Shown piece by piece: positions 1-64,000 of a DNA stretch of 64,000 bases. The stretch's first letter is position 1, and every line of letters starts with the position of its first letter. The stretch comes from Acidiferrobacter thiooxydans (GTDB lineage Bacteria; Pseudomonadota; Gammaproteobacteria; Acidiferrobacterales; Acidiferrobacteraceae), in the NCBI RefSeq assembly GCF_003333315.1, contig NZ_PSYR01000001.1:124001-188000 (forward strand). Direction: 5' to 3'. Under the pieces are notes generated by a model that ran no database searches, was not told where the DNA came from, and worked only from the letters and a program-made list of their open reading frames with translations. Made by a program: the position numbers and the translations under genes.

Positions 1-180
1 GTTGAACGAGCGCTCGGCCAGCGGTACCAAAAACCGATTCAGGCCGTGGAGGTCCGAGCCGCGCGTCAGCACCACCGACAAGGGCAGTTGGTGGCCGAAG
101 ATATCCGAGGGTCGCAGCAGAAAACCCGTTATGGCGCCGGCGGCGGCGAAGATCACCGCCAGAGGAGTTACCGTTCTCAC
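1..180 (-). CDS. Hypothetical membrane protein, N-terminal 60 residues (cut by window edge)
   Basis: An open frame runs leftward from a GTG at 178-180 off the window edge. The start is supported by a GAGGG ribosome-binding site 5 nt upstream. The N-terminus (VRTVTPLAVIFAAAGAITGF) is hydrophobic and looks like a signal anchor or first membrane helix, followed by a polar stretch (RPSDIFGHQLPLS). Only 60 residues are visible and I do not recognise the family. It is divergent from the TetR gene at 291, so the 110-bp spacer probably carries promoters for both. Confidence 0.5.
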   Translation of the reverse strand, partial: MRTVTPLAVIFAAAGAITGFLLRPSDIFGHQLPLSVVLTRGSDLHGLNRFLVPLAERSFN

Positions 181-256
181 TGGATCCCTCACACAAGAAT
201 ACGTCGCGCAGTACACCACCGGCGGTCGCCGAAGGCAAGATCGATCGGCGCCCCGC

Positions 257-290
257 TTGACCCATACCAACCAGTCGGTATGATAGCGCC
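257..290 (+). promoter_or_regulatory. tetR promoter with overlapping palindromic operator
   Basis: TTGACC (257-262) is followed after 16 nt by TATGAT (279-284), a good sigma-70 promoter. The near-palindrome ATACCAACCAGTCGGTAT (264-281; 14 of 18 positions symmetric) lies between and over these elements, as expected for an autorepressor. The predicted transcription start falls on the A of the ATG at 291, so the tetR mRNA would be leaderless. No Shine-Dalgarno is present. Operator assignment is inferred from position and symmetry. Confidence 0.6.
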
Positions 291-884
291 ATGGACACCA
301 CGCACGATTCAACCCGCACCCAGCTGCTTCAGGCGGCGTTTGCCGAGATTCATCGCCACGGCTTCCAGGCCGCCGGCCTCTCCGAGATCCTGCGCGACAC
401 CGGTCTTACGAAAGGCGCCTTGTACCACCATTTCCCGAGCAAGCACGCCCTCGGTCTCGTGGTCATAGACGAGGTCATCCAGGGGCGGCTCGCGGACGCC
501 ATATTCCGACCCCTCGAAGAGGCGGAAGACCCCTATCAGACCCTGCTCGCCCTCCTCGATCAGCGCATCCATGGTGTGGACGACGAGGTCGTCAAATGGG
601 GCTGTCCGCTCAATAACCTGATCCAGGAAATGAGTGCCGTCGACGCCGATTTCCGGGAGCACTTGTCAGCCATCCTGGCGCGCTGGCAGGGTGTCGTGCA
701 GGCCGCCCTGGCAAGGGCCCAGGCCCAGGGGCGCGTGCGCGCGGATCTCGATTGCGAGGCCGCTTCGCTCTTTTTGGTGGCCGCCTGGGAAGGTTGCTGG
801 GGCATTGCCAAGAATCACCAGTCGGCAGCGGTCTTCCGTCACTGTCTGCGTGAGCTTCGCGACTACGTCCGCGGGTTGGCGTAG
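291..884 (+). CDS. TetR/AcrR-family transcriptional repressor
   Basis: A 197-residue protein of normal TetR length. The N-terminal helix-turn-helix is clear: a first helix around residues 5-20, then GLSEILRDTGLTKGALYHHF at about 29-48 with the family's typical Tyr-His-His-Phe and FPSK signature. The C-terminal two thirds is the variable ligand and dimerisation domain; it contains a cysteine in the KWGCPLNN segment that could matter in redox or electrophile sensing. The next gene, 41 bp downstream on the same strand, encodes an AhpD-like protein, a common pairing in which the repressor controls an electrophile or peroxide defence gene. The palindrome in its own promoter suggests autoregulation. 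The ligand cannot be read from the sequence. Confidence 0.9.
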   Translation: MDTTHDSTRTQLLQAAFAEIHRHGFQAAGLSEILRDTGLTKGALYHHFPSKHALGLVVIDEVIQGRLADAIFRPLEEAEDPYQTLLALLDQRIHGVDDEVVKWGCPLNNLIQEMSAVDADFREHLSAILARWQGVVQAALARAQAQGRVRADLDCEAASLFLVAAWEGCWGIAKNHQSAAVFRHCLRELRDYVRGLA

Positions 885-925
885 GCCATTCGTTTATCCA
901 TTTTTTCGCCCAAGGAGTCCATCTC

Positions 926-1459
926 ATGACCTTGCTGACCACGCAAACCCCCGAGACTGCGACCGGCGCTGTCGCCGAGACCTATAAGGCCGTTGCCGGG
1001 CTCTTTGGTCGCGTCCCCAACGCCGTGCAGTTTTATAGCAGCAGCCCCGCACTCCTTGCCCAGCAATGGGACAGTATCCGCTACTATCGCAATCACCCGG
1101 CCCTTTCCGCGGCCCTGCTGGCCTCAATCCGCATGCTCGTGTCGAAGAGCAACGATTGCGAGTATTGCGTGGGCTTCAATGAGGCATTGCTCATCCATAT
1201 GTGCGGCCAGACGCCCGATGAGGTGGCGGCCACCAAGGCCGATCCCAAGGCCACGCCATTGGCGGAGAAGGATCGGGCGATGCTGCTTTTTGTTCTGAAG
1301 GCCATGGCTACACCGCACGCGGTGGGTAAGCCCGACCTCGATCACCTGCGCGGGCTGGGATGGACGGATGGCGACATGCTCGACGCGGTGGCCCACGGGG
1401 CGCGCAATACGGCGGTCGACATCCTCTTTAACACCTTCAAGATCGAGCGGGATTTCTGA
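926..1459 (+). CDS. Carboxymuconolactone decarboxylase / AhpD-like protein
   Basis: 177 residues with the AhpD/CMD fold signature. The redox pair Cys78-Glu-Tyr-Cys81 lies in NDCEYCVGFNEALL, preceded by the helix carrying SIRMLVSKSN. In canonical AhpD a histidine follows four residues after the second cysteine; here that position is Asn85, so proton relay may differ from alkylhydroperoxidase AhpD. The C-terminal half (LRGLGWTDGDMLDAVAHGAR) matches the usual repeat of the fold. A weak AAGGAG lies upstream of the ATG. It probably forms an operon with the TetR gene and is the likely regulated target, serving as a peroxide- or electrophile-linked oxidoreductase; the substrate is unknown. Confidence 0.85.
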   Translation: MTLLTTQTPETATGAVAETYKAVAGLFGRVPNAVQFYSSSPALLAQQWDSIRYYRNHPALSAALLASIRMLVSKSNDCEYCVGFNEALLIHMCGQTPDEVAATKADPKATPLAEKDRAMLLFVLKAMATPHAVGKPDLDHLRGLGWTDGDMLDAVAHGARNTAVDILFNTFKIERDF

Positions 1460-1679
1460 CGTCGTCGCCGCGCACGGGTCTCCGCTAACGACTATGGCGC
1501 CCGCAGAGGCCCTTTATCCTGCGCGATTACGGGTCTCACGGTCTTGCCGCGTCTTCCTGTTGCCCATAGGGGCTTGGACATGGCGCCAGGCGGGGCGGGG
1601 CGCCTTGGGCCCAGCGGGCATCCGGCGCCAGCGCCCCCGGCCCGCTCAGGCTACGGTCTTGCCATGGGGGCCGGCGCTG

Positions 1680-2525
1680 TCACAATCCCAGCCGTTCCCA
1701 TATCACGCTCGAGGGCGCGGCCTTGTTCAGGGTATAGAAGTGGAGTCCCGGGGCGCCGGCGGCCAGGAGTTCGGCGCACAGGGCGGTGGTGACGTCGAGG
1801 CCGAAGGAGCGGATCGACTCGCCGTCTTCGCCGAAGTCTTCGAGACGCCGGCGGATCCAGCGGGGCACCTCGGCCCCGCAGGCCTCCGAGAAGCGCAGCA
1901 GTTGCCGGTGATTGGTGATGGGCATGATACCAGGCACAATCGGTACCGTAAGTCCGCGCGCCTCGCAGGTGTCCACGAACCAGTAGTAGGCGTCGGCGTT
2001 GTAGAAGTATTGGGTGATCGCGGAGTTGGCGCCGGCGTCGATCTTTTCCTGGAAGTGTCTGATGTCGTCCTCGGCGCTGGTCGCTTGCGGATGCACCTCG
2101 GGATAGGCCGCCACCTCGATATGGAAGTGGTCTCCGGTCTCGGCGCGGATGAAGCGCACGAGCTCGGAGGCGTATCGGAAGTCGCCGGGATCGACCATCC
2201 CCGACGGCAGGTCGCCCCGGAGTGCCACGATATGGCGCACCCCGAGGGCCTTATAGGTCGCCAGGATGTCGCGGATGCTGTCGCGTGTCGCGCCGATACA
2301 CGAGAGGTGAGGCGCCGCCGCCTTCCCGTGCCCGGCGATCTCGCGCACGGTCTCCAGGGTCCGCTCCCGCGTGCTGCCGCCGGCCCCGAAGGTCACCGAG
2401 AAGAATCGCGGATCCAGCGGTGCGAGCTGTTCCAGAGCGGCGTGGAAGGCGCTCCGCGCCTCCTCGCTCTTCGGGGGAAAGAACTCGAAGCTAAAGACCC
2501 GCGCGTGGCGCTTTTGCGACTCCAT
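1680..2525 (-). CDS. metF: 5,10-methylenetetrahydrofolate reductase
   Basis: 281 residues, the usual length of bacterial MetF. The N-terminal FSFEFFPPKSEEA contains the glutamate needed for folate chemistry. SVTFGAGGSTRERT and the FAD-barrel strands HLSCIGATRDSIRDIL and VALRGDLPSG follow, and PGIMPITNHRQLLRF is a typical late motif. The enzyme reduces methylene-THF to methyl-THF with NAD(P)H and FAD, feeding methionine synthase. It sits 7 bp downstream of ahcY on the same strand with metK upstream, an activated-methyl-cycle operon. The 220 bp between this gene's end and the AhpD-like gene holds nothing I can identify. Confidence 0.97.
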   Translation of the reverse strand: MESQKRHARVFSFEFFPPKSEEARSAFHAALEQLAPLDPRFFSVTFGAGGSTRERTLETVREIAGHGKAAAPHLSCIGATRDSIRDILATYKALGVRHIVALRGDLPSGMVDPGDFRYASELVRFIRAETGDHFHIEVAAYPEVHPQATSAEDDIRHFQEKIDAGANSAITQYFYNADAYYWFVDTCEARGLTVPIVPGIMPITNHRQLLRFSEACGAEVPRWIRRRLEDFGEDGESIRSFGLDVTTALCAELLAAGAPGLHFYTLNKAAPSSVIWERLGL

Positions 2526-2532
2526 CCCGGGA

Positions 2533-3846
2533 TCAGTAGCGGTACCGGGTCGGCTTGTAAGGGCCTTCGACCGGCACGTTGATATAGGCGGCCTGTTCGG
2601 CGGTGAGCTTCGTCAAATGCGCGCCGATCTTGTCCAGGTGCAGGCGTGCGACCTTCTCGTCCAGATGCTTGGGCAGCGTATAGACCTGTACCTTGTAGTC
2701 CTGCGGATGGTTCCAGAGCTCGATCTGCGCCATGACCTGGTTTGTGAACGAGGCTGACATCACAAAGCTCGAATGGCCGGTGGCGCAACCCAGGTTCACG
2801 AGCCGCCCTTCCGCCAGGACGATGATCTTCTTGCCATCCGGGAAGACGATATGGTCGACCTGCGGCTTGATGTTCTCCCACGGGAGGGTCCGTAGCGCCG
2901 CGATATCGATCTCGGAATCGAAGTGCCCGATGTTGCACACGATCGCCTCATGCTTCATGGCGCGCACGTGCTCCAGGCCTATGACGTGAACGTTGCCCGT
3001 GGCGGTGACGAAGATGTCGGCCAGCGGTGCGGCCTCCTCCAGGGTCACCACCCGATAGCCTTCCATGGCCGCCTGTAAGGCACAGATCGGATCGATCTCC
3101 GTGACCCATACCGTGGCGCCCATGCCGCGGAAGGCCTGAGCACACCCCTTGCCGACATCGCCATAGCCGGCCACGACGCAGATCTTGCCGGCGATCATGA
3201 CGTCGGTGGCGCGCTTGATACCGTCGATCAGGGATTCACGACAGCCGTAGAGGTTGTCGAATTTCGACTTCGTGACCGAATCGTTTACGTTGAACGCCGG
3301 GCACAACAGCTTGCCCTGGGCCTCGAGATCATAGAGCCGGTGAACCCCGGTCGTGGTCTCTTCCGAAAGCCCGCGGACATCCTTCATCAATTCCGGGTAG
3401 CGCTCGTGCATGACCGCCGTCAGGTCGCCACCGTCGTCGAGGAGCATGTTGGGGTGCCAGCCGTCGGGCCCGTTGATGGTCTGGTCGATGCACCACCAGT
3501 ACTCTTCCTCGCTCTCGCCCTTCCACGCAAAGACCGGGATCCCGGCTGCGGCCATGGCGGCGGCGGCATGATCCTGCGTCGAAAAGATGTTGCACGACGA
3601 CCAGCGCAGGTCCGCGCCCAGCTCAACCAGGGTCTCCATCAGCACGGCGGTCTGTATCGTCATGTGCAGGCTGCCGGCGATACGGGCCCCTTTGAGGGGT
3701 TTTTGCCCCTTGTACTCGGCGCGCAGGGCCATGAGGCCTGGCATCTCGGTCTCGGCGATCGCGATCTCGGCGCGGCCATAGGCCGCTTGCCCGATATCGG
3801 CCACCTTGTAGTCATGCGCCTCTTTTGCGTGGACTGCCGATTTCAT
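2533..3846 (-). CDS. ahcY: S-adenosyl-L-homocysteine hydrolase
   Basis: Splits S-adenosylhomocysteine into adenosine and homocysteine, removing the inhibitory product of methylation. I place the start at [20 protein letters not shown] because GGAG lies 7 nt upstream and homologues begin there; an in-frame ATG 51 nt further up would add an unsupported leader. The 437 residues include [14 protein letters not shown], the NAD-binding [16 protein letters not shown] and the C-terminal PYKPTRYRY tail that closes the cofactor site of the neighbouring subunit. It lies between metK and metF on the same strand. The 266-bp spacer to metK is unusually structured (see 3905-4103). I looked for an SAH riboswitch there and did not find its core. 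Confidence 0.97.
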
Positions 3847-3904
3847 GAGTGTCTCCGTGAAACCCCACCCTTTTATGGCGAGGAGGTAACCAGCCATTCG
3901 GCCG

Positions 3905-4103
3905 GCGATGGGAGACGGCCTACAAACCGCCTCCGGTTAAGTCAGTGCCGGTTCTTTCCCGGCTATCCGCCCTTACGGGCCCCTAGGGGCCCGACAGCGG
4001 CCCTAGTGACGGGCTCCCTGGCGGGGCCTCTCCCTCGGGGTTGTGGACAACCGGCTCCCGTCTCATTGTGGGCCGTATGGCCTGTTAGCCCGGGGTAGTT
4101 GAC
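3905..4103 (+). mobile_element. Palindrome-rich segment resembling an IS200/IS605 right end (remnant)
   Basis: The metK-ahcY spacer carries a dense set of short hairpins: AACCG/CGGTT (3925-3938), GCCGG/CCGGC (3947-3963), a perfect 18-bp palindrome CGGGCCCCTAGGGGCCCG (3976-3993) and GGTTGT-GG-ACAACC (4039-4052). It ends in TTAGCCCGGGGTAGTTGAC, with TTGAC at 4099-4103. From memory, stem-loops finishing in GGGGTAGTTGAC are typical of right ends of TnpB-type IS200/IS605 elements, and TTGAC is the right cleavage site of ISDra2. No tnpA or tnpB reading frame remains. It could equally be a structured leader of ahcY, which is transcribed on the other strand. Confidence 0.35.
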
Positions 4104-4112
4104 GGCTTTCTC

Positions 4113-5300
4113 CTAGCGCGACAGCGATTGGACCTTTTTACCCTCGACCGCCGAGCGCAGTGCCTCGGCCTTGTCGGTGCGCTCCCACAGGAACTCGGCC
4201 TCGGTGCGCCCGAAGTGGCCGTAGGCCGCGGTCTTGGCGTAGATCGGCCGCAAGAGATCCAGGGTCTGAATGATGGCCTTGGGCCGCAGATCGAAGTGCT
4301 CGGCCACCAGCTCGGCGATACGGCCGTCGCTGACCACCCCCGTGCCGAAGGTCTCGACCCGGATCGACACCGGCTGCGCCACCCCGATCGCATAGGCGAC
4401 CTGGATCTCGCAGCGCGCCGCAAGGCCCGCCGCGACGATGTTCTTGGCCACATAACGCCCGGCGTAGGCCGCCGAGCGATCGACCTTGGAGGGATCCTTG
4501 CCGGAGAACGCCCCGCCGCCATGGCGCGCCATGCCGCCGTAGGTGTCGACGATGATTTTGCGTCCGGTGAGGCCACAGTCGCCCACCGGCCCCCCGACCA
4601 CGAAGCGTCCCGTCGGGTTGATGAAGTAGCGGGTGTCCTTCGTGAGCCAGCCCTCGGGCAGCGCGGGCTTTATGATCTCCTCCATGACCGCTTCCTTCAG
4701 GTCCTGGTAGCGCACGTCCGGGTCATGCTGTGTCGAGACGACGATGGTGTCTATGGCTGCCGGGACGTCGTTCTCGTAGCGTATGGTGACCTGGCTCTTG
4801 GCGTCGGGCCGAAGCCACGGCAGGCGCCCCGAGCGCCGCACCGCGGCCTGTCTCTGCATGAGCGTATGCGCGAAGGTGATCGGCATGGGCATGAGCGTTT
4901 CGGTCTCGTTCGTGGCATAGCCGAACATGAGCCCCTGGTCGCCGGCGCCTTGTTCCAGATCCAGCCCCTGGCCCTCGTTGACGCCCTGGGCGATATCCGG
5001 TGATTGCTTGTCCATGGCCACCACCACCGCGCAGGCATCCCCGTCGAAGCCCATGCGCGCGTCATAGCCGATGCGGCGGATGGTGGCGCGCGCGATGTTC
5101 GTGAAATCCACGATCGCCTTGGTCGTGATCTCGCCCGACAAAACCACGAGCCCCGTGTTGACGAGCGTTTCGCAGGCCACGCGTCCGTAAGGGTCTTGCG
5201 TCAGCACGGCATCAAGCACCCCATCCGAGATCTGGTCCGCGATCTTGTCGGGATGACCTTCGGATACCGATTCGGATGTAAAGAGGTAGGATTTCGACAT
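4113..5300 (-). CDS. metK: S-adenosylmethionine synthetase
   Basis: Makes S-adenosylmethionine from methionine and ATP as a cytosolic tetramer. 395 residues, full length. Family motifs are present in order: [20 protein letters not shown] at the N-terminus (catalytic His and metal ligand), [31 protein letters not shown] and [20 protein letters not shown]. The ATG has GGGAG 5 nt upstream. It is first in the metK-ahcY-metF array and divergent from ttcA. The leader contains a strong hairpin at 5417-5441. Confidence 0.98.
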
Positions 5301-5416
5301 GGTGACTCCCGGCGTTTTAGGGTGAGGTCCTTGTGTGAGCTTAATCTGAGATCAGGCGAGGGCTGGTCTGCTAGCAGCAGATACCATAACATAGCTGTCC
5401 CTGGAAATGACAGTCC

Positions 5417-5458
5417 GCGCCCCCGCTTTTGGCGGGGGCGCCGCGCAACGACTAACAT
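5417..5458. promoter_or_regulatory. Hairpin in the metK/ttcA divergent spacer, with putative ttcA promoter
   Basis: GCGCCCCCGC (5417-5426) pairs perfectly with GCGGGGGCGC (5432-5441) around a TTTTG loop, a 10-bp GC stem. On the plus strand TTGGCG (5429-5434) and TAACAT (5453-5458), 18 nt apart, form a candidate ttcA promoter whose -10 lies exactly 6 nt before the ATG. In the metK direction the hairpin would sit early in the 5' leader only if metK transcription starts upstream of it. Function is not established. Confidence 0.35.
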
Positions 5459-5464
5459 ACCCCG

Positions 5465-6202
5465 ATGCAGCCCATTCCCCCAAGGCCATTGTTGAGATTG
5501 ACAGGGCGGGCCATTTCTGATTATGACATGATCCGCGCGGGCGATCGCGTGCTGCTTGCGGTCTCGGGCGGTAAGGACAGCCTGGGCCTCCTGCAGGTCC
5601 TGCGCCACCTCCAGAAAAAGGCCCCGTTGACCTTTGACCTCGGGGTCGCCACCGTGGACCCCGGCATCGATGGCTTCGATCCCGCCCCGCTCATCTCTTA
5701 TATGGAGTCGCTCGGTGTCCCGTACTTCTACGAGCGGCAGGCCATCGCCGCGCGCGCCCAGGCGACGCTTGGCAACGACTCGTTTTGCAGTTACTGCGCG
5801 CGCATGCGCCGCGGGACCCTCTACCGCGTCGCTCGTGACCACGGTTACAACGTCCTGGCGCTCGCCCAGCACCTGGACGATATCGCTGAGTCCTTTCTCA
5901 TGAGCGCCTTTCATGCCGGGACCTTGCATACGATGCGCGCGCACTATCGGGTCGACGCCGGGGATCTGCGCGTCATCCGGCCCTTCATCTACGTCCGCGA
6001 ACGCCAGCTGCGGGACTTCGCGCGCGCCGCCGCACTCCCGGTGATCCCCGACAATTGCCCGGCCTGTTTCCGGAAACCGACCGAGCGCGCCGCCATGAAG
6101 GCCCTGCTGGCCGCCGAGGAGGCGCGCCACAAGGACCTCTTTCGCAACCTGTTGAGCGCCGTGCGTCCGCTGCTCGGCGCCGATCCATCGTCTCGCGGAT
6201 GA
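5465..6202 (+). CDS. ttcA: TtcA-family tRNA 2-thiocytidine synthetase
   Basis: ATP-pyrophosphatase of the TtcA/TilS superfamily, expected to thiolate C32 of certain tRNAs using a cysteine-ligated Fe-S cluster. The PP-loop SGGKDS lies near residue 36. CSYC follows in the middle, then QHLDDIAESF (the HxxDD-type motif, with Gln for the first His) and CPACFRKPTER near the C-terminus. At 245 residues it is shorter than E. coli TtcA (about 310), lacking much of the C-terminal extension. No Shine-Dalgarno is seen and a -10-like hexamer lies 6 nt upstream, so the mRNA may be leaderless. It is divergent from metK. Confidence 0.85.
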   Translation: MQPIPPRPLLRLTGRAISDYDMIRAGDRVLLAVSGGKDSLGLLQVLRHLQKKAPLTFDLGVATVDPGIDGFDPAPLISYMESLGVPYFYERQAIAARAQATLGNDSFCSYCARMRRGTLYRVARDHGYNVLALAQHLDDIAESFLMSAFHAGTLHTMRAHYRVDAGDLRVIRPFIYVRERQLRDFARAAALPVIPDNCPACFRKPTERAAMKALLAAEEARHKDLFRNLLSAVRPLLGADPSSRG

Positions 6203-6245
6203 CACGCGATGACCGCCGCGGCCGGCTCTGGCACAATGCCGGCCC

Positions 6246-7184
6246 ATGATCGCGGTCTCTGACCTCCCCGGCGCCCATCGTGTGCGCTTTGCCTGGCGTC
6301 TGCTCGCGCCCCGTCACTGGCCCACGTGGGGGGCGGTGGCATTCCTGCGCGCCAGCCTCTACCTGCCGCTTGGCGCACGCGCGCGCATCGCCGATATCCT
6401 CGGCCGGCTCTATTATCGCGGCAACCGCAAGAGGCGGCGCATCGCCGCCACCAATATGGGTCTGTGTTTTCCGGAATGGACCGCCGAGCGCCGGGAGCGG
6501 GCGGTGCGCGAGCACTTTCGGCTGGCTGCGCTCGCGCTGTTTCACATGGCGGTCCTTTGGTGGGGGGACGAGCGCATGCTCGATTGCTGTCTGCAAGTAG
6601 TCGGTCTCGAGCATTATGAGGCTGCGCGTGCCGCGGGCCGTAATATCATCGTCCTCCATTGCCATTGCGTGGGGCTCGAGGCGAGTCTTGCGCTGTCGCG
6701 CTATTTCCCTTATGTCGGCTTCGTGAAGCCCTTGAAGGACCCGGTCCTCGATTTCGTCATGACGCGCGGGCGCGAGCGCTTCGGCGGGCGCGTGTTCGCG
6801 CGCGAGACCGGCATGCGCCCATTCATCCGCGCCGTCAAGGCCGGATATGGCGCCTCTTATGTCCCCGATGAGGACTTAGGCCCCAAGGAGTCAGTCTACG
6901 CCCCCTTTTTCGGGGTCCCGGCGGCGACCTTGCCGACCTTAGGACGCCTCGCGCGGCTGACCGATGCCGCGGTCATACCCTGCTTTACCCGTCTCCTGCC
7001 CCGTGGCGGTTGCGAGCTTTGGCTGGAGCCGCCGCTTGTGGGCTTCCCGACCGACAGCCCGGTGGGCGACGCGACTGTCATGAATGCCACGATCGAGCGG
7101 GCGGTCTTGAAGATGCCGGAGCAGTATCTCTGGACGATGAAGCGTTTCAAGACCCGCGATACCGGCCAGTCCCTCTATGACTGA
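6246..7184 (+). CDS. LpxL/HtrB-family lipid A acyltransferase, copy 1 of 3
   Basis: 312 residues of the lysophospholipid acyltransferase superfamily that adds secondary acyl chains to lipid A. The HX4E catalytic motif is seen as HCVGLE in NIIVLHCHCVGLEASL. Downstream are the family segments DEDLGPKESVYAPFFGVPAA and the C-terminal EQYLWTMKRFKTR, which is almost diagnostic for LpxL/LpxM. It starts with an ATG 43 bp after ttcA and shares an 8-bp overlap (ATGACTGA) with the second copy, so the three are translationally coupled. Which acyl position it modifies cannot be told from sequence. This copy has a Cys inserted before the motif (CHCVGLE), unlike the other two. Confidence 0.88.
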   Translation: MIAVSDLPGAHRVRFAWRLLAPRHWPTWGAVAFLRASLYLPLGARARIADILGRLYYRGNRKRRRIAATNMGLCFPEWTAERRERAVREHFRLAALALFHMAVLWWGDERMLDCCLQVVGLEHYEAARAAGRNIIVLHCHCVGLEASLALSRYFPYVGFVKPLKDPVLDFVMTRGRERFGGRVFARETGMRPFIRAVKAGYGASYVPDEDLGPKESVYAPFFGVPAATLPTLGRLARLTDAAVIPCFTRLLPRGGCELWLEPPLVGFPTDSPVGDATVMNATIERAVLKMPEQYLWTMKRFKTRDTGQSLYD

Positions 7185-8067
7185 CGGGTCGAGGCCATCA
7201 GAGCGCGTGGTAGATGTCCTGTTGCGCGCGCTGGCCGCCCTGCCGTGGTCCTGGCTGTCGGTGTTCGGCGCCGGTCTCGGGGCCTTGACCTACGCCGTTG
7301 CCGTGCGTCCCCGGCATATCGCGCGCGTCAATATCGGCCTGTGTTTCCCCGAGCTTTCGGCCCGTGCCCGCGAGCGCCTGGTGCGTCGCCATTTCGTGGC
7401 GATGGGACGTAACGCCTTCGCCACCGCGCGCCTGTGGTGGGCCTCGGATGAGGAGTTCCGCCGGCGGGTCCGTATCGTCGAGCGCGCCTCGTACGACGAT
7501 GCGCTCGCGCAAGGCCGGAACATCATCTTCCTGGCCCCACATTTCCTGGGCCTCGAGATCGGGGGGCTGCGGGTGTCGAGCGAGCGGCCCTGCATCAGCA
7601 TGTATCGCGCCCCTACCGGCGTGCTCGCGCATGTCCTGCTACGCCGGCGCTCCCGTTTCGGGGGCGTGCTCTGGCGCCACGATGCCCCTCTGCGTTCGCT
7701 GGTGCGCGAGGTTCGCAACCACAAACCGTTTTATTACTTGCCGGATCTCGATCCGGGGGGGGCGCAGGCCGTGTCCGCGCCGTTTTTCGGGATACCGACC
7801 CCCACCCTTACGGCGCTCGCGCGTATAGCACGCCTGGCCGACGCCGTGGTCCTGCCCTGCTACACGCGCAAGCTGCCCGGGGCCGGTGGATTCGAGGTTA
7901 CGATCGCTCCGGCCCTCACCCCGTTTCCTACCGATGATGCACTGGCCGACGCCACGCGCATGAATGCCGCGATCGAGGAGGGTGTGCGCATGATGCCGGA
8001 TCAGTATCTCTGGACCTATAAGCGCTTCAAGCGTGTGCGCCGGGATGGGAGGTCGCCCTATGAGTGA
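7177..8067 (+). CDS. LpxL/HtrB-family lipid A acyltransferase, copy 2 of 3
   Basis: 296 residues, with the same architecture as its neighbours: an N-terminal hydrophobic stretch (ALAALPWSWLSVFGAGLGAL), HX4E as HFLGLE, DLDPGGAQAVSAPFFGIPT (where most family members have DxDxG followed by S/A-x-F-APFFG) and the closing DQYLWTYKRFKR. It overlaps both the preceding and following acyltransferase starts by 8 bp. It is clearly a diverged paralogue rather than a recent duplicate, since identity to its neighbours appears restricted to the motifs and scattered positions. Role: secondary acylation of lipid A at the inner-membrane cytoplasmic face. Confidence 0.88.
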   Translation: MTDGSRPSERVVDVLLRALAALPWSWLSVFGAGLGALTYAVAVRPRHIARVNIGLCFPELSARARERLVRRHFVAMGRNAFATARLWWASDEEFRRRVRIVERASYDDALAQGRNIIFLAPHFLGLEIGGLRVSSERPCISMYRAPTGVLAHVLLRRRSRFGGVLWRHDAPLRSLVREVRNHKPFYYLPDLDPGGAQAVSAPFFGIPTPTLTALARIARLADAVVLPCYTRKLPGAGGFEVTIAPALTPFPTDDALADATRMNAAIEEGVRMMPDQYLWTYKRFKRVRRDGRSPYE

Positions 8068-8956
8068 ACGCGCCGGCAGCCTCGGTGAGGCCAGCGCCCA
8101 TGTGGCGTTGGTGGTATTTCGGGGCTTGAGCGGTCTGCCCTTGCCGGTACTGGCGGCCATCGGTCACGCCCTGGGGCGGCTTGCCTACCATCTGCTCGGT
8201 GCCCGCCGGCGCGTCGTCCTCACCAATCTCCGCTTGTGTTTCCCCACGGAAGGCGCGGCCTGGCACAAGCGTCTGGCGCGCGCCCATTTCGCGGCCCTGG
8301 GCCAGGGTGTGTTCGACGTCATGGTCGCGTGGTGGGCCAGTCCCGCGCGTCTGTCCCGCCTGGTGTCATTTCGCGGACGAGAACATTACGACCGGGCGCT
8401 TGCGCACGGGAATGTGATCCTGCTCGTACCGCACTTCGCGGCCATCGAGATCGGTTGCCTATTGTCCACCGAGCGGCCTATGGCCAATGTCTACCGGCGT
8501 CTGCCCAATCCGGTGTTCGAGGCCGCCTTCCGTCGCGGCATCGGCCGTTTCGGGGCGGCCATGATCACGCAACAGGAGGGCGTGCGACCGGTGCTGAAGG
8601 CCTTGCGCGAGGGTCGTGTCCTCTATTATCTGCCGGATCAGGACTTCGGCGAGCGCTCCAGCGTATTCGCCCCGTTCTTCGGCGTCCCCACGATCACCCT
8701 CCATGCCGTGGGGCGGCTGGCGCGCGCGGTGGATGCGCGCGTCGTTCCCTGTTATGTGTGGCAGAAGCCGCGCGGGCGGGGCTATGAGATCGCCTTCGGG
8801 CCGCCGCTCGAGGGTTTTCCCAGCGGTGACGCCCTGACCGACGCGACCGCCACCAATCGTGCCATCGAGGAGGGCGTGCGCGCGCATCCCGAGCAGTATT
8901 TCTGGGTCCACAAGCGTTTCAAGACCCGCCCGCCGGGGACGCCTCCGGTGTATTAG
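8060..8956 (+). CDS. LpxL/HtrB-family lipid A acyltransferase, copy 3 of 3
   Basis: 298 residues counting from the ATG at 8060, chosen because GGGAGG precedes it and it gives the same ATGAGTGA overlap seen between copies 1 and 2; an upstream in-frame ATG at 8033 is less likely. HX4E reads HFAAIE. DQDFGERSSVFAPFFGVPT and EQYFWVHKRFKTR complete the family pattern. Three consecutive LpxL-like genes in one coupled transcript suggest that this organism assigns distinct enzymes to two or three secondary acyl positions, or uses one under stress. It is convergent with the TPR gene, 2 bp apart. Confidence 0.88.
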   Translation: MSERAGSLGEASAHVALVVFRGLSGLPLPVLAAIGHALGRLAYHLLGARRRVVLTNLRLCFPTEGAAWHKRLARAHFAALGQGVFDVMVAWWASPARLSRLVSFRGREHYDRALAHGNVILLVPHFAAIEIGCLLSTERPMANVYRRLPNPVFEAAFRRGIGRFGAAMITQQEGVRPVLKALREGRVLYYLPDQDFGERSSVFAPFFGVPTITLHAVGRLARAVDARVVPCYVWQKPRGRGYEIAFGPPLEGFPSGDALTDATATNRAIEEGVRAHPEQYFWVHKRFKTRPPGTPPVY

Positions 8957-8958
8957 CG

Positions 8959-9276
8959 TCAGCCCGCCGACTTGTCGAGGCGCTTGAGAAACACGCGCAT
9001 CTCGCGCGCGGCCTGTATGTGCCCGCCGGCCTCGGCGGCGGCAATCCCCTGCTGATAGGCCTGGCGTGCCTCCTCGGGACGACCGCTTTCCGTCAGTGCC
9101 CGGCCAAGCAGCTTCCAGGCCGCGGCATGATGCGGGTCGAAGGCGACCGCCGCCTGAAGATGCGGGATCGCCTTGTCATATTGCCGGAGGCGCGCATATT
9201 CCCCGCCCAATCCGTAGCGCAGCAGCAGGTTGTCCTGGCCGCGCGCGAGCATCTTTTCCAGGGCCTCGGTGTCCAT
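8959..9276 (-). CDS. Small TPR-repeat protein
   Basis: 105 residues made almost wholly of tetratricopeptide repeats: NLLLRYGLGGEYARLRQYDK, then AIPHLQAAVAFDPHHAAAWK (the classic alternating Ala/Tyr/Pro pattern), then LGRALTESGRPEEARQAYQQ. It has no signal peptide, so is presumably a cytosolic adaptor. GAGGAGG lies upstream of the ATG. It follows rsmB by 21 bp in the def-fmt-rsmB direction and is probably the last gene of that transcript. The specific partner is unknown. Confidence 0.85.
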   Translation of the reverse strand: MDTEALEKMLARGQDNLLLRYGLGGEYARLRQYDKAIPHLQAAVAFDPHHAAAWKLLGRALTESGRPEEARQAYQQGIAAAEAGGHIQAAREMRVFLKRLDKSAG

Positions 9277-9297
9277 GGTCGGCCTCCTCGCGCCTCT

Positions 9298-10581
9298 TCA
9301 TGCGCGCCGTGCGAGGCGCGCGTAATAGAACCCGTCCATGCCGGCCTCTCCCGGCAGGAACTGCCAGCCCGCCCGGCGGGCCTGCCCGACCGGGAAGTGG
9401 AGGGCGTCCTCGCGCGCGTCCGGTGTGCGCGCCAGAAAGTCTATCACCTGGTCCTCGTTTTCCTCGGGCAGCACCGAACACGTCGCATAGACCATGGTGC
9501 CCCCGGGTGCGAGATTGTGCCACAGCCGGTCGAGGAGCCGGGCCTGTATGGCGCGCAGAGGGGGCAGGTCGCTTACGCGGCGATGCAGTTTGATGTCCGG
9601 ATGACGACGGATGACGCCGGTCGCTGAGCACGGTGCATCGAGCAGGATACGCGCAAAGCAATCGTCCAGGGGGTATTCGGCGAGATCATGGGTCAGCGTC
9701 CGCACACGCCCAAGGCACCCGAGGCGCGTCAGGGTCTCCGCGAGCCGCGCCATCCGTGCCGGATCGGAGTCGATCGCGGTCACGCGCGCCTCGGGGGCCG
9801 ATTGTGCCAGGTGACCGGTCTTGCCGCCGGGCGCGGCGCAGGCATCGAGGACGGCCTCGCGCGGGGCGGGGGCGAGCAGGGGGGCTGCCAGCTGCGCGGC
9901 GGCGTCCTGGACCGATACCAGGCCCTCGCGGAATCCGGGAAGTCCGGGTACCAGGGCCCCCTGGGCGAGCACCACCGCGGTGTCGGCCACGGGGTGCGCG
10001 CGCGCGGCGATCCCGGCCTGTGCGAGCCGTTCCAGGTAATCGTCGCGTGCGATGCGTCGGGTATCCACGCGCAGCGTGAGCGGCGCGCGTTCGTCATTGG
10101 CCGCCAGCACCGCGCGCCATGTCTCTGGCCATGCCGCTTGCAGGCGATCGACGAACCAGTCCGGGTGGTTGTATCCGGTGTAGGGCGCCACCGCCTCGGC
10201 GGCCAGGGCGGCGCGCAACACCGCGTTCAGTGCACCCTTCCCCCAGGGCTTGGCTAGGGCGTCGGCGGCCGCCACCGCCTCGGACACCGCCACCGGCTCC
10301 GGCGTATCCATGAAGAAGGCCTGATAGAGGCCCATGAGGATCAGGGCCTGCAGGTCCTGGTCGGCCTTGCGGAACGGATGCCTGAGCAGCGGCGCGGTGC
10401 GCGCCAGAAGGCGGGGCGCGTAGCGGATCGTGCCGATGGCGAGCTCCTCGACGAGCCCATGACGCCCGTGACGGGCGCGGTCTTCATCCAGTGCCGGATC
10501 GAGCGCGCCCCCGGTCAATACGCGGGCGATGATGCGCGCCGAGCGCGCGCGCAGGGTCAGGGCGTGGCGGGGTTTAGCCAA
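9298..10581 (-). CDS. rsmB: 16S rRNA m5C967 methyltransferase
   Basis: Methylates C967 of 16S rRNA with SAM. The N-terminal NusB-like domain is followed by the Rossmann methyltransferase: AVLDACAAPGGKTGHLAQ (SAM motif), LLDAPCSATGVIRRHPDIK (first cysteine) and YATCSVLPEEN (second, catalytic cysteine). I place the start at a TTG (10579-10581) overlapping the fmt stop codon, because homologues begin at the following residues (LAKPRHALTLRARSARIIA). The alternative ATG 63 nt upstream would add 21 non-conserved residues inside fmt. That gives about 427 residues, the family norm. It is part of the def-fmt-rsmB operon. Confidence 0.93.
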   Translation of the reverse strand: MAKPRHALTLRARSARIIARVLTGGALDPALDEDRARHGRHGLVEELAIGTIRYAPRLLARTAPLLRHPFRKADQDLQALILMGLYQAFFMDTPEPVAVSEAVAAADALAKPWGKGALNAVLRAALAAEAVAPYTGYNHPDWFVDRLQAAWPETWRAVLAANDERAPLTLRVDTRRIARDDYLERLAQAGIAARAHPVADTAVVLAQGALVPGLPGFREGLVSVQDAAAQLAAPLLAPAPREAVLDACAAPGGKTGHLAQSAPEARVTAIDSDPARMARLAETLTRLGCLGRVRTLTHDLAEYPLDDCFARILLDAPCSATGVIRRHPDIKLHRRVSDLPPLRAIQARLLDRLWHNLAPGGTMVYATCSVLPEENEDQVIDFLARTPDAREDALHFPVGQARRAGWQFLPGEAGMDGFYYARLARRA

Positions 10582-11497
10582 CGCGATTCCCGACGCTAAG
10601 CGGATGGGCCTGCAAAAAGATCTGTGCCGGCTGCATGCGGGCATTGTCGGCCTGCAAGGACGTCACCGCGAGCGCCCGCTGCCCGGTGGCGATCACGAGG
10701 TCGGGCCGCACCTCCAGGACCACGCCTGGTTCCGCCGGCCGTGGGGCGTCTACGGCGTGAGCCGTGCCGATCTTCACGCTCGTGCCGCCGATCACCGCGC
10801 GCACCCCCGGCCAGGGCGTGAACGCACGGATCTGGCGTTCCAGGGCAACGGCGTCCCGCCGCCAGTCGATGACCCCTTCGTCCTTGCGCAGCTTGCGCGC
10901 GTAGGTGGCGCCGCTCGCCGGCTGTGCGATCTCCGTGACCGGCCGCCCCTCACGCAGCGCATCGAGCACCGGCATCAACGTTTCCGCCCCCAGATGCGCC
11001 AACCGGTCGGCGAGCGTCTCGGTAGTGTCGCAAGGCGCGATGGCGACCGCGGCGCGCGCCAGCATCGGTCCGGTATCGAGACCGGTATCGAGGCGCATGA
11101 TCGTGACACCGGTCTTGGTATCGCCGGCCTCTATCGCCCGCGCAATGGGTGCCGCGCCGCGCCAGCGCGGGAGCAGCGAGGCGTGAATGTTCAGGCAGCC
11201 GTGCGTGGGGATATCCAGGAGGCCCGGCGGCAGCAGCAGTCCATAGGCGACCACCACGACCACATCCGCGCCGAGCGCGCGCACCACCGCCTCGGCCTCG
11301 GCGCCGTTCTCGGGGGTATACACAGGGATGCCCAACGCGCCCGCGCGCGTCTTGACCGCGCTGGGCGTAAGCCTGCGCCCGCGGCCGGCCGGCCGGTCCG
11401 GCTGGGTCAGAACGCCCGGCACGTCGTAGCCGGCCTTGACCAGGGCCTCCAGGGTCGGAAGGGCAAAGAGCGGTGTCCCCGCGAAAACCGTCCTCAC
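10574..11497 (-). CDS. fmt: Methionyl-tRNA formyltransferase
   Basis: Formylates initiator Met-tRNA using 10-formyl-THF. 307 residues. N-terminal MRTVFAGTPLFALPTLEAL with the TPLFA-type start of the fold is followed by QPDRPAGRGRRL, NIHASLLPRWRGAAPIARAI (the Asn, His and SLLPRWRG formyl-folate site) and DTGLDTGPML. The C-terminal anticodon-arm domain follows. The start codon is GTG. It lies 7 bp downstream of def in the standard def-fmt order and overlaps rsmB. Confidence 0.97.
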   Translation of the reverse strand: MRTVFAGTPLFALPTLEALVKAGYDVPGVLTQPDRPAGRGRRLTPSAVKTRAGALGIPVYTPENGAEAEAVVRALGADVVVVVAYGLLLPPGLLDIPTHGCLNIHASLLPRWRGAAPIARAIEAGDTKTGVTIMRLDTGLDTGPMLARAAVAIAPCDTTETLADRLAHLGAETLMPVLDALREGRPVTEIAQPASGATYARKLRKDEGVIDWRRDAVALERQIRAFTPWPGVRAVIGGTSVKIGTAHAVDAPRPAEPGVVLEVRPDLVIATGQRALAVTSLQADNARMQPAQIFLQAHPLSVGNRVG

Positions 11498-11504
11498 GAC
11501 CGGG

Positions 11505-12008
11505 TCACATCGCGAGGCGTTGCTGTTTTTCGAGTTTCTTGCGGATGCGCTGCTGTTTTAGGCGTGAGAGATAGTCGACGAATACCTTGCCGTCGAGGTG
11601 ATCGATCTCGTGCTGGATGCACACCGCCAGCAGGTCCTCGGCCACGAGCTCAAAGGCCGTGCCGTGTTCGTCCAGGGCACGTACCGTGACCTTCTGGGCG
11701 CGCTCGACCTCCTCGAACACGCCGGGCACCGATAGGCACCCCTCCTCGATACCAAAGACCCCGGAGTGCTCGCAGATGACGGGGTTGACGAAGACCCGCA
11801 AATCCTTGTGGTCGGTGCTCACGTCGATCACGACGACGCGCTTGGCCACATTGATCTGGGTGGCGGCCAAGCCGATACCGGGCGCGTGATACATGGTCTC
11901 GGCCATGTCCCGGATGAGCCCCTGGATCTCTTCATCCACGCGCGCGACGGGCAGCGCCTTTTTGCGCAGCCGAGGGTCTGGGTAACGAAGGATCTCGCGC
12001 AATGCCAT
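11505..12008 (-). CDS. def: Peptide deformylase
   Basis: 167 residues; removes formyl from nascent proteins using a ferrous or zinc ion. All three diagnostic motifs are intact: [16 protein letters not shown] (metal-binding Cys) and QHEIDHLDG (two His ligands and catalytic Glu). It starts at the ATG at 12008 with no Shine-Dalgarno; TATAAT lies 6 nt upstream on this strand, consistent with a leaderless message. It heads the def-fmt-rsmB-TPR operon and is divergent from the LysM gene. Confidence 0.98.
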
Positions 12009-12014
12009 GGGCGA

Positions 12015-12020
12015 ATTATA
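12015..12020 (-). promoter_or_regulatory. Candidate -10 element of def (leaderless)
   Basis: On the minus strand TATAAT is a perfect -10 hexamer separated from the def ATG by 6 nt (TCGCCC), with no ribosome-binding site between. I could not find a convincing -35 at 16-18 nt. Confidence 0.4.
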
Positions 12021-12056
12021 TACCGGAATCTCGGGCCACGCGCCCCTCCGGGCAGG

Positions 12057-12085
12057 TGGACGACCGCCTGATCACCCACTACACT
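12057..12085 (+). promoter_or_regulatory. Candidate promoter of the LysM gene (leaderless)
   Basis: TGGACG (12057-12062), 17 nt spacer, TACACT (12080-12085), then 7 nt to the ATG at 12093. No Shine-Dalgarno is present. Matches to consensus are 4/6 and 4/6. Confidence 0.35.
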
Positions 12086-12092
12086 CCTTGCC

Positions 12093-13136
12093 ATGCGTCG
12101 AGCTCGCCTCAGTCTTTTACTGGTACTGGCCCTATCCCCCCTCGTGTGGGCGGACCGCCTGGCCGTTCCCCATGTCCCGCAACGCTATGTCGTGCGGGCC
12201 GGCGACACGCTCTGGGGTATCGCCGATCACTTTTTCCGAGATCCGTGGCGCTGGCCCGGGATCTGGAACCGGAACCTGCAGATCCGCAATCCCGACCTCA
12301 TCTACCCGGGCGACGTCATCGTGCTGCGTTACATCCGCGGCACACCCTATCTCGTGGACGAGGGCCCTGTGCAGGCGCTGACCGCCTCCCCGCAAAATAC
12401 CGTGGTGTTGCGGCCGGCGGTCCGCTCGCAGGCCCTGGCCAGCGCCATCCCGACCTTGGATCCCAACGTCATAGGCCCATTCCTTCAGCGTCCGCTCGCG
12501 TTGTCGCGACGTGCCTTCCGTCGCCTCGGTTATGTGGCGGGCGCGGTCCATCGCCACACCTTTCTGAGTCCCTTGAGCCGGTTCTATGCGCGCCATCTCG
12601 GGGCCCATCCGGACAAGACCTATGAGATCTATCGGCGTGGCCCGGCACTGCGCACGAGAGACGGGGAGTTTCTGGCCTATGAAACGAAATATGTCGGCCA
12701 AGCCAGGCTTGTGCGGCCAGGACGTCTGCCGGAGCTTGAAGTGGTCTCATCGATCCGCGAGGTCGAGGCCGGCGACCGTCTGGTGCCGTGGCGGCATGAG
12801 GCGCCGATCCCTTATTATTATCCACGTGCCCCGCGAAAGCGCATCCGTGCGAGGGTGGTAGCGGCGACCCACGATAACCTGAACCTTGGGACCTACGCCG
12901 CGGTGGCCATCGACGCGGGCAAGAATGCGGGGATACGGCGCGGTTATGTGCTGCGCATCTATAGCCGGCCACGTCCCTTCTATGACCCGGTGGCGCATGA
13001 GACGCTGCGGGGGCGCAAACAGCCGCTCGGACTCCTTATGATATTCCGCACTTTCGCGCACGTCAGTTACGGCATCATCATGCAGGCGCGCCGCGAGATC
13101 CATGTCGGTGACTCGGTGGCAACGCCGCAAGATTGA
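12093..13136 (+). CDS. LysM-domain envelope protein
   Basis: 347 residues. A signal peptide (MRRARLSLLLVLALSPLVWA, residues 1-20) is followed by a LysM peptidoglycan-binding domain: YVVRAGDTLWGIADHFFRDP, then WNRNLQIRNPDLIYPGDVI. The remaining 270 residues form the uncharacterised C-terminal part usual for the LysM protein encoded beside def in Gammaproteobacteria. It is presumably periplasmic and cell-wall associated. It is divergent from def. In most relatives the next gene is dprA, but here smg follows directly. Confidence 0.93.
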   Translation: MRRARLSLLLVLALSPLVWADRLAVPHVPQRYVVRAGDTLWGIADHFFRDPWRWPGIWNRNLQIRNPDLIYPGDVIVLRYIRGTPYLVDEGPVQALTASPQNTVVLRPAVRSQALASAIPTLDPNVIGPFLQRPLALSRRAFRRLGYVAGAVHRHTFLSPLSRFYARHLGAHPDKTYEIYRRGPALRTRDGEFLAYETKYVGQARLVRPGRLPELEVVSSIREVEAGDRLVPWRHEAPIPYYYPRAPRKRIRARVVAATHDNLNLGTYAAVAIDAGKNAGIRRGYVLRIYSRPRPFYDPVAHETLRGRKQPLGLLMIFRTFAHVSYGIIMQARREIHVGDSVATPQD

Positions 13137-13222
13137 CCTTGACCGCCGTTTGCTCCATGCTCTTGACCAAAGGCGCCGTGCGCCTGACCTCAGGAGCGGA
13201 CCGGAGAGTGCAAGATCCTGAA

Positions 13223-13705
13223 ATGAAAGAAAACGTCCTCGACGTCCTGATGTACCTATTCGAAAACTATATGGACGAGGGGCCCGATTTCCAACCCGAC
13301 CAGGAGTCTCTGGCCGATGAGCTGGCGCAGGCCGGGTTTCCCAAGGCTGAGATCGTCAAGGCCTTTGCATGGCTCGAAGGGCTCGCGGCCCTGAGGAGCA
13401 GCGAGGCCTCCTCGCCCGCCAATGCCTCCCTGAAGTCCCTGCGTGTGTATTCCGAGGACGAGCACAAGAAGATGGACACGGCCGCGCGCGGCTTCCTGCT
13501 GTTTCTGGAGCAGGGCGGGGTTCTTGATGCGGCCGCGCGCGAGCTCGTCATCGATCGCGTGATGGCGCTCGAGACGGATGAGATGGACCTGGAGCAGATG
13601 AAATGGATCATTCTGATGGTGCTCTTCAATCAGCCGGGTCAGGAACAGGCTTATGCCTGGATGGAGGACTTGGTGTTTAACGAAACCCAGGGCGCCCTCA
13701 ACTAG
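13223..13705 (+). CDS. smg: Smg family protein (DUF494)
   Basis: 160 residues matching Smg/DUF494, which is found next to topA in many proteobacteria. Recognisable segments are MKENVLDVLMYLFENYMDE at the N-terminus, LADELAQAGFPKAEIVKAFAWL in the middle and EQMKWIILMVLFNQPGQE near the end. I chose the ATG at 13223 rather than the upstream in-frame start at 13133 because the conserved family N-terminus begins there; the ribosome-binding site is poor. It is highly acidic and probably cytosolic. Its role is not firmly known; it is traditionally linked to dprA and topA by neighbourhood. Confidence 0.92.
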   Translation: MKENVLDVLMYLFENYMDEGPDFQPDQESLADELAQAGFPKAEIVKAFAWLEGLAALRSSEASSPANASLKSLRVYSEDEHKKMDTAARGFLLFLEQGGVLDAAARELVIDRVMALETDEMDLEQMKWIILMVLFNQPGQEQAYAWMEDLVFNETQGALN

Positions 13706-13796
13706 AGTTTCCTTCCCCAGGAAATCGCCGGGTGGCGTTCGCACTTCCCAAGGCCCATAGTGCCCCAACTCGTGTACCGTTACTGCCTGAAGACGC

Positions 13797-16091
13797 ATGA
13801 CTAAGAATCTCATCATTGTCGAGTCGCCCGCCAAGGCCAAGACGATGGGCAAATATCTGGGCAAAGGCTTCACGGCCTTGGCCTCGTACGGCCATGTGCG
13901 CGACCTCATACCGAAAAAGGGCGCCGTCGACACGGATCATGACTTCAGCATGAAGTACGAGGTCATCGAGAAGAATCGCAAGCACATTGACGTCATCATC
14001 AAGGCCATGAAAAAGGCCGATGTCCTCTATCTCGCCACCGACCCGGACCGCGAAGGCGAGGCCATATCCTGGCATCTCTATGAAATCCTGAAAGACGAGG
14101 GCCTGCTGGGGGACAAGCCGGTGCATCGTGTAGTGTTCCACGAGATCACGAAGGGCGCCATCCAAAAGGCGGTCGCCGAGCCGCGTGCGCTTTCCGAGAA
14201 TCTCGTCAACGCCCAGCAGGCGCGCCGCGCCCTCGATTATCTGGTCGGCTTCAACCTCTCGCCCCTGCTCTGGAAGAAGGTGCGCCGCGGGTTGTCGGCA
14301 GGTCGCGTCCAGAGCCCGGCCTTGCGCCTGATCGTGGAGCGCGAGGAGGAGATCGAGCGCTTCGTGGAGCGCGAGTATTGGACCATTGACTCGGAGATGG
14401 AGGCCTCAGGGCAGGCCTTCCGGGCCCGGCTCATGATGCTTTCCGGGGAGCGCCTCGACCAGTTCGCGGTGACCGACGCCACACGTGCCGCCGAGGTCGA
14501 GGCGCGTCTCAAGGACGGCGCGCGCGACGGGCACTACCGCGTGCGCGCCGTGGAGCGCAAGCAGCGTCGGCGCAATCCAGCCCCACCCTTCACGACCTCT
14601 ACGCTCCAGCAGGAGGCCGCGCGTAAGCTGTATTTCACGGCCCAGCGCACCATGCGCACCGCGCAACAGCTCTACGAAGGCGTGGCGATCGAAGGCGAGA
14701 CCGTGGGCCTGATAACGTATATGCGCACGGATTCCGTGACCCTGGCGCAGGATGCGCTGACCGAGATCCGCGGCGTGATCGCCGAGCGCTTCGGGGCCGA
14801 CAAGCTGCCGTCTGCCCCCCATGTCTACAAGACACGATCCAAGAACGCCCAGGAGGCCCATGAGGCCATAAGGCCGACCTCGGTGGGTCGTGCGCCGGAG
14901 GACCTGCGCCCCTTCCTGACCCCCGAGCAACTGAAGCTCTACGATCTCATCTGGCGCCGCACCATGGCCTGCCAGATGATCCCCGCGGTCCTCGATACCA
15001 TGGCCGTGGACCTCGAGGCCGGCCCCGGCGATATCTCGCGCGCGACCGGTTCGGTGGTGCTCGTGCCGGGCTTCATGACGGTCTATCAGGAAGATGCCGA
15101 CGACAAGAAGGGGGAGGAGGACGAGTCGGACCGGTTGCTCCCAGACATGCGCGAAGGCGAGCGCATCGCCTTAAAGGAGATCCATAAGGAACAGCATTTC
15201 ACCGAGCCGCCGCCGCGCTATTCGGAGGCGAGCCTGGTGAAGACCCTGGAGGCCTTCGGGATCGGCCGCCCCTCCACCTATGCGACCATCATCCAGACCT
15301 TGCAGCAACGCGAGTACGTGGTACTGGACAAGCGTCGCTTCAAGCCCACCGACGTCGGGCGGGTGGTGAATAAATTCCTCGCCCAGCACTTCGAGCGCTA
15401 TGTCGATTACGATTTCACGGCGCGGCTCGAAGACGACCTGGATGCAGTCTCGCGCGGCGAGAAGGAGTGGGTCCCCTTGTTGCGCAACTTCTGGTCGGAG
15501 TTTCATCGCCAGGTGAGCGACAAGGAGGACGCAGAGCGCCCAGGCGTGGAGGTCCTTGCCGAGACCTGCCCGCAATGCCATAAGCCGCTGTCCAAGCGCC
15601 TTGGGCGTAACGGCTATTTCATCGGCTGCACCGGTTACCCCGAGTGCGATTACACGCGCAACCTGGGCGAGGAGGCCGAGGCGCCGGCGGCCGAGGTGAT
15701 TCCGGACCGCGTCTGCCCGTTGTGCGCAAGCCCGCTCGTGATCAAGCGTGGCCGCTATGGGCGCTTCATAGGTTGCAGCAATTATCCGAGTTGCCGTCAC
15801 ATGGAGCCCCTGGAGAAGCCCAGCGACACCGGGGTGACCTGTCCCGAGTGCCGCCAGGGTACGCTCCTGAAGCGCAAATCCCGATACGGCAAGATCTTCT
15901 ATTCGTGCTCGCGTTATCCGGATTGCAAGTACGCGGTCTGGAATCCCCCGCTCGCCGAGCCCTGCCCGCAGTGCGGGCACCCGATCCTGACGATAAAGAC
16001 CACCAAGCGGCGAGGCACCGAGAAGGTGTGCCCGCAGAAGGAGTGCGGCTACAGCATCCCCTGTCCGGAGTGCGCCGAGGGCGGTCCCTGA
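13797..16091 (+). CDS. topA: DNA topoisomerase I
   Basis: 764-residue type IA topoisomerase that relaxes negative supercoils. It begins with the Toprim domain (LIIVESPAKAKTMGKYLG and TDPDREGEAISWHL). The catalytic tyrosine is in GLITYMRTDS at about residue 308. The C-terminus has four zinc-ribbon modules, each with paired CPxC motifs: CPQC, CPLC, CPEC and CPQC, closing with IPCPEC. It follows smg in the conserved order. Confidence 0.98.
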   Translation: MTKNLIIVESPAKAKTMGKYLGKGFTALASYGHVRDLIPKKGAVDTDHDFSMKYEVIEKNRKHIDVIIKAMKKADVLYLATDPDREGEAISWHLYEILKDEGLLGDKPVHRVVFHEITKGAIQKAVAEPRALSENLVNAQQARRALDYLVGFNLSPLLWKKVRRGLSAGRVQSPALRLIVEREEEIERFVEREYWTIDSEMEASGQAFRARLMMLSGERLDQFAVTDATRAAEVEARLKDGARDGHYRVRAVERKQRRRNPAPPFTTSTLQQEAARKLYFTAQRTMRTAQQLYEGVAIEGETVGLITYMRTDSVTLAQDALTEIRGVIAERFGADKLPSAPHVYKTRSKNAQEAHEAIRPTSVGRAPEDLRPFLTPEQLKLYDLIWRRTMACQMIPAVLDTMAVDLEAGPGDISRATGSVVLVPGFMTVYQEDADDKKGEEDESDRLLPDMREGERIALKEIHKEQHFTEPPPRYSEASLVKTLEAFGIGRPSTYATIIQTLQQREYVVLDKRRFKPTDVGRVVNKFLAQHFERYVDYDFTARLEDDLDAVSRGEKEWVPLLRNFWSEFHRQVSDKEDAERPGVEVLAETCPQCHKPLSKRLGRNGYFIGCTGYPECDYTRNLGEEAEAPAAEVIPDRVCPLCASPLVIKRGRYGRFIGCSNYPSCRHMEPLEKPSDTGVTCPECRQGTLLKRKSRYGKIFYSCSRYPDCKYAVWNPPLAEPCPQCGHPILTIKTTKRRGTEKVCPQKECGYSIPCPECAEGGP

Positions 16092-16109
16092 CCGGGCATC
16101 GGGGATCGG

Positions 16110-16141
16110 GAATAAGGGCCGCCCGCGGGACGTCCTTATTC
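16110..16141 (+). terminator. Hairpin after topA
   Basis: GAATAAGG (16110-16117) pairs with CCTTATTC (16134-16141) around a GC-rich interior that can pair further. It lies 19 bp after the topA stop and before dsbD. It has no T-run, so terminator function is uncertain. Confidence 0.4.
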
Positions 16142-16165
16142 GCGGGTGGTGCTAGGCGGGGTTCG

Positions 16166-17959
16166 ATGGATAGGCGCGCGGTGCTTGCGGTAGTCGTGGC
16201 GGTCCTGTGTCTGGGGGCCATGCCGATCCCGGCGGCGGCCCGCCCGTTGGCGCCGAATCAGGCCTTCCGGTTCCACGCCGCCATCGTGCACGGCGCGCTG
16301 AAGGTGCGCTGGACTGCTGCCCCCGGTTACCACATCTACCGCAGTCGCGTGCATCTCGCGGTGGCGCCGCGCAGCGTGCGTCTGGCCCCGTTCCATCTCC
16401 CCAAGGGCCGATGGGTCAACGACCCGGCCTTCGGCCATCAGCAGGTCTATGAGGGCCGGACAGTACTGACCATCCCATTCGTGCAGGCGCCGGGGGGACG
16501 CATGGTGCGGGTCACGTCGCGCTATCAGGGCTGCGCGAATGCCGGGATTTGTTATCCGCCGCTCGCCAAGACTGTGGTCCTCAAGATCCCTGCCGCCGGC
16601 ATCGGCCCGCGATCGTCTCCGCCTGCGGCGTTGACCCCGGTGTCGTCGGTCGCCGCTTCGCCCCCCAGAATCACGCCACCCTGGGGCACCCTGGTCTTGT
16701 TTCTGGCCGCCGGGCTCGGGCTTGCGTTCACCCCCTGCGTCTTTCCCATGATCCCGATCCTGTCGGCGACCATCGTCGGTCAGTGCCGGGGGCGCGCGCG
16801 CCCCCTAACCCTGTCCCTTGCCTATGTGGTGGGCATGGCTGCGACCTATACCACAGCCGGCATCATCGCCGCGCTCACCGGGCACTATGTCCAGGCGGCC
16901 TTCCAGAACCCCTGGGTGCTGTCGGCCTTCAGCGCCCTGTTCGTGGTCCTGGCGCTGTGCATGTTCGGGCTCTATGACCTGCAGATGCCGCGTGCAGTCC
17001 AGGAGCGCCTGGGCCGTTACGGCCAAGGCGGCCAGGTGCTCGGCACCCTGGTGCTGGGGGTATTCTCGGCCTTGATCGTGGGCCCGTGTGTGGCCGCGCC
17101 CCTGGCCGGGGCGCTTTTGCTCATCTCGCGCACCGGGGATGTGGTCTTTGGCGGCCTTGCGCTCCTCGCCTTGAGCATCGGCATGGGCCTGCCGCTGCTT
17201 GCCATAGGGACCTCCGCCGGCCATTTCCTGCCCAAGGCTGGCCCGTGGCTCGACAAGATCCGCGCCGTCTTTGGGCTACTCATGATCGCGGTGGCGATCT
17301 GGCTCGAAGGCCGCATCCTGCCCGGCCCTGTGACGCTCGGGCTATGGGCGTTGTTGGCCATCGTCGGCAGCGTGGCGCTTGGGGCCCTGGAGCCCCTGAA
17401 GTCCGGTTCCCCCGGCGCGGCCAGCCTTATGAAGGGCCTGGGGGTGGCGATTCTCGGCTACGGCCTGGTGCTCGGTGTGGGGGCCCTGTCGGGGGCCAGC
17501 GATCCGCTCGCCCCGCTTGCGCGCCTGTCTACGAGCGGCCCGCGTCCTGTCGCGGGCCCGCGCCTCACGTTCCGCACGATCCATGGCGTACGCGGCCTGA
17601 AGGCAGTCCTCGCCGGCGCCCATGGGCGCCCCGTACTGGTGGATTTCTGGGCCTCATGGTGCGTGCAATGCCGGCGCATGGACGACAACACCTTTCACGA
17701 CCCGCGCGTCGTGACGGCCTTGCGTTCGCTGGTCCTGGTGCGCGCCGACGTGAGCCAAGATAATGGCCGGGCCCGGCGCCTGCTGGCCCATGTGCAGGCC
17801 TTTGGGCCGCCCACCCTCGTCTACTTCAATCGTCACGGGGCGCGGGTCGGGGAATGGCCGGGTTATGAGGGGCCGCACACCCTTCTGGCCCATATCACGC
17901 GGCCGGACTCGGCGCACGCGGGCCTATCGCACCGACTATCGGCCGATATCGTCAATTGA
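16166..17959 (+). CDS. dsbD: Thiol:disulfide interchange protein DsbD
   Basis: 597 residues from the ATG at 16166, which opens a clear signal peptide (RAVLAVVVAVLCLGAMPIPA). The open frame extends much further upstream inside topA, but that part is a shadow. The N-terminal periplasmic domain has Cys123 and Cys129 in YQGCANAGICYPP. The membrane domain has eight or so helices with Cys191 (TPCVFPMIP) and Cys308 (VGPCVAAPLAG). The C-terminal thioredoxin domain has Cys499-Val-Gln-Cys502. It carries electrons from cytoplasmic thioredoxin to periplasmic thiol proteins, here most likely the DsbC/G-like protein encoded 45 bp downstream. Confidence 0.96.
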   Translation: MDRRAVLAVVVAVLCLGAMPIPAAARPLAPNQAFRFHAAIVHGALKVRWTAAPGYHIYRSRVHLAVAPRSVRLAPFHLPKGRWVNDPAFGHQQVYEGRTVLTIPFVQAPGGRMVRVTSRYQGCANAGICYPPLAKTVVLKIPAAGIGPRSSPPAALTPVSSVAASPPRITPPWGTLVLFLAAGLGLAFTPCVFPMIPILSATIVGQCRGRARPLTLSLAYVVGMAATYTTAGIIAALTGHYVQAAFQNPWVLSAFSALFVVLALCMFGLYDLQMPRAVQERLGRYGQGGQVLGTLVLGVFSALIVGPCVAAPLAGALLLISRTGDVVFGGLALLALSIGMGLPLLAIGTSAGHFLPKAGPWLDKIRAVFGLLMIAVAIWLEGRILPGPVTLGLWALLAIVGSVALGALEPLKSGSPGAASLMKGLGVAILGYGLVLGVGALSGASDPLAPLARLSTSGPRPVAGPRLTFRTIHGVRGLKAVLAGAHGRPVLVDFWASWCVQCRRMDDNTFHDPRVVTALRSLVLVRADVSQDNGRARRLLAHVQAFGPPTLVYFNRHGARVGEWPGYEGPHTLLAHITRPDSAHAGLSHRLSADIVN

Positions 17960-18004
17960 GGCATGGCGGCCGTCGCGTCGCGGCGTCCGCCAGAGGGGGA
18001 AGGC

Positions 18005-18583
18005 ATGGTATTACCGCGATGGCTGAAGATCGGGCTCGTGCTGGGCGCTTTCAGCGCCCCTGTGTGGGCGCATCGCCCGGTATCCGCCGCGAAGCAGGCC
18101 CACCGCCTGGTCCTGTATCGGGCCCTGAGGGATGCGGCTGGCATCACCGAGGGCCATGGCCGGCGTGTGGTCTACGACCTTTTCGATCCCAACTGCCCCT
18201 ACTGCCACATCCTCTACGAGCATCTGCAGGGCCTGATCAAGCCCTATCACCTCACCGTCCATGAGATCCCGGTCGCCTATCTCACGCCGTCTAGCGAAGG
18301 TAAGGCCGCGGCCCTCCTTGAGGCGCCCGACAGGCGCGCGGCCCTGCGCGCGGCGCAGTCCCACTACTCCTGGAAGACCGGCAGCTCCATCGCCCCGCGA
18401 CGGCCATCGGCGGCGGTGCGCAAGGAGCTCGCCTACAACCTGAAGCTCGATACGCGCATCGTGGGCTTTCCGCTGGTGCCGATCCTCGTCTACCAAAAGA
18501 CCGACGGCACCATCCGCATCGTCAATTCCGGGGCGCCCCCGGTATGGGCCTTGAAACAGATGTTGGCGGGCATCAAGCAGTAG
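18005..18583 (+). CDS. Periplasmic DsbC/DsbG-like thioredoxin-fold protein
   Basis: 192 residues from an ATG with GAGGGGGAAGG upstream. Signal peptide (LKIGLVLGAFSAPVWA), then a thioredoxin fold with the active site CPYC in YDLFDPNCPYCHILYEHL, which is typical of the DsbC/DsbG disulfide isomerase family. A cis-proline loop is visible at GFPLVPILVYQ. It lacks the usual N-terminal dimerisation domain of DsbC, being about 40 residues shorter. Its position directly after dsbD suggests that DsbD keeps it reduced. The gene overlaps the convergent gpsA end by 11 bp. Confidence 0.85.
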   Translation: MVLPRWLKIGLVLGAFSAPVWAHRPVSAAKQAHRLVLYRALRDAAGITEGHGRRVVYDLFDPNCPYCHILYEHLQGLIKPYHLTVHEIPVAYLTPSSEGKAAALLEAPDRRAALRAAQSHYSWKTGSSIAPRRPSAAVRKELAYNLKLDTRIVGFPLVPILVYQKTDGTIRIVNSGAPPVWALKQMLAGIKQ

Positions 18584-19625
18584 CGGGGTCGGCCTCGGTC
18601 CTGGGGTCGCGGTTCAAGAGCGCCGTGACCGCCGCCTGCGGGCTGCGTCCGGCGAACAGCACCTGACAGACCTGTTCTGTGATCGGCATGTCGACGCGGT
18701 GTTCGCGGGCCAGGGCGTAGACCTCGCGGGCGCTGGCAACGCCCTCCGCGGCCTGTCCGAGCTCGCCCAATATATCGCCCAGGGAGCGCCCGCCGGCGAG
18801 TGCCAGACCCACGCGGCGATTGCGCGACAGGTCATCGGTGCAGGTCAGGACGAGATCACCGACCCCGGAAAGGCCGATGAGGGTCTCGGCGCGCCCGCCA
18901 ACCGCCGCCCCGAGCCGCAAAAGCTCGGCGAGCCCGCGGGTGATGAGCGCGGCGCGGGCGTTAGCCCCGAATCCCAGGCCGTCACTGATGCCGGCCGCGA
19001 TCGCCAGCACGTTCTTCACCGCCCCGCCGATCTCGGCGCCTATGACATCGTCGCTCGTGTAGACGCGCAGGCGCTCGCTCCGGACCCACGAGGCCACGGT
19101 CTCGGCGACCACCGGATCCTGCGAGGCGATGGTCATTGCCGCCGGTAGCCCGGCCGCGATTTCGCGCGCGAACGTGGGACCGGTCAGCAGCGCGGCCGGC
19201 CGCCCCGGGCGCGCCTCGCTGTGAATCTCTGACAGGCGTTTGTGGGTTCCCGACTCCAGGCCCTTGGTGGCCCACGCCACGGTGGTGGCCTCGTCGCATA
19301 GCGGTGTTATTACGCGCAGGAGGGTTCGGAAGCCGCCGCTCGGGACCGCCAGCATGAGGCCGGCGGCGGTCCGGCACACCCGTTCCAGGTCGTTCTCGAT
19401 CTCTAGATTGTCCGGGAAGCGAATACCCGGCAAGGCCGCGGTGTGGGCACGTTCGTGGGCGAGACGCGCCATGCGCGCCTCATCCGAACCCCACAGCACC
19501 ACGCGCCGTCCCGAGCGCGCCATGGTGATGGCGAGGGCCGTTCCCCAGGCCCCCGCGCCCAGGACCCCTAGTGTCGCGTGCGCCCCATCCTCAATGGGCG
19601 CTGTGCCCATCTTGAATGTCGCCAT
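18573..19625 (-). CDS. gpsA: Glycerol-3-phosphate dehydrogenase [NAD(P)+]
   Basis: 350 residues; supplies sn-glycerol-3-phosphate for phospholipid synthesis. The N-terminal dinucleotide-binding motif is GVLGAGAWGTALAI. WATKGLESGTHKRLSEI, LLTGPTFAREIAAGLP, the catalytic-lysine region GAVKNVLAIAAGISDGLGFG and GLSGVGDLVLTCT follow in the usual order. The start at 19625 lies inside the secB 3' end (35-bp overlap); a second ATG 15 nt downstream (MGTAPIEDG) has a better-spaced AGGATGG and is a fair alternative. The secB-gpsA order is common in Gammaproteobacteria. Confidence 0.96.
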   Translation of the reverse strand: MATFKMGTAPIEDGAHATLGVLGAGAWGTALAITMARSGRRVVLWGSDEARMARLAHERAHTAALPGIRFPDNLEIENDLERVCRTAAGLMLAVPSGGFRTLLRVITPLCDEATTVAWATKGLESGTHKRLSEIHSEARPGRPAALLTGPTFAREIAAGLPAAMTIASQDPVVAETVASWVRSERLRVYTSDDVIGAEIGGAVKNVLAIAAGISDGLGFGANARAALITRGLAELLRLGAAVGGRAETLIGLSGVGDLVLTCTDDLSRNRRVGLALAGGRSLGDILGELGQAAEGVASAREVYALAREHRVDMPITEQVCQVLFAGRSPQAAVTALLNRDPRTEADPATA

Positions 19626-20058
19626 CCTGCTTCTGTTGGTACAGCATCTCGAAGTTCACGGGATTGATGAGCAACTGCGGGAACCCGCCCTTGGAGACGA
19701 GATCGTTCACCACCTCGCGAGCAAACGGCAGCAGGATATTGGGGCAGGCGATCTCCAGGACCTTCTCGAGCTCGCTGTCGGGCACGCCGGTGATGCGAAA
19801 CACCCCCGCCTGCTTGGTTTCTGTGAGAAAGGCCGTCCGTTTGTCCATGCGCGCGGTCACGGTCACCGCCAGCACCACCTCGTGCAGCCCTTCGGCCGGA
19901 TTGACCGGGCTGTGCTCGATGCCGAGTTGCATGTCGACCTCCATGGCCGCCTTTTCCAGAAACACGGCGGGGACGTGCGGCGCCTCGAAGGAGATATCCT
20001 TTACGTAGATCTTTTCCAGGCTAAAAACGATTTCCGGGTCCGTGTTTTGATCCGCCAC
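19591..20058 (-). CDS. secB: Protein-export chaperone SecB
   Basis: 155 residues. Tetrameric cytosolic chaperone that delivers precursors to SecA. Family features: FSLEKIYVKDISFEAPHVPA near the N-terminus, MQLGIEHSPVNPAEGLHEVV and the conserved CPNILLPFAREVVNDLVSKG with GGFPQLLINPVNFEMLYQQ near the end. The start codon is GTG with AAGGAG upstream. It follows glutaredoxin by 44 bp, the usual grx-secB-gpsA arrangement. Confidence 0.97.
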   Translation of the reverse strand: MADQNTDPEIVFSLEKIYVKDISFEAPHVPAVFLEKAAMEVDMQLGIEHSPVNPAEGLHEVVLAVTVTARMDKRTAFLTETKQAGVFRITGVPDSELEKVLEIACPNILLPFAREVVNDLVSKGGFPQLLINPVNFEMLYQQKQDGDIQDGHSAH

Positions 20059-20102
20059 GAGGGCTCCTTACAGGATAGTTGAGGGTTGTCGTTTACCGGC
20101 GG

Positions 20103-20360
20103 TCACAGGCCAAGCAGGGGGTCGAGTTCCCCCCTTACATCCAGTTGCGCGAGTTCCCGGTAGCCTCCGATGTGACGGTCGCCTATGAAGATCTGCGGGA
20201 CCGTGGTGGCGCCACGCGCGCGCTCGACCATTTCCCGGCGCCGCTCGGGCTGTTCGTCCACGCGGACCTTCTCGACCGGAACGCCCTTTTGTTCCAGCAG
20301 GCGCGAGGCCATCTGGCAATAAGGACATACGCCCGTAGTGTACATCAAGACCTTGGCCAT
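20103..20360 (-). CDS. grxC: Glutaredoxin 3
   Basis: 85 residues, typical class I glutaredoxin. Active site CPYC in MYTTGVCPYCQMASRLLEQK; the cis-proline TVPQIFIG and the glutathione-binding GGYRELAQL are both present. Reduces protein disulfides and glutathione mixed disulfides. It lies 8 bp after the rhodanese gene and upstream of secB, all on the minus strand. Confidence 0.96.
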   Translation of the reverse strand: MAKVLMYTTGVCPYCQMASRLLEQKGVPVEKVRVDEQPERRREMVERARGATTVPQIFIGDRHIGGYRELAQLDVRGELDPLLGL

Positions 20361-20368
20361 AGAAGACC

Positions 20369-20782
20369 CTATGAGATAATGGGGAGGTTGGCGCTACGCC
20401 ACGCCGACAGCCCACCCGCGAGATTACGGACATCGCTAAAGCCCGCCTTACGCAGCATTCCCGCGGCGCGGGCCGATCGCGCGCCGCTCGCGCAGCAGAT
20501 GATGATCGGCTTCTCCTTGTATTTTTTCAGCTCCTGGCTGCGCGCCGCTACCTGACCCAAGGGGATATTGATCGCTCGGGCAATATGTCCACTCGCGAAT
20601 TCCTGCGGTTCACGCACATCCACGATCACGGCCGATTTATGGTTCAGGATCTGGACGGCCTCCTGACTCGTCACTTTTTGTGTCCCGGGGCCGCCCTCGA
20701 GCACCGAGCTGGCCAAAAGCAGGCCACCCACCACCGCCAAAGCCAGGAACAGATACCAGTGTGCGATTACGAACGCGAGCAT
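20369..20782 (-). CDS. Membrane-anchored rhodanese-like sulfurtransferase
   Basis: 137 residues. An N-terminal transmembrane helix (LFLALAVVGGLLLASSVL) is followed by one rhodanese domain with AVIVDVREPQEFASGHIARA, the active-site loop CASGARS containing the persulfide cysteine, and LAGGLSAWRSANLPI. It resembles the YibN/YgaP type single-domain membrane rhodanese. It is in an operon with an ArsR regulator that has the cysteine spacing of persulfide sensors, so it likely handles sulfane sulfur. Confidence 0.93.
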   Translation of the reverse strand: MLAFVIAHWYLFLALAVVGGLLLASSVLEGGPGTQKVTSQEAVQILNHKSAVIVDVREPQEFASGHIARAINIPLGQVAARSQELKKYKEKPIIICCASGARSARAAGMLRKAGFSDVRNLAGGLSAWRSANLPIIS

Positions 20783-20791
20783 GGCCTACCC

Positions 20792-21136
20792 TCAGCGCTC
20801 GTCGGGGAGCGTGCAAAAGGCCATGCGCATGGCCCCGATGAGCTGTAGGATGCGCGGGTCGGCGATCCGGTAAAAGACCTTGTTCGCATGTTTACGGGAC
20901 GCCAGTATCCCTTTATCGCGCAAAATCGACAGATGTTGCGAGATATTGCTCTGCGAGGTCCCCACCTGGACGACGATATCTTGTACACTCACCTCTGTGG
21001 CGGCGCCGAGTATGCACAGGATCTTGAGTCGCAATGGGTGCGCGATCGCCTTCAGCGCCCGCGATGCGAGCTGGATATCCTCCTCGTTGGTGATGAGGAT
21101 GTCGTCCAGGGGCTGGATGATCTCGGAAGGTACCAT
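20792..21136 (-). CDS. ArsR-family regulator, probable BigR/SqrR-type persulfide sensor
   Basis: 114-residue winged-helix repressor. The recognition helix lies in TSQSNISQHLSILRDKGILA and the wing in RKHANKVFYRIADPRI. It has exactly two cysteines, Cys41 (RLKILCIL) and Cys108 (RMAFCTLPDER). Known persulfide-responsive members have Cys41/Cys107 (SqrR) and Cys42/Cys108 (BigR), which form a sulfur-bridged link when persulfides rise. No arsenic- or metal-binding CxC motif is present. Start codon supported by AAGGGAG. It is first gene of an operon with rhodanese, glutaredoxin, secB and gpsA; an AT-rich inverted repeat lies in its promoter. The sensor role is inferred. Confidence 0.85.
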   Translation of the reverse strand: MVPSEIIQPLDDILITNEEDIQLASRALKAIAHPLRLKILCILGAATEVSVQDIVVQVGTSQSNISQHLSILRDKGILASRKHANKVFYRIADPRILQLIGAMRMAFCTLPDER

Positions 21137-21214
21137 ATCGACTCCCTTAAGGTCGCGAAGGGCGCGTTGCCGTACAGCGAATCATCGCCGCCCGGCTGTC
21201 GCCCGAAACAAAAC

Positions 21215-21227
21215 ATTATACAATATA
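21215..21227 (-). promoter_or_regulatory. Candidate arsR promoter -10 with AT-rich operator
   Basis: In a GC-rich region, ATTATACAATATAA stands out. On the minus strand TATAAT (21215-21220) is a perfect -10 for the arsR operon. The overlapping inverted repeat TTATA-CAA-TATAA (21216-21228) is a plausible repressor half-site pair, consistent with the AT-rich operators known for BigR-type regulators. No strong -35 is seen. Confidence 0.4.
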
Positions 21228-21276
21228 AGTGGGATTTAAAAGACCGGATAACGGGATCCCGCGCGGAGCGCGCTTC

Positions 21277-22824
21277 ATGGCTTTTACACCAAAACCTCTA
21301 GTGCTCGTTATTCTCGATGGATGGGGCTACCGCGAGCAGACCGAAAACAACGCCATCGCCGCGGCTCGCAAGCCCTGGTGGGACGAGGCCTGGGCCAACG
21401 CCAGCCATAGCCTCATCCAGGCCTCCGAGGCCGCCGTCGGTCTGCCCTCGAAACAGATGGGGAATTCCGAGGTCGGCCATTTGAATCTCGGCGCCGGGCG
21501 CGTTGTCTATCAGGAATATACGCGCATCAATCGGGCGATTGCTTCGGGCATGTTTTTTACCAACAAGACCCTCACGGATGCCGTGGATCGGGCACGCGAT
21601 ACCCACAAGAGCCTGCATGTGCTCGGGTTGTTGTCGCCAGGCGGGGTGCACAGCCACGAGGATCACATCCACGCCATGGTCGAGCTTGCGGTCACGCGCG
21701 GCCTAAACCAGGTATACCTGCACGCCTTTCTCGACGGCCGCGATACCCTGCCGCAGAGCGCCGGTGCCTCGCTTGCGGCCATGGAGGCCAAATTCGCGGC
21801 CCTCGGGCGTGGACGCATCGCCTCGGTGATCGGGCGTTACTATGCCATGGATCGCGACCACAGGTGGCCGCGCATCCAGGCCGCCTACGACCTTTTGACC
21901 GCGGCCAAGGCCGACTATCGGGCGGCCACCGCCGCCGAGGCCCTGGCGCTCGCCTACGCCCGCGGGGAAACCGATGAGTTCGTCAAGGGCACCCTTATCG
22001 TTCCGCCGGGAGAGGCGCCGCGTCCGATAGACGACGGCGATGTCGTGGTGTTCATGAACTTCCGCTCGGATCGCGCCCGCCAGATCAGCCGGCCGTTCGT
22101 CGACCCGGCGTTCGACGGCTTCGCGCGCGCCGTATGGCCGCGTCTTGGGGGCTTTGTGAGCCTGACGGAATACCAGGCCGACTTCAACGTCCCGGTGGCC
22201 TTTCCGTCGGCGCGCCTGGTCAACGTCCTCGGCGCCTACCTGGCGGATCTCGGCAAGCGCCAATTGCGTATCGCGGAAACGGAAAAGTATGCGCATGTCA
22301 CGTTTTTCCTAAACGGCGGACAGGAGGCCCCGTTCGCCGGTGAGGAGCGCATCCTCGTGCCCTCGCCCACCGACGTGCCAACCTACAACTGCAAGCCGGA
22401 GATGAGCGCGGTACAGGTCGCAGATGCGGTGGTTCATGCCGTCGACGTCGGGCGCCATGATGTCATCATCTGCAACTTCGCCAATCCCGACATGGTCGGG
22501 CATACCGGCGACATGGCCGCGACCGTGCGCGCCATAGAGGTCATCGATGCCTGCCTTGCGCGTATTGCGACCGCCGTGCGCGCCCGGGGCGGCGAGCTGC
22601 TGATCACCGCCGACCACGGCAATGCCGAACAGATGCTCGATGCCGACAGCGGTCAGGCGCATACCGCGCATACCACAAACCCCGTGCCGCTCTTGTATGT
22701 CGGGCGTAAGGCGCGTATCAGTCCGCAAGGTTCGTTGGAGGATGTCGCCCCGACCCTGCTGCGCCTGCTCAATATCGCGCCGCCGTCCGAGATGACCGGG
22801 CAGTCATTGATCGAACTCGTGTGA
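21277..22824 (+). CDS. gpmI: 2,3-bisphosphoglycerate-independent phosphoglycerate mutase
   Basis: 515 residues from the ATG at 21277, where homologues begin (PLVLVILDGWGYRE). Binds two Mn ions; the phosphoserine residue is in MGNSEVGHLNLGAGRVVYQ, and metal ligands are seen in LDGRDTLP, NFANPDMVGHTG and ITADHGNAEQM. Interconverts 3- and 2-phosphoglycerate. It is translationally coupled to the EnvC-like gene through a GTGA overlap, the conserved gpmI-envC-ctpA arrangement. Confidence 0.97.
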   Translation: MAFTPKPLVLVILDGWGYREQTENNAIAAARKPWWDEAWANASHSLIQASEAAVGLPSKQMGNSEVGHLNLGAGRVVYQEYTRINRAIASGMFFTNKTLTDAVDRARDTHKSLHVLGLLSPGGVHSHEDHIHAMVELAVTRGLNQVYLHAFLDGRDTLPQSAGASLAAMEAKFAALGRGRIASVIGRYYAMDRDHRWPRIQAAYDLLTAAKADYRAATAAEALALAYARGETDEFVKGTLIVPPGEAPRPIDDGDVVVFMNFRSDRARQISRPFVDPAFDGFARAVWPRLGGFVSLTEYQADFNVPVAFPSARLVNVLGAYLADLGKRQLRIAETEKYAHVTFFLNGGQEAPFAGEERILVPSPTDVPTYNCKPEMSAVQVADAVVHAVDVGRHDVIICNFANPDMVGHTGDMAATVRAIEVIDACLARIATAVRARGGELLITADHGNAEQMLDADSGQAHTAHTTNPVPLLYVGRKARISPQGSLEDVAPTLLRLLNIAPPSEMTGQSLIELV

Positions 22825-23990
22825 GCGCGCAGGGTCTGGGCAAGCGGTGGAGTGTGCCTGTCACCAGCCGCTTCGCATGGGTCCTGCTCATCACCCTGTT
22901 GCCGACACCGGCCGCGCATGCCGGACCGCGCCACGACCTGCAACTCCTGCGCGCGCGCGAGGCGGCCTTGCAGCAGCGCCTCGATCGCACCTTGCGCGAA
23001 CGCAGCCATGCCCTGGATGCCTTGCGCGTTTCCGAGGATCGGGTGGCGCACGCCAGTCGTGCGCTCCGGCGTGCCCAGGCCTTGCTGCGCCGATCCGAGG
23101 TGCGCGTGCGCGCCCTCGCGGCCCGTGCCGCGAGCCTGCGCGCCACCGAGGCGAGAGAGCGGCGCGCCATCGATCGCCAGGCGGTGGCGGCCTATGCCGC
23201 CGGCCGCGAGGGCGCGGTCCAGCTGCTGTTCAGCCAGAAGGACCCACGCTTCCTGGCGCGCATGATGATGTACTACGGCTATGTCCTGCGCGCGCGCGGC
23301 CACCGTCTTATGGCCCTGCAGAACACCGCCTCGGCGCTCCACCAGACCCTGGTCGCGGCCGCCGCCGAGACCAGAAAGTGGCGCGCGCGCGCGCAGGTCG
23401 CCGCCGCCCAGGCCCAGCGTTTCCGCGTCGCGCTTGCGCGCAGGGCCCGGGCCCTGCGCCGGCTCGACCGCCAGGCGCAGAGCGGCCATGCGCGATTGCT
23501 CGCGTTGCGCCGCCGCGCGCAGCGCCTGCGCACCCTCGTGCGCCGCTTGCGGCGTCTGCCCAAGGTGCCAGGCCCCATACCACAGCTCGTGGGGCCGTTC
23601 GCCCGTTTTCGCGGGCGCCTGCCGATGCCGATCCCGGCCCGCTATTCGAGCTTGCGCATGGCACGCGCGCCAGGGCACCTCGGCCGGTGGGAGGGGGTAC
23701 TCATCCCGGGTCGCTTCGGTGAGGATGTCCGCGCCGTGTTCCCCGGACGCGTGGTCTATGCGAACTGGTTGCGTGGTTACGGTTTGTTGTTGATAGTGGA
23801 GAACGGCGGCGGATTCATGACCCTCTATGGCCATAACCAGACCCTGCTAAAGCGGGTCGGCGACGTCGTCTCCGCGGGCGAGGTCATTGCCACGGTGGGG
23901 GATAGTGGCGGGTTCTCGCGACCGGGGCTGTATTTCGATATCAGCCATGATGGCCAACCCCTCGACCCCCTGGCCTGGCTTGCGCATTGA
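22821..23990 (+). CDS. envC: EnvC-like murein hydrolase activator (degenerate M23 domain)
   Basis: 389 residues starting at a GTG that overlaps the gpmI stop. Signal peptide (LLITLLPTPAAHA), then about 190 residues of Ala/Arg/Leu-rich coiled coil, then a LytM/M23 domain from about residue 290 (VLIPGRFGEDVRAVFPGRVV, GFMTLYGHNQTL, LYFDISHDGQPLDPLAWL). As in E. coli EnvC the zinc-binding residues are not conserved (LYFDIS replaces the HxH strand), so it should activate amidases rather than cut peptidoglycan. The coiled coil is unusually arginine-rich. Periplasmic; acts in cell separation. Confidence 0.9.
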   Translation: MSAQGLGKRWSVPVTSRFAWVLLITLLPTPAAHAGPRHDLQLLRAREAALQQRLDRTLRERSHALDALRVSEDRVAHASRALRRAQALLRRSEVRVRALAARAASLRATEARERRAIDRQAVAAYAAGREGAVQLLFSQKDPRFLARMMMYYGYVLRARGHRLMALQNTASALHQTLVAAAAETRKWRARAQVAAAQAQRFRVALARRARALRRLDRQAQSGHARLLALRRRAQRLRTLVRRLRRLPKVPGPIPQLVGPFARFRGRLPMPIPARYSSLRMARAPGHLGRWEGVLIPGRFGEDVRAVFPGRVVYANWLRGYGLLLIVENGGGFMTLYGHNQTLLKRVGDVVSAGEVIATVGDSGGFSRPGLYFDISHDGQPLDPLAWLAH

Positions 23991-24329
23991 TGAGGTGCGC
24001 AGGGTCGCCCTGGGCCGGGTCGCAAACGACCGCTTTTTTGCGGGGCGGGGCCCCAAGGCCCGGGTGTGCGCGGCGCAAGCGGCGCGGCGGTCCCTGGTTT
24101 TCGGTGGAGAATCTGCTATTGTTTGGTCTGCTCAGGGCAGGACGCGCCCGTTGCGGGCCGCGTGGTCCGTGAAGCGAGCGATGCCCTAAGGTCACCAGCA
24201 GCAGGAACCCACCATAGCAACTCAAGCCCGGTTCGGTGCGGCGTTGAGGGCCGTGATCCCCTTTCCCTCCCTGAGGCGGCCCCGGATTGCGATGAGAGGG
24301 TTGTCGGGGTATTTGAGGAGGTTTTGGCG
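23991..24329 (+). other. envC-ctpA intergenic region with a long imperfect hairpin
   Basis: No credible ORF lies in these 339 bp. Positions 24114-24219 can fold back on themselves: TGCTAT (24114-24119) faces ATAGCA (24214-24219), CTGCT (24128-24132) faces AGCAG (near 24197-24204), and AGGGCA (24134-24139) faces TGCCCT (24182-24187). The apical part is GC-rich with inner stems. This could be a small RNA or a structured 5' leader of ctpA. I checked from memory for 6S, SRP, RNase P and tmRNA signatures and found none. Confidence 0.4.
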
Positions 24330-25655
24330 ATGAAGAAGAGCGTGGCGCGTTATGCCGTCATCCTATTGGCCGGTGTGTTCCTGGGGGCCGGCCTGACGGT
24401 CGAGCGCGCGGTGCAGGCCGAGCGCGCTGCGCATGAGCGCGCCACACTCGCGCATCTCCCGCTGCGCGAACTGCGCACCTTCGCCGAGGTCTATAACATC
24501 GTCAAGGCCGAGTACGTGGTCCCGGTCAGCAGCCACAAGCTGATCGATAACGCCTTGCGCGGTATGGTCGACAACCTCGACCCCCATTCCCAGTACCTCG
24601 ACCCCCGCCAATACCGTCATCTCACGGTCGATACCACCGGACGTTTCGGGGGTGTGGGCCTTGAGGTGACTGAATACAAGGGCTTTCTGAAGGTCGTGAC
24701 GCCCATACAAGGGACCCCGGGAGGACGCAGCGGCATTCGCCCCGGTGACCTTATAGTGCGCATCGACGGGACCTTCATCCAGGGACTGTCGCTGCGCAAA
24801 TCCGTGCACCTGCTGCGCGGGCGCCCGGGATCGACCGTTGTGCTCACGGTATTGCGCAAGGGGGTGAGTCGGCCGCTCACCTTCCACCTGCGCCGCCAGA
24901 TCATCAAGATCCACAGCGTGGCAAGCCGGTTGCTTGCACCCGGCTACGGCTATCTGCGCATCTCGGAATTCCAGGGCGCGACCGGCAAGGGCGTGACGCG
25001 TGCCCTACAGCACCTGCAGGCGGAAAACCATGCCCCCTTGAAGGGCCTGGTGCTCGACCTGCGCGACAACCCCGGCGGCGTATTGAACGCGGCCGTCGCG
25101 GTCTGCGATGACTTCCTGAATCACGGCATCATTGTCAGCACGCGCGGCCGCATCCCGAGCTCGGACGTCGTCTTTCATGCCCATGGCCCTGATCTCTTGC
25201 ACGGGGCCCCCATGGTCGTACTGGTAAACGGCGGATCGGCATCGGCCGCCGAGATCGTGGCGGGCGCGTTGCAGGACAACCGGCGCGCGATCATCATGGG
25301 CACGAGGACCTTCGGCAAGGGCAGCGTGCAAACCATCATGCCCATGAGTAACGGCGGCGCGCTGCGCCTGACGACGGCCCGATACTTCACGCCCAATGGG
25401 CGCTCCATTCAAAATCTCGGGATCACGCCGAACATCGTGGTCCATGAAGGGAAGTTCGTGCCAAGCGGCAGCAACGATTTCTTGCGTGAGGTGGACCTTC
25501 CGAACCACCTCAGCAATCCGAATCCGCCCAAGATGCAGGCCAAGGCGGCGAGCGTCCCGCCCGCGACCCGCAAACTCCTCGACGACGACTATCAGCTACG
25601 CCAGGCCTTTGACCTGCTCCGGGGGCTGTCTGTGTATCGACAATTCAAGGGGTGA
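24330..25655 (+). CDS. ctpA: Carboxy-terminal processing protease (S41 family)
   Basis: 441 residues from an ATG preceded by GAGGAGG. N-terminal signal anchor (YAVILLAGVFLGAGLTV). A PDZ domain occupies roughly residues 100-190 (FGGVGLEVTEYKGFLKVV, IRPGDLIVRIDGTFI). The serine protease core contains DLRDNPGGVLNAAV, the nucleophile in VNGGSASAAEIVAGAL and the lysine in GTRTFGKGSVQ. Degrades periplasmic proteins from non-polar C-termini, often peptidoglycan hydrolases and their activators, which fits its place after envC. Confidence 0.96.
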   Translation: MKKSVARYAVILLAGVFLGAGLTVERAVQAERAAHERATLAHLPLRELRTFAEVYNIVKAEYVVPVSSHKLIDNALRGMVDNLDPHSQYLDPRQYRHLTVDTTGRFGGVGLEVTEYKGFLKVVTPIQGTPGGRSGIRPGDLIVRIDGTFIQGLSLRKSVHLLRGRPGSTVVLTVLRKGVSRPLTFHLRRQIIKIHSVASRLLAPGYGYLRISEFQGATGKGVTRALQHLQAENHAPLKGLVLDLRDNPGGVLNAAVAVCDDFLNHGIIVSTRGRIPSSDVVFHAHGPDLLHGAPMVVLVNGGSASAAEIVAGALQDNRRAIIMGTRTFGKGSVQTIMPMSNGGALRLTTARYFTPNGRSIQNLGITPNIVVHEGKFVPSGSNDFLREVDLPNHLSNPNPPKMQAKAASVPPATRKLLDDDYQLRQAFDLLRGLSVYRQFKG

Positions 25656-25659
25656 TGAT

Positions 25660-26136
25660 ATGACCGTCCGGGATGCCTTGCCGATTACGATTCGTCCTCT
25701 GCAACGCACGGATCTTCCCGGGGTCATGCACCTGCACCGGGAGCTCGGCTGGAACCCGGCCTTCAAGGCCGATGGCAGCACCCTGGGCCAGCGCCTGAGC
25801 GCGCTGATCACCGAGGATAACGCCCTGTTGCTCGTCGCCGAGCACGATCAGATGGTGGTCGGCTACGTCCATGGGGAGATCGTCACGCACCTCCTGTTCG
25901 CCGGACGCGAGCTCCATGTGACGGAGCTTTTCGTGATCGCCGAGGCGCGCAATCGCGGGGTGGGCAAGCGATTGATGGCGGCCATAGAGAGCGAGGCGGC
26001 GGCGCGTAAATGTTTCCGTATCAGCGTCCTGAACAGCCGCGAACGGGATTCCTACCGTCGCGGCTTTTATCCCTCGCTGGGGTACGAAGAGCGCCCGAGT
26101 GTCGCGCATTTCACAAAGCGTCTCGACTGGGGCTGA
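25660..26136 (+). CDS. GNAT-family N-acetyltransferase
   Basis: 158 residues from the ATG at 25660 with AAGGGG upstream; it lies 4 bp after ctpA and is likely cotranscribed. The GNAT core is clear: ITIRPLQRTDLPGVMHLHRE (motif C/D), then LFVIAEARNRGVGKRLMAAI, which contains the acetyl-CoA binding R-x-x-G-x-G/A loop. FRISVLNSRERDSYRRGFYP completes the fold. The acceptor substrate cannot be predicted. Confidence 0.88.
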   Translation: MTVRDALPITIRPLQRTDLPGVMHLHRELGWNPAFKADGSTLGQRLSALITEDNALLLVAEHDQMVVGYVHGEIVTHLLFAGRELHVTELFVIAEARNRGVGKRLMAAIESEAAARKCFRISVLNSRERDSYRRGFYPSLGYEERPSVAHFTKRLDWG

Positions 26137-26354
26137 TGGCCCCAAGACCCCAACCGCCCCCTAAGGGCCGCCTCCCGCCGCCCGCGGGGCGATCCTGTCG
26201 TGGCGGCCCATCGCACTGATCCGCGCCTTGCGTTCTTGCGTCAAGACCTTCCCTTCGGTCCTGCCCCTGCTATCCTGAAAGAGAACGGCCGCCGTCCGGG
26301 CGCGTCGTGCGTCCATCCAAAAAACACGAAGACATCAATGGGGAGGAATTCGGT

Positions 26355-27044
26355 ATGACCAGGCTGTTTCGGGGGCGGGGTGCGGGCATCGTGGTGGCGC
26401 TCGTGGGTGCAGTGATGGCGGTCCCGGCGCACGCCCAACCGGTCAATGTCTCGATCGGGGCCTCGACTCTGGGGCTTGGCGTACAGGTGTCCACGGCCCT
26501 CATCCCGGGGACCCTGGACCTGGCGGTGGGTATCAACCATTTAAGCGAGAGCCGCGCGGGGACCTATACGAGCTCCAACAACAGCATCCCCTACCATGCC
26601 ACGTTGCGCCTCCAGACCATACCGGTGCTGCTCAACTATTATCCGTTCGCGGGGGTGTTCCGCATCACCGGCGGGGCCATGGTCAACGAGAACCGCGTGT
26701 CCGCCTACTCCTTCGATCCCACCGGGACCTACGTGATCAATGGGGCCGGCTATCCAGGCGCCGAGGTTGGCACCTTTACGGGCACGATGACCTACCGGCG
26801 CATCGCGCCCTATCTCGGCATAGGCTGGGGCAGCAAGGCCGCCCGCCATCCCGGCTTCTCAATGGGGTTTGATGTCGGTGTGCTCTTTACCGGTAGCCCC
26901 GATGTCCAACTGCGCGCAAGTAACCCCACCGGCAACCCCACCCTGGCCTCCGATGTCGCCGCCGCCCAGGCCAGCGCCAACTCCCGCGCGAGCTCCTACC
27001 GGCTCTGGCCGGTCATCGGCCTGCGCCTCGGCTACGATTTCTGA
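26355..27044 (+). CDS. Small outer-membrane beta-barrel protein
   Basis: 229 residues from an ATG preceded by GGGAGG. The signal peptide ends at VPAHAQ. The mature part alternates hydrophobic and polar residues in about eight strands and ends in Tyr-Asp-Phe, the terminal aromatic recognised by the BAM complex. Gly-rich strands such as IAPYLGIGWGSKA and GFSMGFDVGVLF resemble OmpW/OmpA-like small barrels, but I do not assign a family. The 218 bp upstream are without a recognisable gene. Confidence 0.75.
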   Translation: MTRLFRGRGAGIVVALVGAVMAVPAHAQPVNVSIGASTLGLGVQVSTALIPGTLDLAVGINHLSESRAGTYTSSNNSIPYHATLRLQTIPVLLNYYPFAGVFRITGGAMVNENRVSAYSFDPTGTYVINGAGYPGAEVGTFTGTMTYRRIAPYLGIGWGSKAARHPGFSMGFDVGVLFTGSPDVQLRASNPTGNPTLASDVAAAQASANSRASSYRLWPVIGLRLGYDF

Positions 27045-27084
27045 CGGCCGGGCGGCATGGCCTCGCCGCCGGGCGGGGCGCCGC

Positions 27085-28746
27085 TCATTGCGGCCGGCGT
27101 CCGAGATCGAGCACGGACCACGCGAGCAACACAAACCCGGGCGCCCCGACCCCGATCTCTATGACGTCGAGATAGCGGGCGACGAACCCCGGGTGGGTCA
27201 CGCCAAAGACCCCGAGGCCCACGGCCAGCAAGGCCCCGCCGAGCAGGCCGATCATGATGCGCCGATGGCGCACGCGCATGTCCTGCGCCAGGCGCTCGAT
27301 CTCATCCGATTGCGCGCGCACCGAGAGTTCCCCGTCCTTGGCCTGTCTCAGGGTGGTGCCAAGGTAGCGCGGGATCTCGGGCAGGATATGGATCCAGTTC
27401 GGATACTCCTTGCGCACCGCATTCCACACTGCGCGCGGGCCCAATTGCTCGCGCATCCAGCGCTCCAGGAACGGTTTGGCCGTGATCCATAGGTCGAGAT
27501 CGGGGTAGAGCCGGCGCCCGAGTCCCTCGATGTTGAACAGGGTCTTCTGAAGAAGCACGAGTTGCGGCTGGACCTCCATGTTGAACCGGCGCGCGGTCTG
27601 GAACAAATTCATGAGCAGGCGGCCGAATGAGATGTCCTTTATGGGCTTTGCGAAGATCGGCTCGCACACCGTGCGGATTGCCCCCTCGAGCTCATCGACG
27701 CGCGTCCCCTTCGGGACCCAGCCGGCGCGCACATGGGCCTCGGCGATGCTGCGATAGTCGCGGTTCAGGAAGCCCAGGATGTTCTCGGCGAGATAGTATT
27801 TGTCATCCGCGCTCAGCGTGCCCATGATCCCGAAGTCCACGGCGCGGTACTGGCCGGTGAACGACACAAAGATGTTCCCGGGATGCATGTCGGCATGGAA
27901 GAACCCGTCGCGGAATGCCTGCGTAAAGAATATCTCCACGCCGTTGTGGGCGAGCTTGCGCAGGTCGACACCGTGGGCCACCAGGGCCTCGCGGTTCGAG
28001 ATCGGCACGCCCGTGATGCGCTCCATCACCATGACCGATCGGCGCGTGTAGTCCCAGAACACGCGCGGCACATAGAGAAGCGTGGAGTCCTGGAAGTTCG
28101 TGCGCAATTGACTCGCGTTCGCCGCCTCGTGGGCCAAGTCCATCTCGTCGTGGACGATCTTCTCGTATTCCTTGACGACCTCGAGCGGCCGCAGGCGGCG
28201 GGCGTCGGGCCAATAGCGGACGGCGAGCTGCGCCAAGGTCTGCAGGAGCGCTAGATCGCGTCGCAGGATGATGTCGATCCCCGGCCGCAGGACCTTGACG
28301 GCCACCTCGGTCCCGTCATGTAGGGTGGCGAAATGGACCTGTGCGACCGACGCCGAGGCCACGGGGGTCGTGTCGAAGGTACGGAAGGCCTGCGAGAGCG
28401 GCATGCCGTAGGCGGCCTCGATCAGGGCCACCGCCTGTTGGCTCGGAAACGGCGGCACCCGGTCTTGTAGGCGGCTGAGCTCCACGACGATGTCCTCAGG
28501 CACGAGGTCTGGTCGGGTCGACAGCATCTGGCCGAATTTTATGAAGATGGGCCCGAGCTCCTCGAGGGCGAGCCGCAGGCGCTCGCCGCGCGGGGCGCGC
28601 GTCTGGCGCCACCGCCACGGGGCCAGCCGCAGGACGTAGGCATAGAGCCGGAACAGGTGGAGGTTGGCTACGAATTCATCGAGTCCATGGGAGATGAAGA
28701 CCGTGGTGATGCGCAAAAGTCGCCGCGCGCGCCCGAAGGTCAGCAT
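27085..28746 (-). CDS. ubiB: Ubiquinone biosynthesis ABC1/ADCK-type ATPase UbiB
   Basis: 553 residues, full length. Family hallmark KxGQ in FIKFGQMLSTRPDLVPED, the Ala-rich loop region VASASVAQVHFATLHDG in place of a P-loop, and catalytic-type FHADMHPGNIF. Two C-terminal transmembrane helices (IMIGLLGGALLAVGLGVF and PGFVLLAWSVL). Supports aerobic ubiquinone synthesis as an ATPase in the Ubi complex. Its ATG overlaps the ubiJ stop (TGATG), and it ends the ubiE-RDD-ubiJ-ubiB operon. Confidence 0.97.
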   Translation of the reverse strand: MLTFGRARRLLRITTVFISHGLDEFVANLHLFRLYAYVLRLAPWRWRQTRAPRGERLRLALEELGPIFIKFGQMLSTRPDLVPEDIVVELSRLQDRVPPFPSQQAVALIEAAYGMPLSQAFRTFDTTPVASASVAQVHFATLHDGTEVAVKVLRPGIDIILRRDLALLQTLAQLAVRYWPDARRLRPLEVVKEYEKIVHDEMDLAHEAANASQLRTNFQDSTLLYVPRVFWDYTRRSVMVMERITGVPISNREALVAHGVDLRKLAHNGVEIFFTQAFRDGFFHADMHPGNIFVSFTGQYRAVDFGIMGTLSADDKYYLAENILGFLNRDYRSIAEAHVRAGWVPKGTRVDELEGAIRTVCEPIFAKPIKDISFGRLLMNLFQTARRFNMEVQPQLVLLQKTLFNIEGLGRRLYPDLDLWITAKPFLERWMREQLGPRAVWNAVRKEYPNWIHILPEIPRYLGTTLRQAKDGELSVRAQSDEIERLAQDMRVRHRRIMIGLLGGALLAVGLGVFGVTHPGFVARYLDVIEIGVGAPGFVLLAWSVLDLGRRPQ

Positions 28747-29342
28747 CAGCGCGCCTTCAGGCGACGTACGCGCTGGCCAAGCCGTTCCACATCATCTCTC
28801 AGGGTGTCCACGGCGGCCAGGAACTCATCCATCTCCCAGGGGCGCGGGAGCGCCCGCTCCTCGTCTTGCAAAAAGGCCACGGCATTAGCCCCCAGTCGCC
28901 GCGCGGCATAGCGCACGGACGCGCCGACCCGGCGCAGGCCGCGAATGACGAGCTGCGCGGGCACGTCGCCCACGGTGCTTGCGAATGCCTCCTGCCAGTC
29001 CACCGGGGCGTTTTCAAAGAGCCGCTTCATGGCCCACGCGGTGTCGATGTCGCCTTCCATCGTGAGCCCGGAGGCGACCACTTTCTGCGTCTGTTCAGGA
29101 CGCGCGCGCATGAGCGCGGCGAGCTGCAGGGCCGAGCCGCGCACGGTCACGTCCGGGTTCCCGGTCGGCGGGCGGACCTGGATGCGCTCGGGCGTAAACG
29201 CAAGCTCGAAGGACTGTGCTGGGCTCGTTAGCACCACGCGCACCGATCGCCCGGCGAGCGCGGCAAGGCCGGCGCGCGCCTCGGGATCGATGCGAAATGG
29301 GATGTTCAGGGCCTGCTCCAGGGCGAAAAGCGCGATGCGCAC
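28746..29342 (-). CDS. ubiJ: Ubiquinone biosynthesis accessory factor UbiJ (SCP2 domain)
   Basis: 198 residues, GTG start. The N-terminal half is a sterol-carrier-protein-2-like lipid-binding domain (LNIPFRIDPEARAGLAALAG, VRPPTGNPDVTVRGSALQLA). The C-terminal part (FLAAVDTLRDDVERLGQRV) is a coiled coil, as in known UbiJ. It binds ubiquinone intermediates in the cytosolic Ubi complex with UbiK. It lies between the RDD gene and ubiB, matching the ubiE-ubiJ-ubiB order of enterobacteria except for the inserted RDD gene. Confidence 0.93.
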   Translation of the reverse strand: MRIALFALEQALNIPFRIDPEARAGLAALAGRSVRVVLTSPAQSFELAFTPERIQVRPPTGNPDVTVRGSALQLAALMRARPEQTQKVVASGLTMEGDIDTAWAMKRLFENAPVDWQEAFASTVGDVPAQLVIRGLRRVGASVRYAARRLGANAVAFLQDEERALPRPWEMDEFLAAVDTLRDDVERLGQRVRRLKAR

Positions 29343-29344
29343 CG

Positions 29345-29839
29345 TTACCCCCGTCGCGGATGGCGCGGCACATACAGCACCACCGAGCCCGCGATCTTGT
29401 CATGAAAGCCCTGCTTGTGTCGGTCCCAGGCGATCCACAGAAAGCCGAGCCCCAAGGTCGCATACGAGACTAGATAACCTACGTTGCGCAAAAGCGATTG
29501 GCCGACCGTGAGCGGGCCCAAGGTTTGCGCGTCCACGAGATGGCAGGACAGCAAAAGCTTGCCGGGTGTGCCCAGGAATTTCACCCAGAACACCACCGAG
29601 TACGCGACCCCGAAGACGAGCCCGAAGAGCTGGCGCAGGGGGTCTGCGGCCACGGCCTGGGCGAGTGCCGCAAGCGTCAGATGGGCCGGCCAGCGTGCCG
29701 GCGCCAGCGCGGACACCACCGGCAAAAGCACGATGTTGTCGACCAGGTCCGCGGCCATGCGTCGCCAGAAGCCGGCATAGCACAGATCCGCGGGCGCGCG
29801 CGCCGGGCCCTCCTGTGCCGGTGAGAGCGTTGCCGCCAT
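29345..29839 (-). CDS. RDD-family membrane protein
   Basis: 164 residues from the ATG that overlaps the ubiE stop by one base (TAATG). Arg-Arg-Met-Ala-Ala-Asp-Leu-Val-Asp gives the RDD family its name (here RRMAADLVDNIVLLPVV). Three to four hydrophobic segments follow, with KFLGTPGKLLLSCHLVDAQT and WIAWDRHKQGFHDKIAGSVV typical of the family's C-terminus. The function of RDD proteins is broadly unknown (some act in ion transport). It is inserted in an otherwise standard ubiE-ubiJ-ubiB operon. Confidence 0.9.
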   Translation of the reverse strand: MAATLSPAQEGPARAPADLCYAGFWRRMAADLVDNIVLLPVVSALAPARWPAHLTLAALAQAVAADPLRQLFGLVFGVAYSVVFWVKFLGTPGKLLLSCHLVDAQTLGPLTVGQSLLRNVGYLVSYATLGLGFLWIAWDRHKQGFHDKIAGSVVLYVPRHPRRG

Positions 29840-30597
29840 TAGAGCTTGTAGCCCCTGTGCACGGCGACGATCCCGCCTGTCAGGTTCCAGTACGTGACCC
29901 GCTGCAGACCTGCATCCTCCATCAGGGCCTTCAGCGCCTCCTGATCCGGGTGCTTGCGAATCGACTCCACGAGGTACTGATAGCTCTCCTCGTCTTGCGC
30001 GACATAGCGCCCAAGTTTGGGCACCACGGCAAACGAGTAGGCGTCGTAGAGTCGGCCAAAGAGCGGCGACCGGGGGCGCGAGAACTCCAGCACCACACAA
30101 CGCCCCCCGGGTTTGAGTGCCCGCGACATCGCCGCGAGCGCGCGGTCTTTATGCGTGACGTTGCGCAGCCCGAAGCCGATCGTGATGAGGTCGAAGGTGT
30201 TGTCGGGAAACGGCAGACTCTCGGCGTTCGCTTGGACATAGGTGAGCCTGCGCGGCGTGCCGCGATCCATGAGGCGATCGCGGCCGACCGCGAGCATGGC
30301 GTCGTTGATGTCGCTCAGGACCACAAGGCCGCGGTCGCTGACGCGCACGGCCATGGCCGCCGCTAGGTCCCCGGTCCCGCCGGCGAGATCGAGAACGCGC
30401 TCCCCGGGCTTGGCCGCGGCGATATTCAGGGCGAACGCCTTCCAGGCGCGGTGCAGCCCCCCCGACATGAGGTCGTTCATGAGGTCGTAGCGCGTCGCGA
30501 CCGAGCGGAACACGCGGCCTACGAGACGCGTCTTCTCGCTCTCGGGCACCTCACGGTAACCAAAATGGGTAGTGGGTTCGGCTTGTTCTTTATCCAT
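29839..30597 (-). CDS. ubiE: Ubiquinone/menaquinone C-methyltransferase
   Basis: 252 residues. SAM-dependent C-methylation of the quinone ring. Landmarks: [20 protein letters not shown] at the N-terminus, the SAM loop [35 protein letters not shown] and [20 protein letters not shown], then the C-terminal [17 protein letters not shown]. Preceded 4 bp upstream by the DUF971 gene, a common pairing in proteobacteria. Confidence 0.98.
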
Positions 30598-30601
30598 TGC
30601 G

Positions 30602-30964
30602 TCACGTCCGTCCGTGTCCCGCCTGCTCCAGGCGGCTCAGATATTCGCGCCACAGCCGGTCCTGGTGGATGCCCAGATTATAGAGCAGGTCCCAGGAGTA
30701 GATGCCTGTGTCGTGGCCGTCATCGAAGCGCAGTAGCACCGCGTAGGTCCCGACCGGTTCAATGGCCACGATGTTGACCGATTGCTTGCCGACCTGCAGC
30801 ACCTCCTGCCCCGGGCCATGGCCGCGCACCTCGGCGGACGGCGAGTACACGCGCAGGTATTCGGCGGGGAGCTCGAATCGGCTTCCGTCGGCGAAGGTCA
30901 CCTCAAGGATGCGGGATTTCTGGTGTAACTTGATATCGGTCGGCCGTACCGTGTTCTTGCGCAT
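30602..30964 (-). CDS. DUF971 / gamma-butyrobetaine hydroxylase-like N-terminal domain protein
   Basis: 120 residues consisting of a single DUF971 domain: [40 protein letters not shown] and [19 protein letters not shown] are diagnostic. The function of the family is unclear; a structural or Fe-S-linked role has been proposed for some members. In many relatives it follows hslUV; here no hslUV precedes it, and a divergent phoB lies upstream. It probably heads the ubiE-RDD-ubiJ-ubiB transcript. Confidence 0.93.
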
Positions 30965-30995
30965 GCCCCGGCGTCTCCTTGCATCACTGTTGCGC

Positions 30996-31013
30996 TTGAC
31001 ACAAAAGCGTCAT
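30996..31013 (+). promoter_or_regulatory. Pho-box-like direct repeat before phoB
   Basis: TTGACAC-AAAA-GCGTCAT has two 7-mers at the canonical 11-bp spacing with an A-rich 4-nt spacer, each matching 5 of 7 positions of the PhoB consensus CTGTCAT/C. TTGACA inside the first repeat is also a perfect -35, with a poor -10 (TTGTGT, 31019-31024) 17 nt on. Located 36 bp upstream of the phoB ATG, consistent with autoactivation of phoBR. Confidence 0.5.
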
Positions 31014-31048
31014 ACTGCTTGTGTTGAATGGGCAACAGGGAGGACATC

Positions 31049-31738
31049 ATGCCTGGAAAGATCCTTGTTGTCGACGATGAGCCGGCGATTCGCGCCATGG
31101 TTCGGTTTGCCTTGAAGCAGGCCGATTTTCATTGCGCCGAGGCGCAGGATGCCACGGAGGCCCAGACCTGCGTGCTCGCCGATCTTCCGGATCTCATCCT
31201 TCTCGATTGGATGCTTCCAGGCCTGAGCGGGGTCGATTATGCACGACGGTTGCGCCGTGAGCGGCTTACCCAGAATATCCCCATTATCATGCTGACCGCG
31301 CGCGTGGACGAGGAGGACAAGGTGCGCGCCCTCAATACCGGGGCCGACGACTTCATGACCAAGCCGTTTTCCCCTCGGGAGCTCATAGCGCGGGTACGGG
31401 CGGTGCTGCGGCGTGTCGCCCCCATGGCCTCCGACGACATCGTGGCGGTAGGCGGTCTGTTGCTCGATCCAGCCACGCACAAGGTCCTGGCCGACGACGA
31501 GCGCCTGACCCTCGGACCCACCGAGTTCCGGTTGCTGCACTTCTTCATGACCCACGCCGAGCGCGTCCATAGCCGTGAGCGCGTCCTGGATGCTGTGTGG
31601 GGCAGCAACACCTATATCGACGAGCGCACCGTCGATGTCCATATCCGCCGCCTGCGCAAGGCCCTTACCGCCAGCGGTTATGATCGTTATATCCAGACCG
31701 TGAGGGGAGTCGGCTACCGCTTCTCCGGGGACCCTTAA
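31049..31738 (+). CDS. phoB: Phosphate regulon response regulator PhoB
   Basis: 229 residues from the ATG with GGGAGG upstream; the in-frame ATG 21 nt earlier is less likely. Receiver domain: VVDDEP acidic pocket, phospho-accepting Asp in LILLDWMLPGLSG, then LTARVDEEDKVRALNTGADD and KPFSPREL with the conserved lysine. The C-terminal OmpR/PhoB winged helix has LTLGPTEFRLLHFFM, RTVDVHIRRLRKAL and GVGYRFS. Activates phosphate-starvation genes. Followed 3 bp later by phoR. Confidence 0.97.
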   Translation: MPGKILVVDDEPAIRAMVRFALKQADFHCAEAQDATEAQTCVLADLPDLILLDWMLPGLSGVDYARRLRRERLTQNIPIIMLTARVDEEDKVRALNTGADDFMTKPFSPRELIARVRAVLRRVAPMASDDIVAVGGLLLDPATHKVLADDERLTLGPTEFRLLHFFMTHAERVHSRERVLDAVWGSNTYIDERTVDVHIRRLRKALTASGYDRYIQTVRGVGYRFSGDP

Positions 31739-31741
31739 GCC

Positions 31742-33064
31742 TTGCATCGGGAATTGCGCCGGGAATTGTGGATGGCCTTGGCCATTACGGGAGGCGTCGC
31801 TGCGCTCGCCGCGGTAGCGGGTTATCCATTGGCCGGTGTGGCCGCCGGTCTCGGCCTCGTGGCCGCCCTGTCGTTGCGCAAGCTCGCCCGGCTGCACCGC
31901 TGGCTCGTGCGCGGGAGACGGGCCCCCATCCCCGAACTGGGCGGTTTGTGGGATGAGGTCATACGCGAGATCCACAGGCAGGATCGCGACAGTGAGCGGC
32001 ACAAAGAGCGCCTCACGGGCCTTTTCGATCGCCTGCAGGCGGCCGCGAGCGTGATGCCTGACGCCATGGTCGTCCTCGCCCGCCATGACGTCATAGAATG
32101 GGCAAACCCCCCCGCCGAGCGCCTGCTCGGCCTGCGCATCGAGCGCGATACGGGCGCGCGCATCGTCCATTTGATCCGCGACCCGGCGTTTGGCGCCTAT
32201 CTGGCCGCCGGAGACTACCGCGAACCGCTGATCCTGAAAGGACCGGTGGAGCCGATGGCGGTGACCCTCCAGATCATCCCGTTCGGGGCCAATGAGAGGC
32301 TCGTCATGGCCCGGGACATCACCCACGTCAAGCGGCTCGAGGACATGCGCCAACACTTCGTGGCCGATGTCTCGCACGAACTGCGCACGCCGCTTACGGT
32401 CCTGCACGGTTTTCTCGAGACCTTCGCGGACCTCTTCGAGGGCCAGGACGGCGAGGTGCGCTCGGGCATCGCGCTCATGCGCGAACAGGTCGAACGTATG
32501 CGCCGTCTCGTCGACGATCTGCTGGCGCTTTCACGGCTCGAGACCACGCCTGCGCGTGCCCACGACGACGTCGTCGACATGGGCGCGCTCCTCAAGGGCC
32601 TTGCCGACATTGCCACGGTGCTCGGCGCGGATCGCGGCCAGCGCATAGAGGTCGAGAATTGCGGTGCGGATCTTGTGGGAAATGTCGACGAATTGCGCAG
32701 CGCCTTTACGAACCTCGTGCAAAACGCAGTTCGCCATACCCCGGCCGGCGGATCGATACGCCTCGTGTGGCGGGCGGACGCCAGCGAAGGACGGTTTGTG
32801 GTGATCGACAGCGGCGAGGGTATCGCCGAGCGCCACATCCCGTTTCTCACGCAACGCTTCTATCGCGTCGACAGCGATCGCTCGCGGGCCTCGGGGGGTA
32901 CGGGCCTTGGTCTGGCGATCGTTGCCAAGGTCCTGTTGCGTCACGACGCGCGGCTGGCAGTCGAGAGCGTTCTCGGGCGGGGCAGCACGTTTACCTGCGT
33001 GTTTCCGTCAAGCCGACTTAAGTTCCCTCCCGACCCCTCGCGGGCCCCGCCGCCCACGGTATAA
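31742..33064 (+). CDS. phoR: Phosphate regulon sensor histidine kinase PhoR
   Basis: 440 residues from a TTG at 31742, which retains the basic N-terminus seen in other PhoR; an internal ATG ten codons later is possible. Two membrane helices near residues 10-50 are separated by a very short loop, the PhoR hallmark. A PAS domain (residues about 100-200) precedes the kinase core: H-box VSHELRTPLTVLHGFLE, N-box NLVQNAVRHTP, G1 DSGEGI and G2 GGTGLGLAI. Expected to respond to Pst/PhoU status; pstB and phoU lie 5 kb downstream. Confidence 0.96.
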   Translation: MHRELRRELWMALAITGGVAALAAVAGYPLAGVAAGLGLVAALSLRKLARLHRWLVRGRRAPIPELGGLWDEVIREIHRQDRDSERHKERLTGLFDRLQAAASVMPDAMVVLARHDVIEWANPPAERLLGLRIERDTGARIVHLIRDPAFGAYLAAGDYREPLILKGPVEPMAVTLQIIPFGANERLVMARDITHVKRLEDMRQHFVADVSHELRTPLTVLHGFLETFADLFEGQDGEVRSGIALMREQVERMRRLVDDLLALSRLETTPARAHDDVVDMGALLKGLADIATVLGADRGQRIEVENCGADLVGNVDELRSAFTNLVQNAVRHTPAGGSIRLVWRADASEGRFVVIDSGEGIAERHIPFLTQRFYRVDSDRSRASGGTGLGLAIVAKVLLRHDARLAVESVLGRGSTFTCVFPSSRLKFPPDPSRAPPPTV

Positions 33065-33065
33065 T
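33060..33065 (+). promoter_or_regulatory. Candidate -10 element overlapping the phoR stop
   Basis: TATAAT, separated by 6 nt from the ATG at 33072. It overlaps the phoR TAA. No -35 is evident, so this may be chance; it is listed because the same 6-nt spacing recurs before several other genes here. Confidence 0.25.
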
Positions 33066-33071
33066 GGCGTG

Positions 33072-33695
33072 ATGCTGCTAAGCGTGCCGTCGTCTCACCG
33101 CGTCCTCGTCAACCTCTGGAAACCGTTCCTGGTGTTGGTCGGCGGACTTTTCGTCTTGCGCTACCTAAAGCGTGGCCTCTACCAGGCGCTCGTGCTCCTG
33201 CAGCGCAACAGCCTGTTCTCGGCAGGAACCTTGCACGCCATCGGGCGCTACGTTACGGTCCTGCTCTACGTCCTGCTCGTGCTCGTGGCCTTGCGCATCG
33301 CCGGTTTCCCGGTAAGCGGCGTGCTCGATACCTTTACGGGATTCCTGGCGGTCCTGGGGGTCGGCATGGTCGCGGTCTGGACGATCCTTAGCAACATCAC
33401 TGCCACGTTCTTCATGTTGATCTGGCGGCCGTATCAGCTCGGTCAGCATATAGAGGTCCTGCCGGATGGCATCAAGGGCAAAGTCCTTGACAGCAATCTC
33501 ATGTACACCGAGGTCGAGGAGCCTCATGGCAGCACGGTCCTCATCCCCAACAACCTGTTTTTCCAGAAATACGTCCGTCGTCTGCCCCTACCGGTCAAAT
33601 CCACGGTATTGCTGTCCGCCCAGCTGCGCGCGGGCGTGGTGGGCGGCGAAGACGAGGATGGGCCGCGCGCACCCGGCCCTGTGGTGCGGGATTAG
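33072..33695 (+). CDS. Small MscS-like mechanosensitive channel protein
   Basis: 207 residues from the ATG at 33072. Three hydrophobic segments (FLVLVGGLFVL, VTVLLYVLLVLVALRIAG, FLAVLGVGMVAVWTILSNIT) lead into the MscS beta domain: RPYQLGQHIEVLPDGIKGKV, then VLIPNNLFFQKYVRR. The third helix has the Gly/Ala-rich pore-lining character of MscS TM3. The large C-terminal alpha/beta vestibule is absent, so it is a minimal version of about 200 residues. It may be cotranscribed with phoBR. Osmotic role is inferred from the family. Confidence 0.8.
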   Translation: MLLSVPSSHRVLVNLWKPFLVLVGGLFVLRYLKRGLYQALVLLQRNSLFSAGTLHAIGRYVTVLLYVLLVLVALRIAGFPVSGVLDTFTGFLAVLGVGMVAVWTILSNITATFFMLIWRPYQLGQHIEVLPDGIKGKVLDSNLMYTEVEEPHGSTVLIPNNLFFQKYVRRLPLPVKSTVLLSAQLRAGVVGGEDEDGPRAPGPVVRD

Positions 33696-33701
33696 GCAGC
33701 C

Positions 33702-34514
33702 GTGCGCTTGGCCTGGCCGCGCGCCGCCCTCCCAGGCGCCCATCGGTCTCGGTATGGCACCGGTCTATCCCCGGTATCCCGGATCAGCCCCCGGCGGGCC
33801 TTTATGGTGCTGGCGTGCGCCCTCTGTGCGCCGGGCCATGCCCGTGCCGCCGCCCCCGTCCCGAAGCATGCCTTGAGCGCCCAGGTCGGGCTCGGCTATG
33901 CGGCCACCACCGGGACCAGCAATACACGGACCCTGAACACCAATGATCATGTGCGCTACGAGCGCGGCCTGTGGCGCTATGCGGGACGGCTGAGCTACGA
34001 TTACGCGGCAAGCCTTGGCATCGTGAACGCCAATCGGCTCGCACTCGACCTTAAGGCGTCGCATTATTTCAGCGGCGAGAAGGAAAACTTCCTCCTCGTG
34101 ACCTTGGGTTATGTCCGCAATCCGTTCGACGGATACCGTCACTATGAAGTCGAGTCGGTGGGCGCCGGCCACCAGTTCTTGCGTCATGGTCCCATGCGTT
34201 TCAAGATCGACGCGGGCGCCGGCCTTCGCCAGAACACCTACTTCACGGGGGCGCGCAACGATGTCCCGGTGCTGAGGTTGGCAGCCGACTATCATTGGCA
34301 ACTCAGCAAAAAAAGCCTATTCAGCCAACGCGTGGCGGTCCTGGGCGCGAGCACCGGCACGCTGCTTACCTCGAGCACCGGGCTTACCGCGCCGATCAGC
34401 GGAAGGCTCGCATTGAAGCTTTCGGAGATCGTCGATCACTATACGAGCGCACCGGCGGGCTTCAAGCCCACCTCGACGTTCACGACCCTGAACCTCATTT
34501 ATAACTTTCCTTGA
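33702..34514 (+). CDS. DUF481-type outer-membrane beta-barrel protein
   Basis: The frame opens with a GTG at 33702, giving 270 residues, but an ATG at 33804 (MVLACALCAPGHARA) would give a cleaner signal peptide, so the start is uncertain. The mature protein begins near ALSAQVGLGYAATTGTSNTR, followed by alternating strands (LSYDYAASLGIVNANRLALD, FLLVTLGYVRNPFDGYRH, KIDAGAGLRQNTYF) and a final YNFP. This is the YdiY/DUF481 salt-inducible barrel pattern. It lies 6 bp after the MscS-like gene. Function unknown. Confidence 0.82.
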   Translation: MRLAWPRAALPGAHRSRYGTGLSPVSRISPRRAFMVLACALCAPGHARAAAPVPKHALSAQVGLGYAATTGTSNTRTLNTNDHVRYERGLWRYAGRLSYDYAASLGIVNANRLALDLKASHYFSGEKENFLLVTLGYVRNPFDGYRHYEVESVGAGHQFLRHGPMRFKIDAGAGLRQNTYFTGARNDVPVLRLAADYHWQLSKKSLFSQRVAVLGASTGTLLTSSTGLTAPISGRLALKLSEIVDHYTSAPAGFKPTSTFTTLNLIYNFP

Positions 34515-34541
34515 GCTTGCGCATGCCGCCCATCGGCCGCC

Positions 34542-34889
34542 ATGTATAAGCGTCGCGCGCGCCTCGCCTTCGCGTCATCCGCGCCGGGGCTTGCCGAACG
34601 CGCATCGCACATCGCCTTGGCGCGGGCCGGCGATTGGGTGGAGGCCTGTTCTTGCCCGGCCGGCGCGGTCCCTTCGGCGTGCGACCTCCTGGTGACACTG
34701 GATCCGGCGGCATTAAAGGCGTGCCCGCCGCTTCCCCGCGGCTGCCGGCATGCGCACTGGCCGTTATCCGCGTCATCCCCGGAAGCCGATATCGCCTCCC
34801 GCGTGGACGGATTGGTGGGAGGTATGCGCCTCCTGGCACGGCTCGACGGTTCCGAGGCACCGGGAGGGCCTGCGCCGCGCTTGAAATAA
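34542..34889 (+). CDS. Degenerate ArsC / low-molecular-weight phosphatase-like protein
   Basis: 115 residues. The second half matches the thioredoxin-coupled arsenate reductase/LMW-PTP fold: CDLLVTLDPAALKACPPLPR followed by HAHWPLSASSPEADIASRV corresponds to the family's CDLVITLCD, CPVLP and HWGLPDP segments, and the protein ends in the usual helix. The N-terminal P-loop, which should read C-x5-R, is replaced by LAFASSAPGLAERASHIAL with no catalytic cysteine. It is therefore probably catalytically dead or a decaying gene. The ATG has no ribosome-binding site. Two long antisense ORFs over it lack any family resemblance. Family assignment is from memory of motifs. Confidence 0.5.
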   Translation: MYKRRARLAFASSAPGLAERASHIALARAGDWVEACSCPAGAVPSACDLLVTLDPAALKACPPLPRGCRHAHWPLSASSPEADIASRVDGLVGGMRLLARLDGSEAPGGPAPRLK

Positions 34890-35009
34890 TGGGCTTGGCA
34901 AACTGGGCGCGACCATGTATGAGGCACAAACGCGCCGCCGTGCACCGGAATCAGGCGCGCATCCGGGGGCGGTGTCTGCCAAACGCCTATTTTCCCAGGA
35001 TAAAGGGCG

Positions 35010-35025
35010 TGGCACGGAGCTTGCT
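35010..35025 (+). promoter_or_regulatory. Sigma-54 promoter upstream of gntR
   Basis: TGGCACG-GAGC-TTGCT matches the sigma-54 consensus (TGGCACG-N4-TTGCW) at every fixed position, with GG at -24 and GC at -12 correctly spaced. It lies 36 bp before the ATG of the GntR regulator in a 171-bp gene-free stretch. An activator site would be expected further upstream; I could not identify one. Confidence 0.65.
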
Positions 35026-35060
35026 CTTGCCTGTCTTAACAGGTTCTTAGGGCTCACATC

Positions 35061-35831
35061 ATGCACGATACCGCGTCCCTCCCCTCATCGTCCCTGCCGG
35101 CGCCGCTCTACACCCAGATCAAGGAGGCGCTGCGCGCCCGCATCCTCGACGGTTCGTACGCCCTCTTTGACCGGATGCCCTCGGAAAGCGAACTCATGAA
35201 GCGCTTTTCGGTCAGCCGCGTAACGGCCCGTCAGGCAGTAAGCCAGCTCTGTCAGGAGGGCTTGGTGTTCAAGGTCCAGGGCAAGGGCAGCTATGTGTCG
35301 CGCCCCCAGGTCTCGCAGTCGCTCACCGTGCTTCAGGGCCTAGGCGAGGCCATGCAGGAGTCGGGTCATATCACCTCGTCACGCCTCCTTGGGTCACGCT
35401 TTTTTGCCCCCGACGACACCTTGCGCGCGCGCCTCCAGATCGCCCCGCCCGGGCGCGTGGGTGAGATTCGCCGGGTGCGTTACGTGAACGGCGCCCCGGT
35501 GTCGCTCGATGTCTCGTATTTTCGTGAGGCCACCGCCCAGGCCCTGCTCGCCCATGATCTCGAGACGCGCGATATCTTCGCCATCCTCGAAAGCGACCTG
35601 CAATGCCCCCTGGGGCACGCCGAGCTCGACATCGGCGCTGCCGCGGCCGATGTCGATGCCGCCCACGCCCTGGAGATTCCCCCGGGGTCCCCGATCCTGC
35701 GCATGGATCGCCTCACCTTCGCGCGTGACGGCCGGCCGCTCGACTATGAGCACCTCTATTGCCGGGGAGATCAGTGGCGTTATCGGCTGCGTATCGAACG
35801 GACCGGCACCCATGGCAGAGGCGCGTCATGA
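35061..35831 (+). CDS. GntR-family (HutC/UTRA) transcriptional regulator
   Basis: 256 residues. N-terminal winged helix: PLYTQIKEALRARILDGSYA, RMPSESELMKRFSVSRVTAR and LVFKVQGKGSYVSRP, all typical GntR. The C-terminal UTRA effector domain (VGEIRRVRYVNGAPVSLDVS, ILRMDRLTFARDGRPLDYEH, YRGDQWRYR-like end) places it in the HutC group. It follows a strong sigma-54 promoter. Its stop overlaps by ATGA the start of the decayed flavoprotein gene, so the pair was one operon and the regulator may have outlived its target. Confidence 0.92.
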   Translation: MHDTASLPSSSLPAPLYTQIKEALRARILDGSYALFDRMPSESELMKRFSVSRVTARQAVSQLCQEGLVFKVQGKGSYVSRPQVSQSLTVLQGLGEAMQESGHITSSRLLGSRFFAPDDTLRARLQIAPPGRVGEIRRVRYVNGAPVSLDVSYFREATAQALLAHDLETRDIFAILESDLQCPLGHAELDIGAAAADVDAAHALEIPPGSPILRMDRLTFARDGRPLDYEHLYCRGDQWRYRLRIERTGTHGRGAS

Positions 35832-36470
35832 ACGTATCCAAGTTCACGATCAGCGTACTGGTCATGGGGGGTGGGACGGTAGGACCTGTGGCCGCCGTCA
35901 AGGCTAAGGAGGCCAACCCCCAGCTGCGCGTGCTGTTGCTTGGGAAGGTCGGCGTCGAGCGCCGCGGCGCGATCGTCATGGGCATGAACCGACTCCGCAA
36001 GGCCGTTCTGCCCGGCCACGCAACCCGGAACGGTATGTCAAGGGGATCACGATCACCCATGACGGCATAGTGAACCAGAAGACCATTCTGGCCTATGCCT
36101 AGGCCAGCTTTTCCATGGTGCGGAAGCCGGATCGCTGGGGGGCAAGTTCGAAAAGGACGCCAACGGCGAGTGTGCTATGAAGAAGGGCCACCACCCGGGC
36201 GCCTCTGTCCTGCCGATGCCCGAGGGCCAAAATATGAAAAAGGTGGGTGATCGCATCCTGGTCATGGGCGCGACGCCCGGGCGCGTTATCACCGACATCC
36301 CGGTTGACCGGGATCGCCCGCGCACGGCGGCCGTGACCGGCACCCCCGAGTACCGGGGCTGCAAGGAGGAATGCCTGGCACGCATCCGCGCCGGGGTGCG
36401 CTCGTCGTTCGGGGGCGCCCTGATCGCGGTCGCTATCCTGGGGCAGACCGGCCGGCTCCGGAGTTTATGT
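35828..36470 (+). pseudogene. Remnant of an AprA-like FAD flavoprotein (SdhA/FrdA superfamily)
   Basis: In the first frame the product begins with a flavin-binding start (SVLVMGGGTVGPVAAVKAK, then LLLGKVGVERRGAIVMGMN), and continues to LPGHAT. A one-base loss in a C run near 36025 shifts to a frame reading ERYVKGITITHDGIVNQKTI, which ends at an in-frame TAG (36100-36102) where relatives have Glu. A second one-base loss in a G run near 36140 leads to KFEKDANGECAMKKGHH and SVLPMPEGQNMKKV. Beyond about 36250 similarity fades, and the remaining two thirds of the about 550-residue enzyme is missing. These segments recall adenylylsulfate-reductase-alpha-like flavoproteins. The exact 3' limit is uncertain. 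Confidence 0.7.
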
Positions 36471-36526
36471 CAATGCGGAGACAGCGGTAAGGAAATTGTC
36501 ATATAGTCCCCCTACGATGCCGGGAC

Positions 36527-36563
36527 GGCCCGGTCGATCCGGTGGCGGATCGACCGGGCCTTT
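36527..36563 (+). terminator. Strong intrinsic-type hairpin before the porin gene
   Basis: GGCCCGGTCGATCC (36527-36540) and GGATCGACCGGGCC (36547-36560) form a perfect 14-bp stem with a GGTGGC loop, followed by TTTC. It lies after the decayed flavoprotein gene and only 21 bp before the porin start, so it either ends the gntR transcript or acts within the porin leader. Confidence 0.7.
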
Positions 36564-36583
36564 CACTGAAACGAGGGAGGAGT

Positions 36584-37846
36584 ATGAAGCACATTTCTCG
36601 GGCGGCCCTTGCGGCTGCCGTGTTGGTCTGCGTCGGTGCCGGCGATGCCCATGCCGGCCAGGGATTTTTCGGGGGCATGAAGGTCAACGGTGACATCCGC
36701 GCCTACGACTTCACGCGTCACTATAGCGGACCGGTGGCCGGCCAGCAGGCCTTCTCCGTGGGCGGCGCGCTCAATGTCTTGAGCGGGTCGGTCTATGGCT
36801 TCTCGGCGGGACTGAGCTTCTATACCGCGCACAATCTCGGTCTGAATAACCCCAACCCGGCCCTTGTGGATGGCACGCTCGCGGGTTACGACGGGATCAA
36901 TACCTTAGGCCAGGCCTTTGTCCAATATGACAATCGTCGGGTCCTAGTACGCGCCGGCGACCAATCCATCGCCAATCCCTGGATCAACGCCTCCGACTCG
37001 CGCATGATCCCGGCTACCTACCAGGCGTTGCTGGCGGCCGTGACGCCGATGACGGGGCTTACGATCTCGGCCATGCGCATCACGCGCTTCAAGAGCCGGA
37101 CGTCCGACGAGTTTTCGCGCACGGACCTCTACAACTCGACGAGCACCTTCAATATCGGCGGGACCGGCGGTCTTGCCGGCCGTCGGGAAACCGGGGCGGC
37201 CGCCGTTGGTGCCGATTACGACGCCCATGGTCTGAAGGCCGCGGTGTGGGGTTATCAATTCTATGACCTCGCCAAGATGGCCTATGCCCAAGGTTCTTAT
37301 GTGCTGCCCGGCGCGGTTGGACTGAAGCCCTTCGTGGGCGCGCAGGTGGTGCGCGAGACGGGCTCTGGACCGCAATATTTGGGCGCGGTCAATGCCACAG
37401 TGTACGGCGCGGTGGTCGGGGTCAAGCGTGCCGGAGACCAGATCACTCTCGGTTACGACGATCTGCCGGCCCATGCCGGGGCCTTCGGAAACGGTGACGT
37501 CGTCTCGCCGTATACGACCGGCTACGCCACCGACCCCTTGTATACGACCTCCATGATCCAGGGCATGATCGACCGCAAGACGACCGGTCACGCCGTCAAG
37601 GTCTCGGCCACGGCCTTCCTGTTCCAACACAAGGTGCGCCTGATCGCAAGCTTCGCGGATTACTTCAATACCCTCTATAGTGGTTACGCCTCGGCGCGCA
37701 CCAACGAGGCGGATCTGGATCTGACCTACTTCCTGGGCGGCCCCTTGAAAGGGCTCTCGATCCGCGATCGCATCGGTATTGCGCATAACCTGCCGGTCGT
37801 CCACCGTTTTGTCTACAACCGGCTGATGCTTGAGTACGACTTCTAG
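36584..37846 (+). CDS. OprD-like outer-membrane porin
   Basis: 420 residues from an ATG with GGGAGGAG upstream. The signal peptide ends at GDAHAG. The mature protein starts [16 protein letters not shown] and runs through many amphipathic strands ([59 protein letters not shown]), ending LMLEYDF with the barrel-closing phenylalanine. Length and the early strand pattern fit the OprD family of substrate-specific porins. Substrate unknown; adjacency to pstB could hint at phosphate or phosphorylated compounds, but that is speculation. Confidence 0.8.
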
Positions 37847-37885
37847 CCGCCATCGCCCAGGTCCAGGGCCCGCGGGCGATGGCGG
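37847..37885 (+). terminator. Hairpin after the porin gene
   Basis: CCGCCATCGCCC (37847-37858) pairs perfectly with GGGCGATGGCGG (37874-37885), starting right after the porin stop codon. No T-run follows. It may mark the end of the porin mRNA. An extended -10-like TGGCATAAT (about 37971-37979) further down could start pstB transcription. Confidence 0.45.
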
Positions 37886-38042
37886 CCCGCGTGCCCTGGT
37901 GTCGCCGCGTCTTGGCGCGGCGCTCGCCGGTGGCGTCGCTGCGCCACCGTGCCGTCTCCTGGGAGAGCTGTGGCATAATGGGGCCAGCGCCCCGCCCTGG
38001 GAGTCGCATCCAAACGCTGAAGAACGGGCAGGATCCCTACCG

Positions 38043-38813
38043 ATGGAACCCGCGCAGAACGCCACCAAGATCACGATCCGGAACTTGCACTTTTATTACG
38101 GGAAGGAGGCCGCCCTTCACGATATCAATCTCGCCGTCGCCACGAATATGGTGACGGCATTCATCGGGCCGTCCGGTTGCGGCAAGTCGACCTTGTTGCG
38201 CACCTTCAACCGCATGTATGAGCTCTATCCTGACCAGAGGGCCACAGGCGAGATCTGGCTCGATGACCGCAATGTATTGCTGCCCGGCGAGGACCTCTAC
38301 CGCCTGCGTTCACGCATCGGGATGGTGTTTCAGAAACCGACGCCTTTTCCCATGTCCATCTATGAGAATGTGGCGTTCGGTATCCGGCTCTATGAGCGCC
38401 TCTCGAAGGCCGAGCTGGATGACCGCGTCGAGGAGGCCTTGCGTCAAGTAGCCCTGTGGGACGAGGTGAGCGCCAAGCTTGCGCAAAGCGGCATGAGCCT
38501 GTCGGGGGGGCAGCAGCAGCGCCTGTGCATGGCGCGCGCCGTGGCCCTAAAGCCCGAGGTCCTGTTGCTAGACGAGCCGGCGTCGGCCCTTGACCCGATA
38601 TCGACCCTGAAGATCGAGGAACTTATCTACGAACTGAAACAGAATTATACGATCGTGATCGTAACCCATAATATGCAGCAAGCGGCACGCGTTTCCGACT
38701 ATACTGCCTTTATGTACCTGGGTCGGATCGTCGAGTTCAACGACACGAATGCCATTTTCACCAACCCGACGTCCAAGCAGACAGAGGACTACATTACCGG
38801 GCGTTACGGCTGA
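38043..38813 (+). CDS. pstB: Phosphate ABC transporter ATP-binding protein
   Basis: 256 residues from the ATG at 38043. Walker [11 protein letters not shown]-loop [19 protein letters not shown] (the PFPMSI segment is characteristic of PstB), signature LSGGQQQR, Walker [16 protein letters not shown] and the H-loop [13 protein letters not shown]. Energises phosphate uptake and relays phosphate status to PhoR through PhoU. Unusually, pstS, pstC and pstA do not precede it; an OprD-like porin does. Confidence 0.97.
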
Positions 38814-38830
38814 TCAAGCCAGGAGTGACC

Positions 38831-40593
<1,763 letters not shown>

Positions 40594-40634
40594 GCGCGCT
40601 TTGGGTGTTCCGGGAAGGGGTCTGGCCGCCTGAA

Positions 40635-40665
40635 CGGCAAACGGACTCCTGGAGTCCGTTTGCCG
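40635..40665 (-). terminator. Perfect 15-bp hairpin downstream of adk
   Basis: CGGCAAACGGACTCC (40635-40649) and GGAGTCCGTTTGCCG (40651-40665) form an uninterrupted inverted repeat just past the adk stop, before the hemB start region. On the minus strand only a weak T-tract (GTTC) follows, but location and stability suit a transcript end for adk. Confidence 0.6.
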
Positions 40666-40672
40666 GGGATTT

Positions 40673-41737
40673 CTAGCGACGACCTTTGACGGCAGGCTTC
40701 TTCTTCGCGGCCGCCTTCTTGGGCGCGGCCTTTTTGACGACTGCCTTTTTCGCAGCCGCCTTCTTCTTCGGGGCGGCCTTCTTGACTACTGCCTTCTTCT
40801 TCGGGGCGGCCTTTTTGACGACTGCCTTTTTCGCAGCCGCCTTCTTCTTCGGGGCGGCCTTCTTGACCGCCGCCGCTTTCTTGGGCGCCGCCTTCTTGAC
40901 GACCGCTATTTTCGGGGCGGCCTTCTTAACGGCCGCTTTCTTCTTCGGGGCGGCCTTCTTGACCGGGGCCGCATTTTGCGAAACGGCCTCGTTACGCGCC
41001 GGGCTTGCCGCCTGCGGCTTCACAGATGGCCCCTTCGGCTTGGTGGGCGCCGGTGCCGTCATGGCCGGTCGCAGTGTGGCCAGGGGATGGATATGGCCCT
41101 CGATGATCGTCACCACCGTGCGGAATATCTCCTGGACATCGCCCTCACCGACGACGCGGCGCAGCTTATTCTGGCTTTTGTAATAGGTGATGAGCGGGGC
41201 GGTCTGCTGCTCGTAGATCTCGAGGCGCTTGCGGATCGTCTCTTCGTTGTCGTCGGATCGCTGCTGTAGCTCCCCGCCGCACTTGTCGCAACGCCCCGGC
41301 ACCTTGGGCGGCTGAAAATAGATGTTATACATCTGGCCGCATTTGGCACAGGTGCGCCGTCCCGTCAGGCGCTTTAAAAGGACCTCGGTATTGACGTCGA
41401 CGAGGAGCGCGAGCTGCAGGGGCTGGCCCAGGCGGGCGAGCAGTGAGTCAAGGGCTTGTGCTTGCGGGTTGTTGCGCGGAAAACCGTCGAGGATAAAGCC
41501 GTTTTTTGCGTCGGGTTGACTCAACCTGTCCTGGATCATGCCAAGGACGATCTCATCGCTTACGAGCTGACCCTGATCCATGGCCGCCTTGGCCCGTTTG
41601 CCAAGCTCGGTCCCCGCCGTGACGGCCGCTCGGAGGAGGTCACCCGTGGAGATTTGGGGGATTTTGTACTTTTCGACCAGCAGTTTCGATTGCGTCCCTT
41701 TTCCGGAGCCCGGCGCTCCCAATAGCACGATTCGCAT
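40673..41737 (-). CDS. adk: Adenylate kinase with C-terminal histone-H1-like basic tail
   Basis: 354 residues, about 140 longer than a normal adenylate kinase. Residues 1-220 are a complete enzyme: P-loop GAPGSGKGTQ, STGDLLRAAV, the NMP-binding DGFPRN, and a zinc-type LID with Cys130, Cys133, Cys150 and Cys153. After a Pro/Ala linker (about 225-257) the tail consists of KKAAPKKKAAVKKAAPK-type repeats to KGRR at the end, like the bacterial H1-like proteins. There is no frameshift or stop between the two parts, so this is one fused product. The tail may bind nucleic acid or polyphosphate, which would place AMP/ADP/ATP exchange at the nucleoid. The fusion's role is inference. Confidence 0.95.
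   Translation of the reverse strand: MRIVLLGAPGSGKGTQSKLLVEKYKIPQISTGDLLRAAVTAGTELGKRAKAAMDQGQLVSDEIVLGMIQDRLSQPDAKNGFILDGFPRNNPQAQALDSLLARLGQPLQLALLVDVNTEVLLKRLTGRRTCAKCGQMYNIYFQPPKVPGRCDKCGGELQQRSDDNEETIRKRLEIYEQQTAPLITYYKSQNKLRRVVGEGDVQEIFRTVVTIIEGHIHPLATLRPAMTAPAPTKPKGPSVKPQAASPARNEAVSQNAAPVKKAAPKKKAAVKKAAPKIAVVKKAAPKKAAAVKKAAPKKKAAAKKAVVKKAAPKKKAVVKKAAPKKKAAAKKAVVKKAAPKKAAAKKKPAVKGRR
40679..40975. repeat. Low-complexity repeat encoding the adk basic tail
   Basis: Degenerate tandem repeats built on a 20-base unit close to TTCTTCGGGGCGGCCTTCTT, with GACTGCC spacers, translate on the minus strand as KKAAPKKKA-type repeats. Several units are identical at DNA level, indicating recent slippage or recombination, so tail length may vary between strains. 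Confidence 0.8.
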
Positions 41738-41972
41738 GGTTGTCTCGCTTTGGTTTTAAATTGACCTAGTAGAGGTTTTTTATATGTTTTCCCTGAGCAG
41801 GGCCGTCCCATATCGTAAGCTACCCGCTGCATCCCTTGACGTCAATGATTTTAGGGGATGAAGGCGGGGGATAAAAAAATCTGCGACACATCCTGTATTA
41901 CGGACGCTTTTGCGCTACGCTTACGGCATTTTGCGGGGCCCCGCAGGGTCTCGCCTCCGGAGGGGGTTCTCG

Positions 41973-42329
41973 ATGTCGGGAATACCGGATTTTAACGATA
42001 CCGAACTCTGGGTGGCGCGCTCGGCGCTGACGGAGCGCTACGGTAAGGCGGTGGCCTTGGAGCTCGCCGACAGTGAGCTGCGGCTCGACCCCGAGTCGAC
42101 CGCCCTGACCGTTTGTCCCACGATCTTCTGGTCCGAGCGGTCCGCCCATTTCGTCGTTTTCAAGGTCGGCGAGGGGCGTTACCGATGTCAGTTCTTTTAT
42201 GGCCCCAACGAGCATTACGGGACCGGCCGGGACGTCTATGACGACATCGGGGAGTGCGTAACCCACGTGTTACAGCTGCAGGCCGATCACGAAAGCCGCC
42301 GCGACTCACCGCCCGGCGCCAACACCTGA
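41973..42329 (+). CDS. Conserved-looking hypothetical protein, first gene of the PPi cluster
   Basis: 118 residues from the ATG at 41973 with GGAGGGGG upstream. Begins SGIPDFNDTELWVARSALTE and ends in VTHVLQLQADHESRRDSPPG. The middle (FWSERSAHFVVFKVGEGRYR, QFFYGPNEHYGTGRDVYDDI) looks like a small alpha/beta protein without membrane segments. I do not recognise the family. It lies 56 bp upstream of pfp, same strand, probably cotranscribed. The 235-bp divergent spacer to adk is AT-rich near 41755-41785 and likely holds both promoters. Confidence 0.75.
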   Translation: MSGIPDFNDTELWVARSALTERYGKAVALELADSELRLDPESTALTVCPTIFWSERSAHFVVFKVGEGRYRCQFFYGPNEHYGTGRDVYDDIGECVTHVLQLQADHESRRDSPPGANT

Positions 42330-42385
42330 TTACCGAACCCGATGTCTTTTTCCTTTCATCCAGTCCTAGGAGCACAAAGAGAGTC

Positions 42386-43651
42386 ATGGCAAAGCCCAAG
42401 AACGCGTTTTACGCCCAGTCAGGTGGCGTGACCGCCGTCATCAACGCCTCCGCCTGCGGGGTTATAGAGACGGCGCGCCGGTATAAAGCGAAGATCGGCA
42501 AGGTCTACGCCGGTCGCAACGGGATCATTGGGGCCCTGACCGAGGACTTGATCGACACCAGCAAGGAGTCGGCCGAGGCCATACGCGCTTTGCGTCACAC
42601 CCCGGCCGGGGCCTTCGGCTCATGCCGCTATAAGCTGAAGGGTCTGGAGGAAAACAGGGCCCAGTACGAGCGGCTCATCGAGGTGTTCCGGGCCCATGAT
42701 ATCGGCTACTTCTTTTATAACGGCGGCGGCGATTCCCAGGACACCGCCCATAAGGTCTCCCAGATCGGGGAGCGCCTGGGCTACCCGATCGTATGCGTCG
42801 GGGTGCCGAAGACCGTGGACAATGATTTGCCGTTCACGGATTGCTCCCCGGGGTTCGGGTCGGTGGCCAAGTATGTGGCTGTGTCCATCCGCGAGGCCGC
42901 ATTCGATGTCGCGAGCATGGCCAAGACGTCGACCAAGATCTTCGTGATGGAGGTCATGGGGCGGCACGCCGGGTGGATCGCGGCGGCCGGCGGACTGGCC
43001 GCCGAGAAGAAAGGAGACGCCCCGCACATCATCCTGTTTCCCGAGCGGGTATTCGACGAGGCGGCGTTTCTGGCGCGCGTCGACCTGGTCGTGAAGACCC
43101 ATGGCTATTGCGCCATCGTGGTCTCCGAGGGGGTGAAGGGCAAGAACGGCAAATTCCTGGCCGAGAGCGGTCTTAGGGACGCCTTTGGCCATGCGCAGCT
43201 GGGGGGTGTGGCCCCGGTGATCGCGCAGCTCATCAAGAACAAGCTCGGGTACAAGTACCACTGGGCGGTCGCCGACTATCTGCAGCGCGCCGCGCGCCAC
43301 ATCGCCTCCCGGACCGATGTCGAGCAGGCCTATGCCCTGGGCCGGCGCGCCGTGGAGCTCGCCGTAAAAGGACACAACGCGGTCATGCCCATCATCGTTC
43401 GCACGGCCAATCGTCCGTACAAGTGGGAGCTCGGGGTCGCCAACCTGGCGGATGTCGCCAATGTCGAGAAGAAGATGCCGGAGGACTATATCACCGAGGA
43501 CGGTTTTGGCATCACCCGCAAGTGCCGCACCTATCTCGAGCCCCTCATCCAGGGAGAGGATTATCCGCCGTATAAAAACGGCCTGCCGCACTATGTGCGA
43601 CTGAAGAATGCGCCCGTCAAGAAAAAGCTGGGCGGGGAATTCAAGGTCTAG
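42386..43651 (+). CDS. pfp: Pyrophosphate-dependent 6-phosphofructokinase
   Basis: 421 residues from an ATG with AGGAG 15 nt and GAGAG nearer upstream. NAFYAQSGGVTAVINASACG is the N-terminal phosphate loop. FYNGGGDSQDTAHKV carries Asp where ATP-using enzymes have Gly, and VGVPKTVDNDL has Lys in place of the Gly of PGTIDND; both are the accepted markers of PPi specificity. EVMGRHAGWIAAAGGLA and the fructose-6-phosphate site follow. Reversible, so it can serve glycolysis or gluconeogenesis. Its partner two genes on is a proton-pumping pyrophosphatase, which draws on the same PPi pool. Confidence 0.96.
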   Translation: MAKPKNAFYAQSGGVTAVINASACGVIETARRYKAKIGKVYAGRNGIIGALTEDLIDTSKESAEAIRALRHTPAGAFGSCRYKLKGLEENRAQYERLIEVFRAHDIGYFFYNGGGDSQDTAHKVSQIGERLGYPIVCVGVPKTVDNDLPFTDCSPGFGSVAKYVAVSIREAAFDVASMAKTSTKIFVMEVMGRHAGWIAAAGGLAAEKKGDAPHIILFPERVFDEAAFLARVDLVVKTHGYCAIVVSEGVKGKNGKFLAESGLRDAFGHAQLGGVAPVIAQLIKNKLGYKYHWAVADYLQRAARHIASRTDVEQAYALGRRAVELAVKGHNAVMPIIVRTANRPYKWELGVANLADVANVEKKMPEDYITEDGFGITRKCRTYLEPLIQGEDYPPYKNGLPHYVRLKNAPVKKKLGGEFKV

Positions 43652-43653
43652 CC

Positions 43654-43869
43654 ATGACAATTGACAAGGCCCGCGAACTCTTGCAGGTGCAAGCTGGCTT
43701 CGGGGGCTTTTATAACGGAAATGCGGCCAAGCTCATACTCTCGGAGGTCTTCCGAGAGCATGGTCAGGCTGCGGTCGACGGCTTGATCCGCGAAGTCGGA
43801 TTGGACCGCGTCTTTGGGTTCGAGCCGGGGACCCGGTTCGAGGGAGGGTTGGCGCTGAAGAAGCCATAA
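43654..43869 (+). CDS. Small hypothetical protein between pfp and hppA
   Basis: 71 residues, starting 2 bp after the pfp stop. TIDKARELLQVQAGFGGFYN, NAAKLILSEVFREHGQAAVD, LIREVGLDRVFGFEPGT: helical, neutral, no signal peptide. Codon use resembles its neighbours. The tight spacing and intact frame argue for a real gene. No family recognised. A regulatory or stabilising partner of PPi-PFK is possible but unsupported. Confidence 0.7.
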   Translation: MTIDKARELLQVQAGFGGFYNGNAAKLILSEVFREHGQAAVDGLIREVGLDRVFGFEPGTRFEGGLALKKP

Positions 43870-43933
43870 CATGAACAGGCGCCCGCCCCAGGCAGTGCAC
43901 AATTTTCAGTTGTCATCCTAGGGGAGCCATAGC

Positions 43934-45982
43934 ATGTCTATCGATCTTGCGGTCGTGTTCGTTTGTGCCCTGTTGGCGTTATTTTACGGGGGGGTTTCCA
44001 TTCTGTGGGTCATGAAGCAGCCGACTGGTACGGCGCGTATGGTGGAGATCGCGCACGCCATCCAGGAGGGGGCTCAGGCCTATCTGAATCGCCAGTACCG
44101 CACGATTGGACTGGTCGGCGTCATTCTCTTCATTCTGCTCTTCGTTTTCCTGCAGCATCTTACGGCCATAGGGTTTGCGATCGGCGCCATCCTGTCCGGA
44201 CTTGCCGGTTATATCGGTATGAACGTCTCGGTCCGGTCGAACGTGCGTACGGCGGCCGCCGCCTCGGGCGGGATCAATGCCGCGTTGCGCGTGGCCTTTC
44301 GTGGCGGGGCGATCACTGGGCTTTTGGTGGTCGGCCTCGGCCTTTTGGGGGTGGCCGGCTACTTCGCCGTGTTGCGCGCGCTCGCACCCGCCTCCGGCCA
44401 TATAGACGTCTCGCCGCTCGTGGGGCTTGCCTTCGGAGGGTCTCTGATCTCGATCTTCGCGCGCTTAGGGGGCGGAATCTTCACCAAGGGGGCCGATGTC
44501 GGCGCCGATCTTGTCGGCAAGGTCGAGGCCGGCATACCCGAGGATGACCCGCGTAATCCCGCGGTCATCGCCGACAACGTCGGGGATAACGTCGGGGATT
44601 GCGCGGGCATGGCCGCGGATCTCTTCGAGACCTATGCCGTCACCGTCGTCGCTACCTTGCTGCTCGGCCATCTGGATTTCCCGGGCTTTCATGGGGCCTT
44701 GATCTATCCGCTGGCCCTGGGCGCCGCCTCCATAGTCGCCTCGATCATCGGCACGTGGTTTGTAAGGGCGCGCGAGGGCGGCAAGATCATGAACGCCCTC
44801 TATCGCGGCCTCATCGTCACCGGCGTCATTGCCGCCGCGCTTTTTTACCCCGTCACGCGCTGGCTCATGCACGGCATCACCGCCCATACGGCGGCCGGCG
44901 CGCCGCTCACGGTCAGTGACATTTACTATTCGGCGTTGACCGGGCTTCTGGTCACGGGCCTGCTGGTCGTCATCACCGAGTACTATACGGCGACCGAATA
45001 CAAACCGGTGCGCTATATCGCTCAGGCCTCCACGACCGGTCATGGCACGAACGTCATCGCCGGGCTTGCGGTCTCCATGAAGGCGACCGCCGCCCCGGTG
45101 CTCGTGATCTGTGCGGGCATAGGTCTTGCCTACCATCTCGCCGGGCTCTACGGCATAGCGGTTGCGGCCAGCGCCATGTTGTCACTGGCCGGCATGATTA
45201 TCGCGCTCGATGCCTATGGTCCGATCACCGACAATGCCGGCGGCATCGCCGAGATGGCCAATCTCCCGCCCGCCGTGCGCGCCGTGACCGACCCGCTCGA
45301 TGCGGTCGGCAACACCACCAAGGCGGTCACCAAGGGTTACGCCATCGGATCCGCGGGGCTCGCGGCGCTCGTGCTATTTTCGGACTTCACGCATGAGCTG
45401 ACGGCGCGCACGGGTCGAGTACTCGCCTTCGATCTCTCCAACCACATGGTGATTATCGGCCTGTTCCTTGGCGGGCTCATCCCCTACCTCTTTGGCGCCA
45501 TGGCCATGGAGGCGGTGGGCCGGGCGGCGGGCTCGGTCGTCATCGAGGTGCGCCGCCAGTTCAAGGAGATCCCGGGCATCATGGAGGGCACGGCGCGGCC
45601 CGACTACTCGCGCGCGGTCGATATGCTCACCAAGGCCGCGATCCGCGAGATGATCATCCCCTCGTTGCTGCCGGTCCTGGTGCCGGTCGTAGTCGGGGTA
45701 GTGCTCGGCGCCCAGGCCCTGGGCGGGGTCTTGATGGGCACCATCGTCACGGGGCTTTTCGTGGCGATCTCCATGACCACCGGCGGTGGCGCCTGGGACA
45801 ATGCCAAGAAGTACATCGAAGACAACCACTTCGGAGGCAAGGGTTCGGAGGCCCACAAGGCGGCGGTCACCGGTGACACGGTCGGCGACCCGTACAAGGA
45901 CACGGCGGGACCGGCGGTCAACCCGATGATCAAGATCATCAATATCGTCGCGCTCTTGCTGGTACCCCTGCTCCATCTGTGA
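43934..45982 (+). CDS. hppA: Membrane-bound proton-pumping pyrophosphatase, K+-independent type
   Basis: 682 residues, about 15-16 transmembrane helices. PPi-binding signature [20 protein letters not shown], then [19 protein letters not shown] and the late [20 protein letters not shown]. At the residue that decides potassium dependence the sequence reads [16 protein letters not shown], with Lys instead of Ala, which indicates the K+-independent H+-PPase class. Couples PPi hydrolysis to proton export, or makes PPi from the proton gradient. With pfp it suggests that PPi serves as an energy currency. Confidence 0.97.
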
Positions 45983-45992
45983 GGCGCGGGAT

Positions 45993-46020
45993 CCCCGGGG
46001 GCTATTGTCCGCCCCCGGGG
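45993..46020 (+). terminator. Hairpin downstream of hppA
   Basis: CCCCGGGGGC (45993-46002) and GCCCCCGGGG (46011-46020) pair fully around an 8-nt loop, 10 bp after the hppA stop. No T-run. Confidence 0.5.
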
Positions 46021-46082
46021 CTCGTGGGCGGGCCTTGCCCACCGTGATCCGCCCCGATCGAGATGTCGGCGTTTGCGGAAAT

Positions 46083-46091
46083 TGCTAGACT
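46083..46091 (+). promoter_or_regulatory. Candidate extended -10 of the phosphoesterase gene (leaderless)
   Basis: TGC-TAGACT forms an extended -10 whose last base is 6 nt before the ATG at 46098. No Shine-Dalgarno and no clear -35, as expected for an extended -10 promoter. Confidence 0.35.
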
Positions 46092-46097
46092 GGGCGC

Positions 46098-46622
46098 ATG
46101 AAGATCTGCATCGTCTCCGACAGCCACGACAATCGCGAACTCCTGAACGCCGCCGTAGCCGAGGCCAAGTCCCTCGGGGCCGAGGCCGTGCTCCATTGTG
46201 GCGACATCGTCGCGCCGAGCACGCTGCGCACCCTGCGCCGCCATGCCCTGCCCATCCACGCGATCCACGGGAACAATGCCGGCGATACCTTCCATATGTC
46301 GCGGTTGGGTCAGGAATCCGAGGCCTTTGTGCGTTACTACGGACAGGATGCCGACATCGGGCTGGCCGGACGGCGCGTGTTTCTCGTGCATTATCCGCAC
46401 TACGCCTATGCGCTTGCGTGCACCGGCGACTGGGACATCGTCTGCTGCGGCCATGATCATGTGGCCGAGGTCAAATCGGTCCCCAACGTGAAGGGTGGCA
46501 GGACCGCCATGGTGAATCCCGGGACCGTGGGGGGCGTGGGGGCGGCGGCCACCTATGTCATGGCGGATCTCGAACACATGTCCTTTGCTATCCGCGAGGT
46601 GCCGCCGCCCAAACCGCGTTAA
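46098..46622 (+). CDS. YfcE/MJ0936-type metallophosphoesterase
   Basis: 174 residues. Calcineurin-like phosphoesterase motifs in order: VSDSHDNRELL (DxH), LHCGDIVAP (GD), IHGNNAGD (GNxx(D)), and the C-terminal CCGHDHVAEV (GHxH-like) plus VNPGTVGG. Predicted dinuclear-metal phosphodiesterase of the YfcE/MJ0936 family; physiological substrate unknown. It is convergent with the cytochrome gene; the stop codons overlap inside a palindrome. Confidence 0.93.
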   Translation: MKICIVSDSHDNRELLNAAVAEAKSLGAEAVLHCGDIVAPSTLRTLRRHALPIHAIHGNNAGDTFHMSRLGQESEAFVRYYGQDADIGLAGRRVFLVHYPHYAYALACTGDWDIVCCGHDHVAEVKSVPNVKGGRTAMVNPGTVGGVGAAATYVMADLEHMSFAIREVPPPKPR

Positions 46623-46630
46623 CGCGGTTT
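46611..46630. terminator. Bidirectional hairpin shared by two convergent genes
   Basis: AAACCGCGTT-AACGCGGTTT is a perfect 20-bp palindrome formed by the last codons of both convergent genes; the two stop codons overlap at its centre (46619-46622). It can terminate or stabilise both transcripts, but no T-tract follows on either strand. Confidence 0.55.
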
Positions 46631-47074
46631 GCCGCCGATCATGATGCGCTGGCCATGCGCGAGTGAACCGAGATAGCTCACGAGGTCGGCCATCGTCTGG
46701 CTGCCGTAGGCGGGCGGATGACCCATGAGGCCGTTCGCGACGCAATGGCGGATCTGGGTCTCCAGGGTGATCACCTTATGCAGCTTCGGGCTATAGCGCG
46801 GGAAGATGGCGGCGGCATTGACGAGGCTCGGGATGCGCTTGCCGTTGGGCAGGCGGCCCATGACGCGTCCGCCATCGATATGGCAGCTGGAGCAGGTGGT
46901 GTGTCGTCCATGGAAGCTTGGCTCATGGCTGCCGAAGCTGTCGGTATTGAAGATGTGCGCCCCTTTCTTGACGGCCTGCGACAGGGCGACAGAAGCGGGG
47001 GATGCGAAGGCGGTCGTGGCCAGTCCCAGGGCGATCACGCCCACGAGTATCCTGATGCGGGGTTGATTTATCAT
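46619..47074 (-). CDS. Periplasmic monohaem cytochrome c
   Basis: 151 residues from an ATG with GGAG about 8 nt upstream; the frame extends 22 codons further but that part is unlikely. The signal peptide ends near TTAFASPA. One haem motif, CSSCH, follows KKGAHIFNTDSFGSHEPSFH. IPSLVNAAAIFPRYSPKLHK and THETQIRHC-like LETQIRHCVANGLMGHPPAY with a late methionine suggest a class I type with Met (or His) as sixth ligand. An extra cysteine (QIRHC) might form a disulfide or a thiolate ligand. Electron carrier or subunit of a sulfur-oxidising complex; partner not visible. Confidence 0.85.
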   Translation of the reverse strand: MINQPRIRILVGVIALGLATTAFASPASVALSQAVKKGAHIFNTDSFGSHEPSFHGRHTTCSSCHIDGGRVMGRLPNGKRIPSLVNAAAIFPRYSPKLHKVITLETQIRHCVANGLMGHPPAYGSQTMADLVSYLGSLAHGQRIMIGGKPR

Positions 47075-47243
47075 TGTTGAGGCTCCATCCATCGGTTTTT
47101 TTGAGGCCTCTAGCGTAGCGAACGCCGATAAGCGGCGCAACCGCCCCGATTCCGTTGGAAAAGGCCCACCTGTGCCGCCACCCCGTCTGCCTTATGCGGC
47201 CCATATGTGCTACCCTGCCGCGCAAATCCAAATGCCGTCCGCC

Positions 47244-48920
47244 ATGTCTTCGACACCCAATACCGCGCGCCCAACCCACCGCTGGCTGCCCGATGTCATT
47301 CTCGTCACGTTCGTGGCGGCGCTGCTCTTTGGCATCATGCTCGGGACCCGCGAGCTCGGTGTGCCCGATGAGGCCCGCTACTCGGAGATTCCGCGGGAGA
47401 TGGTCGCGACCGGTCATTACATCACGCCGCGACTCGATGGCGTGTTGTATTTCGAGAAACCGCCACTTTTTTATTGGCTGCAAACCGTCTCCATCCATCT
47501 GTTTGGCCTCGGCCAGTGGTCTATGCGTTTCTGGACCGCGTTCTTCGCGGTACTGGGCTGTGTGGCGGTCTATATCACCGGCCGCGCGCTCTACAATCGG
47601 CGTACCGGCCTTATGTCGGCCATGGTCCTTGGGACCTCGCTGCTTTATTTCGGAATGGGGCATGTCGTCACGCTCGACATGACTGTCTCGGTGCTCCTCT
47701 CTCTGAGCCTTTTCACCTTCATGCTGGCAAACCGCGCCCCCCCTGGCCGGACGCGGCGCCTGGGGATGTGGGGGGCCTTTTTGTGGGCGGCGTTGGCAAC
47801 ACTCACCAAGGGTCTGATCGGCATCGTCTTCCCGATGATGGCCATTGGCCTCTGGATCATCGCCCTCTGGGACTGGTCGATCCTAAAGCGCATGTATCTG
47901 CCGAGCGGATTCGCGCTCTTTTTCCTCGTGGCCGCGCCCTGGCACATCCTGATGCAGTTGAAGCACCCCACCTTCCTGCACTACTACTTCGTTCGCCAGC
48001 ATTTTGAGCGTTACCTCACCCACGTCGCGCACCGCTATCAGCCGTTCTGGTATTTCCTGCCGGTCCTGCTTGCGGGGATCCTGCCGTGGACCGCCTTCAT
48101 CGTCCAGACCGCGCGGTTCCACCTGGGGTTCGCCTGGCGCGACCGCCGTCGCCACGCCGAGACCCTGTTGCTCGTGATCTGGGTGGTCTCGATATTCGCG
48201 TTCTTCTCGGCCTCCGACTCCAAGCTCGTCCCCTATATCCTGCCGGTGTTCCCGCCGCTTGCCATCCTCATCGGCCGCTATCTCGATCACCGCTGGGACC
48301 GGGCCCTTGGACGCGGCGACCGCTGGGCGTTCCGCGCGATCGCGCCGGTTGGCGTGGCGCTCGGTGCGGCCGCGGCCTTCATCGTCCCGGCGACGCGACC
48401 CAGTCTCGAGCCGCACACCATGGCCATCGCCATGGCCTTGCTGGGCGCCACCCTAGCCTTGACCGCCATCGCCAGCGCCTGGGCCGGCCTCCGGCGGGGC
48501 TTTGCCGCCGGGGTCATCGTGCTGACCGTCGGCTTTAGCGTCTTTCTGCTCGGCGTCAATGCCTCCGCACCCTATCTCGATACGCGCACGGTCAAGGCCT
48601 TGGTCCTGAAGCTGCGCCCGCGCCTTACCCCTCATGCGATCGTCGCGTGTTACGGCTGGTACTACCAGGACGTGCCGTTCTATCTGCGTCGCCGTGTCGA
48701 GGTGGTGAACTACAAGGGCGAGCTCGGTTACGGCGCGACCCTCGAAAAGACCCCTTGGATCATGCGTGGCCCGGCATTCTGGCGGCAGTGGAACAGCGGC
48801 CGCACGGTGTATATGGTGACAAGCCGCGCGACCTATCAGCGGCTGCGTCAGCGCGGCATCCGCATGTACATGGTGGCGCAGAACGCCTTCAACGTCGTTG
48901 TCGGCAACAAGGCCCCCTGA
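47244..48920 (+). CDS. arnT: Undecaprenyl-phosphate-L-Ara4N : lipid A transferase ArnT
   Basis: Glycosyltransferase of the PMT (GT83) family that moves 4-amino-4-deoxy-L-arabinose onto lipid A in the periplasm. N-terminal LGVPDEARYSEIPREMVATG contains the catalytic Asp-Glu pair; YFEKPPLFYWL is the next family segment; a dozen hydrophobic helices follow and the C-terminal 100 residues form the periplasmic domain. I start at MSSTPNTARPTHRWLPD (558 residues) because the first helix begins soon after; in-frame starts at 47172 (GTG, with AAGG), 47205 and 47232 are alternatives. First gene of the arn operon. Confidence 0.92.
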   Translation: MSSTPNTARPTHRWLPDVILVTFVAALLFGIMLGTRELGVPDEARYSEIPREMVATGHYITPRLDGVLYFEKPPLFYWLQTVSIHLFGLGQWSMRFWTAFFAVLGCVAVYITGRALYNRRTGLMSAMVLGTSLLYFGMGHVVTLDMTVSVLLSLSLFTFMLANRAPPGRTRRLGMWGAFLWAALATLTKGLIGIVFPMMAIGLWIIALWDWSILKRMYLPSGFALFFLVAAPWHILMQLKHPTFLHYYFVRQHFERYLTHVAHRYQPFWYFLPVLLAGILPWTAFIVQTARFHLGFAWRDRRRHAETLLLVIWVVSIFAFFSASDSKLVPYILPVFPPLAILIGRYLDHRWDRALGRGDRWAFRAIAPVGVALGAAAAFIVPATRPSLEPHTMAIAMALLGATLALTAIASAWAGLRRGFAAGVIVLTVGFSVFLLGVNASAPYLDTRTVKALVLKLRPRLTPHAIVACYGWYYQDVPFYLRRRVEVVNYKGELGYGATLEKTPWIMRGPAFWRQWNSGRTVYMVTSRATYQRLRQRGIRMYMVAQNAFNVVVGNKAP

Positions 48921-48922
48921 CC

Positions 48923-49288
48923 ATGCGCTATCTGCCGCTCATCCTGTTCGGCGTATTCCTGAACGCCGCGGCCCAGCTCGTATTGAAGGAGGGCATGCGG
49001 CGCATCGGCTATTTCACCTTCGACTGGGCCAATATCATCCCCATCGGCCTGCGCATCGCCTTCAATCCGTTCGTGTTCGCGGGGCTTGTGATCTATGTTA
49101 TAAGCTTCGTCATTTGGCTATTGGTGCTGTCGCGCGTCCAGGTCAGCTTCGCCTACCCCATGCTGAGCCTTGGCTATATCATGAACGCGGTGGCGGCCTA
49201 CTATCTCTTTCAGGAGGCGCTGACGCCGGTACGGCTTGCCGGGATCGGCGTCATCATCCTCGGCACTTACCTCATCACAAGGAGCTGA
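48923..49288 (+). CDS. arnE: ArnE/F-like SMR-family flippase subunit
   Basis: 121 residues, four transmembrane helices (LILFGVFLNAAAQLVLKEGM, FNPFVFAGLVIYVISFVIWL, FAYPMLSLGYIMNAVAAYYL, LAGIGVIILGTYLITRS). Matches the small EamA/SMR proteins that flip undecaprenyl-phosphate-Ara4N (ArnE/ArnF). Only one such gene is present, so a homodimer may replace the ArnE-ArnF pair. It is 2 bp after arnT and 1 bp before arnB. Confidence 0.85.
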   Translation: MRYLPLILFGVFLNAAAQLVLKEGMRRIGYFTFDWANIIPIGLRIAFNPFVFAGLVIYVISFVIWLLVLSRVQVSFAYPMLSLGYIMNAVAAYYLFQEALTPVRLAGIGVIILGTYLITRS

Positions 49289-49289
49289 C

Positions 49290-50456
49290 ATGAGCGATTT
49301 CGAGGGCGATTTTCTCCCCTTCTCGCGCCCGACCTTGAGCGAGGAAGCGATTGCCGAGGTCGTAGCCTGTCTGCGCTCGGGCTGGATTACCACAGGACCC
49401 CGCGTCAAGCGGTTCGAGGAGGCCCTCAAGGCCTATACGGGTGGGGCCTTTGCGTTGGCCTTGTCGTCGGCGACCGCCGGTCTGCATCTGACGCTCGCCG
49501 CCCTGCGCCTGGTCCCGGGCGAGGAGGTGATCACCTCCCCCATGACCTTTGCCGCGACGTTGAACACTATCGTCATCGCCGGCGGCCGACCGGTGCTCGT
49601 CGATGTCGAGCGCGATGGCTACAACATCGACGTCGGCCGCATCGAGGCGGCCATCACGCCGCGCACGCGCGCCATCGTGCCGGTCCATTTCGCCGGGGTA
49701 CCCGTGGACCTCGATCCCTTGTATGCGCTGGCCCACCGGCATGGCCTGCGGGTGATCGAAGACGCCGCGCACGCCATAGGGGCCGAATACAAGGATCGGC
49801 GCATCGGCGCCTTCGGCGACACGCAGGTATTCAGTTTTCATCCCAACAAGAACATTACGACGGGCGAAGGCGGGGCCGTCATGACATCCGATGAGGGCCT
49901 GGCCGCGGACGTCGCCCTGGCGCGTTTTCACGGCATGGACCGGGAGGCCTGGAATCGCTTCGGCAAGCAGGGGTCTGCGCACTACGAGATCATAGCGCCC
50001 GGGTTCAAATACAACATGATGGACATGCAGGCGGCACTCGGCCTGCACCAGCTCCCGGCCCTTGATGACTTCATCCGTCGCCGCACCGAGCTTGCCGAGC
50101 GTTACCGCAAGCATCTCGCCGACTGGCCGCAATGGGAGCTACCGGCCGCGCCGCGCTATGATCATCGCCCGGCCTGGCATCTGTTCGCGCCGCTTTTGAA
50201 CGTGGAGGCCGCAGGCATGGACCGCGAGCGCTTCATGGCCGAGATGAAGGCACGCAATATCGGCACGGCCATTCATTACCGCGCGGCCCACCTCTACCCC
50301 TATTATAGGGACCGCTACGGGTATCGGCTCGGCGATTTCCCGCGCGCCGAACGCATCTCCGAGCGCATCGTGAGCCTGCCGTTGTTTCCCGCCATGACGG
50401 ACGCCGATCAGGACCGCGTGATCGCGGCTATGGCCGACGTCTTTGCCCGGGCCTGA
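49290..50456 (+). CDS. arnB: UDP-Ara4O aminotransferase ArnB
   Basis: 388 residues from an ATG with AAGGAG upstream. PLP-dependent sugar aminotransferase (DegT/DnrJ/EryC1): FSRPTLSEEAIAEVVACL at the start, SSATAGLHLTLAAL, VIEDAAHAIGAEYK and the PLP-lysine in FSFHPNKNITTGEGG. It converts the 4-keto intermediate made by the ArnA dehydrogenase into UDP-L-Ara4N. Third gene of the arn operon. Confidence 0.96.
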   Translation: MSDFEGDFLPFSRPTLSEEAIAEVVACLRSGWITTGPRVKRFEEALKAYTGGAFALALSSATAGLHLTLAALRLVPGEEVITSPMTFAATLNTIVIAGGRPVLVDVERDGYNIDVGRIEAAITPRTRAIVPVHFAGVPVDLDPLYALAHRHGLRVIEDAAHAIGAEYKDRRIGAFGDTQVFSFHPNKNITTGEGGAVMTSDEGLAADVALARFHGMDREAWNRFGKQGSAHYEIIAPGFKYNMMDMQAALGLHQLPALDDFIRRRTELAERYRKHLADWPQWELPAAPRYDHRPAWHLFAPLLNVEAAGMDRERFMAEMKARNIGTAIHYRAAHLYPYYRDRYGYRLGDFPRAERISERIVSLPLFPAMTDADQDRVIAAMADVFARA

Positions 50457-50459
50457 TCC

Positions 50460-51401
50460 ATGCGTCCGTATGTGAGCGCAGTGATCCCCGTCTTTAACGA
50501 GGAGGAGAACCTAAGGCCGCTCTTCGAGCGCCTCGTGGCGGTGCTGGATGCCATGGGACGGCCCTACGAGATCGTGTTTACAAACGACGGCAGCGCCGAC
50601 CGCTCCGGCGAGATCTTGCGGGAACTCCACGCGCAGCGCCCCGCGCAGGTGCGGGTCATCGATTTCAACGGCAACTTCGGCCAGCATATGGCCATCATGG
50701 CGGCCTTCGAGTACGTGCGTGGCGATGTCATCGTGACCCTGGATGCCGACCTCCAGAACCCGCCCGAGGATATCCCGCGCCTCATCGAGAAGATCGAGCA
50801 GGGCTTCGATGTCGTCGGTGGTTACCGGCGCGACCGCCAGGATACCTGGTTTAGGCGCAATGCCTCACGGCTTATCAACATGATACGGGCACGCATCACG
50901 CGTATCGAAATGCGCGACCAGGGCTGCATGCTGCGCGCCTACCGGCGGCACATTGTCGACAGTATCGCGACGAGCGGCGAGGTCTCCACCTTCATCCCGG
51001 CGCTCGCCTATAACTTCGCGGCCAATCCGACCGAGATCGAGGTATCCCATGCGCCGCGCGCCGCCGGCCACTCGAAGTATCATATCTACAACCTTCTGCG
51101 GTTGAACTTCGATCTCATGACCGGCTTTTCGCTGGTACCGCTGCAGGTCTTCACCATGCTCGGCTTCGCGGTATCGCTTTTGAGCGCCATCCTCGTGGTC
51201 TATCTCCTTTTGCAGCGTATCTTTATCGGACCCGAGGTCCAGGGCGTCTTCACGCTGTTTGGCATCATGTATTTCCTTGTGGGCCTCGGGATCTTCGGCC
51301 TCGGGATCATCGGCGAGTATATCGGGCGGATCTATCTCGAGGTCCGCAAGCGCCCGCGTTTCGTGATCCGCGAGGTCGTTCAGGCCATCGATGACCAGTA
51401 G
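50460..51401 (+). CDS. arnC: Undecaprenyl-phosphate Ara4FN transferase ArnC
   Basis: 313 residues. GT2 fold: SAVIPVFNEEENLRPLFERL, DGSADRS, TLDADLQNPPEDIP (DxD), then EMRDQGCMLRAYRRHIVDSI, and two C-terminal transmembrane helices (FTMLGFAVSLLSAILVVYLL, FGIMYFLVGLGIFGLGIIGE) that anchor it to the inner membrane. Transfers formylated Ara4N to undecaprenyl phosphate. Its 3' end overlaps the formyltransferase gene by 11 bp. Confidence 0.96.
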   Translation: MRPYVSAVIPVFNEEENLRPLFERLVAVLDAMGRPYEIVFTNDGSADRSGEILRELHAQRPAQVRVIDFNGNFGQHMAIMAAFEYVRGDVIVTLDADLQNPPEDIPRLIEKIEQGFDVVGGYRRDRQDTWFRRNASRLINMIRARITRIEMRDQGCMLRAYRRHIVDSIATSGEVSTFIPALAYNFAANPTEIEVSHAPRAAGHSKYHIYNLLRLNFDLMTGFSLVPLQVFTMLGFAVSLLSAILVVYLLLQRIFIGPEVQGVFTLFGIMYFLVGLGIFGLGIIGEYIGRIYLEVRKRPRFVIREVVQAIDDQ

Positions 51402-52308
51402 CCCACAGGTTATCGTTTTTGGTTATCACGAGGTCGGCTACCGCTGCCTTGAGTGGCTGCTGTCACGCGGCGTCTCTGTCCCGGTGGTCTTTACCCACGA
51501 GGATGATGCCCGCGAGCGGATCTGGTTTCGATCGGTCGCCGGTCTCGCGCGCGATGCCGGAGTGCCGGTCCTCACCCCCTCGTCCTTGAAAGACCCGGCG
51601 ATCGTCGCGCGGATTTCCGAATGGCGTCCGGATGTGCTCTACTCGTTCTATTACCGAAACATGATCCCGCGCGAGATCCTCGCGATTCCGCGCTACGGCG
51701 CCTTCAATATGCATGGATCGTTATTGCCGCGGTACCGCGGGCGGGTGCCCATCAATTGGGCGATCATCCACGGCGAACGGGAGACCGGCGCGACCCTCCA
51801 TCATATGGTCGCGCGCGCCGATGCCGGTGATATAGTCGATCAAGAGGCCTGTCCTATCGGCCCCGACGACACCGCTTACGACGTGTTTCTGAAGGTGACG
51901 GAGGCGGCGGTCACGGTGCTCGCGCGCAGCCACGACGCCATCATCGCCGGCCGTGCGCCGCGCCGCCCGCAGGATGAGAGTCGGGCGACCACCTTTGGCG
52001 GCAGGGGACCGGAGGATGGGCGCATAGACTGGGATCGTGACGCGGTGTCGGTCTTCAATTTCGTGCGCGCGCTCACCGAGCCCTATCCCGGGGCCTTCAG
52101 CGCGCTGCGTGGGGCGCGCTTTCGGGTCTGGTGGGGTCGGCCGGTCGTGCTCGCCCCCGGGGACCGCAAGCCCGCGGGGTGTGTCGTCTCCGTGGAGCCG
52201 CTCATCGTGGCGACCCGCGATGGGGGGTTTCGGGTGGACAGGCTCGAGTGGGCTGAGCCGGATGCCCCCGGACGCCGGGATTTCATCATTGGGGAGCGCG
52301 TCGGCTGA
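51391..52308 (+). CDS. UDP-L-Ara4N formyltransferase (stand-alone ArnA N-terminal domain)
   Basis: 305 residues matching the N-terminal half of E. coli Arn[41 protein letters not shown] (Asn, His catalytic site), [19 protein letters not shown] and the C-terminal [10 protein letters not shown] subdomain. Formylates UDP-L-Ara4N with 10-formyl-THF. In enterobacteria this is fused to the decarboxylase; here the next gene supplies that half, so ArnA is split. Confidence 0.93.
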
Positions 52309-52346
52309 TCGCAGCCGGTGCCCCGCCATCATCTTGGAGAAGCATA

Positions 52347-53381
52347 ATGGCCTTGAAAGTCCTGATTCTAGGAGTGAACGGATTCATAGGTAACAGCCTG
52401 ACCCAGGCCATCCTCGAGCAAAAGGACTGGGAGATCTATGGCATGGACATGAATAACGACAAGCTCGAGACCTGCCTCGGCAATCCGCGATTCCATTTCG
52501 TGGAGGGCGATATCACGGTCAATCGCGAGTGGATCGAATATCACATCAAGAAGTGCGATGTCGTGTTGCCGTTGGTGGCCATCGCCACGCCTGCCACCTA
52601 TGTCACAGACCCCCTGCGGGTCTTCGAGCTGGATTTCGAGGCCAATCTCGATATCGTGCGCAAATGCGTGCGCTATAAGCGCCGCGTGCTGTTTCCCTCG
52701 ACGTCCGAGGTCTATGGCATGAGCGCCGATACCCCCTTCAACGAGGAGACGAGCCATCTGGTGCTGGGCCCCATCCACAAGCAGCGCTGGATTTATTCCT
52801 GCTCGAAGCAGCTCATGGACCGCGTCATCTATGCCTATGGCAAGGAAGGCCTGCCCTTTACCCTATTTCGCCCCTTCAATTGGATCGGACCCAAGCTCGA
52901 CAACATCCTCGAGCCCAAGGAAGGGAGTTCGCGCGTCCTCACCCAGTTTCTCGGCAATATCCTGCGCGGCAAGGATATCCAGCTCGTCGACGGCGGCAAT
53001 CAGAGACGCAGCTTTACGTATATCGATGATGGCGTCGACGCCCTGTTGCGCATCATAGAAAACCGCGACGGCTGCGCCGACGGCCGCATCTTCAATATCG
53101 GCAACCCGGCCAACGATTGCTCCATCAAAGAGCTCGCGGATGCGCTCGTGACCCTGGTCCGGTCCTATCCCCGGTATGCGGCGTTGGCCGACCAGGTGAA
53201 GGTTGTGGCGGTCAACTCGAAGGAATATTACGGCGAGGGTTATCAGGATATTCTGACGCGCGTACCTTCGATCGAGAATGCCCGCAATTATCTCGGCTGG
53301 GAGCCGCGCACCGATCTTACGACCGCCTTGAAGAAGACTCTCGACTACCATCTCGATCGTCCATCTCAGGAACTGCAATAA
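52347..53381 (+). CDS. UDP-glucuronate decarboxylase (stand-alone ArnA C-terminal domain)
   Basis: 344 residues of the short-chain dehydrogenase/reductase superfamily. NAD site [43 protein letters not shown], and the catalytic Tyr-x3-Lys in [31 protein letters not shown] and the arginine-rich [11 protein letters not shown] are close to the ArnA dehydrogenase domain. Oxidatively decarboxylates UDP-GlcA (from Ugd, encoded at 57.7 kb) to the 4-keto-pentose. A 38-bp gap separates it from the formyltransferase gene. Confidence 0.94.
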
Positions 53382-53385
53382 GGGG

Positions 53386-54300
53386 ATGCCCGACATCATC
53401 ATTGCCGTAAAGGTCGATGTGGACACCGAGCGTGGCACGCGCCTCGGTGTCCCCGCCTTGGCGCGGGTTTTCGATGAGCTCGGGATACGCGCGACCTTTT
53501 TCTTCTCCCTGGGTCCGGACAATACCGGACGGGCCTTGCGGCGGGTCTTTCGTCCCGGGTTCCTGAAAAAGGTCAGACGCACGAGCGTCATCGGCACCTA
53601 TGGAATGCGTACGTTGTTGAATGGCGTATTGTGGCCGGGCCCGTATATCGGTCGACGCCATGCCGATGTCATGCGCGCCATCCGCGATGCCGGTCACGAG
53701 GTCGGCATCCATTGCTACGATCACATCCGCTGGCAAGACGGCCTCCATCGCATGCGTCTTGCCGAGGTGCGCGCGGAGTTTGGCCGGGCACGCACGGAAT
53801 TCGCGCGCGTCTTCGGGGTCGCGGCCACCGCTGCCGCCGCTGCCGGCTGGCAGGCGGACGCGCACAGCCTCACGGTCTACGACGAGGCGGGGCTCGCCTA
53901 TGCCAGCGACACGCGCGGCAGCACGCCGTTTTTCCCCGCCGTCCGCGGCCAACGCTTTCGCACGCTCCAGATCCCCACCACGCTCCCGACCCTCGATGAA
54001 CTCATGGGCCGCCCCGATTTTCCCGACGAGCTGCTCGCCACGCACTATTTTTCCCTGCTGCACCGCAACGCGGTCAACGTGATGACCGTCCATGCCGAGA
54101 TCGAGGGCCTCGTCAAACGGGACTGGTTCCGCGAGTTCCTGACGCGCGCCGTGTCCATGCGCGTGCAGTTCCTCACGTTGGCGGCGGTCGCCCAGACGGT
54201 ATTGGCGCAGCCCGACGCGGTGCCGGTCAATGAGCTCGTCCAAGGCGAGATCGATGGGCGTTCGGGGACGCTGGCCGTGCAAGGCGGCGCCATCGCGTGA
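53386..54300 (+). CDS. arnD: Ara4FN-undecaprenol deformylase ArnD
   Basis: 304 residues, polysaccharide-deacetylase (NodB-like) fold. KVDVDTERGTRLGVPALARV contains the metal/catalytic Asp; HEVGIHCYDHIRWQDGLHRM contains the zinc-binding His pair; AGWQADAHSLTVYDEAGLAY and NVMTVHAEIEGL complete it. Deformylates undecaprenyl-phosphate-Ara4FN so that it can be flipped and transferred. The last 4 bases overlap the hrpB start (GTGA). Confidence 0.94.
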   Translation: MPDIIIAVKVDVDTERGTRLGVPALARVFDELGIRATFFFSLGPDNTGRALRRVFRPGFLKKVRRTSVIGTYGMRTLLNGVLWPGPYIGRRHADVMRAIRDAGHEVGIHCYDHIRWQDGLHRMRLAEVRAEFGRARTEFARVFGVAATAAAAAGWQADAHSLTVYDEAGLAYASDTRGSTPFFPAVRGQRFRTLQIPTTLPTLDELMGRPDFPDELLATHYFSLLHRNAVNVMTVHAEIEGLVKRDWFREFLTRAVSMRVQFLTLAAVAQTVLAQPDAVPVNELVQGEIDGRSGTLAVQGGAIA

Positions 54301-56768
54301 CGGGCCCCGGGCTCGACGCGTTACCGGTTGCTGCCTGTATCGGCGATCTTCGGGCGGCGTTGTCAGACCATGGCGTGGTGCTCCTGTCGGCGCCGACCGG
54401 TAGCGGCAAGACCACCGCCATACCCCCCGCGCTGCTTGATCTGCCCGCCCTCGGCTCGCGCAAGATCCTCATGCTCGAGCCGCGCAGGCTCGCGGCGCGT
54501 CTGGCCTGTGAATGGATGGCCTCGGTCATCCACGAGCGTCCCGGCGCCACGATCGGCTATCGTACCGGCACCGAGACCGCAGTCTCGGGGGCGACGCGCA
54601 TCGAGGTCATGACCGAGGGTGTGTTGACCCGCCGCCTGCAGCGCGATCCCGAGCTTGCCGACACCGGTCTTGTGATCTTCGACGAGGTGCATGAGCGACA
54701 TCTGGCGACGGACCTGGGCCTGGCGCTGGTTCGCGATATCCAGTTAGGCCTGCGTACCGATCTGCGCGTCCTGCTCATGTCGGCGACGCTCTCCGATACC
54801 GCGTTCACCCGGTATTTTCCGGATGCGCCGCTCGTGGAATCACAGGGACGGCAATTCCCCGTGGCCATCGACTATCTCCCGCGGGCCGCCGGCCTGCGCC
54901 TCGACCGGCTCGTACGCGATGGCGTGCTGCGCGTCCTCGCCGTCACCCGTGGTGATGTGCTGGTGTTTCTGCCAGGCCTGCGTGAGATCGCGCACTGCGA
55001 GCGCGCGCTGGAAGGCGATATGGCGGCCATGGGTATTACGCTTCGCCGCCTCCACGGCGCGATGTCGGGCGCGGAGCAGGATCTGGTACGAGAGCGCGAG
55101 GGACCGCGGCGCGTGATCCTTGCAAGCGCGGTCGCGCAGAGCAGCATCACATTGCCGCGCGTCGACGGCGTCGTCGACGCGGGCCTTGTCCGCACCGCCT
55201 GTTTCGATCATGCCAACGGCTTTACGCGGCTCGTTACGTCCCCGGCAAGCCAGGACATCGCCGACCAGCGCGCCGGGCGCGCGGGACGCGTGCGCCCCGG
55301 TCATTGCCTGCGGCTATGGACCCCGGAAGATCACCGTGGCCGACCCCGTTTCGCGCGGCCGGAGATCGAGCAGGCCGACCTCAGCGCGTTGGCGCTCGAT
55401 CTCGCCGCCTGGGGTACGCCGGACGCTGCCGGCCTGCATTGGCTTACGCCCCCTCCGTCTGCGGCCTTCGCGGCTGCGCGCCGACGGCTCCACGAGCTCG
55501 GGCTTGTCGCCCTGGACGGCACGATCACAACCGTCGGTCGCCGTACCGTGGATCATGGGTTCAGTCCGCGCCTGGGCGCAGCCCTCGCCTGCGCCGCGCC
55601 CGCACACCAGCCGTTATTGTGTGCCGTGGCGGCGATCGTAGACGAGCGTGACACGGTTCGTGATCGCGATGACGTCGCGCTCGCCACGCGGCTTACGTGG
55701 TTGCGGACGCATCCCGACTCGGCGGCCGCGCGGCGCATGCGTCGTCTCGCGGCGCGCGTACGCGTGCCGGCCTGGAACGGTGAGGGCGCGCATGATGAAG
55801 AGCTGGCGCGGCTTCTCCTGCCGGTCTACGGTGATCGCGTCGCTTTGTGTGTGGAGCGCGGTGAGACCGCAGTCTTCAAGCTGGCCTGCGGTCCACGCGC
55901 GCGCCTTGCGCTTGCCGACCCCTTGAGCCGCCAGGATGCGCTCTTGGCGCTGATCGTCGAGGAGACCGCTGAGGGTCCGTGGATGCGCCTGGCGGTGCCC
56001 CTCTCTGGATCCTTGTGGGACGACGCCCAGCGATCGGCCGTCGAACGCCTATGCGTGCGTTGGGATGAACGCACATATACCTTTGCGGCGTACAAGGAGC
56101 GGCGTCTGGGCGACATCCGCTTGCAGGCACTCCCCTGTGCCGTCCCCCGAGATGCGGATTTCCCGGAGGCCCTGGAGGCCGCGGTGCGACGCGCGGGTCT
56201 TGCCGCGCTTCCGTGGACCGAGGAGGCGTTGGCCCTGCGCGCGCGGCTCGCGTGGCTCGCGTCCTTACCGTCTCGCGAGGGCTGGCCCGATGTCAGTGAT
56301 GCCGCGCTCGTCAGCCACGTCCAGTGGCTTTCGGCGGCGGTCATTGCGCCCCGCGGCCAGACTGCCGCGGCGTCCGTGGACGTGGCTCGCGGGCTCTATC
56401 ATGGGCTGCTCTCATCCGTCCAACGACACGAGATCGACCGTCTGGCGCCGGCCTCGGTGCCGCTGCGTTCGGGCCGCCCGTATCCGCTTCGCTATACCGG
56501 CGGCGGCCCCCCGGTGCTCGCCGCTCCCGTGCAGGAATTCTTGGGGATGACCGAGACGCCCCGGCTGGACGCCGGCCGCGTCGCGGTCACGGTGGAGCTG
56601 CTTTCGCCCGCGCGCCGGCCGCTGCAGGTGACCTCCGACCTCCAGGGCTTCTGGCGGGGCGCCTATCCCGAGCTCAGGCGCGCGCTCGCGGCCCGCTACC
56701 CGCGCCATGAGTGGCCGCTCGATCCGCTGTCTGTGCCGCCCTATCGCCCGCACAAGAGGAGGTCTTGA
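54297..56768 (+). CDS. hrpB: ATP-dependent RNA helicase HrpB
   Basis: 823 residues starting at GTG inside the arnD stop. DEAH/DExH helicase motifs: Walker [18 protein letters not shown], motif [18 protein letters not shown] (motif III), and [20 protein letters not shown] (motif VI). The C-terminal HrpB-specific domain is present. Typical length. Its coupling to arnD looks incidental. Convergent with bioB; the 3' ends overlap by 95 bp. Confidence 0.95.
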
Positions 56769-57684
56769 GGCCGAGCTTGGCAAACAATGCCTGATCGGCG
56801 GCGACCTTGGGGTTTGGCGTGGTGAGCAGCATGTCGCCCGCGAAGATCGAATTGGCGCCGGCGAAGTAACACAAGGCCTGCAGCTCCTCGCTCATGCCTT
56901 CGCGACCCGCGGCGATGCGTACGCGGCTCGTCGGCAGACAGATGCGCGCCACGGCGATGGTGCGCACGAACTCGAAGGGCTCCAGGCTCGGTTCATCCCC
57001 GAGCGGTGTCCCCGGTACGCGCACCAAAAGATTGATCGGCACGCTCTCCGGCGGCGGATCGAGCGCCGCGAGTTGGGCGATGAGTCCGGCGCGGTCGTGG
57101 CGCGTCTCCCCCATGCCTACTATCCCCCCGCAGCACACCTTGAGCCCGGCCTTGCGCACCCGCGCGAGCGTCTCTAGGCGGTCGTCATAGGTCCGCGTCC
57201 CGATTACCTCTTTATAGAATTCCGGACTGGTATCAAGGTTATGGTTGTAATAATCGAGTCCGGCCTCGGCCAGCTGCTCGGCCTGGCCTTCGCGCAAAAG
57301 CCCGAGCGTCGCGCAGGTCTCGAGTCCCAGGCCGCGGATTGCGGCGATCATCTCCGCCACGCGCTTTAGGTCGCGCTCCTTGGGACCACGCCATGCCGCC
57401 CCCATGCAAAAGCGTCCGGCCCCGCTTGCCTTGGCGCGGCGCGCGGCCGCCAGCACCTCGTCGATATCGAGCAAGGCCTCGTCCTGAACACCCGTGTCAT
57501 GACGCCGCGACTGCGGGCAGTATCCGCAATCCTCCGGACAGCCACCGGTCTTGATCGAGAGCAGCGTGCTGATCTGGATCTCGTTGGCATCGAAGTGACG
57601 CCTATGGACGGTATGGGCCTCGAACAGAAGATCGAAAAAGGCGTGGGCAAAAAGGTCTTCAACGGCGTGCGTTGTGTGGGTCAT
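56674..57684 (-). CDS. bioB: Biotin synthase
   Basis: 336 residues from an ATG with GGAGGAACC upstream. Radical-SAM cluster CPEDCGYC (the C-x3-C-x2-C triad) near residue 49; [11 protein letters not shown] before it and [30 protein letters not shown] and [16 protein letters not shown] after it are typical. The arginine that ligands the 2Fe-2S cluster lies in RVRIAAGRE. Inserts sulfur into dethiobiotin. Other bio genes are not in the window. The C-terminal 30 residues overlap hrpB on the opposite strand. Confidence 0.95.
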
Positions 57685-57741
57685 GGTTCCTCCTCATGCC
57701 CCACGCTACGGTGCCCGCCGCGCCCTGTCAACTCTCGAAGA

Positions 57742-59094
57742 TCATTCCGGTTGACGGATATTCGAGCGCCCGATGCCCGTATAGCGGAATCCCGCCTCGC
57801 CGAGGCGTTGCGGGTCGTATTGGTTGCGGCCATCGAAGATGCGCGGTTCCTTGAGAAGTCGCCCCATGCGCTCGAAATCCGGGTGCCGGAAAGGCTTCCA
57901 TTCCGTGACCAGGATCAGGGCGTCGGCCCCCTCCAGGGCCTGGTATTGATCATTCGCGAGCACAAGCGCGCCGCTTTTGAACCAGGACTCCGGGAGCTCG
58001 GCGTGCGCCGCCTGGGTCGCCACGGGATCGTAGGCCGTGACCCGCGCGCCCGCCGCGATCAAGGCGTTCAGGAGCACGATCGACGAGGCCTCGCGCATGT
58101 CATCCGTTCCGGGCTTGAAGGCGAGCCCCCAAAGCGCGAAACGGCGTCCTTTGAGGTCGTTGCCGTATTCGCGGACGATATGCCCAAACAGCAGCTGTTT
58201 TTGTTGTTCGTTGCGCGCCTCGACCGCCTTCAAGACCACAGGCTCGAATCCGCAATCGTCGGCCATGCGAATGATGGCCTTGACATCCTTCGGGAAGCAC
58301 GACCCGCCATAGCCGCAGCCGGGATAGATGAACGAGTAGCCTATACGACTGTCCGATCCTATGCCGCGGCGGACACTTTCCACGTCCACGTCCAGACGCT
58401 CACAAAGATTCGCGATCTCGTTGATAAACGATATCTTCGTCGCCAGCATGGCGTTGGCGGCGTATTTCGTCATTTCCGCCGCGCGCACGCTCATGAACAG
58501 CAGGCGCTCATGATTGCGCATGAAGGTCGCATAGAGGTCCCGCATGCGGTCACGCGCCGTATCGGAGTCGCATCCGACGATGACGCGGTCGGGCCGCATG
58601 AAATCGGCCACGGCGTCGCCTTCCTTCAAAAACTCCGGATTGCTCACGACATCGAAGGGGATGTCGACCCCGCGGGCCTGAAGCTCGGCTGCGATCGCCT
58701 CGCGTACGCGCTCCGCGGTTCCGACCGGCACGGTCGACTTGTCGACGATTATGGCGTAGTGACTCAGGTAGCGGCCGATGTCGCGGGCTACGTCAAGAAC
58801 ATAGCGCAGGTCTGCCGAACCGTCTGTGTTGGGCGGCGTGCCCACGGCTATGAAGTAGACATCGCTCGCGGCCAAGGCGTCTTGAAGCGAGGTGCTAAAC
58901 TGTAGGCGCTTTGCGCTCACATTGCCGCTTACGATGGTCTCGAGCCCCGGCTCGTATATCGGCAGTATGCCCCGTTTGAGATTCTCGATCTTGCGTTCGT
59001 CTATGTCGACGCAGGTGACCTCGTTGCCCATCTCGGCAAAGCATGCGCCTGTTACGAGCCCCACGTAACCCGTGCCAACCACGGTCAATTGCAT
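57742..59094 (-). CDS. ugd: UDP-glucose 6-dehydrogenase
   Basis: 450 residues from the ATG at 59094 (MQLTVVGTGYVGLVTG); a TTG nine codons earlier is less likely. Oxidises UDP-glucose twice to UDP-glucuronate. NAD motif GTGYVGLVTG, TPPNTDGSADLRYV, VDKSTVPVGT, NPEFLKEGDAV, the lysine region TKYAANAMLATKISFINEIA and catalytic Cys in PGCGYGGSCFPKD. Supplies the substrate for the ArnA decarboxylase encoded 4 kb away, completing the Ara4N pathway, although on the opposite strand. Confidence 0.96.
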   Translation of the reverse strand: MQLTVVGTGYVGLVTGACFAEMGNEVTCVDIDERKIENLKRGILPIYEPGLETIVSGNVSAKRLQFSTSLQDALAASDVYFIAVGTPPNTDGSADLRYVLDVARDIGRYLSHYAIIVDKSTVPVGTAERVREAIAAELQARGVDIPFDVVSNPEFLKEGDAVADFMRPDRVIVGCDSDTARDRMRDLYATFMRNHERLLFMSVRAAEMTKYAANAMLATKISFINEIANLCERLDVDVESVRRGIGSDSRIGYSFIYPGCGYGGSCFPKDVKAIIRMADDCGFEPVVLKAVEARNEQQKQLLFGHIVREYGNDLKGRRFALWGLAFKPGTDDMREASSIVLLNALIAAGARVTAYDPVATQAAHAELPESWFKSGALVLANDQYQALEGADALILVTEWKPFRHPDFERMGRLLKEPRIFDGRNQYDPQRLGEAGFRYTGIGRSNIRQPE

Positions 59095-59332
59095 CGTCGT
59101 GTCCACCACACCAAACGGCAACGCCTGCCGCGCGGGACATTCTAGCAGATCGCGCGATGCGGCTCCCGTGATCGCGTCCGTGCGCGCCCACCCGCCGTGC
59201 CGCCGGCCCTTCGCCGCCTCGCGCGCTCGCTCGGCCAGGAGGCCTGCGCGCCTTCGGCAACGTCATCGCCATGGATGCGATGCCGCTCGCCTGCCAGACG
59301 CCCGTGGCGCCTGATAACGCGAGCGCCGAACC

Positions 59333-59731
59333 TCAAAGCGACGGTGTCACGTCACGCCCCCCGTAGAGCCGTTCGTAGCGCGTCTGACAATCGGTGCAGC
59401 GCTCAGCGGTTGGGTAGGCCTCGAGGCGCGCGTAGGGGATGTGGTGCCCGCACTCGGTGCATTGCCCGTAAACGCCTTCCTTCATGCGCTCCAGGGCACG
59501 GTCGACGGCGCGCAGATCGCGTACCTCGTTTTCCATCTCGGCAAGGTTCAGATCGGTCTGTTGGAGGGCTGTTGATTCGTCGCCCGAATCCGCGACCTCA
59601 CCTGTTATGCGGCGCAGATTGTCATGACCGGCATCGCTGGTTCCGGCCTGGATCATGGCGAGCAGGTCCTGGCGCCGGCGCGTGAGCTGGTCTTTCAATG
59701 TCTGAAGCCTGGTTGCGGTAAGCTCGGTCAT
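59333..59731 (-). CDS. DksA/TraR-family zinc-finger protein
   Basis: 132 residues, ATG with AAGGAGGG upstream. An N-terminal coiled coil (TRLQTLKDQLTRRRQDLLAM, TDLNLAEMENEVRDLRAVDR) is followed by the zinc finger CTECGHHIPYARLEAYPTAE with a second CTDCQ pair. This is the DksA C4-type fold but shorter than DksA itself (151 residues) and without a visible DxxDxA tip, so it is a paralogue, perhaps binding the RNA polymerase secondary channel with altered activity. The 211 bp downstream, up to ugd, contain nothing recognisable. Confidence 0.88.
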   Translation of the reverse strand: MTELTATRLQTLKDQLTRRRQDLLAMIQAGTSDAGHDNLRRITGEVADSGDESTALQQTDLNLAEMENEVRDLRAVDRALERMKEGVYGQCTECGHHIPYARLEAYPTAERCTDCQTRYERLYGGRDVTPSL

Positions 59732-60361
59732 CGATAACCCTCCTTCGAGGTTCGGCAGCGGACGGAAATGGCCGGCGCAGACACATGCACCATGAACCCG
59801 CTTCGGGCATTATGCGCCGCCTATCATGCCAGATGCACGATCGGCGCGTGCCGGACTCACGTCCGAGCCGACGGGATCGGGCGCCGCGCAGCCGACGGTC
59901 GATGAGTTTGCGCGTTGTGGCTTGCCGGATGCGAGATCCGCTGGCCGGACCCACGCCTTACGGCACCGGTTGCGCATGATCGGGTGCTTGCCCGATGGAT
60001 GCGCACAAAGCGATGGTGTGATGCGCGCGGATGCTCTCCGGCGCCCTCATGGCGACACGGCAAGCAACATACGCGCCTGTCGGCATGGGTTTCTTGGGAA
60101 ACGGCCACGCAAATTGTTTGCAAATGTTGATATCGCTGTTACAGTTAGGCTTGACGGCGATGCGATCTCGTGATGTAGACAGCGTGTGCGCCGTTTGTGA
60201 CGGGAATTGGGCGCGCCTCGAGATATCGCGCTCGCAACACGCGGCCGATATGGCGTTTCGGTCGCGCACTGGCCGGTTGGCTCCTTGCCCCGACGCCCGA
60301 ACTCAAGGGAGGCGGAGAGTTGGCGGAGCGCAGCTCTTAACATGAACGAAGGAGTGAGCGT
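59732..60361 (+). other. 630-bp intergenic region with candidate promoter for the H1-like gene
   Basis: No ORF here has coding character. An AT-rich island (about 60105-60150, including GTTTGCAAATG) interrupts GC-rich sequence. TTGACG (60151-60156), a 17-nt spacer and TGTAGA (60174-60179) form a possible promoter for the H1-like gene, leaving a leader of about 175 nt. AAGGAGTGAGCGT before 60362 is a strong ribosome-binding site. The left part must hold the dksA-like promoter. Confidence 0.4.
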
Positions 60362-60625
60362 ATGGCAATAAAGAAGAAGGCGGCGGCGCCCAAGAAGGCG
60401 GTGCGAAAAAGCGCGCCTGCAAAGGCGTCGGTCAAGAAGGCCGCCGTCAAAAAGTCGGTGACAAAGAAGGCGTCCGTCAAGAAGGCGTCGGTCAAGAAGG
60501 CCGCACCGAAGAAGGCGTCAACCCGGATGGCGACGTCGACGTCGCGCACCAAGATGGCAGCCAAGAAGTCGGTGACAACCAAGACCACGTCCACCAAGAA
60601 GAAGGCGCGTTCCAAGAAGAAGTAG
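60362..60625 (+). CDS. Histone-H1-like Lys/Ala-rich DNA-binding protein
   Basis: 87 residues, almost entirely Lys, Ala, Val, Ser, Thr and Pro: KKKAAAPKKAVRKSAPAKAS near the start, then SVKKA/SVTKKA repeats and a terminal KKKARSKKK. This is the composition of bacterial H1-like nucleoid proteins such as AlgP/HctB-type tails. Very basic, no acidic residues, presumed to compact or coat DNA. Strong ribosome-binding site, long leader and a T-rich terminator suggest an abundant monocistronic message. The same repeat type ends the adenylate kinase at 40.7 kb. Confidence 0.92.
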   Translation: MAIKKKAAAPKKAVRKSAPAKASVKKAAVKKSVTKKASVKKASVKKAAPKKASTRMATSTSRTKMAAKKSVTTKTTSTKKKARSKKK

Positions 60626-60644
60626 CCCGCGCGGGGCCGTAAGA

Positions 60645-60671
60645 GGCCGTGTCTTCGACACGGCCTTTTTT
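60645..60671 (+). terminator. Intrinsic terminator of the H1-like gene
   Basis: GGCCGTGTC-TTC-GACACGGCC (9-bp perfect stem) followed directly by six T residues. The best Rho-independent terminator in the window; it touches the stop of the convergent gene at 60670. Confidence 0.9.
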
Positions 60672-61115
60672 ACGCGTCCTCCTCGTCCTCCTCGTCCTCC
60701 AGGCTTCCCTTGTTCAAGACCTGAAGGGTCTCGGCCCAGGCGTTCTCGTGTTCCTGCAGCTCGGTCGTCATGATCCGATGGAGATCTACGAGGACCTGCG
60801 ACAGGGCATCCTTGTCGCGGCCGCCCGTGACGCCCTGGGCGGCGCGTTCCGTTTGCAGTAGCGTGTCGCGCGCGCTCAGACATGACCCCAGCAGGTTTTT
60901 GATGCGCTCACGCCTTTTGGGGATCCAGGCGCGGTCGGCATCGAGTGATTTGAGCCGTTCACCGAGCTCCAGGATGCGTTTACGCAGCCTGGTCAAAAGC
61001 CCCAACTGCTCGCTTTTTATGTCGCCCCACACCGCGATATCGATCAGCAGTTGCCAGCGCGCGCGCAGCCGGGCCACGAGTTCGGCGGGTAATGCGACGT
61101 CCCCGACGGTGTCCA

Positions 61116-61116
<1 letters not shown>
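60670..61116 (-). CDS. Hypothetical helical protein downstream of murU
   Basis: 148 residues from the ATG that overlaps the murU stop (TGATG); an upstream in-frame ATG inside murU is less likely. Mostly alpha-helical, with coiled-coil character (LLTRLRKRILELGERLKSLD, TELQEHENAWAETLQVLNKG) and a very acidic end (EDEEDEEDA). No signal peptide or membrane helix. Family not recognised. Cotranscribed with amgK-murU, but no functional link is evident. Confidence 0.7.
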
Positions 61117-62758
<1,642 letters not shown>

Positions 62759-62847
62759 GAAATTTCTCCTTATAACCGGACGAGGCCTTGCCTCGGCGGG
62801 CGATTGTATGCGATTTTAGCCGCCATTGACATTTGACCGACACCCCG

Positions 62848-64000
62848 ATGCCCCGGATCGTTGCCGCGCGCTCTTCGACGGGGCTCCTGCTGTTACTTAT
62901 AGTCTCTTGCAGCGCGAGCGCCGCATGCCCTGCGCCTGCCACCCACCCGACCCCGTTCGTGGGCACCCGCGGAGGCCGCAAGATCGCCCATGTCGTGGCC
63001 GACAAGGCGCGCGCCTTCGCCGACGGCGTAACCGTGTTCAGCGGCAAGGTCGTCCTGACCTACGGTACGGAGACCGTGCATGCGCAGCGTATCCGCTTCA
63101 ATCGCCGGACCAACGCGTTTACGGCCATTGGGCATGTGCGCGTGACCAACGCCCAGGGTGGCGAGTTGCGCGCCCATTATCTGCACATGAACCGGGCCAC
63201 GGGCCGGGGCGTGGCGCGCGCGGTGCGTTTTGTGCTTCCGGGCAGCAATGCGCGCGGACGCGCGGTCATGGTGATCCTGAGGAGCCGCCATAAGTCGGAC
63301 ATCAAGGATACGCGTTATACGATGTGCCCGGAGGGCACCAAGGTCTGGTATATAGACGCCGACCGGCTGCACTTGAATTACACCAAGGACGTGGGCATCG
63401 CCACCAATGCGCGCGTGTATTTTCACGGTGTCCCGATCTTCTACTGGCCGTACTTGAGCTTCCCTATATCATCCAAACGCAAGTCCGGTTTCCTGCCGCC
63501 GCGCTACGGCACCGCGAGCAATTCGGGGATCATGTTGTCGATCCCTTATTATTGGAATCTCGCGCCCAACTACGATCTGACCACGACGCCCGAGATCATG
63601 ACGCGGCGCGGGGTGCTGTTTCGTAACCACTTCCGTTACCTGGGTCTTGGGTATAGCGGCTCGGATCGCATCGACTACATTCCCGTCGATCGTGTGTATG
63701 GCGGTCCGCGCTACGCCCTGCACATCGCCCACAACCAGGTTTTCAACCCCTATTGGTGGGCGAGCATCAACTACAACCGGGTCTCAGACCCGGCGTTCTA
63801 TACCGACTTCAGCGCTAATTTCGCGCTCGCGAGCCAAATCGACCTGCCGCAGCTGGGCGCGGTCGGTTATTCAGGCCGGCACTTGCGATTGCAGGTCACG
63901 AGCAGTGCCTATCAGCTCCTCGATACGAGCATCGGCGCCGCCTACAAGCCCTACGAAGAACTCCCCGGGCTGTTCCTTAACGCACGAGGCACGGCCAAGC
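62848..64000 (+). CDS. lptD: LPS-assembly protein LptD (3' end outside window)
   Basis: First 384 residues of the outer-membrane LPS translocon. The start ATG at 62848 opens a signal peptide (STGLLLLLIVSCSASA; the cysteines near its end might suggest a lipobox but LptD is not a lipoprotein). The N-terminal OstA/LptA-like jelly-roll runs from about residue 45 (HVVADKARAFADGVTVFSGK, VHAQRIRFNRRTNAFTAIGH). The barrel begins around residue 200 (VYFHGVPIFYWPYLSFPIS, SGFLPPRYGTASNSGI). Works with LptE to place LPS, here expected to be Ara4N-modified, on the surface. Divergent from amgK with 89 bp between. Confidence 0.95.
   Translation, partial: MPRIVAARSSTGLLLLLIVSCSASAACPAPATHPTPFVGTRGGRKIAHVVADKARAFADGVTVFSGKVVLTYGTETVHAQRIRFNRRTNAFTAIGHVRVTNAQGGELRAHYLHMNRATGRGVARAVRFVLPGSNARGRAVMVILRSRHKSDIKDTRYTMCPEGTKVWYIDADRLHLNYTKDVGIATNARVYFHGVPIFYWPYLSFPISSKRKSGFLPPRYGTASNSGIMLSIPYYWNLAPNYDLTTTPEIMTRRGVLFRNHFRYLGLGYSGSDRIDYIPVDRVYGGPRYALHIAHNQVFNPYWWASINYNRVSDPAFYTDFSANFALASQIDLPQLGAVGYSGRHLRLQVTSSAYQLLDTSIGAAYKPYEELPGLFLNARGTAK

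Follow-up and report, generated by a model that had tools for sequence, protein, structure and literature searches.

A lysine/alanine-rich, histone H1-like tail on the adenylate kinase of Acidiferrobacter thiooxydans and related bacteria

Introduction

Adenylate kinase (Adk), which keeps ATP, ADP and AMP in balance, is a textbook example of a soluble enzyme. In Acidiferrobacter thiooxydans its gene continues, with no break in the frame, into a long Lys/Ala-rich extension of the histone H1 type. H1-like tails on bacterial proteins are of an already known kind, here found on a housekeeping metabolic enzyme, which raises the question of whether the fusion is genuine, how far it extends among relatives and what such a tail could hold the enzyme to. 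The locus was analysed within a window of 64,000 nucleotides, which is the whole stretch of DNA considered here (contig NZ_PSYR01000001.1, positions 124,001 to 188,000), together with the adk loci of related genomes. No paper on a tailed Adk, or on the function of its tail, was found in the open-licence literature searched.

Gene structure and the two parts of the protein

The minus strand of the window has one open frame of 354 aa at 40673..41737, a region interrupted by stops when the plus strand is read, in agreement with the preliminary description, which had placed core and tail in a single frame and had named no strand. The core (residues 1-217; 41087..41737, minus strand) has the P-loop GAPGSGKGT and a zinc LID with the cysteines C130/C133/C150/C153. 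The protein is matched by the Pfam families ADK (E 1.7e-57) and ADK_lid (5.8e-18), as well as by the NCBIfam adenylate kinase NF001380, at 5e-92 over residues 1-213 (307.1 bits, above the curated cut-off of 251). Neither the P-loop (G7-T15) nor the four cysteines vary across an alignment of 14 sequences (that of the window and those of 13 relatives), and with these matches the earlier reading of a complete zinc-LID adenylate kinase is upheld. The best-scoring solved relative, 5g3y, aligned to residues 1-208. The conversion of ATP + AMP to 2 ADP is expected of the tailed enzyme, since no other adk was found in this genome.

The C-terminal extension (residues 218-354, 137 residues; 40676..41086, minus strand) begins with a Pro/Ala-rich linker, still recognisable in close relatives, and continues with K/A/P repeats at about residues 258-354. 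It has a net charge of +45, with a single acidic residue, and is predicted to be disordered: in the AlphaFold2 model (14-row alignment) pLDDT is about 86-93 as far as residue 210, and almost all of residues 218-348 score under 50. Directly 3' of the adk stop, a hairpin with a 14-bp stem (40635..40665, minus strand; -33.9 kcal/mol, z -6.15) occupies a terminator-like position at the 3' boundary of the gene. The repeats of the tail had been described as near-identical at the DNA level; this holds for a single repeat, exact over at least 60 bp and spaced at 81 bp, and does not extend to the arrays taken whole, which are 59-84% matching.

H1-like character of the tail

The tail scored 30.8 bits (E 3.3e-7) against the NCBIfam H1-like model NF038053 and four shuffled versions of it gave no family match at E<=1; therefore, the order of the residues as well as their composition is H1-like. 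The scores are under the curated cut-offs of NF038053 (30.8 of 80), of HC2 NF038052 (14.8 of 135) and of Pfam HC2 PF07382 (21.7 of 40), so the tail is H1-like in type and not a member of these families, and the earlier assignment to the H1-like type stands in this sense.

A degenerate DNA pattern for KKxAxKK has 14 sites in the 3.25-Mb genome of A. thiooxydans, with 10 in the adk tail, two in a separate H1-like gene and two single sites elsewhere, and the reversed control pattern has none. Because no gene other than adk and the H1-like one has several sites, the tail is gene-specific in this genome, and a genome-wide habit of Lys/Ala tails is ruled out there by the same distribution. The separate gene (60362..60625, plus strand) encodes a small Lys/Ala-rich protein of 87 aa with a net charge of +33; it is located 18.6 kb from adk, and the independent H1-like gene previously noticed about 19 kb away is real. 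A distance of about 19 kb from adk to the H1-like gene was also observed in G001, G007, G008, G011 and G014. In some relatives within the order, KKxAxKK sites are more numerous (61 in G020, 36 in G025 and 35 in G027 vs 14 in A. thiooxydans), and these three genomes may encode more proteins with such Lys/Ala tails.

Distribution and evolution of the tail

Aligning adk from relatives, which had been proposed as a check, showed the tail to be widespread, with a length that varies between species. An Adk match was found in 13 of the 14 genomes of the genus and in 17 of the 18 of the family, the sole miss in both being G013, which has no core match and is 77% complete. At the level of the order, 53 of 57 genomes had a match at E<=1e-30 (the four misses are 75-89% complete), and in all 53 the best match runs past query residue 268 into the tail, with an open frame of at least 304 codons. 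Since all of these matches enter the tail, and since the tail is also open in single-contig genomes (G001, G049, G075, G090, G136, G177 and G187), an assembly or frameshift artefact is ruled out. A second Adk match (E<=1e-30), 48-55% identical to the query, came up in 19 of those 57 genomes; seven of these second copies were read, as part of 20 second or distant Adk copies, and none of the seven has a tail.

Of the 369 genomes searched in the class, 339 were matched, and among the matches listed many of the best ones are tailed. The class is taken as Gammaproteobacteria, given that MAGs named as Thiotrichaceae and Chromatiales are placed among these Adks. The 127 distinct Adks that were read include 82 with at least 40 residues beyond the core, a ratio that is no prevalence figure because the sequences are best matches plus chosen places, one per distinct sequence. 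The 82 tailed Adks are spread over 35 family labels within the class and Bradyrhizobium, and also include those of a Thiotrichaceae MAG and a Chromatiales MAG, which are perhaps inside the 35 labels. Among the untailed Adks, L032 stops at residue 217 and its three frames hold no Lys/Ala tail; the search match of this sequence had seemed to extend to residue 317. Judged from these sequences, the tail is ancient within a large clade of Adks and is no peculiarity of A. thiooxydans.

Tail length ranges from 96 to 174 residues over 12 genomes of the genus, with differences between species (L008, with masked bases, was left out), and from 78 to 313 residues (median 153) over the 82 tailed Adks, some of whose tails end at a contig end or contain masked bases. 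The last 70 residues of the 82 tails have median fractions of 0.41 for K, 0.24 for A, 0.03 for R and 0.00 for D/E, and a median net charge per residue of 0.46, with five tails below 0.3 (L008, with its masked bases, L071, L072, L073 and L095). In L071, L073 and L095 the Lys/Ala stretch is followed by a charged segment, rich in E, R, L and Q and helical-looking by eye, which makes them three-part proteins, and the tail of L072 ends in repeats EEKGQEESSQEKGG, as if the array were read in a shifted frame. The cores of seven close pairs are 94-99% identical and their tails 60-81%; an eighth pair, L010/L014 (tail identity 47%), was left out, the L014 tail being masked. It seems that the tail retains its charge and length as its sequence drifts, apparently by repeat turnover. 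The tail needs seven changes on a quick maximum-likelihood tree of the 127 Adks, which gave long-branch warnings, the Bradyrhizobium pair among them, and three changes on a 61-row tree, suggesting that it is mostly one old inherited trait with some losses.

A chance low-complexity ORF is ruled out by the KKxAxKK count, the shuffle control and the composition kept over the 82 tails. A related explanation, in which slippage in GC-rich Lys/Ala codons produced a useless tail that is tolerated, would account for the exact repeat, for the drift of the tail sequences and for the losses on the tree; nevertheless, it is very improbable, as most of the 82 tails under the 35 family labels retain the open frame, the positive charge and a near-zero content of acidic residues, and the distant Bradyrhizobium Adk also has a lysine tail.

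Polyphosphate kinases in tailed genomes

Polyphosphate (polyP), named in the preliminary description as a possible target next to DNA and RNA, would place Adk on polyP granules, where polyP kinase and Adk make ATP from polyP and AMP. A precedent for this is AlgP of Pseudomonas, which has a similar H1-like tail and sits on polyP granules, according to PMC9239181. A PPK1 match in the genome of A. thiooxydans, and the presence of phoU and (by eye) pstB in the window, also favour a polyP tether. PPK1 and PPK2 were searched with one Pfam model each, which had matches in 7 and 8 of 14 control genomes, respectively; the 61 genomes covered by this search, and by those for pfp and hppA below, were 40 with long tailed loci, 20 chosen untailed ones and that of A. 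thiooxydans itself.

PPK1 was matched in 29/41 tailed and 15/20 untailed genomes (Fisher p 1), while PPK2, for which A. thiooxydans has no match, is rarer with the tail (22/41) than without it (17/20; Fisher p 0.02, not corrected for ancestry). Neither kinase was matched in 10 of the 41 tailed genomes (G025, G027, G031, G127, G179, G187, G252, G281, G342 and G391) and in 2 of the 20 untailed ones. Eight of those 10 tailed genomes are at least 97% complete, the others being G281 (92%) and G031 (63%), and G187 is a single contig. Unless polyP is made in another way in these 10, it is therefore not the general target, and the suggestion of polyP as the anchor of the tail finds no support as a general rule. 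A polyP tether is accordingly quite unlikely to explain the tail, and polyP may be one partner where it is present.

Gene neighbourhood and pyrophosphate metabolism

Between adk and pfp there is a small conserved ORF (41910..42329, plus strand), divergent from adk and also present beside adk in other tailed loci, where its counterparts have 30-94% identity; it had no Pfam or NCBIfam match. The gene pfp (42254..43651, plus strand; NF010675, 1.5e-199) encodes a pyrophosphate-dependent phosphofructokinase, with its true start, judged by eye, probably at 42386, and hppA (43934..45982, plus strand; NF001951, 1151 bits; TIGR01104, 884 bits) encodes an ion-translocating membrane pyrophosphatase. Pyrophosphate-dependent phosphofructokinase and membrane pyrophosphatase act, in such bacteria, in glycolysis or in the Calvin cycle. 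Downstream of adk and on the same strand is hemB for porphobilinogen synthase (39559..40581, minus strand), found there in many relatives as well. The phosphate-uptake genes mentioned above lie beyond hemB, adjoined by an OprD-family porin (36542-37846) that is perhaps a phosphate porin.

The usual arrangement in tailed loci, conserved across families, has adk divergent from pfp. In the long loci (about 10-19 kb), pfp is beside adk in 34/40 tailed and 2/20 untailed relatives, and it is beside only 1 of 20 second or distant Adk copies. At a distance of up to 2.5 kb, pfp was found for 68/82 tailed vs 4/45 untailed Adks (L032, L115, L118 and L136), both figures being lower bounds given that many loci have a 1.5 kb flank or a contig edge. 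Genome-wide, pfp (E<=1e-60) is present in 40/41 tailed vs 5/20 untailed genomes (Fisher 3e-9) and hppA in 34/41 vs 4/20 (Fisher 3e-6), with p-values that ignore relatedness. Independent pairs for tail and pfp amount to two on well-supported branches, or to seven (127-Adk tree) and three (61-row tree) when all branches are used; with two usable pairs there is no power, and common ancestry therefore explains the tail-pfp figures equally well. The tail appears linked to genes of pyrophosphate metabolism, on which the preliminary description was silent, a link that could be explained by shared ancestry. Two untailed Adks, L109 and L110 (G131 and G258), are nested in a tailed clade, and their genomes have no pfp or hppA match, a possible natural joint loss of tail, pfp and hppA.

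One explanation built on this setting is a pyrophosphate metabolon, in which the tail would dock Adk to the phosphofructokinase, to the membrane pyrophosphatase or to nearby acidic membrane, with a local AMP/PPi economy. The frequencies of pfp and hppA agree with it, as do G131 and G258, which share the family label f82 with G360, a tailed genome whose adk has pfp next to it. This reading is rather unlikely, however, given the lack of statistical power, the untailed Adks that also have pfp beside them and the absence of hppA from 7/41 tailed genomes. In addition, the net charges of the phosphofructokinase (+14) and of the hppA product (-2) make neither an obvious acidic dock, and with -3 for the small ORF and -6 for hemB no clear acidic dock, as judged by charge, is encoded next door.

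A putative nucleic-acid tether

Here it is proposed, with about even confidence, that the disordered H1-like tail tethers Adk to nucleic acid electrostatically and without specificity, the nucleoid being the most likely anchor by default. The folded core would carry out its ordinary ATP + AMP = 2 ADP chemistry, the tail would raise the share of Adk held on a polyanion, and selection would act on the charge and length of the tail with no fixed sequence. The proposal starts from what was observed of the locus, namely the intact core, the in-frame tail with its charge, predicted disorder and composition, its breadth and its neighbourhood, and from these the binding, location and benefit of the tail are putatively assigned. 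The 10 tailed genomes with neither polyP kinase leave DNA or RNA as the ever-present polyanions, and AlgP, PhaF and the lysine-repeat TopA may serve, by analogy, as precedents for a tail that tethers.

A tether to the ribosome, tRNA or other RNA would instead keep Adk near translation, where tRNA charging yields AMP. It fits a polycationic tail with K far over R, found also where no PPK was matched, but the tail has no RNA-specific sequence feature and RNA binding is here inseparable from DNA binding; as an explanation of its own it is unlikely. The same consideration bears on the nucleoid tether, as the sequence gives nothing to separate DNA from RNA or acidic membrane. Also against the tether, the untailed related Adks (20 read) presumably do the same job, and a nucleotide-exchange enzyme held on the nucleoid would meet no obvious need because metabolites diffuse fast. 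Furthermore, the H1-like cut-offs are missed, a second Adk match is found in a third of the order's genomes (19/57) and 5 of the 82 tails are weakly charged.

The recurrent pfp/hppA setting points to host lineages that draw on pyrophosphate in their sugar-phosphate metabolism, with a single gene neighbourhood that would balance the steps yielding AMP and PPi (e.g., tRNA charging). A wider form of the nucleoid tether, in which Adk held on the nucleoid (or RNA) links the recycling of AMP and PPi to the places where both arise, with PPi-based sugar metabolism encoded next door, is offered tentatively as a doubtful but possible extension.

New here are the tailed adk-pfp neighbourhood, the tailed genomes without PPK matches (10/41), the tail composition kept amid sequence drift and the apparently separate Bradyrhizobium tail. 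An old, charge-conserved and length-variable tail under 35 family labels would mean that the location of Adk matters. As the same core occurs with and without a tail, and some genomes (e.g., G019, G025 and G049) have one tailed and one untailed Adk, the system offers a test case for whether bacterial nucleotide balance is spatially organised, and for the role of H1-like tails on an enzyme whose substrate is not DNA.

Comparison with known systems

Residues 1-213 of the window protein are like the long-form zinc-LID Adks (NF001380/TIGR01351; PDB 5g3y and 1zin), with the same P-loop and Cys4 LID. The 60 solved chains listed at E<=1e-40 do not exceed 245 aa, whereas the window protein adds 137 C-terminal residues. 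The Bradyrhizobium Adk also has a lysine-rich C-terminal tail and is covered by NCBIfam NF010381 (PRK13808, 335 positions), which matches residues 1-292 of its 296 and reaches into the tail; a tailed Adk as such is therefore already in the annotation library. The window protein scores 212.4 bits against this model, under the curated cut-off of 426, which was exceeded in 2 of 150 genomes searched in the phylum, members of a single genus. The Bradyrhizobium core is separate from the clade of the window Adk, on a long branch of the tree, and its lysine tail was apparently gained apart. The chlamydial HC2 and Burkholderia H1-like proteins (PF07382, NF038052 and NF038053) match the tail weakly, below the cut-offs, and are proteins that stand alone.

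The tails of AlgP and PhaF, as described in PMC9239181, are long, disordered, C-terminal and rich in Lys, Ala and Pro, of the H1 type as in the window Adk, but they sit on helical granule proteins and the window tail on a metabolic enzyme. The same study describes the AlgP tail as binding DNA, and AlgP as appearing to spread over the nucleoid when polyP kinases are missing. It also notes that AlgP and PhaF are possibly underestimated since trypsin shreds lysine-dense tails. A proteomic refutation of the adk fusion needs care for this reason, because trypsin cuts the lysine-dense tail into tiny pieces; the mass of the full fusion is estimated at roughly 37 kDa. Variation in repeat number has been reported for algP, going by the title of a 1990 paper that PMC9239181 cites. 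The actinobacterial topoisomerase I (TopA), as presented in PMC7398561, is, like the window Adk, an enzyme with an added lysine-repeat domain, which in TopA is C-terminal and tied to processivity; the substrate of topoisomerase I is DNA itself, whereas those of Adk are free nucleotides.
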